A DNA stretch of 42,703 nucleotides, taken from positions 1 to 42,703 of the forward strand of contig QZJI01000075.1 in the NCBI GenBank assembly GCA_003599735.1, read 5' to 3'. The notes beneath the pieces are model-generated. The model was not told where the DNA came from and ran no database searches. It saw only the letters and a program-made list of their open reading frames with translations. The position numbers and the translations under genes were made by a program. Of this stretch, positions 1-42,703 are shown one piece after another. Within the stretch, counting starts at the first letter, position 1. Every line of letters starts with the position of its first letter. The DNA is from Dehalococcoidia bacterium (GTDB lineage Bacteria; Chloroflexota; Dehalococcoidia; UBA2979).

Positions 1-489
1 GGGGCTGACCTCGGCCTTGACCCGCCACGTTCGTGGCTGCCGGTGGGCTACGCGGTCGCCGGTGCCTACGCCTCTCTGATCGCATACGGCCTCGCTGTCC
101 TGGTCATCGAGCGCCTCACGGGTGCCGACCTTGGCGTCTTGAAGAAAGGGAACGGGATCCCGGACTCTCCGGCGAACACCTCGGTCGTGTGGTTCGTCCT
201 CGGGGTCAGCGTCATGGCGCTGGCGCCGCTGTCGGAGGAGGTGTTCTTCCGTGGGTTCCTGTTCCGCGCCGTCCACGGGCGGATGGGATTGGCGGCGGGT
301 CTGGCCCTCTCTGCGCTGGCGTTCGCGGCATTCCACCTGAACTTCGGGGTCATGCTGCCCTTCTTCGCCATCGGTCTCATCTTCGCGTGGGCGTACCATG
401 CCTCCGGGTCGCTCTGGACGCCCATCGCCGCACACGCGATCTTTAACACCGTCTCCTTTGTCGTAACGCTCGCGGGGGTGGGTTCGTGA
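1..489 (+). CDS. CPBP family intramembrane metalloprotease, C-terminal part (5' end outside window)
   Basis: The reading frame is open from base 1, so the N-terminus lies upstream of the window. The visible part is a hydrophobic membrane protein with the three CPBP (Abi/Rce1-like) signatures: EEVFFRGF, giving the EExxxR motif, then FHLNFG, then HAIFN near the end. In this family the Glu, Arg and His residues build an intramembrane zinc site, used for prenyl-protein processing in eukaryotic Rce1 and for various or unknown substrates in bacteria. The substrate cannot be told here. The stop TGA overlaps the GTG start of trpA (GTGA), so the two are translationally coupled, but no functional link to tryptophan synthesis is evident. 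Confidence 0.88.
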   Translation, partial: GADLGLDPPRSWLPVGYAVAGAYASLIAYGLAVLVIERLTGADLGVLKKGNGIPDSPANTSVVWFVLGVSVMALAPLSEEVFFRGFLFRAVHGRMGLAAGLALSALAFAAFHLNFGVMLPFFAIGLIFAWAYHASGSLWTPIAAHAIFNTVSFVVTLAGVGS

Positions 490-1283
490 CCGACCGGCTG
501 GCCGAGATGTTTGCTCGTACCCGCGCGGAGCACCGCCCGGCGGTGCTCCCGTTCCTCCCGGCGGGCTGGCCCGAGCTGGACGACACGGTTCGGCTCGTGG
601 AGGCCGCCATCGAGGGCGGCGCGGATGGCTTCGAGGTCGGGATGCCGTTCTCCGATCCTCTCGGCGATGGCCCGGTGAACCAGGTTGCCTATACCCGTGC
701 GATCGCCAACGGCTGCACGACCGAGACGGTTTTCGGGGCAGTCCGGACGCTTCGCTCACGGGGGGTTAGCGTCCCCTTACTCGTTATGGGATACTTCAAC
801 ACCATTCTGGCCCACGGGCTGGAGCGGTTTGTGCGGGACGCTGTGTCCGCCGGCGTCGACGGGTTCATCGTGGTCGACCTGCCTCCTCAGGAGGCAGGGG
901 AACTTGAGGGCCTGGTACGTGCGGCGGGCTTGCATATGGTGTATCTGTTGCCTCCCACGGCGACGCCGGACCGGATCCGGCTCATCGCGGAACACGGCAG
1001 TGGGTTCATCTACTGTGTGGGTTTCGTCGGAATCACCGGCGAGCGCGCGGAGGTCTCCAGCGAACTGCCCGGGCTGTTGGCCCGGGTACGTGAGCAAACG
1101 GATCTGCCGCTCGCGGTGGGGTTCGGCATCTCCCGGCGCGAGCATGTGCGCGCCATCGGAGAGATCGCCGACGGAGTGGTGGTAGGCAGCGCCTTCGTCC
1201 GCTCCGTGGCGGAGGCGTCCAGCGAGGAACGGCCAGTCGTGGCCCGGCGGTTCCTGGAGGAGATTACCGGTCGTGTGTCGTAA
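486..1283 (+). CDS. trpA: Tryptophan synthase alpha chain
   Basis: TrpA cleaves indole-3-glycerol phosphate to indole and glyceraldehyde-3-phosphate and passes indole to TrpB. The 265-residue protein is normal length for this TIM barrel. Both catalytic acids are present: Glu50 in FEVGMPFSD and Asp61 in DPLGDGP, matching Glu49 and Asp60 of the E. coli enzyme. The phosphate-binding loops are seen as GFVGITGER and AVGFGISRREH, and the last strand as DGVVVGSAFV. The start is GTG, overlapping the stop of the upstream protease gene (GTGA). trpB is not in the window; it may lie upstream of base 1. Other aromatic amino-acid genes (aroH, aroF) follow after a structured gap. Confidence 0.96.
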   Translation: MTDRLAEMFARTRAEHRPAVLPFLPAGWPELDDTVRLVEAAIEGGADGFEVGMPFSDPLGDGPVNQVAYTRAIANGCTTETVFGAVRTLRSRGVSVPLLVMGYFNTILAHGLERFVRDAVSAGVDGFIVVDLPPQEAGELEGLVRAAGLHMVYLLPPTATPDRIRLIAEHGSGFIYCVGFVGITGERAEVSSELPGLLARVREQTDLPLAVGFGISRREHVRAIGEIADGVVVGSAFVRSVAEASSEERPVVARRFLEEITGRVS

Positions 1284-1455
1284 CACCGGCACCTGGCATC
1301 GCGAGCAGCGCCATACGGCGCTTCGCGTTTCCGCGTCTTATACGCGGAGCCAGGCGGCCCGGCCCGTGACGACCACGGCCGGGTCGTTTGGCTCATGACC
1401 GGGGCCGCCTCACGCGGCCGGCTGCATCGAGTCTGACAGACGGAGACCAACACCC
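1284..1455 (+). promoter_or_regulatory. Hairpin-rich trpA-aroH intergenic leader
   Basis: Four potential RNA hairpins fill this gap. H1: 1300-1304/1323-1327 plus 1307-1312/1317-1322, an 11-bp stem with a 2-nt bulge and an ATAC loop, followed by TTT; it may end the trpA transcript. H2: 1330-1336/1342-1348, a 7-bp stem. H3: 1352-1357/1405-1410 enclosing an inner stem 1358-1364/1377-1383. H4: 1403-1408/1414-1419. H3 and H4 share bases 1405-1408 and cannot both form. The aroH start follows at 1456 with a weak GGAGA ribosome site. No leader peptide rich in aromatic residues was found. The pairings are seen in the sequence; a regulatory role is inferred, and high GC makes chance stems likelier. Confidence 0.4.
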
Positions 1456-1833
1456 ATGATGCTAGTCCGAGGTATCCGCGGCGCCACTACCGTGCGTTCC
1501 AACTCGCGCGAGGAAATCCTCGAGGCGACGAAGGAACTGCTCTCGGAGATCATCCGCCGGAACGACCTCGACACGGACTACATCGCCTCGGTCGTGTTCA
1601 CCACCACGGTGGACCTGAACGCGGAATTTCCTGCGGTCGCCGCCCGGGAGATGGGCTGGACCTACATCGCGCTCGAGTGCATGCATGTCATGAACGTCCC
1701 CGGGTCGCTCCCGCGCTGCATCCGCGTGCTGATGCACGTCAACACCGAGCGGGCGGCGACCGATCTCAAGCATGTGTACCTGCACGAGGCCAAGGCACTG
1801 CGCCGTGACCTCGTGGACGCTTCGGAGGCATAA
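1456..1833 (+). CDS. aroH: Chorismate mutase, AroH type
   Basis: The enzyme rearranges chorismate to prephenate, the committed step to phenylalanine and tyrosine. The 125-residue chain matches the monofunctional Bacillus AroH fold from end to end: RGIRGATTV at the N-terminus, FPAVAARE, CIRVLMHVNT, and HVYLHEAKALRRDL at the C-terminus. Active-site Arg8 (Arg7 in B. subtilis), the CIR arginine (Arg90) and the HVYL tyrosine (Tyr108) are all present. Glu78, which contacts the substrate hydroxyl in B. subtilis AroH, is replaced by Val78 in ECMHVMNV; a Glu occurs four residues earlier (Glu74). The stop lies two bases before the aroF start, so the pair should be co-transcribed. Confidence 0.93.
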   Translation: MMLVRGIRGATTVRSNSREEILEATKELLSEIIRRNDLDTDYIASVVFTTTVDLNAEFPAVAAREMGWTYIALECMHVMNVPGSLPRCIRVLMHVNTERAATDLKHVYLHEAKALRRDLVDASEA

Positions 1834-1835
1834 CT

Positions 1836-2882
1836 GTGATCATCGTGATGAAGCCCGACCACACCCCGGCCCAGGCGGAAGCCGTCTCGGAGCGGCTCGC
1901 CAACTTCGGCCTGAAGGCCCAGCCGATCCACGGCGCGACTCGCACCGTCATCGCCGCCCTCGGCCAGGTCCTGCAGGATCACCGGGACGAGATGTCCATG
2001 ATGCAAGGCGTGGACGAAGTCATCCGCGTTTCGAAGCCCTACAAACTCTCCAGCCGCGAGACGCACCCTGCCGATACCGTGATCGATGTCGGGTTCGGCG
2101 TGAAGATCGGCGGGGGCCGGCCCGTCTTCATGGCGGGTCCGTGTTCGATCGAAACGGAAGATCAGCTGTGGGCCTCCGCCCAAGGTGTCCGTGAGGCCGG
2201 CGCGCATGTTTTGCGTGGTGGCGCGTTCAAGCCGCGGTCGTCTCCGTACGCCTTCCAGGGTCTTGGCGTCCCGGGCCTCAAGATGCTGCGTCAGGCGGGC
2301 GACGAGCTCGGTATGCCTGTGATTACCGAGTGCCTCTCCGTCCGTGATATCGACGCGGTCGCCCAGTACACCGACATCATCCAGATCGGCGCCCGCAATA
2401 TGCAGAACTTCGTACTGCTGGAACAGGCAGGGAAGACAGGTAAGCCCGTCCTCCTGAAGCGTGGCATGGCCGGGACCATCGAAGAGTGGCTGTTGGCCTC
2501 CGAGTACATCCTGTCGCAGAACAACCCGAATGTGATGCTCTGCGAGCGTGGCATCCGGACATTCGAGACAGCGACACGGAACACAATGGACCTCAACGCC
2601 ATTGCGCTCGTGAAGCGGTTGTCTCACCTGCCGGTGATCTCTGACCCGTCACACGGCACGGGCAAGTGGTATCTCGTCCGTCCCATGACGATGGCTTCGA
2701 TCGCCGTCGGCGCTGACGGCCTCGAGATCGAGGTCCACCCGAACCCGGATCACGCGCTCTCTGACGGCGCGCAGTCGTTGACCCCAGCAAACTTCGCTGA
2801 GATGGCGAATGACGCCCGCGCGCTCGCGTCCGCGATTGGCCGCCCGTTCGCGGACGTCCCCGCGCGCGTCGCGGCACGCTAG
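1836..2882 (+). CDS. aroF: 3-deoxy-7-phosphoheptulonate (DAHP) synthase
   Basis: DAHP synthase condenses phosphoenolpyruvate and erythrose-4-phosphate, the first step of the shikimate pathway. This 348-residue chain is the type I-beta form (KDO8P-synthase-like barrel) with an N-terminal ferredoxin-like domain at about residues 1-85, which in Thermotoga binds Tyr/Phe for feedback inhibition. Metal ligands are visible: Cys103 in MAGPCSIE, His in DPSHGTG, Glu in EIEVHPNP and Asp in ALSDGAQSL. The substrate loop [17 protein letters not shown] is intact. The start is GTG, with GGAGG at 1824-1828. Pairing with chorismate mutase suggests joint control of aromatic amino-acid flux. Confidence 0.96.
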
Positions 2883-2890
2883 CCACTCTC

Positions 2891-3766
2891 GTGACATCCG
2901 AGCAGGACGCGGTCGCGCCGGTGTCTCCCCTCCCAGGAGAGACACCGGCCGTCGCGTCTTCGGATGCCGCCGCCGAAGGCGCTCCGGCCAGTGAGCCCGG
3001 CTTCTCGCTCACCCTCCCCGCCTTCGAGGGGCCGCTCGCCCTACTCCTCCACCTGATCGAGGCCAATGAACTCGACGTGACTGAAGTGTCGCTGCTTCAG
3101 GTCACGGACCAATACCTTCAGCATCTCCGTTCACGCGAGCACATTGATATCGGCGCGCTTGCCGAGTTCATCGCGATCGGTGCGAGGCTGCTTCTGTTGA
3201 AGTCGCGCGCCCTCCTCCCACGTGATCCGGACGCCGTAGTGGAAGATGACGAGGATCCCGCTGCTGACATCCGAGGGCTGATAGAGGCGCTGCGCGACTA
3301 CCGTCGCTTCAAGCAGGCGGCCGAATTTCTCCGTTCACGTGATGGCGGGCATGGCACCTACCGCCGCGAGGTCGCGCCGCCCAAAGTCCCGCTGCCCACG
3401 GGACTCGACACCGTCACGCTCTCTTCACTCGTCGACATGATCCGCGAGGTGATCGCGCGGCTGCCGGATGAAGAGCCCGAAGGCGAAGTGGCGCGAGAGC
3501 CCGTCCGGCTACGAGACCGCATGGATCGGCTTGCCGATCTCCTTGACCGCGACCAGCGCACCTCGTTCCGCCGTCTGATTGAAGGAGCGACATCCCGCAC
3601 GATGGTCATCGTCGATTTCATGGCTGTCCTCGAACTGATCAAGCAGCGGTATCTGACGGCGCAGCAGTCCGACGCGTTCGGGGACATCGAACTCGTGCGC
3701 CTTGCCGGTGCGATGCGGAATACGGTGGCGACCGCCGAAGCGTCCGAGGACTTCACCGGTGTGTAG
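2891..3766 (+). CDS. scpA: Segregation and condensation protein A (kleisin subunit of SMC complex)
   Basis: ScpA bridges the two heads of the SMC dimer in the bacterial condensin and so acts in chromosome compaction and segregation. The family core begins near residue 43 with PAFEGPLALLLHLIEANELDVTEVS, continues with QVTDQYLQHL, and ends with a winged-helix kleisin C-terminus (VDFMAVLELIKQRYL, then DAFGDIELVRL). About 40 Ala/Pro-rich residues precede the core and look disordered. The start is GTG and no good ribosome site is seen. scpB, often the neighbour, is absent here; ribF follows after 30 bp. A consensus parS site elsewhere in the window (41820-41835) makes this the second segregation-related element present. 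Confidence 0.93.
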   Translation: MTSEQDAVAPVSPLPGETPAVASSDAAAEGAPASEPGFSLTLPAFEGPLALLLHLIEANELDVTEVSLLQVTDQYLQHLRSREHIDIGALAEFIAIGARLLLLKSRALLPRDPDAVVEDDEDPAADIRGLIEALRDYRRFKQAAEFLRSRDGGHGTYRREVAPPKVPLPTGLDTVTLSSLVDMIREVIARLPDEEPEGEVAREPVRLRDRMDRLADLLDRDQRTSFRRLIEGATSRTMVIVDFMAVLELIKQRYLTAQQSDAFGDIELVRLAGAMRNTVATAEASEDFTGV

Positions 3767-3796
3767 GCCCACCGTCCGTTCCGCGGGAGGCAACTA

Positions 3797-4723
3797 ATGC
3801 TCCTCGTCCGTGACGAACTACGCGGCAGCGTCACGCCGGGCGAACATGCGCTCTCCATCGGCGTCTTCGACGGCGTCCACGCCGGTCACCAGGCACTGAT
3901 CAAGCGCATGCTTGACGAAGGCCGGGCGCGAGGTCTGACCGGCGGCGTGGTCACCTTCCACCCGCACCCGCGCACCGTCATCCGTCCTGACCTGCCGTTC
4001 CAGTACCTCGCGTCGCTGGAGCACCGCGTCGAACTGTTGCGTGCCTGCGGCGTCGACTTCGTCTCAGTGCTGCAGTTCACCTCCGAACTCCAGCAAGTGA
4101 GCGCGGAGGATTTCTGCCGGCTGTTGGTCGAGGAAGCGCACGTCCGCCTTATTGTCGTCGGCGCGGATTTCCGTCTGGGGCGTGGTGGCGAAGGCACAGT
4201 GGCGCGCCTCACGGAGATCGGCCGAGAACAGGGCTTCGAGGTGCTGCCCGTGGACTTGGTCGATCACGGCGTGGGCAGTGTGCCCATCTCCTCCACGCGG
4301 ATCCGGACAGCGCTGGCTGCTGGAGAAATGGAGGAGGTTCAGGCGCTCCTGGGACGTCCGTTCTCACTCCGTGGTCCCGTCGTGCTGGGCGACCAGCGCG
4401 GGCGCACCATCGGTTTCCCCACGCTCAACATCGGCGTCAGCGCCGACCGAGCGCTGCCGCCGGATGGCGTCTACGTCACACGCGCCTACCTCCCGGCCGG
4501 TATCTTCAACGCCGTGACAAACGTGGGTACTCGGCCGACCTTCGACGGCTCATCACGCCGTGTGGAAACCCACGTCTTCGACTTCGTGGGCGACATGTAC
4601 GGACAGGTTGTGACGGTCGAACTCCTCCACCGCCTGCGGGCAGAGCAGCGCTTTGACAGCGTCGATGCCCTCGTCGCTCAGATCAAGATGGACGCCGCTG
4701 CGGCACGGGAATGGTTCGCATGA
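3797..4723 (+). CDS. ribF: Bifunctional riboflavin kinase / FAD synthetase
   Basis: RibF phosphorylates riboflavin to FMN and adenylates FMN to FAD in the cytoplasm. The 308-residue chain has both modules. The N-terminal FAD synthetase (about 1-180) shows GVFDGVHAGHQAL with the nucleotidyl-transferase HxGH-like motif at residues 22-31, FHPHPRTV, VGADFRLGRGGEG and the ISSTRIR motif. The C-terminal kinase (about 185-308) shows GRTIGFPTLNI, then GVYVTRAY, NVGTRPTF and ETHVFDF. The start ATG has GGGAGG seven bases upstream. The stop overlaps the tyrS start in ATGA, suggesting coupled translation. Confidence 0.96.
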   Translation: MLLVRDELRGSVTPGEHALSIGVFDGVHAGHQALIKRMLDEGRARGLTGGVVTFHPHPRTVIRPDLPFQYLASLEHRVELLRACGVDFVSVLQFTSELQQVSAEDFCRLLVEEAHVRLIVVGADFRLGRGGEGTVARLTEIGREQGFEVLPVDLVDHGVGSVPISSTRIRTALAAGEMEEVQALLGRPFSLRGPVVLGDQRGRTIGFPTLNIGVSADRALPPDGVYVTRAYLPAGIFNAVTNVGTRPTFDGSSRRVETHVFDFVGDMYGQVVTVELLHRLRAEQRFDSVDALVAQIKMDAAAAREWFA

Positions 4724-5937
4724 CCCGGAAGATGGCTCCCGTTGAGGAGCAGATGCGCGTCTACATGGCGGGCACCGACTTCGGTGATGACGCCACGCGG
4801 CGCTCGATGGAGCGCGAACTGCGCGCCCGCCTCGAAGAAGACCGCCCGTTGCGCGTCTACTGCGGTTTCGACCCGACGAAGGTGGACCTCCATCTCGGCC
4901 ATGCGGTACCGATGCGCAAACTACGGCAATTTCAGGAATTTGGGCATGATGTCACGTTTCTGGTCGGAAACTTCACCGCGCTGATCGGCGATCCGACCGG
5001 CAAGGACGCCACCCGCCCAATGCTGACGCCCGCGGAGGTCGCGGAGAACGCGAAGACTTACACCGACCAGGCGTTTGTCATCCTCGACCGCGAGTTGACG
5101 ACCGTCGCGTACAACGCCGACTGGCTGAACGCCCTGGGCTTCGCTGATGTCCTTCGCCTCACCGGCCAGTACACCGTCGCCCAGTTCCTCCGTCGTGAGA
5201 ACTTCGCGAAGCGGTACGAGGAGGGCGTCCCGATCCACGTTTCCGAGCTCCTGTACGCCATGCTCCAGGCGTATGACGCCTTCCACATGGAGACGGATGT
5301 CCAGATCGGCGGCTCCGACCAACTTTTCAACCTGATGGCGGGCCGCCAGCTGCAAGAGGCGCACGGCCAGCGCCCGCAGGTCTGCATCACCCTCCCGATC
5401 CTCGTCGGCACGGACGGCCACGAGAAGATGTCGAAGTCGCTCGGTAACTACGTCGGCCTGACCGACCCGCCGAATGAGATGTTCGGCAAGGTAATGTCGA
5501 TCCCGGACTTCGCGATCATGAACTACTACACCCTCGCGACTCCGCTCCGGCCTGCCGAGGTGGACGCCCTCTCGCGCGAGATCGAGGCGGGCACGCTGCG
5601 TCCGATGGATGCCAAGAAGCGGCTGGCGGAGGAGATCACGGCCGTTTTCCATGGCCGCCCTGCCGCCGAAGCGGCGCGCACTTACTTTGAGTCCACGTTC
5701 CAGCGCCGCGAGACGCCAGAGGAAATGCCCGAGCATGCGGTCGAGGGCGACGCACCGCTCGCTGCGGTCCTCGTGGCGGCGGGCCTCGCGAAGAGCAACG
5801 GCGAGGTGCGTCGGCTGGTCACACAGGGGGCCGTGAGCGTGAACGGCAGGCCTGTCACGGACGCCCTGGTGCCTCTGCAGCCCGGCGATGAGATCCGTGT
5901 TGGACGGCATCGATTCTTACGACTCGTGCGTGCATAG
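4720..5937 (+). CDS. tyrS: Tyrosyl-tRNA synthetase
   Basis: The enzyme charges tRNA-Tyr. It is a class I synthetase with the HIGH-like HLGH at residues 58-61, the tyrosine pocket signature QIGGSDQLFN, the KMSKS loop at 236-240 (GHEKMSKSLGN) and a C-terminal S4 RNA-binding domain (LVAAGLAKSNGEVRRLVTQGAVSVNG). About 405 residues is normal. Three in-frame ATG codons are possible (4711, 4720, 4732). 4720 is chosen because it overlaps the ribF stop (ATGA) and has GGGA about ten bases upstream, whereas at 4711 the same GGGA touches the start codon. The LHLGH variant and the single C-terminal S4 domain fit the TyrZ-like branch, but this was not tested by alignment. Confidence 0.96.
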   Translation: MTRKMAPVEEQMRVYMAGTDFGDDATRRSMERELRARLEEDRPLRVYCGFDPTKVDLHLGHAVPMRKLRQFQEFGHDVTFLVGNFTALIGDPTGKDATRPMLTPAEVAENAKTYTDQAFVILDRELTTVAYNADWLNALGFADVLRLTGQYTVAQFLRRENFAKRYEEGVPIHVSELLYAMLQAYDAFHMETDVQIGGSDQLFNLMAGRQLQEAHGQRPQVCITLPILVGTDGHEKMSKSLGNYVGLTDPPNEMFGKVMSIPDFAIMNYYTLATPLRPAEVDALSREIEAGTLRPMDAKKRLAEEITAVFHGRPAAEAARTYFESTFQRRETPEEMPEHAVEGDAPLAAVLVAAGLAKSNGEVRRLVTQGAVSVNGRPVTDALVPLQPGDEIRVGRHRFLRLVRA

Positions 5938-6012
5938 CGCCGAACGGCGGCACCTGCGACACTCAGCAAAGGCCTCGCGCTCTGGCAAGGGATATGGTGG
6001 GAAGGCTAGGGG

Positions 6013-6465
6013 ATGATCGACGACGGTGCGGAACTCGACCTCACGGCCGTCTGTCAGAACATCGCCGAGGCCGAGGTCATCACCGTCTATTTCCCGCTGA
6101 TTGGCCGCACTCTTCTCGTCGATGCCCGTCGCACTGCCGATGTGCCCACGATGGTGCGCGTAGTGCCGATGGCGCGCGATACGGGTGAACGTCTTCGCTC
6201 GCTGCGCCGCCTCCGTCCGATGCTCCCACGACCCGAGTCGATCACGATGATCCCATGGCAGATGCGCGTGCAGACGGTGATCGAGACGGGTGTTTGGGAA
6301 TGCCTGCTGCGTCGGGTTGATGATCATCCGGCTGCAGAAGCTTGCCTGACGCAGCTGCGGAGACTCGAGCGAACAGAACAATTCGATGCGATCCTCGGAC
6401 GGCGGTATGAGGCGCTGTGGACACGCGAGGGCGCGCGCGAGCCCGCTGAAGAGGACGACCGATAG
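6013..6465 (+). CDS. Hypothetical protein of unknown family
   Basis: I do not recognise this 150-residue protein. It has no signal peptide, membrane segment or cysteine pair. The N-terminal half mixes hydrophobic and acidic stretches (EVITVYFPLIGRTLLVDAR suggests a beta hairpin). The middle is rich in Arg and Pro (LRSLRRLRPMLPRPES). The C-terminal half contains VWECLLRRV and a charged helix. It is likely real: start ATG 6013 follows the purine-rich GGAAGGCTAGGGG, codon use resembles the neighbours, and it fills the space exactly up to the convergent recJ stop, leaving one base between. The 75-bp gap from tyrS could hold its own promoter, but none is clear. Confidence 0.7.
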   Translation: MIDDGAELDLTAVCQNIAEAEVITVYFPLIGRTLLVDARRTADVPTMVRVVPMARDTGERLRSLRRLRPMLPRPESITMIPWQMRVQTVIETGVWECLLRRVDDHPAAEACLTQLRRLERTEQFDAILGRRYEALWTREGAREPAEEDDR

Positions 6466-6466
6466 C

Positions 6467-8206
6467 CTACCGGGCCGCCTCGAACCCTTCGTCCGACGCC
6501 GGACGGAGGTCCAGCACTTCGATCTGCAGGCGCGCTTCCCCACCGAACTGGTCGGAGCGGAACGTGTAGACCACGTCGGCGTCCTCGCCGGTCGCCACGG
6601 CCGAAGCGGCCTGCCGGAACCCGATCGCCCGCCACGTCACGTTCCCCGCGTGCAGCGACATCTGCAGGTGCGCGCCGTCTGCGCCGACCGTCCGGCTGCC
6701 GGTTACTCGTACGCGCCGTGCGAGAAAGACCGGGGCGGGGTTGCCGTTCCCGAACGGTCCCAGCAGTCCCAGCCACTGCACCATCCGCCGGTCGACCTCA
6801 GCCAGCGGCAGTTCCGCGTCCACCTCCAGCGCCGCGACCAGTGCGGTTGGGTCGAGGTGCCGCGCGGTGTCTTCGACCAGCCTTGTCCGCATCTCCGGGA
6901 TGCGCTCCGGCGCCACCGAGAAGCCGGCGGCGGCGCGGTGTCCTCCATAGCGCAGGAAGAGGTCGGCGTTCCGCCGGAGGAGCGCCGTGACATCGAACTC
7001 CGGAATGGAACGGCAGGATCCCCGTCCTTCACCCCCCTCGATGCCAATGGCGATCGCCGGCCGGTGAAACTCCTCTGCCAGCCGTGCTGCCACGAGACCG
7101 ATGATGCCCGAGGACATCTCGCTAGAATCGACCACGATCAGCGGCGGCGGCGTCTCACCAGCGAGGGCGCGCGCGAGCTCGACAGCGTGCGTGGTGGCGG
7201 TGCGGCGGTCGTCGTTTAGCCGTTCGATCTCCGCGGCGATTGTCCGTGCCTCCTCGATCGTCGGCGCGAGCAGCAGGTCGAGGGCGATCCGCGCGTGCGC
7301 CATCCGGCCGGCGGCGTTGAGCCGTGGCCCGATCACCCAGCCGATGCTGTCCGCGTCGACCAGCCGTGGCTCGATCCCCGCGACCTCGCAGAGCGCGAGC
7401 AGCCCGGGCCGCTTCGTCGTGCGGAGCGCATCGAGCCCAATGCGGAGGAGGTCACGGCACTCGCCGAGCAGCGGCGCGAGATCGCACACCGTGCCGAGGG
7501 CGACGAGCGCGCGGTGCGGGGCCGGGTCGTAGGACTGGCCGAGGCGGTCGTGCAGGTCGTGGATCACCTTGTAGGCGACGCCGACTGCCGCCGGCTCCGA
7601 GCCGTACGCGTTCCCGTTCAACTTCGGGTTCACGATTGCGAGGGCGTCCGGCAGTCGCTCCGGGATGGTGTGGTGGTCGATCACCACGACATCCATCCCC
7701 AACCCGTTCGCCTCCGCCACCTCGTCCACCGCCGATGTGCCGGTGTCCGCGGTGACCAGGAGGGTCGCGCCCTGGTCGGCGAGCCGGCGGATCGCGCGCA
7801 CGTTCGGCCCGTACCCTTCGGTGAAGCGGTCGGGCAGGTACGGCATCGGGACCGCGCCGAGGGCGCGTAGCCCCTCGGTTAGCACAGCAGTCGCCGTCAC
7901 GCCGTCGACGTCGTAGTCACCGTAGACAGCCACCGTCTCGCCCGCACGGCAGGCGCGGCCAAGACGCTCCACCGCGACCTCGAGGTTGGGCATGAGCAGC
8001 GGGTCGGTCAGGTCACGCGGACTACCGAGGAACCGTCGCGCCGCCTCGGTGGTCGTGACGCCCCGGCGTGCCAGGAGCAGCCGCATCAGCGGCGGGAGCC
8101 CGGACCCCGCGTCGTCGAAGCCGCCGAGGTCAGGCGTGACGTTGATGCGCCAGCGCCCGCCGGATCCCGTCAGCACGCGTGCCGGTGCCGCTTGGGGGGC
8201 GACCAC
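6467..8206 (-). CDS. recJ: Single-stranded-DNA-specific exonuclease RecJ
   Basis: RecJ degrades single-stranded DNA 5' to 3' in recombination and repair. The 579-residue chain has the DHH phosphoesterase core: YGDYDVDG at 95-102, DTG at 154-156, DHH at 177-179, and RLNAAGRM near 295-302. The DHHA1 motif GGHRAAAG is at 421-428, and a C-terminal OB-like domain (about 465-565) follows. The start is GTG at 8206, six bases after the fabF stop, so it is the last gene of the fab operon. Linkage of a repair nuclease with fatty-acid genes looks like operon packing rather than shared function. Its stop is one base from the convergent hypothetical gene, leaving no room for a terminator. Confidence 0.94.
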   Translation of the reverse strand: MVAPQAAPARVLTGSGGRWRINVTPDLGGFDDAGSGLPPLMRLLLARRGVTTTEAARRFLGSPRDLTDPLLMPNLEVAVERLGRACRAGETVAVYGDYDVDGVTATAVLTEGLRALGAVPMPYLPDRFTEGYGPNVRAIRRLADQGATLLVTADTGTSAVDEVAEANGLGMDVVVIDHHTIPERLPDALAIVNPKLNGNAYGSEPAAVGVAYKVIHDLHDRLGQSYDPAPHRALVALGTVCDLAPLLGECRDLLRIGLDALRTTKRPGLLALCEVAGIEPRLVDADSIGWVIGPRLNAAGRMAHARIALDLLLAPTIEEARTIAAEIERLNDDRRTATTHAVELARALAGETPPPLIVVDSSEMSSGIIGLVAARLAEEFHRPAIAIGIEGGEGRGSCRSIPEFDVTALLRRNADLFLRYGGHRAAAGFSVAPERIPEMRTRLVEDTARHLDPTALVAALEVDAELPLAEVDRRMVQWLGLLGPFGNGNPAPVFLARRVRVTGSRTVGADGAHLQMSLHAGNVTWRAIGFRQAASAVATGEDADVVYTFRSDQFGGEARLQIEVLDLRPASDEGFEAAR

Positions 8207-8212
8207 AGACGG

Positions 8213-9445
8213 CTATCCCTCGTAGCGGCTGAAGATCAGCGAGGAGTTGTGCCCGCCGAAACCAAGCGAGTTCGACATCGCGTGCTTCAGGTTCACGCTG
8301 CGCGGGCCGCCGGCCACATAGTCCAGGTCGCAGTCGGGGTCGGGCGTTAGCAGGTGCAGCGTCTGATGGATCTTCTGGTCGCGGATCGACAGTACCGTCA
8401 CTGCCGCCTCGAGGCCGCCCGCAGCGCCGAGCGTGTGCCCGAACATCGACTTGCTGGACGAGACTGGGATGCCGGGCATCGACTCACCGAAGACCGCTTT
8501 CAGCGAAAGCGTCTCGAACTTATCGTTCAGCGGGGTGCTCGTCCCATGAGCATTGACATAGTCGATCTCTGCGGCCTCGAGGCCCGCCTTCTTCAGCGCG
8601 ATCCGCATGGCCCGCGACGCCCCCTCGCCGTTCTCGGACGGCTGTGTGACGTGGTAGGCGTCCGCCGACTGTCCGTATGCCGTGAGTTCCGCGAGGATGG
8701 TCGCACCCCGGGCTTCGGCGTGCTCGCGCTCTTCGAGGACGAGGATACCCGCGCCCTCGCCGAGCACGAAGCCGTCGCGGTTGAGGTCAAACGGCCGGCT
8801 GGCTGTCTCCGGGTCGTTGTTGCGCGAGAGCGCGCGCGACGCGGCGAATGCCGCGATCGTCATGCGCGTGACCGATGCCTCGGCCCCGCCGGCCACCATC
8901 GCCACCGCGTCTCCGCGCCGGATCGTCTCTAGCGCGGTCCCGATCGCGTCTGCACCTGACGCGCAGGCGGAGACCGTGTTGAAGTTGGGGCCGCGCAGCC
9001 CGAAGCGGATCGACGTCTGTCCGGCGGCCATGTCCGGGATGAACATCGGCACCAGGAACGGAGAGACACGGGTCGGCTTCTCGAAGAAGACCTTGAACTC
9101 CTGCTCCAGCGTCTCCATACCGCCGATGCCGGAGCCGATCATGCACCCGATCTCGTCGGCGTCTGCCTCAACATCCAACCCGGAGTGCTCCAGTGCTTCG
9201 CCCGCCGCCATCACCGCCAGGTGGGTGAAGCGGTCCATCCGCTTCGCCTCTTTGCGGTCGAGGTAAGTCGAGAGGTCGAACTCCGGTACCTCGCCCGCGA
9301 CGCGCGTCGGCAGGTCCTCCGTCTCCACACGAGTGATGGGGCGGATCCCGTTCGTGCCGGCGAGCAGCGCCTGCCAGGTCGCCTCGCGGCCCGCGCCTAC
9401 CGCGCTGAACATCCCCACACCGGTCACCACGACTCGACGGTTCAT
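8213..9445 (-). CDS. fabF: Beta-ketoacyl-ACP synthase II (second of tandem pair)
   Basis: KAS II condenses malonyl-ACP with an acyl-ACP in fatty-acid elongation. This 410-residue thiolase-fold protein has the complete Cys-His-His triad: Cys161 in VSACASGADAIG, His300 in VNAHGTSTPLND and His337 in SKSMFGHTLGAAGG. The lysine of KSMFGH is also present. ATG 9445 was chosen because it overlaps the upstream KAS stop (TGATG) and GGGAGGGAG lies a few bases before it; an in-frame start exists five codons further up. It is a full enzyme, not a chain-length factor, since the nucleophile is intact. It diverges from its tandem neighbour around the nucleophile and in the loop after residue 110, so the two may differ in substrate length. 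Confidence 0.94.
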   Translation of the reverse strand: MNRRVVVTGVGMFSAVGAGREATWQALLAGTNGIRPITRVETEDLPTRVAGEVPEFDLSTYLDRKEAKRMDRFTHLAVMAAGEALEHSGLDVEADADEIGCMIGSGIGGMETLEQEFKVFFEKPTRVSPFLVPMFIPDMAAGQTSIRFGLRGPNFNTVSACASGADAIGTALETIRRGDAVAMVAGGAEASVTRMTIAAFAASRALSRNNDPETASRPFDLNRDGFVLGEGAGILVLEEREHAEARGATILAELTAYGQSADAYHVTQPSENGEGASRAMRIALKKAGLEAAEIDYVNAHGTSTPLNDKFETLSLKAVFGESMPGIPVSSSKSMFGHTLGAAGGLEAAVTVLSIRDQKIHQTLHLLTPDPDCDLDYVAGGPRSVNLKHAMSNSLGFGGHNSSLIFSRYEG

Positions 9446-10686
9446 CAGACTCCCTCCCACCGTTTCACGATCACGGCGGAGTTATGGCCGCCGAGGCCCA
9501 CCGAAGTGCTCATCGCGTACCGCACGGCGGCGCGGCGTGCCTCGTTCGGGACGTAATCCAGGTCACACGCGGGGTCCGGGTTCGCGTAGTTGATCGTCGG
9601 CGGGACGACCCCGCGCTCGCAGACCAGCATCGCGATCGCCGCCTCGACGGCCCCTGCCGCCCCCATCATGTGCCCGTGCATCGACTTGGTCGAGGAAACC
9701 ATGATCGAGTCCGCGTGTTCGCCGAACACGTCACGGATCGCTTTGGTCTCCACCCGGTCATTCAATGGCGTGCCAGTCCCGTGCGCGTTGATGTAGTCGA
9801 TCGCCTCGACGCCGATCCCGGCCCGCGCGAGGGCGTCCTGCATCGCCTGCGCAATCCCGTGTCCATCCTCGGCGGCGGCCACCATGTCGTAGGCGTCGTT
9901 GCTCGTGCCGGCCGCGACGAATTCAGCGTAAATATGGGCGCCGCGCGCGAGGGCGTGTTCGAGCTCTTCGAGGATCAGCACGCCAGCGCCCTCGCCAAGG
10001 ATGAACCCGTTGCGGGTGGCGTCAAACGGTCGGACGGCTTTCGTCGGGTCGTCTGCGGTCGCGAGGGCCTTCATCGCGTTGAACCCGGCGTAGTAGACGG
10101 GCGTCAGCGGTGCTTCGTAGCCGCCCGCGATGATCACCTCGCAGTCGCCACGCGCGATGATCTCGGCGGCCTCGCCGGTGGTGGCGCCGCCGGTGGCGCA
10201 GGCCGCCGTCACGGCGAAGTTCGGGCCCCGTGCTCCGGTCTGGATGGCGACCAGGCCGGTCGCCGTATCCGGGAGCATGTGGGAGATGAGGAACGGCGAG
10301 ACGCGCCGCGGGCCCTTGTCCGCCAGGATCGCTGCCTGCTCCACGATCAACTGCGCGCTGCCAATGCCCGTGCCGATCACGACCCCCACCCGCCGCGCGT
10401 CCTCCTGCGCCATGTCGATCCCCGCGTCCGCCAATGCCCGTTGCGCGGCAGCAAGCGCGAACACCGTGGAACGGTCAAGGCGGCGGAGGATCTTCGCGTC
10501 GACATGGTCGGCCGGATCGAAGTCTCGGACCTCGCCCGCGATCGGGAACTCGTATGCGCTGGTATCGAAGAGAGTGATCGTGCCGATCCCCGACCGTCCG
10601 GCTACGAGCGCCTCCCAGTTGGAGGCCACATCGTTGCCGAGCGGGGTGATGAGGCCCAGCCCGGTGACGACAACCCTGCGCGTCAC
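9445..10686 (-). CDS. fabF: Beta-ketoacyl-ACP synthase II (first of tandem pair)
   Basis: This is a second full-length KAS II, 413 residues. It has Cys163 in [14 protein letters not shown], His302 in [12 protein letters not shown] and His339 in [15 protein letters not shown], so it should be a catalytically competent decarboxylating condensing enzyme. The start is GTG, overlapping the fabD stop (GTGA). The residues after the nucleophile (CATGGATT) differ from the usual CATGTHAIG of housekeeping FabF. The tandem arrangement with another KAS II, directly after the malonyl transferase, suggests either a division of labour by chain length or production of an unusual long acyl chain. No acpP, fabG or fabH lies in the window. 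Confidence 0.93.
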
Positions 10687-11714
10687 GGCGCCGAGCGGCG
10701 GGCGGGGAGGACGGAGATCGGGATCGGCTTGTCGCGCGCATCGTCCAGCGAGACCGCGGTCACATCGCCCGCGATCCGCTTCACCATCCGCGCCAGGCTG
10801 TGCCCCGGACCGACCTCAATGAAGGTGTCGACCCCTTCACGCGTCATCCGGCGCACGTTCTCTGCCCACAGGACGGGTGACTTCAACTGGGCCTCGAACT
10901 CCGCACGGACCTCGGCGGCGGTGCGCAGCAGGTCAGCGGAGATGTTGGAGACAATCGGACGGTCCGGGTCGGCGAACGGAATCTCACGGATCACTTGCGC
11001 GAACTCGGCGGCCTGCGCGGTATGTAGCGGAGTGTGGCTGGAAACCTTCAGCTTCAGACGGATCGCCTTCGCCTGGAGCGCGCGTGCGCCCTCCATCGCC
11101 CGTTCGAGGGCGCTCACGTCGCCAGAGATCACCGTCTGCTGCGCCTCGTTGTGGTTCGCCACGTCCACACGGTCGTGCTCACCCAGCGTGGCGTCTTCGC
11201 ACAACTGCCGGACAGCCTCGGCGTCCATGCCGATGATTGCCGCCATACCCACCGGCCGGTCGGCGTTGAACGACCCCATGAGGCGCGAGCGCTCCATGAT
11301 GATTAGTAGCGAGTCCCGGAACGAGATCGCGTTGGTCGCTACTGCGGCGCTGAACAGGCCGAGCGAGTGTCCACCGAACAACCGGGGCCGCACGTTCCCG
11401 CCGACCTCGTTCAACTTCTCGCGCATCGCGCGGAGGAAGGCGACCGAGGTGGTTAAGACCGCCGGCTGGGTGTTCTCGGTGGAGGCGAGGTCGTCCGCCT
11501 CGGCGTCGAAACAGAGTGAGGCAAGGTCGATGCCTGTGAGGTCGCTCGCCTCCTCGAAGGTGCGGCGGGCCGCCTCCGAGTTGGCGTGAACCAGCTTCCC
11601 CATCCCAGGCGTCTGAGACCCCTGACCGGGGAAGACGAGGGCGATGGAGTCCGTGGTTGGGGTGCTGGCGTCGCCCGGCGTCAGCTCGGGATCAGGCCTG
11701 CTCATGTCGGTCAC
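10683..11714 (-). CDS. fabD: Malonyl-CoA:ACP transacylase
   Basis: FabD loads malonate onto acyl carrier protein for fatty-acid synthesis. With the start chosen here the protein has 343 residues. It shows the oxyanion loop PGQGSQTPGMG (29-39), the nucleophile elbow GHSLG with Ser117, and catalytic His227 in VSSHTPLH. GTG 11714 is preferred because a strong GGAGGA lies on the minus strand seven bases upstream (11721-11727). An in-frame ATG at 11747 would add 11 non-conserved residues and lacks a ribosome site. About 20 Pro/Asp/Thr-rich residues precede the domain. It heads the fabD-fabF-fabF-recJ group and has a candidate promoter of its own at 11780-11811. Confidence 0.93.
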   Translation of the reverse strand: MTDMSRPDPELTPGDASTPTTDSIALVFPGQGSQTPGMGKLVHANSEAARRTFEEASDLTGIDLASLCFDAEADDLASTENTQPAVLTTSVAFLRAMREKLNEVGGNVRPRLFGGHSLGLFSAAVATNAISFRDSLLIIMERSRLMGSFNADRPVGMAAIIGMDAEAVRQLCEDATLGEHDRVDVANHNEAQQTVISGDVSALERAMEGARALQAKAIRLKLKVSSHTPLHTAQAAEFAQVIREIPFADPDRPIVSNISADLLRTAAEVRAEFEAQLKSPVLWAENVRRMTREGVDTFIEVGPGHSLARMVKRIAGDVTAVSLDDARDKPIPISVLPARRSAP

Positions 11715-11779
11715 GCGGGTTTCCTCCGCAGTGTCCGCCTGCCTCATCTGGGCGTTACGGACACCTGTTCGACCCTTGA

Positions 11780-11811
11780 ACTATACGCCCTGGCGCCGTC
11801 CGGCGCGTCAA
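11780..11811 (-). promoter_or_regulatory. Candidate fabD promoter with dyad in spacer
   Basis: On the minus strand TTGACG (11806-11811) and TATAGT (11780-11785) match -35 and -10 boxes, separated by 20 bp. The spacer carries a perfect dyad GCGCCG-TC-CGGCGC (11793-11806). A long spacer with an internal dyad is the layout of MerR-type activated promoters, though dyads also arise easily at this GC content. It sits between nnrD/E and fabD, so it could give the fab genes separate control. Confidence 0.4.
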
Positions 11812-11846
11812 GGATGTGTGTGCGCGAATTTGGCCGGTGGGGTGTT

Positions 11847-13478
11847 TCACATCCCGAGGCGGTCGTCCCGCGCGTCTCGCCGGGGTGGTTCCAGTGCTTT
11901 CCGCGCCTCCGGCAGCGCCCGGATGAGGTCAGACGCGAGCACGCTGGCGTCCCCGTAGACGCTCGACAGCTGCCGCGCGGCCTCCGCATGCATCCAGACG
12001 GACGCGCAGGCCGCCTCGAATGTCTCCATGCCCTGGGCGGCGAATCCGGCCACCAGGCCCGCCAGGACGTCTCCTGTGCCCGCATGGGCTAGCGCCGAGG
12101 TCGCCGCCTCCGAGATTCTCGCCCGGCCGTCCGGTGACGCGATGATCGTGCCGGCGCCTTTCAGGATGATCACGCTTTGGGTGGCCTCCGCCATCTCGAT
12201 CGCCGTTGCAAGACGCTGTGCCTGTACCGCCTCCATGCTTCGCCCGACGAGCCGGGCCGCTTCGCCTGGGTGGGGCGTCAGGACGCGCGGTGCGGCGAAC
12301 CGGGTGTGCCAGCCGTGTTCGCCTGCCAGCACCGTGAGCGCGTCTGCGTCGAACACTACCGTCCCGAGCCCCTCGACGGTGTCGAGGCCGGCCAGGAGGT
12401 GTTGCACGAACCCGCGTGCGCCGTCTGACAGCCCGATGCCCGGACCGATGAGCAGAGACTGCGCACGGCCGCGCTGGAGCGACTGGAGGAGTGTCCGGGC
12501 GCCTTCGGGTGTGTGGGCGCCGTCCTGGTCGGGGAGCGGCTCGTGCGTGGCATCGGGGAACGCGATCAGCAGTTGTTGGATCGAGGCTGGCGCCGCCAGT
12601 GTGACCATCCCGCAGCCGGAGCGTGCCGCAGCCTCCGCGGAGAGCCGTGCCGCCCCGGGGAACCGCCGAGACCCAGCCGCGATCACCGCGGTGCCGAACG
12701 TCCCTTTATGTCCGTCCGAGGGCCGCTCCGGCAGCGTTGCGCGCACCTCTCGCAGCACCAGCGTGCCCAGTCCCAGCCGTGCCCGCGCGTCGGCTGGCAC
12801 GCCGATCGCGACCGGCACCACGCGCCCGGCGAAGAGGGATCCTGGTGCGGTCACCAGGCCGACTTTCGAACATTCGAACGTCACGGTCTCGTCCGCCGTC
12901 GGCGTGAGCGGGTCTGCGTATCCTGTGTCGCTGTCCACGCCACTCGGCAGGTCGACCGCGAGCAACGGTAGTTGAGGCATGGCGGCGCGAGCCGCCTGCA
13001 CGCGCATAAGTATTTGCGCGGCGTCGCCCTCGATCGGCCGCTCCTTCGGATGAAGTCCGGTGCCGAACAGAGCGTCCACGGCCACCGCCGCGTCGGAGAG
13101 CAGCCGTTCGAGCGTGGCCCAGTCAGCGTCCTCCGTCGCCACCGTGTAGGGCACGCCGGCATCCAGGCAGGCGCGCCATTCCGCGTCGTCGTCGGGACGC
13201 GCGCGCAGCAGGTAGACGTGGCACGGCGGGCCCCATTCGGCCAGCCGCAGCGCCGCCACCAGTCCGTCGCCCCCGTTCTTCCCCGGGCCGACGAGGATCA
13301 GGATGGGGCGTTCGTCCGCGCCGCCCGCCATCATCCATGCCTCCTGAGCCACCGCGAGGCCCGCGTTCGCCATCAACTCGCGCTCGGAGACGCCAGCGGC
13401 GACGGCGGCGGCTTCCAGGTCGCGCATCTGCGCGGCGGTCACGATCGGGGCGGCAGGCCAACCGAGGGCGGGGCTCAC
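11847..13478 (-). CDS. nnr: Bifunctional NAD(P)H-hydrate epimerase / ADP-dependent NAD(P)H-hydrate dehydratase
   Basis: This enzyme repairs hydrated, redox-dead NADH and NADPH. The N-terminal YjeF_N domain (about 1-215) epimerises NAD(P)HX; VGPGKNGGDG and LAVDLPSGVDSDTG are its signatures. The C-terminal ribokinase-like domain (about 230-520) dehydrates it using ADP, with HKGTFGTAVIAAGS at its start and the anion-hole motif AGTGDVLAGL near residue 470. The fused form of 543 residues is the common bacterial one. The start is GTG, overlapping the acpS stop (GTGA). The acpS-nnr pairing is frequent in bacteria. A short Arg/Asp-rich tail follows the kinase domain. Confidence 0.95.
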   Translation of the reverse strand: MSPALGWPAAPIVTAAQMRDLEAAAVAAGVSERELMANAGLAVAQEAWMMAGGADERPILILVGPGKNGGDGLVAALRLAEWGPPCHVYLLRARPDDDAEWRACLDAGVPYTVATEDADWATLERLLSDAAVAVDALFGTGLHPKERPIEGDAAQILMRVQAARAAMPQLPLLAVDLPSGVDSDTGYADPLTPTADETVTFECSKVGLVTAPGSLFAGRVVPVAIGVPADARARLGLGTLVLREVRATLPERPSDGHKGTFGTAVIAAGSRRFPGAARLSAEAAARSGCGMVTLAAPASIQQLLIAFPDATHEPLPDQDGAHTPEGARTLLQSLQRGRAQSLLIGPGIGLSDGARGFVQHLLAGLDTVEGLGTVVFDADALTVLAGEHGWHTRFAAPRVLTPHPGEAARLVGRSMEAVQAQRLATAIEMAEATQSVIILKGAGTIIASPDGRARISEAATSALAHAGTGDVLAGLVAGFAAQGMETFEAACASVWMHAEAARQLSSVYGDASVLASDLIRALPEARKALEPPRRDARDDRLGM

Positions 13479-13948
13479 GAATTCACCCCATCGCCCTCAG
13501 GGTCCTCGGTGAGCAGGCCGCGTTCTCGCAGCCGCGCTATCAGCCGTGCCCGACCTTCCATGGGGTCCTCCTCCTGCCGTTCTTGGGTGCAAACGACGAC
13601 CGCCATCGCAAACGAGGCAAGGTGCGTGAGGGAGATGTCGATGGCATCCAGTCCGATGGCGTCCGCACGCCGGCGGGCGCCACCGTACAGGTAGACCATT
13701 GGCTTCCCGCGGCGGTCGGGCAGCACCTCGATATCCCGCCACGCGACAGAGCGTGCGCCCGTCCCCAGTGCCTTCATCACTGCTTCTTTCGCCGAGAACC
13801 GCGCGGCGAGTTCCGGCACGCGTCCGCGACAGAACGCGGCCTCCGCGCTGGTGAAGACACGCTGGACAAACCGTTCCGGGTGCTTCGCGAGCACCGCGGC
13901 AACTCGGTCGATCTCGATCAGGTCGATACCGACGGCATGGGTGCTCAC
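13475..13948 (-). CDS. acpS: Holo-[acyl-carrier-protein] synthase
   Basis: AcpS transfers phosphopantetheine from CoA to apo-ACP, which the FabD/FabF enzymes downstream need. The magnesium ligands are visible as Asp9 in GIDLIEIDR and Glu55 in RFSAKEAVMKALG. The GTG start at 13948 has GGAGG six bases upstream. The protein has 157 residues, about 30 more than usual. The extra part is a polar C-terminal tail (QERQEEDPMEGRARL and onward) that is probably not part of the fold; its purpose is unknown. It is the first gene of the acpS-nnr-fabD-fabF-fabF-recJ series. Confidence 0.93.
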   Translation of the reverse strand: MSTHAVGIDLIEIDRVAAVLAKHPERFVQRVFTSAEAAFCRGRVPELAARFSAKEAVMKALGTGARSVAWRDIEVLPDRRGKPMVYLYGGARRRADAIGLDAIDISLTHLASFAMAVVVCTQERQEEDPMEGRARLIARLRERGLLTEDPEGDGVNS

Positions 13949-14043
13949 ATGGGCCTCCGGCCCGCGAATCTAGCACGATCCCGTGCCATACTCTGCCTCC
14001 GAGGCGGCCCGGCCCGACCTCTCTCGTCCGTAGGAGCCTGCCC
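13949..14043. promoter_or_regulatory. Divergent acpS/folD intergenic region
   Basis: These 95 bp separate two divergently transcribed operons and must contain at least two promoters. On the plus strand CATACT near 13986 is the best -10-like element; no good -35 precedes it. The folD ribosome site AGGAG is at 14031-14035. Nothing more specific can be supported. Confidence 0.35.
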
Positions 14044-14934
14044 GTGAGCGCGAAAATCCTGGACGGCACCGCCATCGCCGCCGCCGTGCGCGCGGAGGTC
14101 GCCGCGGAGGTGGCACACGATGTTGCGGCCGGCCATCGTCCACCGCACCTCACGGTCGTGATCGCGGGTGACGATCCCGCCTCGCACGTTTACGTCGCCG
14201 GCAAAGCTCGTGCCTGTGCTGAAACAGGCATGACCAGCGAGACCATCGCACTCCCCGCAGACGTCACGCATGCGGCGGTCATAGATGTCGTCCGTCGCCT
14301 GAATGCCGACGACGGTGTCGATGGCATCCTCGTCCAGATGCCGCTGCCGCCTCAGGTGGACGCCCAGGCGGTGATGTCCGCGCTGGATCCCGCGAAGGAC
14401 GCGGATGGCCTCTCGCCGTACAGCCTCGGACGCCTGCTCCAAGGCAAGGCACCGATGCCACCCTGCACGCCGTCCGGCATCGTCGAAATGCTGCGCCGCG
14501 AGGGCATCGACACCCAGGGCGCGCGCGTCGTGATTGTGAACCGCTCCATGCTCGTGGGCCGCCCGCTGGCGATGCTGCTTTCGAACCGCGGCGCGGGCGC
14601 CAACGCCACCGTCACCATCGCTCACACCGGGACGCGAGACCTCCCCGCCGTGATGCGGGAGGCGGAGATCCTGATCACTGGGATGGGCCAGGCCCGCACC
14701 GTCACCGCCGACATGATCCGCCCCGGGGCGGTGGTCGTGGACGTCAGTGTCGTCCGTATCCCGGACGCCACCCGGAAGACGGGGACTCGCCTCGTCGGCG
14801 ACGTGGACTTCGAGGCGGCGTGCGAAATCGCGTCGTGGATCACTCCGGTGCCCGGTGGCGTTGGCCCCATGACGATTGCGATGCTGATGAAGAATACCCT
14901 CACAGCTGCCCGCGCCCGTCGAGACGGGCGCTAA
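14044..14934 (+). CDS. folD: Methylenetetrahydrofolate dehydrogenase / methenyltetrahydrofolate cyclohydrolase
   Basis: FolD interconverts 5,10-methylene-, 5,10-methenyl- and 10-formyl-tetrahydrofolate with NADP. The 296-residue chain shows GDDPASHVYVAGKARAC with the catalytic Tyr50 and Lys54 (YxxxK), DGILVQMPLPP, then PCTPSGIVEML, a Rossmann motif VIVNRSMLVGRPLAM (usual form GRSxxVGxP), and the C-terminal TPVPGGVGPMT. The start is GTG with AGGAG eight bases upstream. It opens a plus-strand operon with prfB and the LysM/peptidase-MA gene; prfB begins 46 bp after the stop. Confidence 0.96.
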   Translation: MSAKILDGTAIAAAVRAEVAAEVAHDVAAGHRPPHLTVVIAGDDPASHVYVAGKARACAETGMTSETIALPADVTHAAVIDVVRRLNADDGVDGILVQMPLPPQVDAQAVMSALDPAKDADGLSPYSLGRLLQGKAPMPPCTPSGIVEMLRREGIDTQGARVVIVNRSMLVGRPLAMLLSNRGAGANATVTIAHTGTRDLPAVMREAEILITGMGQARTVTADMIRPGAVVVDVSVVRIPDATRKTGTRLVGDVDFEAACEIASWITPVPGGVGPMTIAMLMKNTLTAARARRDGR

Positions 14935-14979
14935 CGCCTCGCTGCTGCGCCCCATGGCACGGCGTGCGAACATATTCAG

Positions 14980-16102
14980 ATGGACGAACTTCGACAGCGG
15001 ATCGCCGAACTCCTCGCACGCGTTCGGGACATTCAGGTGCGACTTTGACCTCCCTGCACAGGAGCGCGAACTCGCGCGCGTAAAGCAGGAGGCGGAGGAG
15101 CCCTCGCTCTGGGACGACCAGGCGAACGCCCAGCGGGTGATGAAAGCCGTCGCCCGTCTCGAATCTCTCATCGAAACCTGGCGCTCCCTCGAGTCCGGCT
15201 CACAGGATCTCCAGACGCTCCTCGAACTCGCCGCCGAGGCGGACGAAGCGGAGCGTGCGCCGGTCCTGGCTGAGATCGAAACAGAGCTCGCCCTGCTTCA
15301 GGCACAGTTCGGCGCCCTCGAAATGTCGCTCACGCTGGGCGGGCCGTACGACGTGCGCAACGCGCTGCTCTCCGTCCACGCCGGTGCGGGTGGCACGGAG
15401 GCGCAGGACTGGGCGGAGATGCTTCTGCGCATGTACCTGCGCTGGGCTGAACAGCACGGTTTCACCTCGGAAATCCTTGCCATCTCCAGCGGTGAAGAGG
15501 CGGGCATCAAGTCCGCCGACCTCAAAATCAGCGGCGACTACGCCTACGGCATGCTTCGCTCCGAACGGGGGGTCCATCGTCTTGTCCGGATATCCCCGTT
15601 CGACTCATCTCATTCCCGTCACACTTCGTTCGCCCTGGTCGAGGTGATGCCCGAGGCGGAGGCTCACGACAACACCATCGAGGTGAAACCGGATGACCTG
15701 CGGGTCGATACGTTCCGGGCGTCTGGGCACGGAGGTCAGAACGTCCAGAAGAACGACACCGCCGTCCGTCTGACTCACCTCCCGACGGGTATCGTGGTCA
15801 CGTGTCAGAACGAGCGATCCCAGGGGCAGAACCGTGAGAGCGCCATGCTCGTACTGAAGTCGAGACTGCTCGAGCTGGAGATCGAACAGCGGGAAGTGGA
15901 GAAGCAGCGTCTGAAAGGCGCCCACATCGAAGCCGGGTGGGGAAACCAGATCCGCTCCTACGTGCTCCATCCCTACAAGATGGTGAAGGACTTGCGCACC
16001 GGGACCGAGACGAGCGATACCGCCCGCGTCCTGGATGGCGGCATCGACGAATTCGTGACGGCCTACCTGCGTGAGCAGGTGGGGACGGAGGCGGCAGGAT
16101 GA
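14980..16102 (+). CDS. prfB: Peptide chain release factor 2, with programmed +1 frameshift
   Basis: RF2 ends translation at UGA and UAA. The gene is read in two frames. The zero frame runs from ATG 14980 for 22 codons (MDELRQRIAELLARV...) to CTT at 15043-15045 and an in-frame TGA at 15046-15048. Skipping T15046 continues with GAC (Asp) to the stop at 16100-16102, giving 373 residues. The site is the classical CTT-TGA-C, with an SD-like AGGTG three bases before CTT, as in E. coli. The stop-codon motif SPF is at 205-207 and the catalytic GGQ at 251-253. When RF2 is scarce the TGA is read slowly, frameshifting rises and more RF2 is made. The stop overlaps the next start (ATGA). Confidence 0.95.
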
Positions 16103-17700
16103 CTCATCGGGCGGCAGCCGTAGTCCGCGTGTCTCGGGTGGTCGAGGCCGCCGTGGTGGCGTTTGCCCTCGTCATGGCGCTCGTCGCGATGCCACGCACC
16201 GCGAACGCCGGCACGATCACGGCGGGCGAGCCGGCGCACTCGACGGCCGACCCGAAGGCGATCGTGTTCAAGGTGAGCGTCCAGGCCCCTGCGGGTCTGC
16301 AGAGCGCCACCCTGGACTACAAACTGTTCAACCCGGACACCACCGTCGGCGGCAGCCAGCCGGCCGAGGTCAGTGGTGCGACGGATGATCGCCAACAAAA
16401 CGCGCCTACGTCTGTTGAGTACACGGTCGTAGAGGGAGACTCCCTCTGGGATGTCGCCCGGCGGCTTTATGGGGACGGCCCGCGGTATGTCGAGATTTTT
16501 CAGGCGAACCGCGATCGCGAGATGGTGCGTGGTGAACGGCTGACCGACCCACGGTTGATCAGGCCCGGCTGGGTACTGTCCATACCGACCGCATCGACCA
16601 ACGGCACAACCACGGTCAACGCAACCGTCACGCTGGAGACGAACACCGCCACCCGCTACATCCCCATCGGTTCGCGATTCACCTATACCTGGACGCTGGT
16701 CGACAAAGAAGGCACGCGCATCGTCACGCCGCAGCGCGAGTTCATTTTCCTTGATGGCCGCTACCAATGGCAGGAGAAGACCACCGGGAACTTCACCGTC
16801 TATTGGTACGGCGACAACGCGCGCAATGCCGACCTGGCGCTCCAGGCTGCCGCGGCGGCCACCACTGCCAACGAAACGCTCCTCAACGTCAAACTTACTT
16901 ACCCGATCCGCCTGATCGTCTGGCGTCGGGAGTCCGAGGGCGAGGCGGCGCAGCAGTCGCGCGGCGGGGCCTTCGACCGCCAGGTTATTACCGGCGGCGC
17001 GCGCGTCGCCCCGGACGTCGTCCACCTCTACGACCCGATCGGCGGCTTCGTCGACGTCGTGAAGCACGAGGTCGCCCATATCGTCACGAAAGTGGCGGGC
17101 GACGGGCCGTTCGGCCGTCTTCCCTCATGGATCGATGAGGGCACAGCCGTCTATGCGCAGTCCGATCCTGGCGCCTACCGTCCCGCGATCGAGGCCGCCA
17201 TCCACTCGGACTCGCTGACGCGCCTCAGGGCGATGTCGTCACCCTCGAACCAGCCAAGCCGAGTCGACACCTTCTACGGGCAGTCGTGGATGACCGTGAA
17301 GTTCATGGTCGAGAAGTATGGCCAGCCCAAGTTCGCCGAGCTGTACAAGGCATTCAAGGCCGGCGGCGACATGGATGCGGCGCTCAAGCAGGTCTATGGG
17401 GTGGACCAGGACGGCCTCTACAACCAGTGGCGTGAGAGCGTCGGCCTGAAGGCCATCGACTTCCCGCCCGAGGCCTCAACCACCACTGCGCAGGCGCAGG
17501 GCACTCGTGCGCCCCTCGGCATCGGTGTCACGGGTACAGGTTTCTCCTCGCAGGGGGCGGGCGGCGACGCCGCTTCCGCTCCAGCCGAGGAGTCCGCGAC
17601 CAAGATGATGCCGGCGGTCATCGTCAGCGTCGTCACGCTGCTGCTGGCGGCAGGTATGGGCTTTGGTGCGCTCCGGCTGCTGAAGAAGTCAAAGGCGTAG
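16099..17700 (+). CDS. Secreted, membrane-anchored peptidase MA-like metalloprotease with internal LysM domain
   Basis: The 533-residue protein begins with a signal peptide (hydrophobic 14-31, cleavage after TANA-37). A beta-rich segment (about 50-85) is followed by a LysM domain (107-163: EYTVVEGDSLWDVARRLYGDG, then RPGWVLSIP), then more beta-rich sequence (about 172-235), then a gluzincin domain with zinc motif HEVAH at 323-327 and the third ligand probably Glu347 in DEGTAVY. A C-terminal membrane helix (about 503-523) ends in LLKKSKA, giving an outside-facing anchored protease. LysM usually binds peptidoglycan, so the enzyme may act at the wall. Substrate unknown. It overlaps prfB by ATGA. 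The convergent next gene begins five bases after its stop. Confidence 0.85.
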   Translation: MTHRAAAVVRVSRVVEAAVVAFALVMALVAMPRTANAGTITAGEPAHSTADPKAIVFKVSVQAPAGLQSATLDYKLFNPDTTVGGSQPAEVSGATDDRQQNAPTSVEYTVVEGDSLWDVARRLYGDGPRYVEIFQANRDREMVRGERLTDPRLIRPGWVLSIPTASTNGTTTVNATVTLETNTATRYIPIGSRFTYTWTLVDKEGTRIVTPQREFIFLDGRYQWQEKTTGNFTVYWYGDNARNADLALQAAAAATTANETLLNVKLTYPIRLIVWRRESEGEAAQQSRGGAFDRQVITGGARVAPDVVHLYDPIGGFVDVVKHEVAHIVTKVAGDGPFGRLPSWIDEGTAVYAQSDPGAYRPAIEAAIHSDSLTRLRAMSSPSNQPSRVDTFYGQSWMTVKFMVEKYGQPKFAELYKAFKAGGDMDAALKQVYGVDQDGLYNQWRESVGLKAIDFPPEASTTTAQAQGTRAPLGIGVTGTGFSSQGAGGDAASAPAEESATKMMPAVIVSVVTLLLAAGMGFGALRLLKKSKA

Positions 17701-17705
17701 CGCGC

Positions 17706-18545
17706 TTACCGTCCGGGGACGATCAGCCCGCCGCTGCCTTCGTGGGCCGCAGGCATCGAGGATGGCCCGGCCGCTTCGGCCGCCTTTACCTGTTCCTCTG
17801 TCACGAACTCGGTGACGAAGATACGCTCGCGCACCACCAGCTCTGGCTCGTTTACCGCGATTCGCCACAGCTGCTGCATGAGCAATGGCTCGTCCCAAGC
17901 GCCAGGGAAACGCCGCCCTTCGATTGTCATCAGCGGCACCTCAGCGACACCCTTGATCGAGGCGAGCCGCGGGAATTCCGCGACTTCGATCACGGTCAGC
18001 CGGATGTTCTTGCTCTCCGCCGCAAACGCGCCGAGCAGGCGCAAGAGGTGGCCCGAATAGGCGTCGTATGGCGCCAGCAGGATCTCAATGTCCAGCGGGC
18101 GCGGAAGGGCCGTCAGCGCCGCCTTCGTCTCCGGCTGGAGCGGCGTCTCTGCGGAGAGGAACGTCATCACGTCGAGGAATGGCGGGAACAGGAGTCCGGA
18201 GATCAGGCCGCTCAGCCGCACCGACTTTCCACCGCCCCGCAGGACCGTTGTCGGCGCCAGGTGGATCGCCTCGCGCTGTGCGCGCTCCGCGAACTGGTCG
18301 AGGGCATACGGAGTGATCGTCAACGCCGGGTGCAGTGACGCTAGCTGTTTCATCGCGGAGAGCATCATCTCGGCATGCACCACGCCGTCCCGGTCGGGTA
18401 ACACGATCGTGTTGTCTGGACGCCACCAAACCTCAATTCCCACATGGCGTGAGATGCGCTCCGCGAGCCAGCGCGCGATTGCAAGCGACTCCTCGCGTCC
18501 GAGTGGACCCGCGTTCGGCGTGATGGCTGGCGGCTCGCCGGTCAC
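17706..18545 (-). CDS. Thioredoxin-fold protein, PDO-like, lacking the CxxC motif
   Basis: The pattern resembles the double thioredoxin fold of protein disulfide oxidoreductases: a first fold (about 20-125), the linker LQPETKAALTALPRPLDIEILLAP, and a second fold (about 145-250) ending with a cis-proline loop EVPLMT (Pro204). At the place of the usual TPTCPYCP the sequence is APYDAYSG, so the two redox cysteines are Asp161 and Ser164 and the protein cannot be a normal dithiol oxidoreductase. The 279-residue gene starts at GTG 18545, overlapping the phosphatidyltransferase stop (GTGA). An open frame runs further upstream but only as antisense-frame translation of that gene. It may be a structural or binding partner of the lipid enzymes encoded before it; this is a guess. 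Confidence 0.75.
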   Translation of the reverse strand: MTGEPPAITPNAGPLGREESLAIARWLAERISRHVGIEVWWRPDNTIVLPDRDGVVHAEMMLSAMKQLASLHPALTITPYALDQFAERAQREAIHLAPTTVLRGGGKSVRLSGLISGLLFPPFLDVMTFLSAETPLQPETKAALTALPRPLDIEILLAPYDAYSGHLLRLLGAFAAESKNIRLTVIEVAEFPRLASIKGVAEVPLMTIEGRRFPGAWDEPLLMQQLWRIAVNEPELVVRERIFVTEFVTEEQVKAAEAAGPSSMPAAHEGSGGLIVPGR

Positions 18546-19141
18546 CGGTCTTCTCTCCGTGCGTCTTCCGCGATCATCGAGCGCGATCCGATCCACAGCC
18601 GCTGGAACGCCGTCAGCACTGTCAATACGGCGAGCGCCCACAGCGCCGCGCGTGTGAACCCAAGGATCAACGCGACGCCCACGAGCACGACGCGCTCTGA
18701 CCGGGTGAACAGCCCGTCGCGTAGAGCGAGCCCTAGTCCTTCGGAGCGCGCCCGTACGTACGACACCATCAGCGAGCCGACAGTGGCCACGAACGCAAGC
18801 ATCGCCTGCTCGTCGCTCCCGGACTGCAGTGCGTGCCACAGCAACCCGCCGAGGACCGCCGCCTCTGAGAGCCGGTCGAGCGTGGAGTCGTACAACGCAC
18901 CGAACCGTGAGGCGCGGCCGGTCGCCCGCGCGAGCGCGCCGTCCAGCATGTCCAGCGCGCTGAAGAACAGCACAGCCACGCCTGCGAGCCACAGGTCGCC
19001 CCGCGCTGCCAGCCATGCCGCCAGCACGTTGCCCAGGAAGCCCGCGGTCGTGAGCATCGTCGGTGTGACCCGCGCGGCGGCCAGCCCTCGCACGATCGGG
19101 TCAAGGACGGCGGCGGGGGCGCGGCGCGGGAGGAGGATCAT
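18542..19141 (-). CDS. CDP-alcohol phosphatidyltransferase, probable phosphatidylinositol phosphate synthase
   Basis: This 199-residue membrane enzyme has the CDP-alcohol signature with Asp64, Asp67, Gly68, Arg72, Gly81, Asp85 and Asp89. Beyond that it resembles mycobacterial PgsA1: SYVRARSEGLGL (130-132), FTRSER (147-150) and FQRL (180-182) occupy the positions of PIP-synthase residues that bind the inositol phosphate group. The likely reaction is CDP-diacylglycerol plus inositol-1-phosphate to phosphatidylinositol phosphate plus CMP. The ino1 gene in the same cluster supports this over phosphatidylglycerol-phosphate synthesis. ATG 19141 overlaps the glycosyltransferase stop (ATGA). PGP synthase remains the alternative. 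Confidence 0.85.
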   Translation of the reverse strand: MILLPRRAPAAVLDPIVRGLAAARVTPTMLTTAGFLGNVLAAWLAARGDLWLAGVAVLFFSALDMLDGALARATGRASRFGALYDSTLDRLSEAAVLGGLLWHALQSGSDEQAMLAFVATVGSLMVSYVRARSEGLGLALRDGLFTRSERVVLVGVALILGFTRAALWALAVLTVLTAFQRLWIGSRSMIAEDARREDR

Positions 19142-20310
19142 TCGCGGGGCGCCAGACGGCGCTCGCGGGTGGATTCCATGCTGTCGCGCTGGTCCAGAAG
19201 TCGCTCGTAGTACGAAGCGACCTGTTGGCCCACGCGCGGCCAGGAAAACTCATCCACACGGATCCGCCCGCGTGCCGCCAGCCGTGCGCGCCGTTCAGGG
19301 TCGCGCGCCAGCGCCGTCAGCGCGTCCGCCAGTGCCATCGTGTCCATGGGGCGCACCAGGATTCCGTCCACGTCATGAGTGATGACGGAAGCGTACCCGT
19401 CAATGTTCGATGCTACGATTGGTACCCCTGCTGCCATCGCCTCCAGTAGCACGTACCCCTGCGACTCGTTCCCCAGCGCGGGCGAGCAGAAGATCTGCGC
19501 CGTGCGGTGGTATCGAGGCAATTTGTCGTACGGCTGCTCCGGCACGAAGATCACGCCTCGCTGACCGCTGCGCTCCACCATCGCCTCGTACCGTCGGCGC
19601 GCCCGCGAGTCCGGCCCGACCACGATCAGTCGCGTGTCCGGAAGGCGTGCGTTCACGACACCAAAGGCGCGGAGCAGCGTCCCCAGCCCTTTCCGCTTCT
19701 CCGCGCGGCCGACGTACAGAATGTTCGCGGTGCCCTCAAAGGCCGCAATCGGTTCGTGGCGCGGGTCTGACCAGTGCTCCACATCGATGCCGTTCGAGAT
19801 GATGTTGTAGAAGCCCGGAAAGTAGCGGCCCACGTACTGAGCCGCTGGCGGCGACACTGCGATCTTCCCGTCGATCTCCCGAAACCACCGTTTCAGCAGC
19901 CGCCGGCCGTATCCATACAGCCGGTTGCCGCCGTCCTTCCGAGCATGGAACGTCCCAACGTTGACCACGCGAGGGTTCGCCGCCCGTGAGTGGCGTAACA
20001 CCTGAATCGGCAACACCGGCATCAGCGGTTCATGCACATGCACTACATCGAACTGCTGCTTCGCCAAGAGGGCATGTACGCGCGCGCCAATGCGAGGGTT
20101 TACCGGGATACGGACCACCGATCCGGACGCGGCCACGGGGATCGGCCGTCCGATGATGTGGACCAGCGGGTCGTCCACCTTGCGCGAGGCGGGCGCAATC
20201 ACGTGGACCTCATGTCCGCGCGCGCGCAACTCGTGGCCGAGGTGCGCCACATGGCTGTTCACCCCGCCCGGCGTGTGCCAGTCGTACGGCGAGACAAGCG
20301 CGATCTTCAT
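19138..20310 (-). CDS. GT4-family glycosyltransferase, PimA-like (phosphatidylinositol mannosyltransferase)
   Basis: This is a 390-residue GT-B enzyme. The N-terminus KIALVSPYDWHTPGGVNSHV matches PimA, including the GGV loop that contacts inositol phosphate. Other PimA-like points are VHVHEP (91-95), TFHAR (His122), ISNGID, the donor-site GRAEKRKG (Arg202, Lys207) and the ESQGYVLLE EX7E pair (Glu282, Glu290). PimA transfers the first mannose from GDP-mannose to phosphatidylinositol at the inner membrane face. The location directly before a PgsA1-like gene repeats the mycobacterial pimA neighbourhood. ATG 20310 overlaps the PHP gene stop (ATGA); the longer upstream frame is not conserved sequence. 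Sugar and acceptor are inferred. Confidence 0.87.
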   Translation of the reverse strand: MKIALVSPYDWHTPGGVNSHVAHLGHELRARGHEVHVIAPASRKVDDPLVHIIGRPIPVAASGSVVRIPVNPRIGARVHALLAKQQFDVVHVHEPLMPVLPIQVLRHSRAANPRVVNVGTFHARKDGGNRLYGYGRRLLKRWFREIDGKIAVSPPAAQYVGRYFPGFYNIISNGIDVEHWSDPRHEPIAAFEGTANILYVGRAEKRKGLGTLLRAFGVVNARLPDTRLIVVGPDSRARRRYEAMVERSGQRGVIFVPEQPYDKLPRYHRTAQIFCSPALGNESQGYVLLEAMAAGVPIVASNIDGYASVITHDVDGILVRPMDTMALADALTALARDPERRARLAARGRIRVDEFSWPRVGQQVASYYERLLDQRDSMESTRERRLAPRE

Positions 20311-21104
20311 GGTCGTGGCCGGATCCGTTCGCCCATACGTCCCACGAACCGCCCGAGAGGTGGCCCCAGCACCTTCTTCGGCGTGACGGAGAGGCCACGC
20401 ACCTGCTGGAGGGCGATGCGGGTGGCGCCGATCTGCCGCAGCGGCATGCCCGCCCCTCGCCGTCCCGACGTCGCGCGGCTGAGGATCGCCAGCCGCAAGT
20501 CTTCCGAGGTGCGGCCGGGGAAGAGCGTATAGGCCCCCCCTACTGCTTCCGCGAAGTGTGCGTCGCTCCCACCCGTCTCGGCCAGCCCCCACCGGGCACG
20601 ATTCGCCTCGACCGCACGGATGCCGGTGTCCCAGCCCGCTGAGGTCGGGTTGGCGATCTCGATGCCGTCCGGGTGCGTCGCGGTGTCCGCGATCGCGAGG
20701 ACGCGCTCCAGCGTGCGCCGGCCGATCGAGCGAGTCAGCAGAGAGAAGGGGTGCGGGACGACGGCGAGCCCACCCTGCTCATGGATCGCCGCGGTGGTCG
20801 CTTCCAGCGAGCGGAACGAACGGACGGGTGCCTCCACCCATAACGCCAGCAGGTGACCGTGCAGTGTGGTCACCTCGATCCCGGTGACGAGGTCGAAGTG
20901 GTAGGGCGCACGCGCATGCACGTCGCGCGCTTCCAGCGCCCCGCCGATGTCGTCGTGGTCAGTGACGGCGATGACGTCGAGCTCGCCCAGCACTTCGACT
21001 CGCTCGAAGATCGCACGGGCGTCCTCCATACCATCACCGTAGGCGGTATGGACTTGCAGGTCAGCGCGTCCGAAACGGCGGGGGACAGCGGTGTGGTCGG
21101 GCAT
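20307..21104 (-). CDS. PHP-domain metal-dependent phosphoesterase
   Basis: This 265-residue soluble protein has the PHP (polymerase and histidinol phosphatase) core: DLQVHTAYGDG (15-25), TDHD (48-51), GIEVTT with Glu77, PHPF (117-120) and GGSDAH (178-183). The first metal His, normally in DLHxH, is Gln17. Most other metal ligands are present, so a di- or trinuclear site is still plausible. Relatives include phosphatases and the RNase AM/TrpH group. The gene lies between the acyltransferase genes and the PimA-like gene, five bases after the former and overlapping the latter. This makes dephosphorylation of a lipid intermediate such as PI-phosphate a reasonable but untested role. Confidence 0.88.
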   Translation of the reverse strand: MPDHTAVPRRFGRADLQVHTAYGDGMEDARAIFERVEVLGELDVIAVTDHDDIGGALEARDVHARAPYHFDLVTGIEVTTLHGHLLALWVEAPVRSFRSLEATTAAIHEQGGLAVVPHPFSLLTRSIGRRTLERVLAIADTATHPDGIEIANPTSAGWDTGIRAVEANRARWGLAETGGSDAHFAEAVGGAYTLFPGRTSEDLRLAILSRATSGRRGAGMPLRQIGATRIALQQVRGLSVTPKKVLGPPLGRFVGRMGERIRPRP

Positions 21105-21109
21105 CAGCG

Positions 21110-21979
21110 CTATTGTAGCCCGCGCCAGATGGGCGCCAGCGCAAACCACTGGCCGGGTGTGCGCATGATCGCCCGTTCGAGTGCGTCGATGTAGGCGTAC
21201 TGCGCCGCCTCCAGGTCGTTCTGACGGTCGCCGCTTGCCTTGGGCAGCGCGATCCGTTCCACCACGGCGGCGTACCGCCCCGGCCTGGTGCGCGTGACCC
21301 ATCCGGCGACGACGGCGGCGCCTGTGCGCAACGCCATCTCCATCATCCCGTCCGGCATCGCCGCCCGCTCTCCGAAGAAGACGTACGGCTTCCCGGTGCC
21401 GAGGACATCGCGGTCCGCCAGCCCGCCGAGGATCACCCCGCATCGGATCTGCGCCAGCGCCGCCCGGAGCCCAGCGGTGTTCGGCTCCAACATTTGCGCG
21501 CCTCCCCGCTTCCGCGTTGATTCGATGAGCGCATGCACGCGTGGATCTCCCAAGGGCTCGACGAAGATCGCGGCGGGCAGTCCGAGGTACGGGAGCAGGG
21601 TCGCGAATACCTCTGGGTTCCCAAGGTGCGCCGAGAGGAGCACTACGCCCCGCCCGGCGTCATACGCCTCGAATAGTGTTTCGAGGCCCTCCACGGAGTC
21701 GAGGCATGCGAAAGTCTGCTCCGGAGTCATCCGGGGGGCGCGCGCGAGGTCGACCCAATACCACGCCGCTGTCCGGACGCAATCACGCGCGCGCGCTTCG
21801 ACCGTGGCGCGTGAGGCGCTGGTCCCTAGGGCGTGGCGCATGTGGTCGGTCGTCGTTTCTCGGAGCTGGCGGGAGGTGTACCACGACAGGCCGCCGGCCA
21901 GCCACACCAGCGGCGCGATCACGCGCAGCGGGACGCACGGCAGCACGAGCATCAGCGTCCGCAACAGCCAGTAGGGCAT
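21110..21979 (-). CDS. LpxL/HtrB-family lysophospholipid-type acyltransferase (second copy)
   Basis: This 289-residue protein of the lipid A acyltransferase family has a hydrophobic N-terminus (about 5-34) for membrane attachment and the catalytic H-x4-acid motif as His118 to Glu123 in SAHLGNPE. PatA, the mycobacterial family member, palmitoylates the mannose of phosphatidylinositol mannosides. No other lipid A genes are present, so an inositol or mannolipid acceptor fits better than lipid A. The Glu (rather than Asp) and the NPE sequence set it apart from its neighbour, suggesting a different acceptor or position. ATG 21979 overlaps the neighbour's stop (TGATG). Confidence 0.86.
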   Translation of the reverse strand: MPYWLLRTLMLVLPCVPLRVIAPLVWLAGGLSWYTSRQLRETTTDHMRHALGTSASRATVEARARDCVRTAAWYWVDLARAPRMTPEQTFACLDSVEGLETLFEAYDAGRGVVLLSAHLGNPEVFATLLPYLGLPAAIFVEPLGDPRVHALIESTRKRGGAQMLEPNTAGLRAALAQIRCGVILGGLADRDVLGTGKPYVFFGERAAMPDGMMEMALRTGAAVVAGWVTRTRPGRYAAVVERIALPKASGDRQNDLEAAQYAYIDALERAIMRTPGQWFALAPIWRGLQ

Positions 21980-22863
21980 CAGGGGCTAGGGTGCACCGCG
22001 CGCGCCAGGTCGGCGATCCAGAGGCTGCGGAAGATGTACCACTGCGAGGGGTCGCGGCGGACGAACTGCTCCAGTTGTCGAAAGACCGCCTGCGTTAGGC
22101 TGCGCACGTCCGCCTCCTGGTCCCCGGTCGGTGTGAACGGCACTGGTGCGACATCCACCGTCACCGTGTCGCCCCAGGGGTCGACACGGGGCAACGTGGC
22201 TGCCATGACCGAGGAGCCGGCGCGGAGTGCGATCCGTGCGGGGCCGTCCGGCACGGCGATCCGCTCGCCGAAGAATTCCACCTCCACACCGTCCGAGGGC
22301 TGTGGGATGTCGATCAACACCGCGACCACATCGTTGCCACGCAGCGCGCGGAGGATGCCCGGGCCCATCCGTTCAGCGGCGATCACTTTCATGCCGAGGT
22401 GTTCGCGTGAATCGACCACTAAACGGTTCACTGGTCCGCTCTCGAAGGTGTCCGCGATGACCGAGATCGGGAACCCTTTCTGAGCGAGGATGGCCGCGCC
22501 CAGGTCCCAGTTCCCGAAATGCATCGTAATGAACACGATGCCATGGCCACGCCGCTCTGCCTGCAGCTCTGGCCACCCGTCCCACGCTACGCGTCGGTTG
22601 ACTTCGGCGGCGTCCGTGCGGAGGAACCGTAGGAAATCCACGAGGTAGACCAGGTAGTTCCCAAACGATCGCCGGGCCAGCCGTCGCGCCTCGCCCGTGT
22701 CGCCGTCGGTGACCCGTAGCATGTTGGCGATGCAACGTCGCCGTCCCCCCACCCACACGAGGTAGGCGAGCCAGCCCGCGCTTCTGGCCACGGCGTACGA
22801 GACCCGTAGCGGGATGGCGCGCGTGAGCCGCGCACCGAAGCGGAACGCCACGTACATCAGCAT
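21979..22863 (-). CDS. LpxL/HtrB-family acyltransferase, PatA-like (first copy)
   Basis: This 294-residue member of the lipid A biosynthesis acyltransferase family has H-x4-D as His115 to Asp120 in TMHFGNWD, close to the HSGNWD of mycobacterial PatA. An N-terminal hydrophobic segment (about 18-40, ending WVGGRRRC) would attach it to the inner membrane face. It would transfer an acyl group from acyl-CoA or acyl-ACP to a glycolipid; acylation of a PI-mannoside is inferred from the operon. It is the first gene of the operon acyltransferase-acyltransferase-PHP-PimA-PgsA-Trx. No strong ribosome site precedes ATG 22863; a second ATG lies two codons in. Confidence 0.87.
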   Translation of the reverse strand: MLMYVAFRFGARLTRAIPLRVSYAVARSAGWLAYLVWVGGRRRCIANMLRVTDGDTGEARRLARRSFGNYLVYLVDFLRFLRTDAAEVNRRVAWDGWPELQAERRGHGIVFITMHFGNWDLGAAILAQKGFPISVIADTFESGPVNRLVVDSREHLGMKVIAAERMGPGILRALRGNDVVAVLIDIPQPSDGVEVEFFGERIAVPDGPARIALRAGSSVMAATLPRVDPWGDTVTVDVAPVPFTPTGDQEADVRSLTQAVFRQLEQFVRRDPSQWYIFRSLWIADLARAVHPSP

Positions 22864-23031
22864 GCCCGCATCGTCCGCACGTGGCGTCCTTCCGGCCTAC
22901 AGGCCTCATTCCCTTTGCAGCGTACCGGTGCGGGATGTCGCGCGTCCTCCTCGCACGTCTTCGACGCGAGACGAGCCCGCCTAACGGCGGGCTCGTCCGG
23001 GTGGGGAAGGGGGTCTCTGAGTGGTGGGCGG
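22864..23031 (-). promoter_or_regulatory. ino1 to acyltransferase intergenic region
   Basis: This 168-bp gap separates ino1 from the acyltransferase operon. It holds a strong hairpin at 22970-22997 (listed separately) and a small dyad GGCCT-AC-AGGCC at 22894-22905. A promoter for the operon is expected between 22864 and 22969, but no clear -10 or -35 pair stands out. Confidence 0.3.
22970..22997 (-). terminator. Perfect 12-bp hairpin downstream of ino1
   Basis: Bases 22970-22981 and 22986-22997 form a perfect 12-bp stem with a TAAC loop, 35 bp after the ino1 stop. There is no T-run on either side, so it is not a textbook intrinsic terminator. It could end ino1 transcription, protect its 3' end, or both. 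Confidence 0.5.
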
Positions 23032-24105
23032 CTACTCGCCGCGGATGAATGCTTCCACGCCGTCGCGGGCGTCCTCGTCCAGCATCTGGCGTGGGGGCGA
23101 CTTCATGAAGTACGCCGCCGCCGGGTAGATCGGCCCGCCGAGGCCGCGGTCCAGCCCCAGTTTGGCCGCGCGCACCGCGTCGATGACTACCCCCGCCGAG
23201 TTCGGCGAGTCCCAAACCTCGAGCTTCAATTCCACGTTCAGCGGGACATCCCCGAAAGTCGTGCCCTCGATGCGGATGTGGCACCACTTCCGGTCGAGGA
23301 GCCAAGGTACGTAATCGGACGGGCCGACGTGGACATCCGCCGCCGGCAGTTCGTATGCAATCTGCGATGTGACCGCGGAGGTCTTCGAAATTTTCTTGGA
23401 CTCGAGGCGCTCACGCTCCAGCATGTTCATGAAATCGGTATTACCGCCGAAGTTCAACTGGTACGTGCGGTCGATACGCACACCACGGTCCTGGAACAAT
23501 CGCACCAGGTTCCGGTGGACGATTGTGGCGCCGACCTGCGACTTGATGTCGTCGCCGATGATCGGGAGCCCCCTCTCCCTGAACCGGTCGGCCCAGTACG
23601 GCTCCTTCGCGATGAACACCGGGATGCAGTTGATGAAGGCGCAGCCCGCCTGCAGCACCTGCTCTACGTACCACTTCGTCGCCTCTTCCGAGCCGACCGG
23701 CAGGTAGTTGATGACGACGTGGGTGTTCGTTTCCTTCAGAATCTTCACGATGTCCGCGGTCTGCCCCGGCGCCTTCGTGATCACCTGCGAGAGGTACTTG
23801 CCGATGCCGTCGTGCGTCATCCCACGCTGGACGGTGATGCCAGAGGAGGGGACATCGGTGAATTTCAGAGTGTTGTTTTGCCCGGAGAAAATCGCCTCGG
23901 ACAGATCCTTGCCCACCTTCTCCACGTCCACGTCGAACGCGGCGGTGAAGTTGATATCGCGGATGTGGTAGCCGCCCAGGACCGGGTGCATCAGCCCCGG
24001 GATCTCGTCACCAGACTCGACGTTCTTGTAGTACTCCACGCCCTGGACCAGGGAGGAGGCGCAGTTTCCGACGCCGATGATGGCGACGTTGATCTTCTCG
24101 CTCAC
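23032..24105 (-). CDS. ino1: Inositol-3-phosphate synthase (actinobacterial type)
   Basis: This enzyme converts glucose-6-phosphate to 1L-myo-inositol-1-phosphate using bound NAD. The 357-residue sequence follows mycobacterial Ino1 closely: [20 protein letters not shown] (NAD loop), [43 protein letters not shown] (catalytic lysines) and [19 protein letters not shown]. The start is set at GTG 24105, where homology begins, with AAAGG about eight bases upstream. An in-frame ATG at 24177 would add 24 unmatched residues running into the lysR promoter region. Its product feeds the PgsA1-like enzyme of the neighbouring operon. It is divergent from a LysR regulator, which may control it. Confidence 0.95.
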
Positions 24106-24223
24106 AGTAGTGGCCTTTCGTGCCGGCGCCGGTGATGACGGTGCGCGGCCTACGAAGTCAGCGTGCACCTCTATCATTCATCCGTCCAGTCGAAAGATAC
24201 GATATAATCCATAAGAGATATAG
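24106..24223. promoter_or_regulatory. Divergent ino1/lysR promoter region with AT-rich island
   Basis: Bases 24191-24223 are strikingly AT-rich for this window. On the plus strand TATAAT (24203-24208) is a perfect -10 box, 15 bases before the lysR ATG, so the transcript would start near 24215 with a leader of about nine bases. No good -35 is seen. Two similar words, GATACGATATA and ATAAGAGATATA, form an imperfect repeat that could be a regulator site. The ino1 promoter must also lie here or overlap it. Confidence 0.5.
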
Positions 24224-25114
24224 ATGGAAGAAGACTCACCACTCCCCCTGAATCTTCACCTCCATCACCTCGCCTACCTGCGCGAGGTGGAGCGCAGCGG
24301 CACGTTCACCACGGCGGCACGCCGCCTGCATATCTCTCAGTCAGCACTCTCCCAGGCGCTCGCCGAGTTCGAGCGCCGCCTCGGCGTTCCGCTCTTCGAG
24401 CGAGATGGCCGCCGCCGCGCGCTGACCGAGGCGGGGCGGGAGGCAGCGCGCTTCGCTGCCGAAGTGCTGGGGCGCGCTACGGAGCTGCGGGCCTGGGTGG
24501 ACGCCCGGCGCGCTGGCGGTTCCGGTTCACTCGTCATCGGCATGATCGACGCGGCGTCGCTCTACGTGTTGCCGTCGGCCGTCGCCGCGTTCCGCGCCAG
24601 CCACCCCGGTGTGGAACTGCGTGTCGTGGTGGACACGACGGAGGCGCTGCTCGATCGCCTCCAGCGGTTCGAGGTCGACCTCGCGGTCGTCGTCGGCCCG
24701 GTGGCTTCCACCTTCCACGCGGTCGAGGTCGCTCGCGAACCATTGCGGCTCTATGGCCCGCCCGGAGAGGCAGTGCCAGAGCCAGATTCCGAGTGGATCC
24801 TATATCCAGGGGGATCCCACACGCGAGCTGTGATTGACGCCGCGCTGGCCGCGAAGAGGATCCTTCCGCGGGTCATGCTGGAGTCCAGCAACCCCCAAGT
24901 GCTGCGACAACTCGTCGCTCTGGGTTTCGGGTGGAGCGTGCTGCCCGAACGGGTCGCGGAGGATGGGCAACCGCCGCTGCGGCCGTCGGGCGAAGTGCTG
25001 GGGGAGCGCACGTTGCTCGGAGTGAGGCGACCGGGCGCCCCGCCGGACGCGCGTGCGGAGGCATTCCTGACGCTCGCGGTCGCGGCCGGGTCAGCCGCTC
25101 GGGGTGACGTCTAG
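24224..25114 (+). CDS. LysR-family transcriptional regulator
   Basis: This 296-residue LTTR has the N-terminal winged helix-turn-helix at about 12-72 (LAYLREVERSGTFTTAARRL, SQSALSQALAEFERRLG, PLFERDGRRRALTEAG) and a periplasmic-binding-protein-like effector domain at about 95-290. The effector is unknown. LTTRs often regulate the divergent gene, here ino1, which would place inositol synthesis under metabolite control. The short predicted leader (about nine bases after a TATAAT at 24203) suggests near-leaderless translation. Its TAG stop shares CTAG with the stop of the convergent small zinc-ribbon gene. Confidence 0.92.
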   Translation: MEEDSPLPLNLHLHHLAYLREVERSGTFTTAARRLHISQSALSQALAEFERRLGVPLFERDGRRRALTEAGREAARFAAEVLGRATELRAWVDARRAGGSGSLVIGMIDAASLYVLPSAVAAFRASHPGVELRVVVDTTEALLDRLQRFEVDLAVVVGPVASTFHAVEVAREPLRLYGPPGEAVPEPDSEWILYPGGSHTRAVIDAALAAKRILPRVMLESSNPQVLRQLVALGFGWSVLPERVAEDGQPPLRPSGEVLGERTLLGVRRPGAPPDARAEAFLTLAVAAGSAARGDV

Positions 25115-25257
25115 ACGGGTGCCTTTACCAGTTTGGACATGCGCGTGCCGCAGACCGGACACGGCGCCTGCATCGCTGTTTTCCCGTTCTTGAGGGTGAC
25201 CTGCTGAGGTCCTTCAAGATCCCGCATCGCGCGGCACTTTAGGCAATACGCCTGCAT
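25111..25257 (-). CDS. Small zinc-ribbon protein, DUF5679-like
   Basis: This 48-residue protein starts MQAYCLKCRAMRDLEGPQQ and ends APCPVCGTRMSKLVKAPV. Two knuckles, CLKC (5-8) and CPVC (33-36), make a zinc ribbon like that of DUF5679 proteins, which are common in Chloroflexota and Actinobacteria and of unknown function. A near-perfect ribosome site AAGGAGGTG lies on the minus strand at 25264-25272, seven bases before ATG 25257. This and the paired cysteines make the gene convincing despite its size. The stop overlaps the lysR stop by two bases (convergent CTAG). Confidence 0.88.
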   Translation of the reverse strand: MQAYCLKCRAMRDLEGPQQVTLKNGKTAMQAPCPVCGTRMSKLVKAPV

Positions 25258-25298
25258 CGGGCCCACCTCCTTGTAGCGTTGAGGTTCCGATTGCCGGT

Positions 25299-25327
25299 AA
25301 GTACGCTTCCCGCCCGCCGCCTGTCAA
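25299..25327 (-). promoter_or_regulatory. Candidate promoter of the zinc-ribbon gene
   Basis: A perfect TTGACA lies on the minus strand at 25322-25327, followed after 17 bp by a weak -10, GTACTT (25299-25304). It is about 40-70 bp before the start of the small gene and just after the truB stop. The -35 is clear; the -10 is poor. Confidence 0.4.
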
Positions 25328-25345
25328 CCGGCGAGCGTTTGCTGG

Positions 25346-26287
25346 CTACCGGGTCGCGGGGGCTGCGGGTGCGGATTCCGGGGGGAAAACCCGGTACGGA
25401 TGCCAGGCACCGAGGACGTTGGAAGGTTCCAGCAGGGCGATCAGGGTGCCATCCGGGGCATAGGCGCGCACCCGGCGGCGTCCCTTTGATACGACATAAA
25501 TATTTTCCGCCAGCGAGGCGTCGAGGCCCTGCCGGACACGCGCTGTTTGCTCCAGCGTGAGCGTGACGGTCGGCCAATCCTCGAGCACCGCGTCAGGTGG
25601 GAGGACGATCGAGGCGCCTTCACCGACATCGAGCCGCGCGACCGCCTCGTCGAGAGTGATGGCGTCAGCGGCCAGGAACGGGCCGACCTGTGTCCGGCGT
25701 AGCCCGGAAAGATGAGCTCCGGTACCCAGCAGGACGCCGAGGTCGTGCGCGAGGGAGCGGACGTAAAAGCCCTTGCCGCACTGGACATCCAGGTGCAACA
25801 GCGGGCGGTCAGGACGCGTGCGGTCGAACACGAGTACATCCAGCGCGTACACGACCACTGGACGGGCATCGAGGGTCAGGGGATCGCCACGGCGGGCGGC
25901 CCGGTAGGCAGGGACACCGGCGCGTTTCACGGCGGAGTACGCGGGCGGGATCTGCATCTGCTCACCAAGGAACCCCGCCAGGGCCTCCCGCACGCGCGGC
26001 TCGTCCAGGTCGGAGGCGTCGTGTTCGTCGACGGCCTCACCCTCCAGGTCGTAAGTGTCGGTCTCGACGCCGAAGAGGATCTCCGCCGTGTATCGCTTGC
26101 GGGCGCCGACGAGCTCGTCCACGAGCCGGGTGGCCTCCCCGATCGCGATCGGCAGCACACCAGTGGCGTTGGGATCCAGCGTCCCCGCGTGTCCGACCTT
26201 CTTTGTCCGTGCGGCGCGGCGGATGCGCCGCACCACCTCGAAGGAGGTGATCCCGCGCGGTTTGTCGACGTTGATGAAGCCGCGCAT
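25346..26287 (-). CDS. truB: tRNA pseudouridine(55) synthase
   Basis: TruB makes pseudouridine 55 in the T loop of tRNAs. The 313-residue chain begins GFINVDKPRGITSFEVVRRI and has the catalytic Asp38 in HAGTLDPNATGVLP, then YTAEILFGVETDTYD, QIPPAYSAVK, and the RNA-binding CGKGFYVRSLAHDLG. A small PUA-like domain (about 245-300) follows and ends in a Pro/Ala tail. It is the last gene of nusA-rnpM-infB-rbfA-truB, the standard order, 12 bp after rbfA. Confidence 0.96.
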   Translation of the reverse strand: MRGFINVDKPRGITSFEVVRRIRRAARTKKVGHAGTLDPNATGVLPIAIGEATRLVDELVGARKRYTAEILFGVETDTYDLEGEAVDEHDASDLDEPRVREALAGFLGEQMQIPPAYSAVKRAGVPAYRAARRGDPLTLDARPVVVYALDVLVFDRTRPDRPLLHLDVQCGKGFYVRSLAHDLGVLLGTGAHLSGLRRTQVGPFLAADAITLDEAVARLDVGEGASIVLPPDAVLEDWPTVTLTLEQTARVRQGLDASLAENIYVVSKGRRRVRAYAPDGTLIALLEPSNVLGAWHPYRVFPPESAPAAPATR

Positions 26288-26299
26288 GGTGTCGGTCCG

Positions 26300-26671
26300 C
26301 TACGGGGTCGGCAGGTCGCGCCCGTCGGCGCGGGCCACATCACGGAGCAGCGTGGTGATGCGGTCGGCTTCTGCCATTGACTCGTCGCGCGTGAAATGAA
26401 GGCGAGGGACGCGCCGGATGTGCAGCTGTTTGCCCAGCTCGCGGTGCAGATACGGTTCCACGCGCTCCAGGGCCTCCATGGCGGCCGTCGCCTGCTCCTC
26501 GTCTCCCAGGATCGAGACGGCGACCTTCGCGTGGGCAAGGTCGGGTGTCACCTCGACGCTGACGAAGGAGAGGATCACGCCCTGTAGGTCAGGATGCTTC
26601 ACGCGGCGGTTCACCAGGTCGGCGATGGCGGCCTGGATGACGTCGCCGACCTTCTCGGTACGACGGGTCAG
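26300..26671 (-). CDS. rbfA: Ribosome-binding factor A, with CTG start
   Basis: RbfA matures the 30S subunit by binding the 5' end of 16S rRNA through one KH-like domain. Conserved sequence begins at [18 protein letters not shown], typical RbfA helix 1, upstream of the first GTG or ATG. The only possible start for that helix is CTG at 26669-26671, overlapping the infB stop as CTGA, with GGAG eight bases before. The frame is closed by TGA a few codons further up and has no ATG, GTG or TTG in between. Total length is 123 residues, normal for the family; starting at the internal GTG would give 104 residues and lose helix 1. A CTG start coupled to infB termination is therefore the best reading. 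Confidence 0.88.
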   Translation of the reverse strand: MTRRTEKVGDVIQAAIADLVNRRVKHPDLQGVILSFVSVEVTPDLAHAKVAVSILGDEEQATAAMEALERVEPYLHRELGKQLHIRRVPRLHFTRDESMAEADRITTLLRDVARADGRDLPTP

Positions 26672-28452
26672 CGGACCTGCTCCAGGTGGTACGTCACGAT
26701 CTCATCGCCCTCTTCAAACGAGTCGAAATTGGAAATGATGATGCCGCACTCCAAGCCCGCGGCAACCTCGCGCGCGTCCTCATTGATGCGCTTGAGCGAC
26801 TCGATGGTGCCCTCGTGGACGATCTCGCCCTTGCGACGCACCCGGCAGCGTGCGCCGCGGACGGCCGAGCCGTCGCGGACGTACGAACCGGCGATCGAGT
26901 TGCGACGGCTGACGCGGAAGATCTGGCGCACCTCGATGACGGCGTCCTGGCGCTCCTCGAAGATCGGCTCCAGGAGGCCCTGCACGGCCTTCTCCACGTC
27001 CTGCACGATGTCGTAGATGATCCGGTACTCCCGGACTTCCACTTTTTCGGCGTCCGCGAGACGGCGTGCGCTGGGCTCCACGCCCGAGTTGAAGGCGATG
27101 ACAACCGCTTTCGCCGCGACCGCCAGCTGCACGTCCGACTCCGTGACCGAACCCACGCCCGCGTGGATCACGCGCACGCGCACGTCCGGCAGCGTGAGGT
27201 CTTCCAGCGTCTTCATCAGCGGTTCGACGGAGCCATGTACGTCCGCCTTTAACACGAGGTTGAAGTCCGTGATTGAGCCCTTCCGGATCTCGCCGAACAG
27301 CGAGTCCAATGTCACGGCGTCACGCTCACCGAGCCCCGCCTCCTGGCGGCGGCGGCGCTCCTCCACCTCGGCGCGTGCCACCTTCTCGTCCTTGCGGATC
27401 TCGAAGCGCTCGCCAGAGGCAGGGACTTCGTCCAGGCCCAAAATCTCGACTGGGGTTGATGGCCCGGCGGACTTCAGTTTCTCGCCGGACGCGGAGGTCA
27501 TCGCCTTGATCCGCCCGACTGCCATGCCGGCGAGTACGGTGTCGCCGACATTCAGCGTGCCGGTCTGCACCAGCAGCGTGGCCACCACGCCCCGATGACG
27601 GTCGCTCTTCGCCTCCAGTACCACACCGCGCGCCGGCTGGTCGGCGCGGGCCGTCAGTTCTTGCAGGTCGGCGACCAGCAGGACGTTCTCCAGCAGAGCG
27701 TCGATCCCCTCACCCTTGAGGGCGGAGGTCGGGACGACGATCTGGTCACCGCCATACTCCTCGGGCACCAGGCCGATCTCCATGAGCTGTTGCTTCGCGC
27801 GGTCCGGGTTCGCGTTGTTCGCATCGATCTTGTTAAGTGCGATGACCAGCGGTACGCCAGCCGCGCGGACGTGGTCGATCGCTTCGCGCGTCTGCTGCAT
27901 CACGCCGTCGTCCGCAGCCACCACGACGATCGCGACGTCGGTGACCCGGGCGCCGCGCGCACGCATCTGTGAGAACGCCTCGTGGCCCGGGGTGTCGATG
28001 AACGTCAGCACCCGTCCGTCCGGGGCCGTGGTCTGGTACGCACCGATGTGCTGGGTGATGCCGCCGGCCTCACCCGCGGCGACGTTCGCGCGGCGGATGC
28101 GGTCCAGCAACGTGGTTTTGCCATGGTCCACATGTCCCAGCACGGTGATGATTGGAGGACGTGCCTGCAAGCCTTCGCCCTCGTCCACGATCCGGAGCGA
28201 GGTGCTGGTGGCTTCGGTGCCGCTCTCCGCCTCGGCGGTTTCGGACGCGGCTGGCGTTTCCTCTTCGATGGCGAAGCCCATGTCACTGGCGACGATGGCC
28301 GCCGTGTCGAAGTCCACGACCTGGTTGATCGTGGCCATGACGCCGTTTTTCATCAACTCCTTGATCACGTCGATCGGGGTCACGCCGAGGAGCGCGGCCA
28401 GATCTGCGACGACGATGGCGCTTGGGAGCCGTACAACCTGCTGGTTCGTCAT
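26668..28452 (-). CDS. infB: Translation initiation factor IF-2
   Basis: IF-2 is the GTPase that places fMet-tRNA on the 30S subunit and promotes subunit joining. At 594 residues it is a short form: a small N-terminal IF2_N domain (about 5-55) and an acidic linker replace the long N-terminal region of enterobacteria. G motifs are GHVDHGKT (106-113), [17 protein letters not shown] (153-160) and NKID; the C-terminal domains C1 and C2 follow. ATG 28452 overlaps the stop of the RnpM-like gene (ATGA), and the stop overlaps the CTG start of rbfA. Confidence 0.97.
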
Positions 28453-28745
28453 GCGCGTGCCTCGATATCCTCGTTCGCCTCATGGGCGGTGAATCGTCCT
28501 GCATAGGCGCGGAGCGCCTCACGGTCAGCTTCTACCAGTGTGACGCGCAGTGCGCCCTGGAGCGCACCGGCCACCCCCCGCTGCCAGCAGGCGGCTGATG
28601 GGTGGAGGTAGGCGCCCCGACCGGGCGCTCGTCCGCGTTCGTCCACCTCCACGCGACCTTCCGCCGTCCGGACCACCCGCACGAAGGAAGACTGGTCACC
28701 CTCCTCGCGGCACGCCACGCAGGTGCGTTGTGGCCGAGGCCGCAT
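28449..28745 (-). CDS. rnpM: YlxR/RnpM family RNA-binding protein (DUF448)
   Basis: The core reads [20 protein letters not shown], then [16 protein letters not shown], the DUF448 fold. In B. subtilis this family (YlxR/RnpM) binds RNase P RNA and modulates its activity. The start is set at ATG 28745, 22 bp after the nusA stop, giving 98 residues, close to the usual size. An in-frame ATG at 28790 would overlap nusA and add 15 unmatched residues. Position between nusA and infB is the standard one for the family. Confidence 0.9.
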
Positions 28746-28767
28746 ACGTCCCGCTGCCCCCGGGCGG

Positions 28768-30402
28768 TTACTGGTCGTCCTCGTACCCATCCTCGTCGCT
28801 GATTAGGTCGTCGCCGTGCAGCGCCGCCTCGATCTCCTCTTCATCGAATTCGTCCAGCACACGGCGACCACCGCCACGGAGCGGCGGCTGCGGGCGCGTG
28901 CTGCGGACGGGGGCTACCGGTCCGCCACGGCCGCCGCGGCTACCGCGACGTCCAGCGGCAGCGCCCCGCCGGCGCTCTTCCTCTTCCTCGTCCACCACCA
29001 GGTCGCGGATGTCTTCCCCGAAGCGCAGGCCGCCGGGCTGGGTGGGTGTCCGAGGCCGCGCGGGGGCGGGTGTCGTGACTTCGGCAGCGGGTGCCACGGT
29101 CTCCGGCTCCTCCTCCACGAACTCCGCCATGACCTCCTGCTCGGGGGTGAGGCGGATCTCCTCCGCGCGGCGTTCAGCGGGGCGCGGTGCCTGCACGGCA
29201 CGCTCGCCCGGGAGGCCTGGGCGCGTGTACAACGCTTGCGAGGGCGCGATCGCTTCCGGCGGCGGCGCAGCCGTAGCTGTGGCGGCGGCGCGTCCGGGGA
29301 TCGGGATCGCCTCCATGTTCGGCTCGGGGGGCGGATATAGGTCGTCGCCGGCGGCGATCACCGCCGACTCGCCGCGGATGTCGATGCGGCGCCCGGTCAG
29401 TTGCGCGGCCAGGCGGGCGTTCTGCCCTTCCTTGCCGATTGCCAGGCTCAGCTGCTTGTCTGGCACGGCGATGTACGCCGTGTTCGTGTCCCGATCGAGG
29501 CGGATCGAGACCACCTCCGCCGGCGACAGGGCGTTGGCGACGAACGCCTCCTCGGACGGATCCCAGCGGATCACATCGATCCGCTCGCCGCCGAGTTCGT
29601 TCACGATGTTCTGGATGCGTGAACCGCGCAGACCGACGCACGCGCCGATCGGGTCGATGCCGTGCTGGCGCGAGATCACCGCGATCTTGGTGCGGTGTCC
29701 ACCGTCACGGGCGATCCCCATGACCTCCACCACGCCACGCGCGATCTCCGGCACTTCGAGCTCGAACAGGCGCTTCACCAGCGCGGGGTTCGAGCGTGAC
29801 ACCACAACCTGCGGACCCTTAGAGGCCTTGTAGACCTCTTTCACGTAGACGCGCAGCCGTTGCCCCACACGGTAGTGTTCGGAGCGCACCTGCTCGGCGG
29901 CAGGCAGCACGGCCTCCGTCCGGCCCAGGTCGAGGATCACCTGGCGGCGGCCGCCTTCGACGCGCAGTACCGTCCCGGAGACCAGTTCTCCCTCTTTGCC
30001 GGTGAAGTCCTCAAAGACCGACTCGCGCTCAGCCTCACGCAGCCGCTGTAGCACGACCTGCTTCAGGGTCTGTGCGGCGATGCGGCCGGCCGGTGCCGCC
30101 GGGATCTCCTCGCGGATGACGTCGCCCGCGCGCTTCCCGGGGTAGCCTATCTTCGCGGCACGCTCCGGCGAGACCTGGATCTCGTCGTCCTCAATGTCGT
30201 CGTCCGGCGTGACTGTATAGAGGCGCCAAGCATCGATGTCGCCGGAGTCGCGGTTGATTTTGACCGCGATGTCCGCGTACTGAAGGTCATCCTTCTTGAG
30301 CGCGGACGCCATGGCGGCTTCTACAGCCTGGAAGACGGTGTCGGAGTCGAGGTTCTTCTCAGCCGACAGTTGACTGATCGCGAGGACGAATTCGTTTTTC
30401 AT
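28768..30402 (-). CDS. nusA: Transcription termination/antitermination protein NusA
   Basis: NusA binds RNA polymerase and modulates pausing, termination and antitermination. Domains in order are the N-terminal polymerase-binding domain (about 1-130, starting NEFVLAISQLSAEKNLD), S1 (about 135-200, GELVSGTVLRVEGGRRQVILDLG), KH1 (with GACVGLRGSRIQNIVNELGG) and KH2 (with LAIGKEGQNARLAAQLTG), ending near 345. The remaining about 195 residues are unlike common NusA: a Pro/Ala-rich stretch, an acidic stretch, a Gly/Arg-rich run (GRRGSRGGRGG) and an acidic end. ATG 30402 has AGGTGG just upstream. It heads the operon; rimP is absent from its usual place before nusA. Confidence 0.95.
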   Translation of the reverse strand: MKNEFVLAISQLSAEKNLDSDTVFQAVEAAMASALKKDDLQYADIAVKINRDSGDIDAWRLYTVTPDDDIEDDEIQVSPERAAKIGYPGKRAGDVIREEIPAAPAGRIAAQTLKQVVLQRLREAERESVFEDFTGKEGELVSGTVLRVEGGRRQVILDLGRTEAVLPAAEQVRSEHYRVGQRLRVYVKEVYKASKGPQVVVSRSNPALVKRLFELEVPEIARGVVEVMGIARDGGHRTKIAVISRQHGIDPIGACVGLRGSRIQNIVNELGGERIDVIRWDPSEEAFVANALSPAEVVSIRLDRDTNTAYIAVPDKQLSLAIGKEGQNARLAAQLTGRRIDIRGESAVIAAGDDLYPPPEPNMEAIPIPGRAAATATAAPPPEAIAPSQALYTRPGLPGERAVQAPRPAERRAEEIRLTPEQEVMAEFVEEEPETVAPAAEVTTPAPARPRTPTQPGGLRFGEDIRDLVVDEEEEERRRGAAAGRRGSRGGRGGPVAPVRSTRPQPPLRGGGRRVLDEFDEEEIEAALHGDDLISDEDGYEDDQ

Positions 30403-30443
30403 GGTCCACCTGGGGCCAGCCGGGGAATGGAGGCGGCGCCAAC

Positions 30444-30468
30444 AAAAAACGTGGGCGAAAGCCCACGT
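30444..30468 (-). terminator. Intrinsic terminator in the nusA leader (possible attenuator)
   Basis: On the minus strand ACGTGGGC-TTTC-GCCCACGT forms a perfect 8-bp stem (30461-30468 with 30449-30456) followed at once by a T-run (30449-30444). This is a textbook intrinsic terminator, about 40 bp before the nusA start and downstream of a candidate promoter. No minus-strand gene ends nearby, since the HD-GYP gene upstream is on the plus strand. It is therefore either an attenuator for nusA or a block to readthrough from proS. Confidence 0.75.
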
Positions 30469-30492
30469 CTCTGACTGAGGCGTCGCTGAATC

Positions 30493-30522
30493 ATCCTACC
30501 ACCCACGTTTCATCAGTCACAA
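30493..30522 (-). promoter_or_regulatory. Candidate nusA operon promoter
   Basis: On the minus strand TTGTGA (30517-30522) and TAGGAT (30493-30498) are separated by 18 bp. Transcription would begin near 30486 and run into the terminator at 30444-30468 before reaching nusA. Four of six bases match consensus in each box. Confidence 0.45.
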
Positions 30523-30623
30523 GGCATGGCTTCTGCCCCTCAAGTTCCCCCGGCGGATGCCGAGGATCACCCGGTGGAATGGTGACCGCCCGCCAGTCGA
30601 GATTCGCCTAGAGGGGAGCAAGG

Positions 30624-31823
30624 ATGCGCCGCCTCGCCCTGACCCAACGTGCCGCTGCGGGCGCCCCGCTCGCGCGCGATGTCGCTGGACGTGCCGGCGA
30701 GGTGCTCGCGCGCGCCGGGTACGTCCTCTCCGATCGGGTGATCAACGCCCTCCAGCAGCATGGTGTCACCACGGTCTACGTGGAGGACGCGGCCAGCGCC
30801 GGCATCACCCTGACCGCCATCACCCCCGGGCCGGTGATGGCCTTGCTCCAAGGGCTCCTCGATGAATTCACCGTGCGCCTCCAGAAGGCGGCGGAGCCGC
30901 TCTTGAATCAACCCACGTCGAAGGTGCTTGACGCGCTCAGGATGAACACCTCGGCCGTCAACACGATCCGCGTGAGTGCCGTGCTCTCGGAACTGCGGGC
31001 CGGCGCCGCCACGCTCGCCCGCTCCTGTGCCCAGGCTCCGGGCGATTCGGGGTATCTCACTGACCGTGCCTCTGATGATGACATCGTGGGGCATTCGATC
31101 CACGTTGCGGCGCTGACCGCGCGGATCGGGGCCGCGGTGGGGTTCGCGGACGACGACCTTGCCAGTGCGACCTACGCGGCCCTCCTGCACGATATTGGAT
31201 TGATCTTCGTGCCCGCAGAGATTCGCGCCTCTCCCGAATGTTGGAGCGTGCCGCAGCGGTTGCGGTTCGAAGACCATACCGTCCTCGGTGAGGCGCTGCT
31301 GACCGCGGCCGTACGAGGTCAGACCATGCCTCAGGCCGTCGCCGCCGAGCACCACGAGGCGCAGGACGGCAGCGGATTCCCGCGCGGGCGTCGGGGCGGT
31401 AACCGCGTGCTGCGTGGCGCCGAGAAGCAACGGAGCGCTGACCAGATCGCGCTCGTTTCGGAGATCGTCGCCGTCGCCGACCGGTACGAGCGCCTCGTCT
31501 CCCCCGCACCCGCGCGCGCCGGCTTCCCGCCCGCGGAGGCGCGCTATGTGCTCTCGTCAGAGGCCGGTACGAAGTTGAACGCTGAAGTGGTCGCGCGCTT
31601 TCTGGAGACGTTTCCGGCGCTCCCCCTCGGGACCGAGGTGCGCGTCGTCGGCGGCGAGTACGATGCCTCGCACGGGATCGTCGCCCGTCTCTCCGCGACG
31701 GCGGCGAGGCCGCTTGTGCGCGTCTACGCCGACCGCTCTGGCCATACGCACACGCCAGTCGATCTCGACCTCACCCGTATGCGCGATGTGAACGTGTTAC
31801 TCGATGAAGGGCGCGCGGCGTAA
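30624..31823 (+). CDS. HD-GYP domain protein, probable cyclic-di-nucleotide phosphodiesterase
   Basis: This is a 399-residue soluble protein. An N-terminal region (about 1-70, similar to the lead segment of many HD-GYP proteins) precedes the HD-GYP domain: His157 in VGHSIHVA, HD at 189-190 in ALLHDIG, HHEAQDGSGFP at 243-253 (the GYP motif as GFP) and the aspartate in EIVAVADRYERL. A small beta-rich C-terminal domain (about 325-385) resembles those appended to other HD-GYP proteins. The family hydrolyses cyclic-di-GMP or related dinucleotides. ATG 30624 follows GAGGGGAGCAAGG. No receiver or other sensor domain is attached. Whether it is active is not shown by sequence alone, though the metal ligands appear intact. 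Confidence 0.88.
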   Translation: MRRLALTQRAAAGAPLARDVAGRAGEVLARAGYVLSDRVINALQQHGVTTVYVEDAASAGITLTAITPGPVMALLQGLLDEFTVRLQKAAEPLLNQPTSKVLDALRMNTSAVNTIRVSAVLSELRAGAATLARSCAQAPGDSGYLTDRASDDDIVGHSIHVAALTARIGAAVGFADDDLASATYAALLHDIGLIFVPAEIRASPECWSVPQRLRFEDHTVLGEALLTAAVRGQTMPQAVAAEHHEAQDGSGFPRGRRGGNRVLRGAEKQRSADQIALVSEIVAVADRYERLVSPAPARAGFPPAEARYVLSSEAGTKLNAEVVARFLETFPALPLGTEVRVVGGEYDASHGIVARLSATAARPLVRVYADRSGHTHTPVDLDLTRMRDVNVLLDEGRAA

Positions 31824-31840
31824 CGGTCCGCGGGCCGTCG

Positions 31841-33631
31841 TTACCCCTGGTCGGAGCCGAACTGGCGTGCCGCGATCTCGGCCGCTTCGGTGGTGAGCGA
31901 GTCCAGCAACGTTTGCCGGTGCGCGACCACGGCGGCCACGGCCTCCGCGCGCGCCACCGACGAGGCCTCGCCACCGTCACGTACCTTCAGTTCAACGATG
32001 CCCGCCGCGTGGTTCCGGCTCGACACGGTCAGCCGGAGCGGGACGCCAATCAGGTCCGCGTCGTTGAACTTCACGCCAGGCCGCTCGTCGCGGTCGTCGA
32101 AGATGACTTCGAGGCCCGCCTCGTGCAGCGCGTCGTATAGCGCGTCCGCGTCGGCACGGGCCGCCTCGTCGCGGTCGAGGCCGATCCCCACCATGTGGAC
32201 GTCGTATGGGGCGATCGAGGCAGGCCAGGCGAGGCCAGCGTCGTCGCGGTGGACCTCGGCAGCAGCGGCGATGATCCGCTCCACCCCGATGCCATAACAA
32301 CCCATCGTCGGCTTCAGCTGTGTGCCCTGGGCATCCTGCACAGAGACGTCCATGGAGGTCGTGTAGACGTACTGCAGCCGAAAGACATGGCCCATCTCGA
32401 TGCCGCGTGTCGAGCCCAACGTGCCCTGCTCGCACTGCGCGCAGCGGTGCCCCACCTGCGCCGTCGCGATGTCCGCGACGACCTCGGCCTGCCAGTCGCG
32501 GTCGTGATTCACGTTCCGCAGGTGCCACCCCGCGCGGTTCGCGCCCGCCACGAGATTCGGCGACTCCGCCACCGAGGTGTCGGCGATCACGCGCACCGGC
32601 GCCAGCACGCCGATCGGCGACGCGTAGCCCGCGACCAGCCCGTACTCGGCGACCTCGGCGTCCACCATCGGTCGCAGTTCCGCGCCGCCGAGCGCGTTCG
32701 CGAGCTTGATTTCGTTTACCTCGAGGTCGCCGCGTACGACGGCAAAGACCGGCACGCCACTCCGCTGTCCTTTCAACGTCGCCATGTAGAACACGGCCTT
32801 CGCCGTCTGCTTCGCCTCGATCCCGAGGAACGTCGCGAGGGCAGTGATGGAGGTGACGCCGGGCGTCTCCACTTCTTCGATGGCTGCGGGCGCGCTCACG
32901 ATGGCAGCCGGCCGGACGAAGGCGGCCTTCTCGGTGTTGGCGGCGTAGGTGCAGCGGTTGCAGAAGACGACCGTGTCCTCGCCCGTCTCGGTCGGGAAAA
33001 TGAACTCCTGCGAGCCTTTCCCGCCGATCGCGCCGGAGTCGGCCTCGACCGGCAGCGTCGGCACGCCGCAGCGCGCGAAGATCCGGCGGTACGCTTCGAA
33101 CATCGCTGCGTAGGAGGCGTCGAGGCCGTCGTCGTCCGCGTCGAAGGAGTAGGCGTCCTTCATCGTGAACTCACGCACACGCACAAGCCCGCCACGCGGG
33201 CGGGCCTCGTCCCGGAATTTCGTCTGGATCTGGTACAGCGTGACCGGCAGGTCGCGGTAGGAGAACGCGTGATCTTTGAAGAGGCGCGTGATGACCTCCT
33301 CATGCGTGGGACCAAGGGCCATACCTCGCTCGCGACGGTCGGACAATTGGAAGAGCACGTCGCCCATCTGCGCTTTGCGCCCGGTCTGCTCCCACAGCTC
33401 GATCGGCTGGAGCGCGGGCAGGTGGACCTCCTGCGCCCCGGCGCGGTCCATCTCCTCGCGGATGACCTGCTCCACCTTCAGCTTCACCCGCTGGCCGAGT
33501 GGCAGGAAGGAGTAGACGCCGGACATCAACTGGTCGATATAGCCGCCGCGCAGCAGGAGGGCGTGCGAGGGTGTTTCCGCGTCGCCGGGCATCTCCCGCA
33601 GGGTGCGTCCGAACATCCGTGACATGCGCAT
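31841..33631 (-). CDS. proS: Prolyl-tRNA synthetase (bacterial type with editing insertion)
   Basis: This class II synthetase charges tRNA-Pro. The 596-residue chain carries the catalytic domain (GVYSFLPLGQRVKLKVEQVI, GPTHEEVITRLF, QTKFRDEARPRGGLVRVREF, MKDAYSF), the YbaK-like INS editing domain (about 240-380), then GIEMGHVFRLQ, CYGIGVERI and a C-terminal anticodon-binding domain (about 480-590). Two CxxC pairs (CNRC before and CAQC after the insertion) are seen, as in many bacterial ProRS. proS commonly follows ispG in the rpsB-to-proS operon but here is detached from it by two other genes. The start region has another ATG two codons in. Confidence 0.96.
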   Translation of the reverse strand: MRMSRMFGRTLREMPGDAETPSHALLLRGGYIDQLMSGVYSFLPLGQRVKLKVEQVIREEMDRAGAQEVHLPALQPIELWEQTGRKAQMGDVLFQLSDRRERGMALGPTHEEVITRLFKDHAFSYRDLPVTLYQIQTKFRDEARPRGGLVRVREFTMKDAYSFDADDDGLDASYAAMFEAYRRIFARCGVPTLPVEADSGAIGGKGSQEFIFPTETGEDTVVFCNRCTYAANTEKAAFVRPAAIVSAPAAIEEVETPGVTSITALATFLGIEAKQTAKAVFYMATLKGQRSGVPVFAVVRGDLEVNEIKLANALGGAELRPMVDAEVAEYGLVAGYASPIGVLAPVRVIADTSVAESPNLVAGANRAGWHLRNVNHDRDWQAEVVADIATAQVGHRCAQCEQGTLGSTRGIEMGHVFRLQYVYTTSMDVSVQDAQGTQLKPTMGCYGIGVERIIAAAAEVHRDDAGLAWPASIAPYDVHMVGIGLDRDEAARADADALYDALHEAGLEVIFDDRDERPGVKFNDADLIGVPLRLTVSSRNHAAGIVELKVRDGGEASSVARAEAVAAVVAHRQTLLDSLTTEAAEIAARQFGSDQG

Positions 33632-33690
33632 GGCGGCGAGTCTACGGTCGCCCCCCCGCGCGGGCTACTACGCTATCTGTGGAGGCCTCA

Positions 33691-34176
33691 ATGCCGGATG
33701 ACGCCGCTCCACCCCTTTCGCCCGCCAAACGCCCGCGTGACGAATACGGTCGCCCCCTTCCGGACGGTGAACCGACCCGCCTTGTGCTCCCTGACTTCGA
33801 TGCCATGACGATGGACGAGGCGCACGCCGAGGCAATCCGCCTCTTCGATGCCGGCAACTACTTCGGTGCGCACGAAGCCTGGGAGACCTGCTGGGCGCTC
33901 TCGAAGGACAGCCACGAGGAGGAGTTCTTCAAGGGGCTGGCCCAGCTCGGCGCCGGCTATACCCACTGGCTTCGCGGCAACCCCCTCGGCGTCGTCCACC
34001 TCCTCGACCGTGCCCTCGCCCGCATCGGCCTGATGGGCTCACCCTACGGTAGCGTCGACATCGCCGCCTTCATGGCACAGGCCACCGAGGTGCGCGCCCT
34101 CGCGCAGCGCGCGCTCGACCACAACGAGCCGCTCCCCGGCCTGCTGAGGTGCCCGGTCCCGCTCGCCGAGGGGTAA
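33691..34176 (+). CDS. DUF309 family protein
   Basis: This 161-residue helical protein has the DUF309 core at about 45-115: AIRLFDAGNYFGAHEAWETCW with the HExWE motif (61-65), then FFKGLAQLGAGYTHWLRGN and a final helix HLLDRALARI. Function of the family is unknown; the conserved His/Glu pairs suggest a ligand or metal site. The start is ATG 33691 with GGAGG five bases upstream. About 38 polar, proline-rich residues precede the core. It is divergent from proS, with 59 bp between them. Confidence 0.88.
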   Translation: MPDDAAPPLSPAKRPRDEYGRPLPDGEPTRLVLPDFDAMTMDEAHAEAIRLFDAGNYFGAHEAWETCWALSKDSHEEEFFKGLAQLGAGYTHWLRGNPLGVVHLLDRALARIGLMGSPYGSVDIAAFMAQATEVRALAQRALDHNEPLPGLLRCPVPLAEG

Positions 34177-34262
34177 GGGCTATCGCTGTGAACTCCGTCT
34201 CGCGTCCCGCGATGACCGGCAGATAGCCGCTTCGAGGAACATTGGGCCACCTCTCACTTTGC
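34177..34262. other. Convergent gap between DUF309 and TIM-barrel genes
   Basis: These 86 bp separate two convergent genes. GGCTAT and ATAGCC near the two ends of the first 55 bases could pair around a large loop. There is no compact stem with a T-run, so no intrinsic terminator can be called. Confidence 0.3.
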
Positions 34263-35210
34263 TCAGGCGACCTCGACGATCCCCGCCGTTGCGAGGACGT
34301 CGATGGCGCGGGCGACATCGTCGTCTGGCTCGACCTGGTCAATCTCGAACGTCCGCTGCGCGCGCGGGTTCGCCTCCGCGATGCGGGTGGCCAGCCAGGC
34401 GAAGTCCACATCGCCGTTGCCAGGTGCGCGGTGGTCGAGCAGGCCGCGTACATCGTGCAGGTGCAGTTCGACCAGCCGAGGCCCCAGCAGGTCCCACCAG
34501 GCGGAGCGGTCAGTGACGCCCAGCCGGTGGTGCACCTCGGCGTGGCCGACATCGTGGACGTAGCCGACGATCTCCGCCGGGTAGGGGGCGAAGAGGTCGA
34601 CAGCCTCCTGCGGCAGCGGGATTTCGAAGTAGTTCAGGCGCGTCTCGATCCCGAGCGTGATGCCGCGCCGGCTCGCCTCCTCCGCCATCGACGCGAGGCT
34701 GCGGCGGGCCGCCTCGAGGGAGGGGGCGGCAACGGCGGCGCGCTCGCGGACCGCCTCGTCCACGGCGCGCGCCCACTCGTCACGCAACACGTCGCGGCGG
34801 TCGTACATCGAACGCAGGCGCCGCTCGCCGGGGAGCATGCGGCTCCCCACGCCTCCGAGATGCACCACGACGATTGAGGCGCCCGCGTCGGCCGCCAGCG
34901 CGATCGAGCGGAGATGGAAGTCGACGGCGAGCCCCCGCTCGACCTCGTCTGTCGCCGCCAGGTTGAGATCGCGGTTCCACCCAGCGGAGGGGTGCCGTTC
35001 GAGGGGCGCGGGCGCGTGGACGCCCGTGACCGGCAGCGAACCGTAGCCGAGGATCGCGCCGGCCTGCTCGGCCGTCATCGAGTGGTTGATCTCGACACCG
35101 CGGTAGCCGAGCTCGGCGGCGCGCTCCATGAACGCGCCCAGCGCGCGCTCGAAGCGCGGTTGATCCGCCCACATCGTGGAAAGCGAAGGAAAGAGAGGGT
35201 TGACCGCCAT
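34263..35210 (-). CDS. Sugar phosphate isomerase/epimerase family TIM-barrel protein
   Basis: This is a 315-residue protein of the xylose-isomerase-like (AP endonuclease 2) superfamily. Likely metal ligands are Glu in GIETRLNYF, the HDVGHAEVHH cluster, the His and Asp in VELHLHDVRG, and a late Glu in TFEIDQ. Other barrel strands are GYRGVEINHS and IVVVHLGGVG. Substrate unknown. ATG 35210 is chosen, with GAGGAT about six bases upstream; a longer frame begins 32 codons further up inside the ispG end. It is the last gene of the rpsB-to-ispG series, 58 bp after ispG. Confidence 0.82.
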   Translation of the reverse strand: MAVNPLFPSLSTMWADQPRFERALGAFMERAAELGYRGVEINHSMTAEQAGAILGYGSLPVTGVHAPAPLERHPSAGWNRDLNLAATDEVERGLAVDFHLRSIALAADAGASIVVVHLGGVGSRMLPGERRLRSMYDRRDVLRDEWARAVDEAVRERAAVAAPSLEAARRSLASMAEEASRRGITLGIETRLNYFEIPLPQEAVDLFAPYPAEIVGYVHDVGHAEVHHRLGVTDRSAWWDLLGPRLVELHLHDVRGLLDHRAPGNGDVDFAWLATRIAEANPRAQRTFEIDQVEPDDDVARAIDVLATAGIVEVA

Positions 35211-35268
35211 CGCGTGATCCTCGCGCGCGACCGGGTAGGGCGCCAGCGACGGACGGCACGCCTCCGCG

Positions 35269-36429
35269 TTACGCCGGCGTGAGGCCTTTTGAGGCGATGA
35301 CGTCATCGAGGAGCGTCCGCACCTGGCCGAGGACGGAGTCGTACGAAAAGTGTCCCACCGTGGCTTCGCCGCGTTTCAGGTTCACACCTAAGGGGCCGCA
35401 CCACAGGCCGATGTCGGCGTCGTCGGTCTCGCCGGGCCCGTTCACGCGACACCCCATCACCGCGATCGTCACGCGGTACTTTGAGGCGTATTCGGACATC
35501 TCCTTCACGTCGCGGGCGAGTTCGATGAACGCCTCGTTTTCGACACGTGAGCAGGACGGGCAGGAGATGATGTTGAGGCCCTCGCCGAAGTTCGCCGGCA
35601 CCGAGCGGAACCGCCCGTTCGCGATGTCGTCGAGGAGCGCCCGGCCGACGGTGATCTCCTGGCCCTTGTCGTCGAAGGGCAGCGTGAGGGAGACGCGGAT
35701 CGTGTCGCCGGTGCCCTCAGCGATCAGCTGCTCGAAGGCGATGCGGGTTTTGATGATCCCGTCCGGCGGCATCCCCGCCTCGGTCACGCCGAGGTGCAGC
35801 GGCACGTCCGGGCGCTGCGACGAGAAGCGGCGGTTGCCCTCGACCACCTTGCGCCAGTCCGAGTCCTTCAAAGAGACGACGAAGCGGTGGAAGCCGAGGT
35901 CGTCCAGCATCTGCGCGTGTTCGAGGGCGCTTTCCACCATCGCACCCACATCGTCGTGGCCGAACTTCGCCGCCTTCGCGGGGTCAACTGAGCCGCAGTT
36001 CACACCAACCCGCAGAGCGATGTCGTGTTTCACCGCGACATCGGCGAGGAAGGCGACCTTGTCGCGGACGCTCTTCTCGCGCTCGTGGTGGTGCAGGTGG
36101 CCCGGGTTGTACCTGACCTTGTCCACGAGCGGCGCGACGAGGGCGGCCAGCCGGTAGTTCTCCTGCAGGTCCACGGAGAGGTTCGCCCCCAGATCGCGAG
36201 TCTGCGCGCGCACCTCGGCGAGAGCCTCGACGTCCTTGCGGCTGTCCACGGCGATGCGGATGACGTCGGCGCCGGCGGCGTGGATCAGGCGTACCTGGCG
36301 CACGGTGGCGCCGACGTCCTGGGTACGGGTGGCGGCCATCGACTGCACGGCGATTGGGGCGCCCCCGCCGATCTGCGTCCGGCCGACACGGACGGCGCGG
36401 GTAGGCTTCCGGCGGGCGTTCAACGGCAT
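35269..36429 (-). CDS. ispG: 4-hydroxy-3-methylbut-2-en-1-yl diphosphate synthase
   Basis: IspG converts methylerythritol cyclodiphosphate to HMBPP in the MEP isoprenoid pathway, using a 4Fe-4S cluster. The 386-residue protein shows the two-cysteine SCPSC, then GCRVNGPGE with the third cysteine and the Glu cluster ligand. The barrel carries PIAVQSM, RIAVDS and a [12 protein letters not shown] loop in place of the short NPGN form of E. coli. ATG 36429 has GGGGAG six bases upstream; the much longer open frame upstream is antisense-frame translation of rseP. dxr, another MEP gene, is two genes upstream. Confidence 0.95.
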
Positions 36430-36491
36430 CGACGGCTCCCCGGATCGGAGATGAGGTGGTGGACGGTGCTCAGGGTACCGCGTCGCACCGG

Positions 36492-37712
36492 CTATCCGCC
36501 GTTCACGATTCGGGAGATGTCTGCGAAGGTCACGACCACGGCGAGCAGGAGGAATGCCGCCAGTCCGACCATGTGGACGAGTGCTTCCCGTTCCGGCCGC
36601 ACCTTCCGGCCACCCCGCGCGTACTCGATGAGGACGAACAGGACGCGCCCGCCGTCCAGCATCGGGAGCGGCAGGAGGTTCAGGATGCCGAGGTTGATCG
36701 AGAGCAGCGCCGCCAGTTCGAGCAGCGGCGAAATCGCCCCCGCCGTGGTCTCCGAGGAACGCGCGACCTCGCCGGTGGTCTGGGCGATGCCGACGGGGCC
36801 CTGGAATTGCGGGCGCGCCGTCCCCTTCACCCAGCCGACGACCTCGTTTCGGGCAAGGATCAGTGTCTGCCATGTCATCACGGCGCCGTTCGGGATCGCC
36901 TCCCACGGTGGTTCGGAGACGGTCACGGTGTATGGCCGGCCGTCGACCGGGTTCACCGACTCCGGGGCGATCGAAATGCCAGTGGGGCCCTGTCCGGCGG
37001 GCGGCGCCCATCGGGCGTAGACCGGGACGGTCACCTGCTCGCCCGCACGGCGGACCGTGATGTCCACGGTCTTGCCCTGGTAGATGCGGACGAGGCGGCT
37101 GGCCTCCGCGAGGTTCTTCGCGTCATGTGACCCTACGCGCAGGATGACATCCCCTTCGCGCAGGCCAGCGGCCTCCGCCGGGGTGTTGGAGGCGACGCCG
37201 GTGATCTTCGCGTGCCCCTCGTCCTCCTGGTGCGGGATCATCAGCGCCACTGACAGCAGCACGACCGGCAGTACGAGGTTCACCAGCGCGCCCGAGGTCA
37301 GCACGATGAGCCGTTGCCAGCGCGGCTTCGCCGCCAGCGAACGTGGGCTGGACGCGTCCTCTTCGCCTTCCAGCCGCACATATCCGCCGAGGGGGAGCCA
37401 GTTCACCGCGTATTCGGTCTCGCCGATGCGCTTCGCGAAGATGCGCGGCGGAAAGCCGAAGGCGAATTCGTGGACGCGGACGCCGAACGCCTTGGCGGTC
37501 AGGAAGTGTCCGGTTTCATGCACCATGACCACGCCGAGCATGATCGCGATGAACAGCACGGCGCTGGTCATCGCGTCCCGCGCCATCACGGAGCCGACGC
37601 CGAAGCCGGCCAGCACGATTGCGGCGGTGATCCACGTCTGCAGCGGCGGGCGACTGCCGGGCGTCGCGGGCGGTTTAGCCATCGAGGTTTCGTCGCGCCA
37701 CTCGTCGCGCAT
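36492..37712 (-). CDS. rseP: Site-2 protease, RseP/RasP family zinc metalloprotease
   Basis: This is a 406-residue intramembrane protease. HETGH (65-69) lies in the first conserved membrane helix, followed by [24 protein letters not shown] domain sits in the middle (about 165-245, with [20 protein letters not shown]), and the LDG motif lies in the later helix ([14 protein letters not shown]). The family cleaves anti-sigma factors or signal-peptide remnants within the membrane. About 20 polar residues precede the first helix. ATG 37712 overlaps the dxr stop (TGATG). The cdsA-dxr-rseP-ispG order is widely conserved in bacteria. Confidence 0.94.
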
Positions 37713-38863
37713 CAGCGCACCCCCGCCGCCACGCGGCTGTCCACGAACTGCCGTCCCCACGCCTCCGCGGCCAACAGGACTTCGAGATCGCCTGTGCGCC
37801 GTGGCTCGTGGGCGTCGAGCGCCTGTGCGAGCAGCAGCGCGATCTCCGTGAAGCGGATGCGCCCCGCGAGGAAGTGCGCGACCGCAGACTCGTCCGCACC
37901 GGAGATGGCCGCCGCCGAGGTGTCCTCGCGCCGGCCGGCTTCGAGCGCGATCCCCAGGGCGGGGAATCGCTCGGTGTCCACGGTACCGAAGGTGAGGCTG
38001 CCGCGCTGCGCGAGGTCGAGGGCGGGGGCGGGCTTCACCGCGCCGCGGTGCGGGTACGTGAGGGCCACCTGGATCGGGAGCCGCATGTCGGGCTCGCCCA
38101 ATTGCGCCTTCACGGAACCGTCGCGGAACGTGACCATGCTGTGTACGACGCTCTCGCGGTGCTGCAGGATCTCGACGCGATCCAGCGGGATGTCGAAGAG
38201 CCAGCGCGCCTCGATCGCTTCGAGCCCTTTGTTGAAGAGCGTGGCGCTGTCGATCGTGATCTTGGGGCCCATCCTCCACGTCGGGTGGGCCAGCGCCTGC
38301 GCGGCGGTCACGGCCTCCAGTTCGGACGGCTCGTAGTCGCGGAATGCTCCACCCGAGGCGGTGAGGGTGAGCCGCTCGACGCTCTCCGGCGCTTCGCCCC
38401 AGAGGCACTGCCAGATGGCGGAGTGTTCGGAGTCCACCGGCCGCAGTTCCGCGCCCCGTGATCGTCCGGCGTCGAGCGCGTCACGGACGGCCGGACCGCC
38501 GACGACCAGCGTTTCTTTATTTGCGATCGCGACCGGTTTGCCCGCGCGCAACGCCGCAATCGACGAGGGCAGCGCCGCGAGCCCGCTCGTCGCGACCAGC
38601 ACGAGGTCGACATCCTCGCGGGTGGCCATCGCTTCGAGCGGCTGCCACTCGGCGGAGGTTTCGGCGCGGAGGGCGTCGGCGTCATGGCCGGGGCGGGCGA
38701 AGAGGGCGGCGGGGGAGAACTCACGCGCCTGGGCGTGCAGCAGCCCGGCGTTGCCGCCCGCGGCGAGGGCGACGACTTTGAAGTCGTCGGGCAACGCGCG
38801 CACGACGTCCAGCGCCTGCTGGCCGACGGAGCCGGTGGAGCCGAGGATCGCGAGACGGATCAT
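37712..38863 (-). CDS. dxr: 1-deoxy-D-xylulose-5-phosphate reductoisomerase
   Basis: DXR makes methylerythritol phosphate, the committed MEP step, using NADPH and a divalent metal. The 383-residue protein has the dinucleotide motif GSTGSVG (8-14), ANKETLVVGG, the metal site PVDSEHSAIWQCL, TASGGAFRDY, HPTWRMGPKITIDSATLFNK and MRLPIQVAL. All are intact. It lies between cdsA (25 bp upstream) and rseP (overlapping). Confidence 0.96.
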   Translation of the reverse strand: MIRLAILGSTGSVGQQALDVVRALPDDFKVVALAAGGNAGLLHAQAREFSPAALFARPGHDADALRAETSAEWQPLEAMATREDVDLVLVATSGLAALPSSIAALRAGKPVAIANKETLVVGGPAVRDALDAGRSRGAELRPVDSEHSAIWQCLWGEAPESVERLTLTASGGAFRDYEPSELEAVTAAQALAHPTWRMGPKITIDSATLFNKGLEAIEARWLFDIPLDRVEILQHRESVVHSMVTFRDGSVKAQLGEPDMRLPIQVALTYPHRGAVKPAPALDLAQRGSLTFGTVDTERFPALGIALEAGRREDTSAAAISGADESAVAHFLAGRIRFTEIALLLAQALDAHEPRRTGDLEVLLAAEAWGRQFVDSRVAAGVR

Positions 38864-38888
38864 GGCGTGCCTGTGCTGATGTGGTGGG

Positions 38889-39668
38889 CTACAGCCATCG
38901 CAACAACCAGTATAGGCACACGCCTACGACGAGCACGGAGTCGAGGCGGTCCAGCAGGCCGCCGTGTCCCGGCAGCCAGCCGGACATGTCTTTCACCCCC
39001 ATCTGTCGTTTGAGCGCGGACTCCAGGAGGTCGCCCGCGATCGCCGCGGCGGGCAGGAGCATCGCCCCTAGAGCGAGGCGGACCTCGGCGAGTTCGAGGT
39101 TGAGCAGGGTGACGGCGGCGGCGAACGCGAGCGCGCCCGCGACCAGCCCGCCGAGGCCGCCTTCCCAGGTCTTCTTCGGCGAGACGGCGGGCCAGAGCAG
39201 GTGGCGTCCCACGAGCCTCCCGACGGCGTACGCCCCCGTGTCCGTCGCGAACGTGGTCGCAAGGAGCACGATGCACCACGCCCGACCATCTTCGATCCCG
39301 CGCAGCAGGATGAGGTGCGCGCCGAGCGCGACGTACAGCGTCGCTCCGAGCCACCAACCGGCGTCGGTGACGCCGATGCGGCCGCGCGGGTGCAAGAGCA
39401 GGCCAAGGGTGGCCGTGGCCATCCCGACGAATGGGAGTACGGGGAAGTCCGGGACGGCCCTCGACGCGGCGGCGAAGAGCGCGACCGCAGCGGCGGCGCT
39501 CATTCCGTAGGCGGGTGAGGCTTCGGGGCTCGCGGCGCGCGTCATCTCGAAGGCTGCGGCGGCGAGGAGCAGCGTGACGGCGGCGGCGAAGACGGGCTCT
39601 GGCGCCGCCAGGAGCAGGCCGAGGAGCGGGAGCCCGACCGCCGCGACCAGCAGACGCTGACGCAGCAC
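38889..39668 (-). CDS. cdsA: Phosphatidate cytidylyltransferase
   Basis: CdsA forms CDP-diacylglycerol from CTP and phosphatidic acid, the precursor for all phospholipids, including the substrate of the PgsA1-like enzyme elsewhere in this window. The 259-residue protein is very hydrophobic with about seven membrane helices, and carries SPKKTWEGGLGG and the family signature SALKRQMGVKDMSGWLPGHGG ending in DRLD near the C-terminus. The start is GTG, three bases after the frr stop. uppS, usually between frr and cdsA, is missing. Confidence 0.94.
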   Translation of the reverse strand: MLRQRLLVAAVGLPLLGLLLAAPEPVFAAAVTLLLAAAAFEMTRAASPEASPAYGMSAAAAVALFAAASRAVPDFPVLPFVGMATATLGLLLHPRGRIGVTDAGWWLGATLYVALGAHLILLRGIEDGRAWCIVLLATTFATDTGAYAVGRLVGRHLLWPAVSPKKTWEGGLGGLVAGALAFAAAVTLLNLELAEVRLALGAMLLPAAAIAGDLLESALKRQMGVKDMSGWLPGHGGLLDRLDSVLVVGVCLYWLLRWL

Positions 39669-39671
39669 GGG

Positions 39672-40229
39672 CTAGACCGACAGGAGCTCGCGCTCCTTCT
39701 CCTTCGCCATCGCCTCGATCTTCTCGATGTGCTGCTGCGTGAGACGGTCGATCTCCTGGGCGGCGTTGTCGCTCTCGTTTTCGGAGATATTGCCGTCTTT
39801 CAGGGCCTTTTTGACCGCGTCGTTCGCGTGGCGGCGGATGTTCCGCACGGAGACGCGCGCCTCCTCGGTCTTGGTGTGGACCTGTTTCGTCATCTCCTTG
39901 CGCCGTTGCTCGGTGAGCGGCGGGATCGGCAGGCGGATGACGCGGCCGTCGCTGTTCGGCGTGATGCCGATGTCGCTTTGCTGGAGGGCCTTGATGATGG
40001 GGTCGACGGTCGTGCGGTCGAAGGGTGTGATGCTGATCAACTGCGCCTCCGGCGTCGCGAGGTTCGCGAGCTGGATCAGCGTCATCTTCGCCCCGTACAC
40101 GTCGACCATGATGTGCTCGACCAAGGCGGTGGAGGCGCGGCCGGTGCGCACGCCGGTGAGGTCGCGCTGAAAGGCGTTGATGGCGCCTTCCATCTTCTCT
40201 TCGGCTTCCAGGAGGATCTCGTCGGTCAT
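39672..40229 (-). CDS. frr: Ribosome recycling factor
   Basis: RRF splits post-termination ribosomes together with EF-G. The 185-residue protein is the standard length and begins EILLEAEEKMEGAINAFQRDL, with VRTGRASTALVEHI, then YGAKMTLIQLANL, RLPIPPLTEQRRKEM and a C-terminal helix ending EKERELLSV. ATG 40229 has GGAGGT six bases upstream; the open frame further up is not conserved. It follows tsf after 76 bp; pyrH, usually between them, is absent. Confidence 0.96.
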   Translation of the reverse strand: MTDEILLEAEEKMEGAINAFQRDLTGVRTGRASTALVEHIMVDVYGAKMTLIQLANLATPEAQLISITPFDRTTVDPIIKALQQSDIGITPNSDGRVIRLPIPPLTEQRRKEMTKQVHTKTEEARVSVRNIRRHANDAVKKALKDGNISENESDNAAQEIDRLTQQHIEKIEAMAKEKERELLSV

Positions 40230-40305
40230 CGCTCGACCTCCATGCGGGCGCGGGGGAGCGGGCGAGGGCGAGCGTACCGCAGGTGCGCCCGCCCCGGCGT
40301 CCCGG

Positions 40306-40812
40306 CTACTTGCCGCCGATTTCGAAGCGCGAGAAGCGCGCGATCCGGACGTTCTCACCGGTCGTGGCAATCACGTCCTGGACGAGGTCGGCGATCGACT
40401 TTTTGCCGTCCTTGATGAACGCCTGCGTGAGCAGCGCGTTCTCTTCTTTCGTCCCCGGGGCGTCCGCGGGGACCTCCTCGGGCGTCAGCGCCAGCGGGCT
40501 CATGGCCGCGACCTGCATCGCGACGTCGCGGGCAAGCGTCTTGAAGGCGTCCGTGCGGGCGACGAAGTCGGTCTCGCACTGCAGTTCGACGATCGCGCCG
40601 ATACGGCCCTGCCCGTGGATATACGCCTCCACGATGCCCTGGCCGGTCGCGCGTTCCGATCGCTTCGCGGCCGCGGCCACGCCGCGCTCGCGGAGGAGTT
40701 CCTTCGCCTTGTCGAAATTGCCGCCGGCTTCCTCCAGCGCCTTTTTGGCGTCCATGACGCCGGCGCTGGTCTCTTCGCGCAGCCGCTTCACGTCTTCAGT
40801 GCTGATCGCCAC
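40306..40812 (-). CDS. tsf: Elongation factor Ts
   Basis: EF-Ts exchanges GDP on EF-Tu. The protein begins with the UBA-like domain (VKRLREETSAGVMDAKKALEE) and contains the core motif VELQCETDFVARTDAFK. At 168 residues it is a short form lacking the second core subdomain and coiled coil of E. coli (about 283 residues), as in Thermus and Dehalococcoides. The start is set at GTG 40812 because GGAG is then seven bases upstream; at ATG 40818, two codons earlier, the same site would be only one base away. A GC hairpin (40831-40852) lies between rpsB and tsf. Confidence 0.93.
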   Translation of the reverse strand: MAISTEDVKRLREETSAGVMDAKKALEEAGGNFDKAKELLRERGVAAAAKRSERATGQGIVEAYIHGQGRIGAIVELQCETDFVARTDAFKTLARDVAMQVAAMSPLALTPEEVPADAPGTKEENALLTQAFIKDGKKSIADLVQDVIATTGENVRIARFSRFEIGGK

Positions 40813-40830
40813 AGTCATGCTCCTCGCAGG

Positions 40831-40852
40831 GCCCGGCCGTCGATGGCCGGGC
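40831..40852 (-). other. Intercistronic hairpin between rpsB and tsf
   Basis: GCCCGGCC (40831-40838) and GGCCGGGC (40845-40852) form an 8-bp stem with a six-base loop, with no T-run after it. It may tune readthrough or RNA stability between rpsB and tsf, or be a chance result of high GC. Confidence 0.4.
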
Positions 40853-40906
40853 GGGTGTGCGGACGCGCGGCTACCGCCGCGACATCCGAGGTCAGGGCCG
40901 GGCGGA

Positions 40907-41641
<735 letters not shown>

Positions 41642-41819
41642 CGCTGCCTCTCTTTCTCGCGCGGCCCCCGTATAGATTTACCCGTGCTGGAGGCGCGGGC
41701 AGGACGGCGACCCACCTGTTCTCGAATCGACTTTCGAGTATGGCGCAGGCTTCGCTGAGACGCCAACTGTCATCGAGATTTTTTCGGAGAGTCTCGAAAA
41801 CATGCGTGACAAGAACGGA

Positions 41820-41835
41820 TGTTCCACGTGAAACA
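41820..41835 (+). other. parS centromere-like site (ParB binding)
   Basis: The 16 bases TGTTCCACGTGAAACA equal the B. subtilis Spo0J/ParB site consensus (TGTTNCACGTGAAACA), an almost perfect palindrome. parS sites are highly conserved across bacterial phyla and cluster near oriC. The site is in a non-coding region between rpsB and an FmdB-type gene. ParA and ParB are not in the window. Confidence 0.82.
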
Positions 41836-41903
41836 GGGGGCGGTAGATTCGATCTGGGGTCCGGATGGGGTTGTGGGCCCGACCGGGAGGGGTGGGAGGG
41901 GGA

Positions 41904-41993
41904 GTGCCAGATCCCCGTAGTTGAGCCGGATCGACTCAGATCCGGGGTGTGCCAGATCCCCATTGTTGAGTGGGGTTGGCTCAGGATTTTTGA
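41904..41993 (+). repeat. Two tandem 45-bp repeats
   Basis: Units at 41904-41948 and 41949-41993 both begin GTGCCAGATCCCC and share GTTGAG and, about ten bases later, CTCAG. The first 22 bases match at 20 positions and the rest diverges. Each unit can form a hairpin: 41926-41931/41940-41945 in the first and 41978-41983/41991-41996 in the second. TGAG and CTCA are also placed to pair in both units. Confidence 0.75.
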
Positions 41994-42002
41994 GCCGGCG
42001 GC

Positions 42003-42026
42003 GCTCGTATCGGGGCTCGTATCGGA
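42003..42026 (+). repeat. Tandem 12-bp repeat
   Basis: GCTCGTATCGGG (42003-42014) is followed directly by GCTCGTATCGGA (42015-42026), matching at 11 of 12 bases. Confidence 0.7.
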
Positions 42027-42100
42027 TCGCATTGGAATGTCCTGTGACAGAAGGGGGTTGGCTGCCGGGTTGGCGAGCGGCGCTTGCCGCGGTGATGTCG

Positions 42101-42130
42101 TTGCCGCGTCAGCCGCGACGTGCCTAGACT
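42101..42130 (+). promoter_or_regulatory. Candidate promoter of the FmdB-type gene
   Basis: TTGCCG (42101-42106) and TAGACT (42125-42130) are separated by 18 bp, 28 bp before the start codon and ahead of a good ribosome site GGGAGG (42148-42153). Confidence 0.4.
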
Positions 42131-42157
42131 CGGATCGTCCGTGTTCCGGGAGGTCAC

Positions 42158-42514
42158 ATGCCGAGGTACGACTACCGTTGCCAGGCGGGCCACGTCTACG
42201 AGAAGCAGGAACCCTTCGGTTCGCCTGCGGAGCAGCCCTGCCAGAAGTGCGGCAAGCCCGCCCTTCGCGTCCTTGTCGCGCCGCCGCTCGTCTTCAAGGG
42301 GGGCGGCTTCTACAAGACCGCCAGCCGAGGCGACTCCCGCATCGCCGCCCAGCAGGCCTCCTCCGACGCCGAGCCGGAGACGAAGTCCTACGACGCCGGC
42401 ATCGAGCCGGTCGAGCAGCCCGCGGCCGCCGAGGCCAAAGGGAAGCGCGCCGAGAAGGTTGAACAGGGCGCGAAGGCCGACGTCAAGGCCAGTTCGAAGA
42501 AGGCCGACTCTTAA
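42158..42514 (+). CDS. FmdB-type zinc ribbon protein with low-complexity tail
   Basis: This is a 118-residue protein. The N-terminal part (1-50) follows the FmdB/CxxC regulatory-protein pattern: MPRYDYRCQAGHVYEK, then PCQKCGKPALRVLVAPP and FKGGGFYKT. The second knuckle has CxxC; the first shows only one Cys before GH, where CxxCGH is usual, so the zinc site may use Cys8 and His11 or be weakened. Residues 55-118 are Ala/Lys/Glu-rich and probably disordered. Function of the family is poorly known. The start ATG has GGGAGG four bases upstream. The stop TAA is followed at once by an 83-84-bp repeat array. Confidence 0.85.
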   Translation: MPRYDYRCQAGHVYEKQEPFGSPAEQPCQKCGKPALRVLVAPPLVFKGGGFYKTASRGDSRIAAQQASSDAEPETKSYDAGIEPVEQPAAAEAKGKRAEKVEQGAKADVKASSKKADS

Positions 42515-42703
42515 GGGCGCTCCGCAGGCCTCGAACTCGTGAGCGGTAGCCCCTGTCGCGCCGGAGCCCCTCACCCCCTGCCCCCTCTGTGTGTTGTAGG
42601 GCGCTCTTCAACCGTTGGACTTGTGAGTCGTAGCGTCTGTCGCGCCGGAGCCCTCACCCCCTGTCCCCTCTGTGTGTTGTAGGGCGCTCTTCAACCGTTG
42701 GAC
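42515..42703 (+). repeat. Tandem array of 83-84-bp repeats running off the window
   Basis: Unit 1 is 42515-42598 (84 bp), unit 2 is 42599-42681 (83 bp), and unit 3 begins at 42682 and is cut by the window end. All start GGGCGCTC. Units 1 and 2 share CTGTCGCGCCGGAGCCC, CTCACCCCCTG and CCCCTCTGTGTGTTGTA. The first 30 or so bases differ between units 1 and 2, while units 2 and 3 agree over the 22 bases visible. No coding frame is supported in it. Confidence 0.85.

Follow-up and report, generated by a model that had tools for sequence, protein, structure and literature searches.

A PHP-fold phosphoesterase gene in a Chloroflexota inositol-lipid operon: a candidate for a lineage-specific PI-phosphate phosphatase

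The mycobacterial pathway has an acknowledged gap, the phosphatase that acts between PI-phosphate synthase (PIP synthase) and the mannosyltransferase PimA, and papers from 2019-2020 call the mycobacterial enzyme unidentified. The reaction has nevertheless been assigned in Bacteroides, on knockout and complementation evidence, to BT_1525, a member of the PgpA family (PMC9246714), whose gene clusters with those for a PIP synthase and an inositol-phosphate synthase; PIP-DAG builds up in a published B. thetaiotaomicron strain without BT_1525. The statement, in a sequence-only reading of the DNA described here, that the PI-phosphate phosphatase is not firmly assigned was thus too broad. The Chloroflexota operon that we describe resembles the mycobacterial pgsA1-patA-pimA pathway in its clustered genes and in its homologous PIP synthase, PatA-like and PimA-like enzymes, and in addition holds a gene for a PHP-family protein; we know of no PHP gene at the mycobacterial locus. 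The reaction proposed for this protein is that of BT_1525, but the two belong to unrelated families (BT_1525 to PF04608, which has no match in the PHP protein), and whereas BT_1525 is backed by genetics, the PHP protein is known from sequence and context. Searches of the available literature for Chloroflexota PI-mannosides, or for PHP proteins in this pathway, found nothing relevant.

The operon lies in a window of 42,703 nucleotides (the whole stretch of DNA that was analysed), from a 2.0-Mb draft genome of about 70% completeness in which PF04608 was not found and whose closest relatives with names are MAGs of the Chloroflexota/Dehalococcoidia. Its genes, in order and all on the (-) strand, are:

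23032..24177, (-): ino1, inositol-3-phosphate synthase (TIGR03450 at 550 bits, cut-off 638, and PF01658)
21979..22863, (-): LPLAT1, PatA-like acyltransferase (best PDB matches PatA 5oce/5f2t, E 2e-20)
21110..21979, (-): LPLAT2, PatA-like acyltransferase (PF03279; the best NCBIfam model is phosphatidylinositol mannoside acyltransferase, below its cut-off)
20307..21104, (-): predicted PHP-fold metallo-phosphoesterase, 265 aa (ligand positions Q17, usually H, then H19, D24, H50, E77, H84, H118, D181 and H183; basic C-terminal helix 227-261)
19138..20310, (-): PimA-like GT4 mannosyltransferase (best PDB matches PimA, E 8e-51 and 9e-51; the next other glycosyltransferase at 3.5e-21)
18542..19141, (-): PIP synthase, a PgsA1-like CDP-alcohol phosphotransferase (NF045883 at 146.5 bits, cut-off 170; Mtb PgsA1 structure 6h53, E 2.7e-25)
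17706..18446, (-), start codon provisional: glutaredoxin/PDO-like protein at the operon end (TIGR02187 at 65.6 bits, below cut-off)

The position of the glutaredoxin/PDO-like gene is conserved in the family, as is a divergent LysR-type gene (24224-25114) beside ino1.

Judged by sequence, every step of this operon other than that of the PHP protein probably has an assignment. The metal motif of the PIP synthase is intact, and residue mapping finds R94, S132, R137, R152, R155 and R195 of the Mtb PgsA1 pocket identical, with arginine for K135; since these inositol-phosphate pocket residues are kept, the enzyme should yield PI-phosphate, on which a phosphatase would then have to act. Ino1 makes inositol-3-phosphate. 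In the pathway that we propose, the PIP synthase, with its conserved residues, would join the inositol-3-phosphate from Ino1 to CDP-diacylglycerol, giving PI-phosphate, from which the PHP protein, a cytosolic, metal-dependent phosphomonoesterase, would (we infer) remove the phosphate to leave PI; the PimA-like enzyme would then add mannose and the PatA-like enzymes would acylate the product. Other enzymes would take the place of the PHP protein where it is absent. This role, as a lineage-specific PI-phosphate phosphatase in the operon's inositol-lipid pathway, is in our view the best single explanation of the gene, with a rough probability of 0.48; the gene is a good candidate, though an unproven one. 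The gap thereby gains a specific candidate gene, for a soluble PHP enzyme that is a fixture of the equivalent operon in Chloroflexota; if the role is true, the step would have been solved in a second way.

The PHP gene begins 5 nt beyond the stop of LPLAT2, and its own stop shares the letters ATGA with the start of the GT4 gene, a 4-nt overlap (20307-20310), so that its reported position directly before, and overlapping, the PimA-like gene is correct. The protein scores above the cut-off for Pfam PHP_C (PF13263; 44.9 bits against 21.3) and below that for Pfam PHP (PF02811; 17.9 against 26.4). An AlphaFold2 model (pLDDT 89.9, pTM 0.85) matches PHP structures in Foldseek with probability 1.0, the best being RNase AM and TM0559 (E 2e-11 to 7ug9), and the protein is accordingly modelled as having the PHP fold. 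Eight of its nine metal-ligand positions are kept, the first His of the motif being Gln17 (DLQVH), just as the sequence-only reading had it.

A plain PF02811 search of the host's own genome overlooked the gene, because of its score below the cut-off, and an alignment profile was used instead. The survey of the Chloroflexota covered 116 distinct PHP relatives. The conservation of their neighbourhood is far beyond chance: 99 of the 116 stand in a lipid-gene context. The first gene downstream is the PimA-like GT4 gene in 87 (median gap 12 nt, 73 of them within 50 nt) and the PIP synthase gene in nine, while upstream an LPLAT gene is found in 80 and ino1 in six. Fusions of PHP to neighbouring genes were not found; nothing in the long upstream open frames can be recognised as neighbour sequence, and they have the look of read-through in GC-rich DNA.

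Two rearrangements bear on the place of the proposed reaction. Eight genomes of one clade (L227-L232, L234 and L237) have PHP followed directly by PIP synthase, with GT4, LPLAT and ino1 absent within about 5 kb of PHP (less on one side at contig ends). This clade sits, with 99% support, inside a group to which full-operon relatives also belong, and as one clade it represents one event. At a further locus (L161, genome G103) PHP likewise stays with PIP synthase and the mannosyltransferase has gone from the site. Conversely, in the f16 genomes and G473 PHP stays with GT4 and the PIP synthase gene is elsewhere. Both rearrangements would be expected if the enzyme took the step after PIP synthase and before PimA, and the surveyed loci show PHP linked to the PIP synthase gene, as a PI-phosphate phosphatase should be. 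A caution is that the conserved block of the eight-genome clade also includes large downstream NYN-domain proteins and, in most, an ArsR-like regulator upstream.

Co-occurrence limits the claim. In the class set of 216 genomes (the window's own and others with a completeness of 80% or more), PIP synthase occurs in 212 and a PHP orthologue, separated from paralogues by a clean score gap, in 108, so PHP is far from being present wherever PIP synthase is; no association between the two was detected, PIP synthase being found in 106 of 108 genomes both with and without PHP. Operons of ino1, GT4 and PIP synthase lacking PHP occur in many families, and on the GT4 tree nine changes of PHP state are needed, at least seven of them forced by well-supported branches. 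PHP instead tracks the PF03279 acyltransferases, which occur in 126 of the genomes: counts for both, PHP only, acyltransferase only and neither are 103, 5, 23 and 85 by genome (odds ratio 76), and 25, 2, 9 and 35 by family (p 2e-9). Counting by family lessens the effect of shared ancestry without abolishing it, and some absences will be false because the genomes are drafts. In one genome (G028) PHP has gone from the operon (L130, on contig C5), and an orthologue is found on another contig (L039, on C86). The proposal of the sequence-only reading that this PHP protein is a candidate PI-phosphate phosphatase, to be checked by its co-occurrence with PgsA1- and PimA-like genes, is therefore partly supported, by lipid-gene conservation across the phylum and by the likely assignments of the other steps, but not by presence with PIP synthase, as half of the genomes with that enzyme have no orthologue.

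By this pattern the PHP protein is not an obligatory PI-phosphate phosphatase and cannot be the general one; it would be either lineage-specific or part of the mannoside branch. In the latter case, the main rival to our proposal, it would hydrolyse or trim an inositol lipid that carries mannose or acyl groups, or a phosphorylated by-product of such a lipid, and PI-phosphate would be dephosphorylated by an enzyme encoded elsewhere. The strong co-occurrence with PatA-like acyltransferases, with none for PIP synthase, is what such an enzyme would show; of its neighbours, PHP is linked most tightly to the PimA-like gene; and in three f1/g8 genomes PHP, GT4 and both LPLATs are missing from the site together while ino1 and PIP synthase stay (the reduced loci L089, L090 and L091, of G025, G034 and G011, have the order ino1-PIPS-TRX). 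We nonetheless consider a mannoside-branch role doubtful. In the eight-genome clade PHP is still next to PIP synthase, GT4 and LPLAT being absent within about 5 kb, and five class genomes have PHP but no PF03279 gene at all, so that a purely acylation-related role is less likely; three of these five (L172-L174) have the order ino1-PHP-GT4-PIPS. Moreover, we know of no phosphomonoester step in the PI-mannoside branch.

A less probable idea, which we regard as unlikely, is that the PHP protein is a soluble small-molecule phosphoesterase, acting on inositol monophosphate, mannose phosphate or nucleotides, and supports flux through the pathway. In its favour, the neighbours in sequence and structure are the pAp (nucleoside-bisphosphate) phosphatase (2yb1), RNase AM (7ug9, 9etk) and CehA/McbA, which, like TM0559 (2anu), share the PHP fold and ligand pattern. 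The PHP protein differs from this group in Gln17, in its basic C-terminal helix and in its lipid operon context, and has at most 27% identity to the solved structures. All NCBIfam PHP models score far under their curated cut-offs (52.7 bits against 80 for the CehA/McbA metallohydrolase model NF038032; 45.3 and 35.1 against 375 and 400 for the RNase RNM and nucleoside-bisphosphate phosphatase models), so that no known function was transferred to it. In pairwise alignments the ligand motifs are about 15 residues apart, against about 100 in 2yb1, 9etk and 7ug9; the large insert of RNase AM and 2yb1, which in the pAp phosphatase is part of the nucleotide site, is absent, and this makes nucleotides or RNA ends less likely as the substrate. 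The linkage of the gene, too, is specific to lipid genes. Of the two findings that the sequence-only reading held would count against its proposal, a gene not conserved with the lipid genes is contradicted by the survey, and an enzyme of nucleotides or RNA ends appears less plausible from the sequence comparisons.

All 41 relatives that were aligned have a basic C-terminal tail, with a net charge of +5 to +10 over the last 40 residues. An amphipathic helix there gave a weak signal (best p about 0.02 in a window scan), and we describe the tail as basic only.

That the PHP protein is a catalytically impaired or regulatory relative, as the replacement of the first His ligand by Gln in 41 of the 116 relatives might suggest, is highly improbable, because position 17 (His in 74) has switched between the two residues at least six times on a tree from which that column was left out, both forms are found in the same operon and the remaining ligand positions are conserved in 115-116 of the 116, the one exception (L098) looking frameshifted; Gln17 is thus no sign of a dead enzyme.

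The strong form of the proposal, that the PHP protein is the missing PI-phosphate phosphatase, is not supported, because a PgpA-family enzyme does the step in Bacteroides and half of the class is without PHP. The survey shows that many related genomes must have another solution to this step, and so sets a bound on how universal any one enzyme can be claimed to be. We suggest tentatively, at somewhat less than even odds, that at least two unrelated phosphatases have been recruited to PI-phosphate, of the PgpA family in Bacteroides and PHP in Chloroflexota, with a third in most of the class members that lack PHP.

A replacement phosphatase was not found in the PHP-less genomes when PgpA and PRK06361 were considered across the 216 class genomes. 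PgpA was rejected as a general replacement: it is absent from 209 and present in seven, all of one family (the f14 genomes G048, G078, G121, G198, G205, G224 and G234) and all without the operon PHP; in G048 the PIP synthase and PgpA genes are on separate contigs. PRK06361, a second and unrelated PHP protein that is histidinol-phosphatase-like, was not adopted, its association with PHP being negative by genome (p 0.003) and absent by family. It is present in 69 of the 216 genomes, and its gene is often divergent beside ino1, in PHP-less and in some PHP-bearing genomes (L092:2123, L096:3657-4337, L097:3842-4507, L119:6387, L120:1030 and other class loci).
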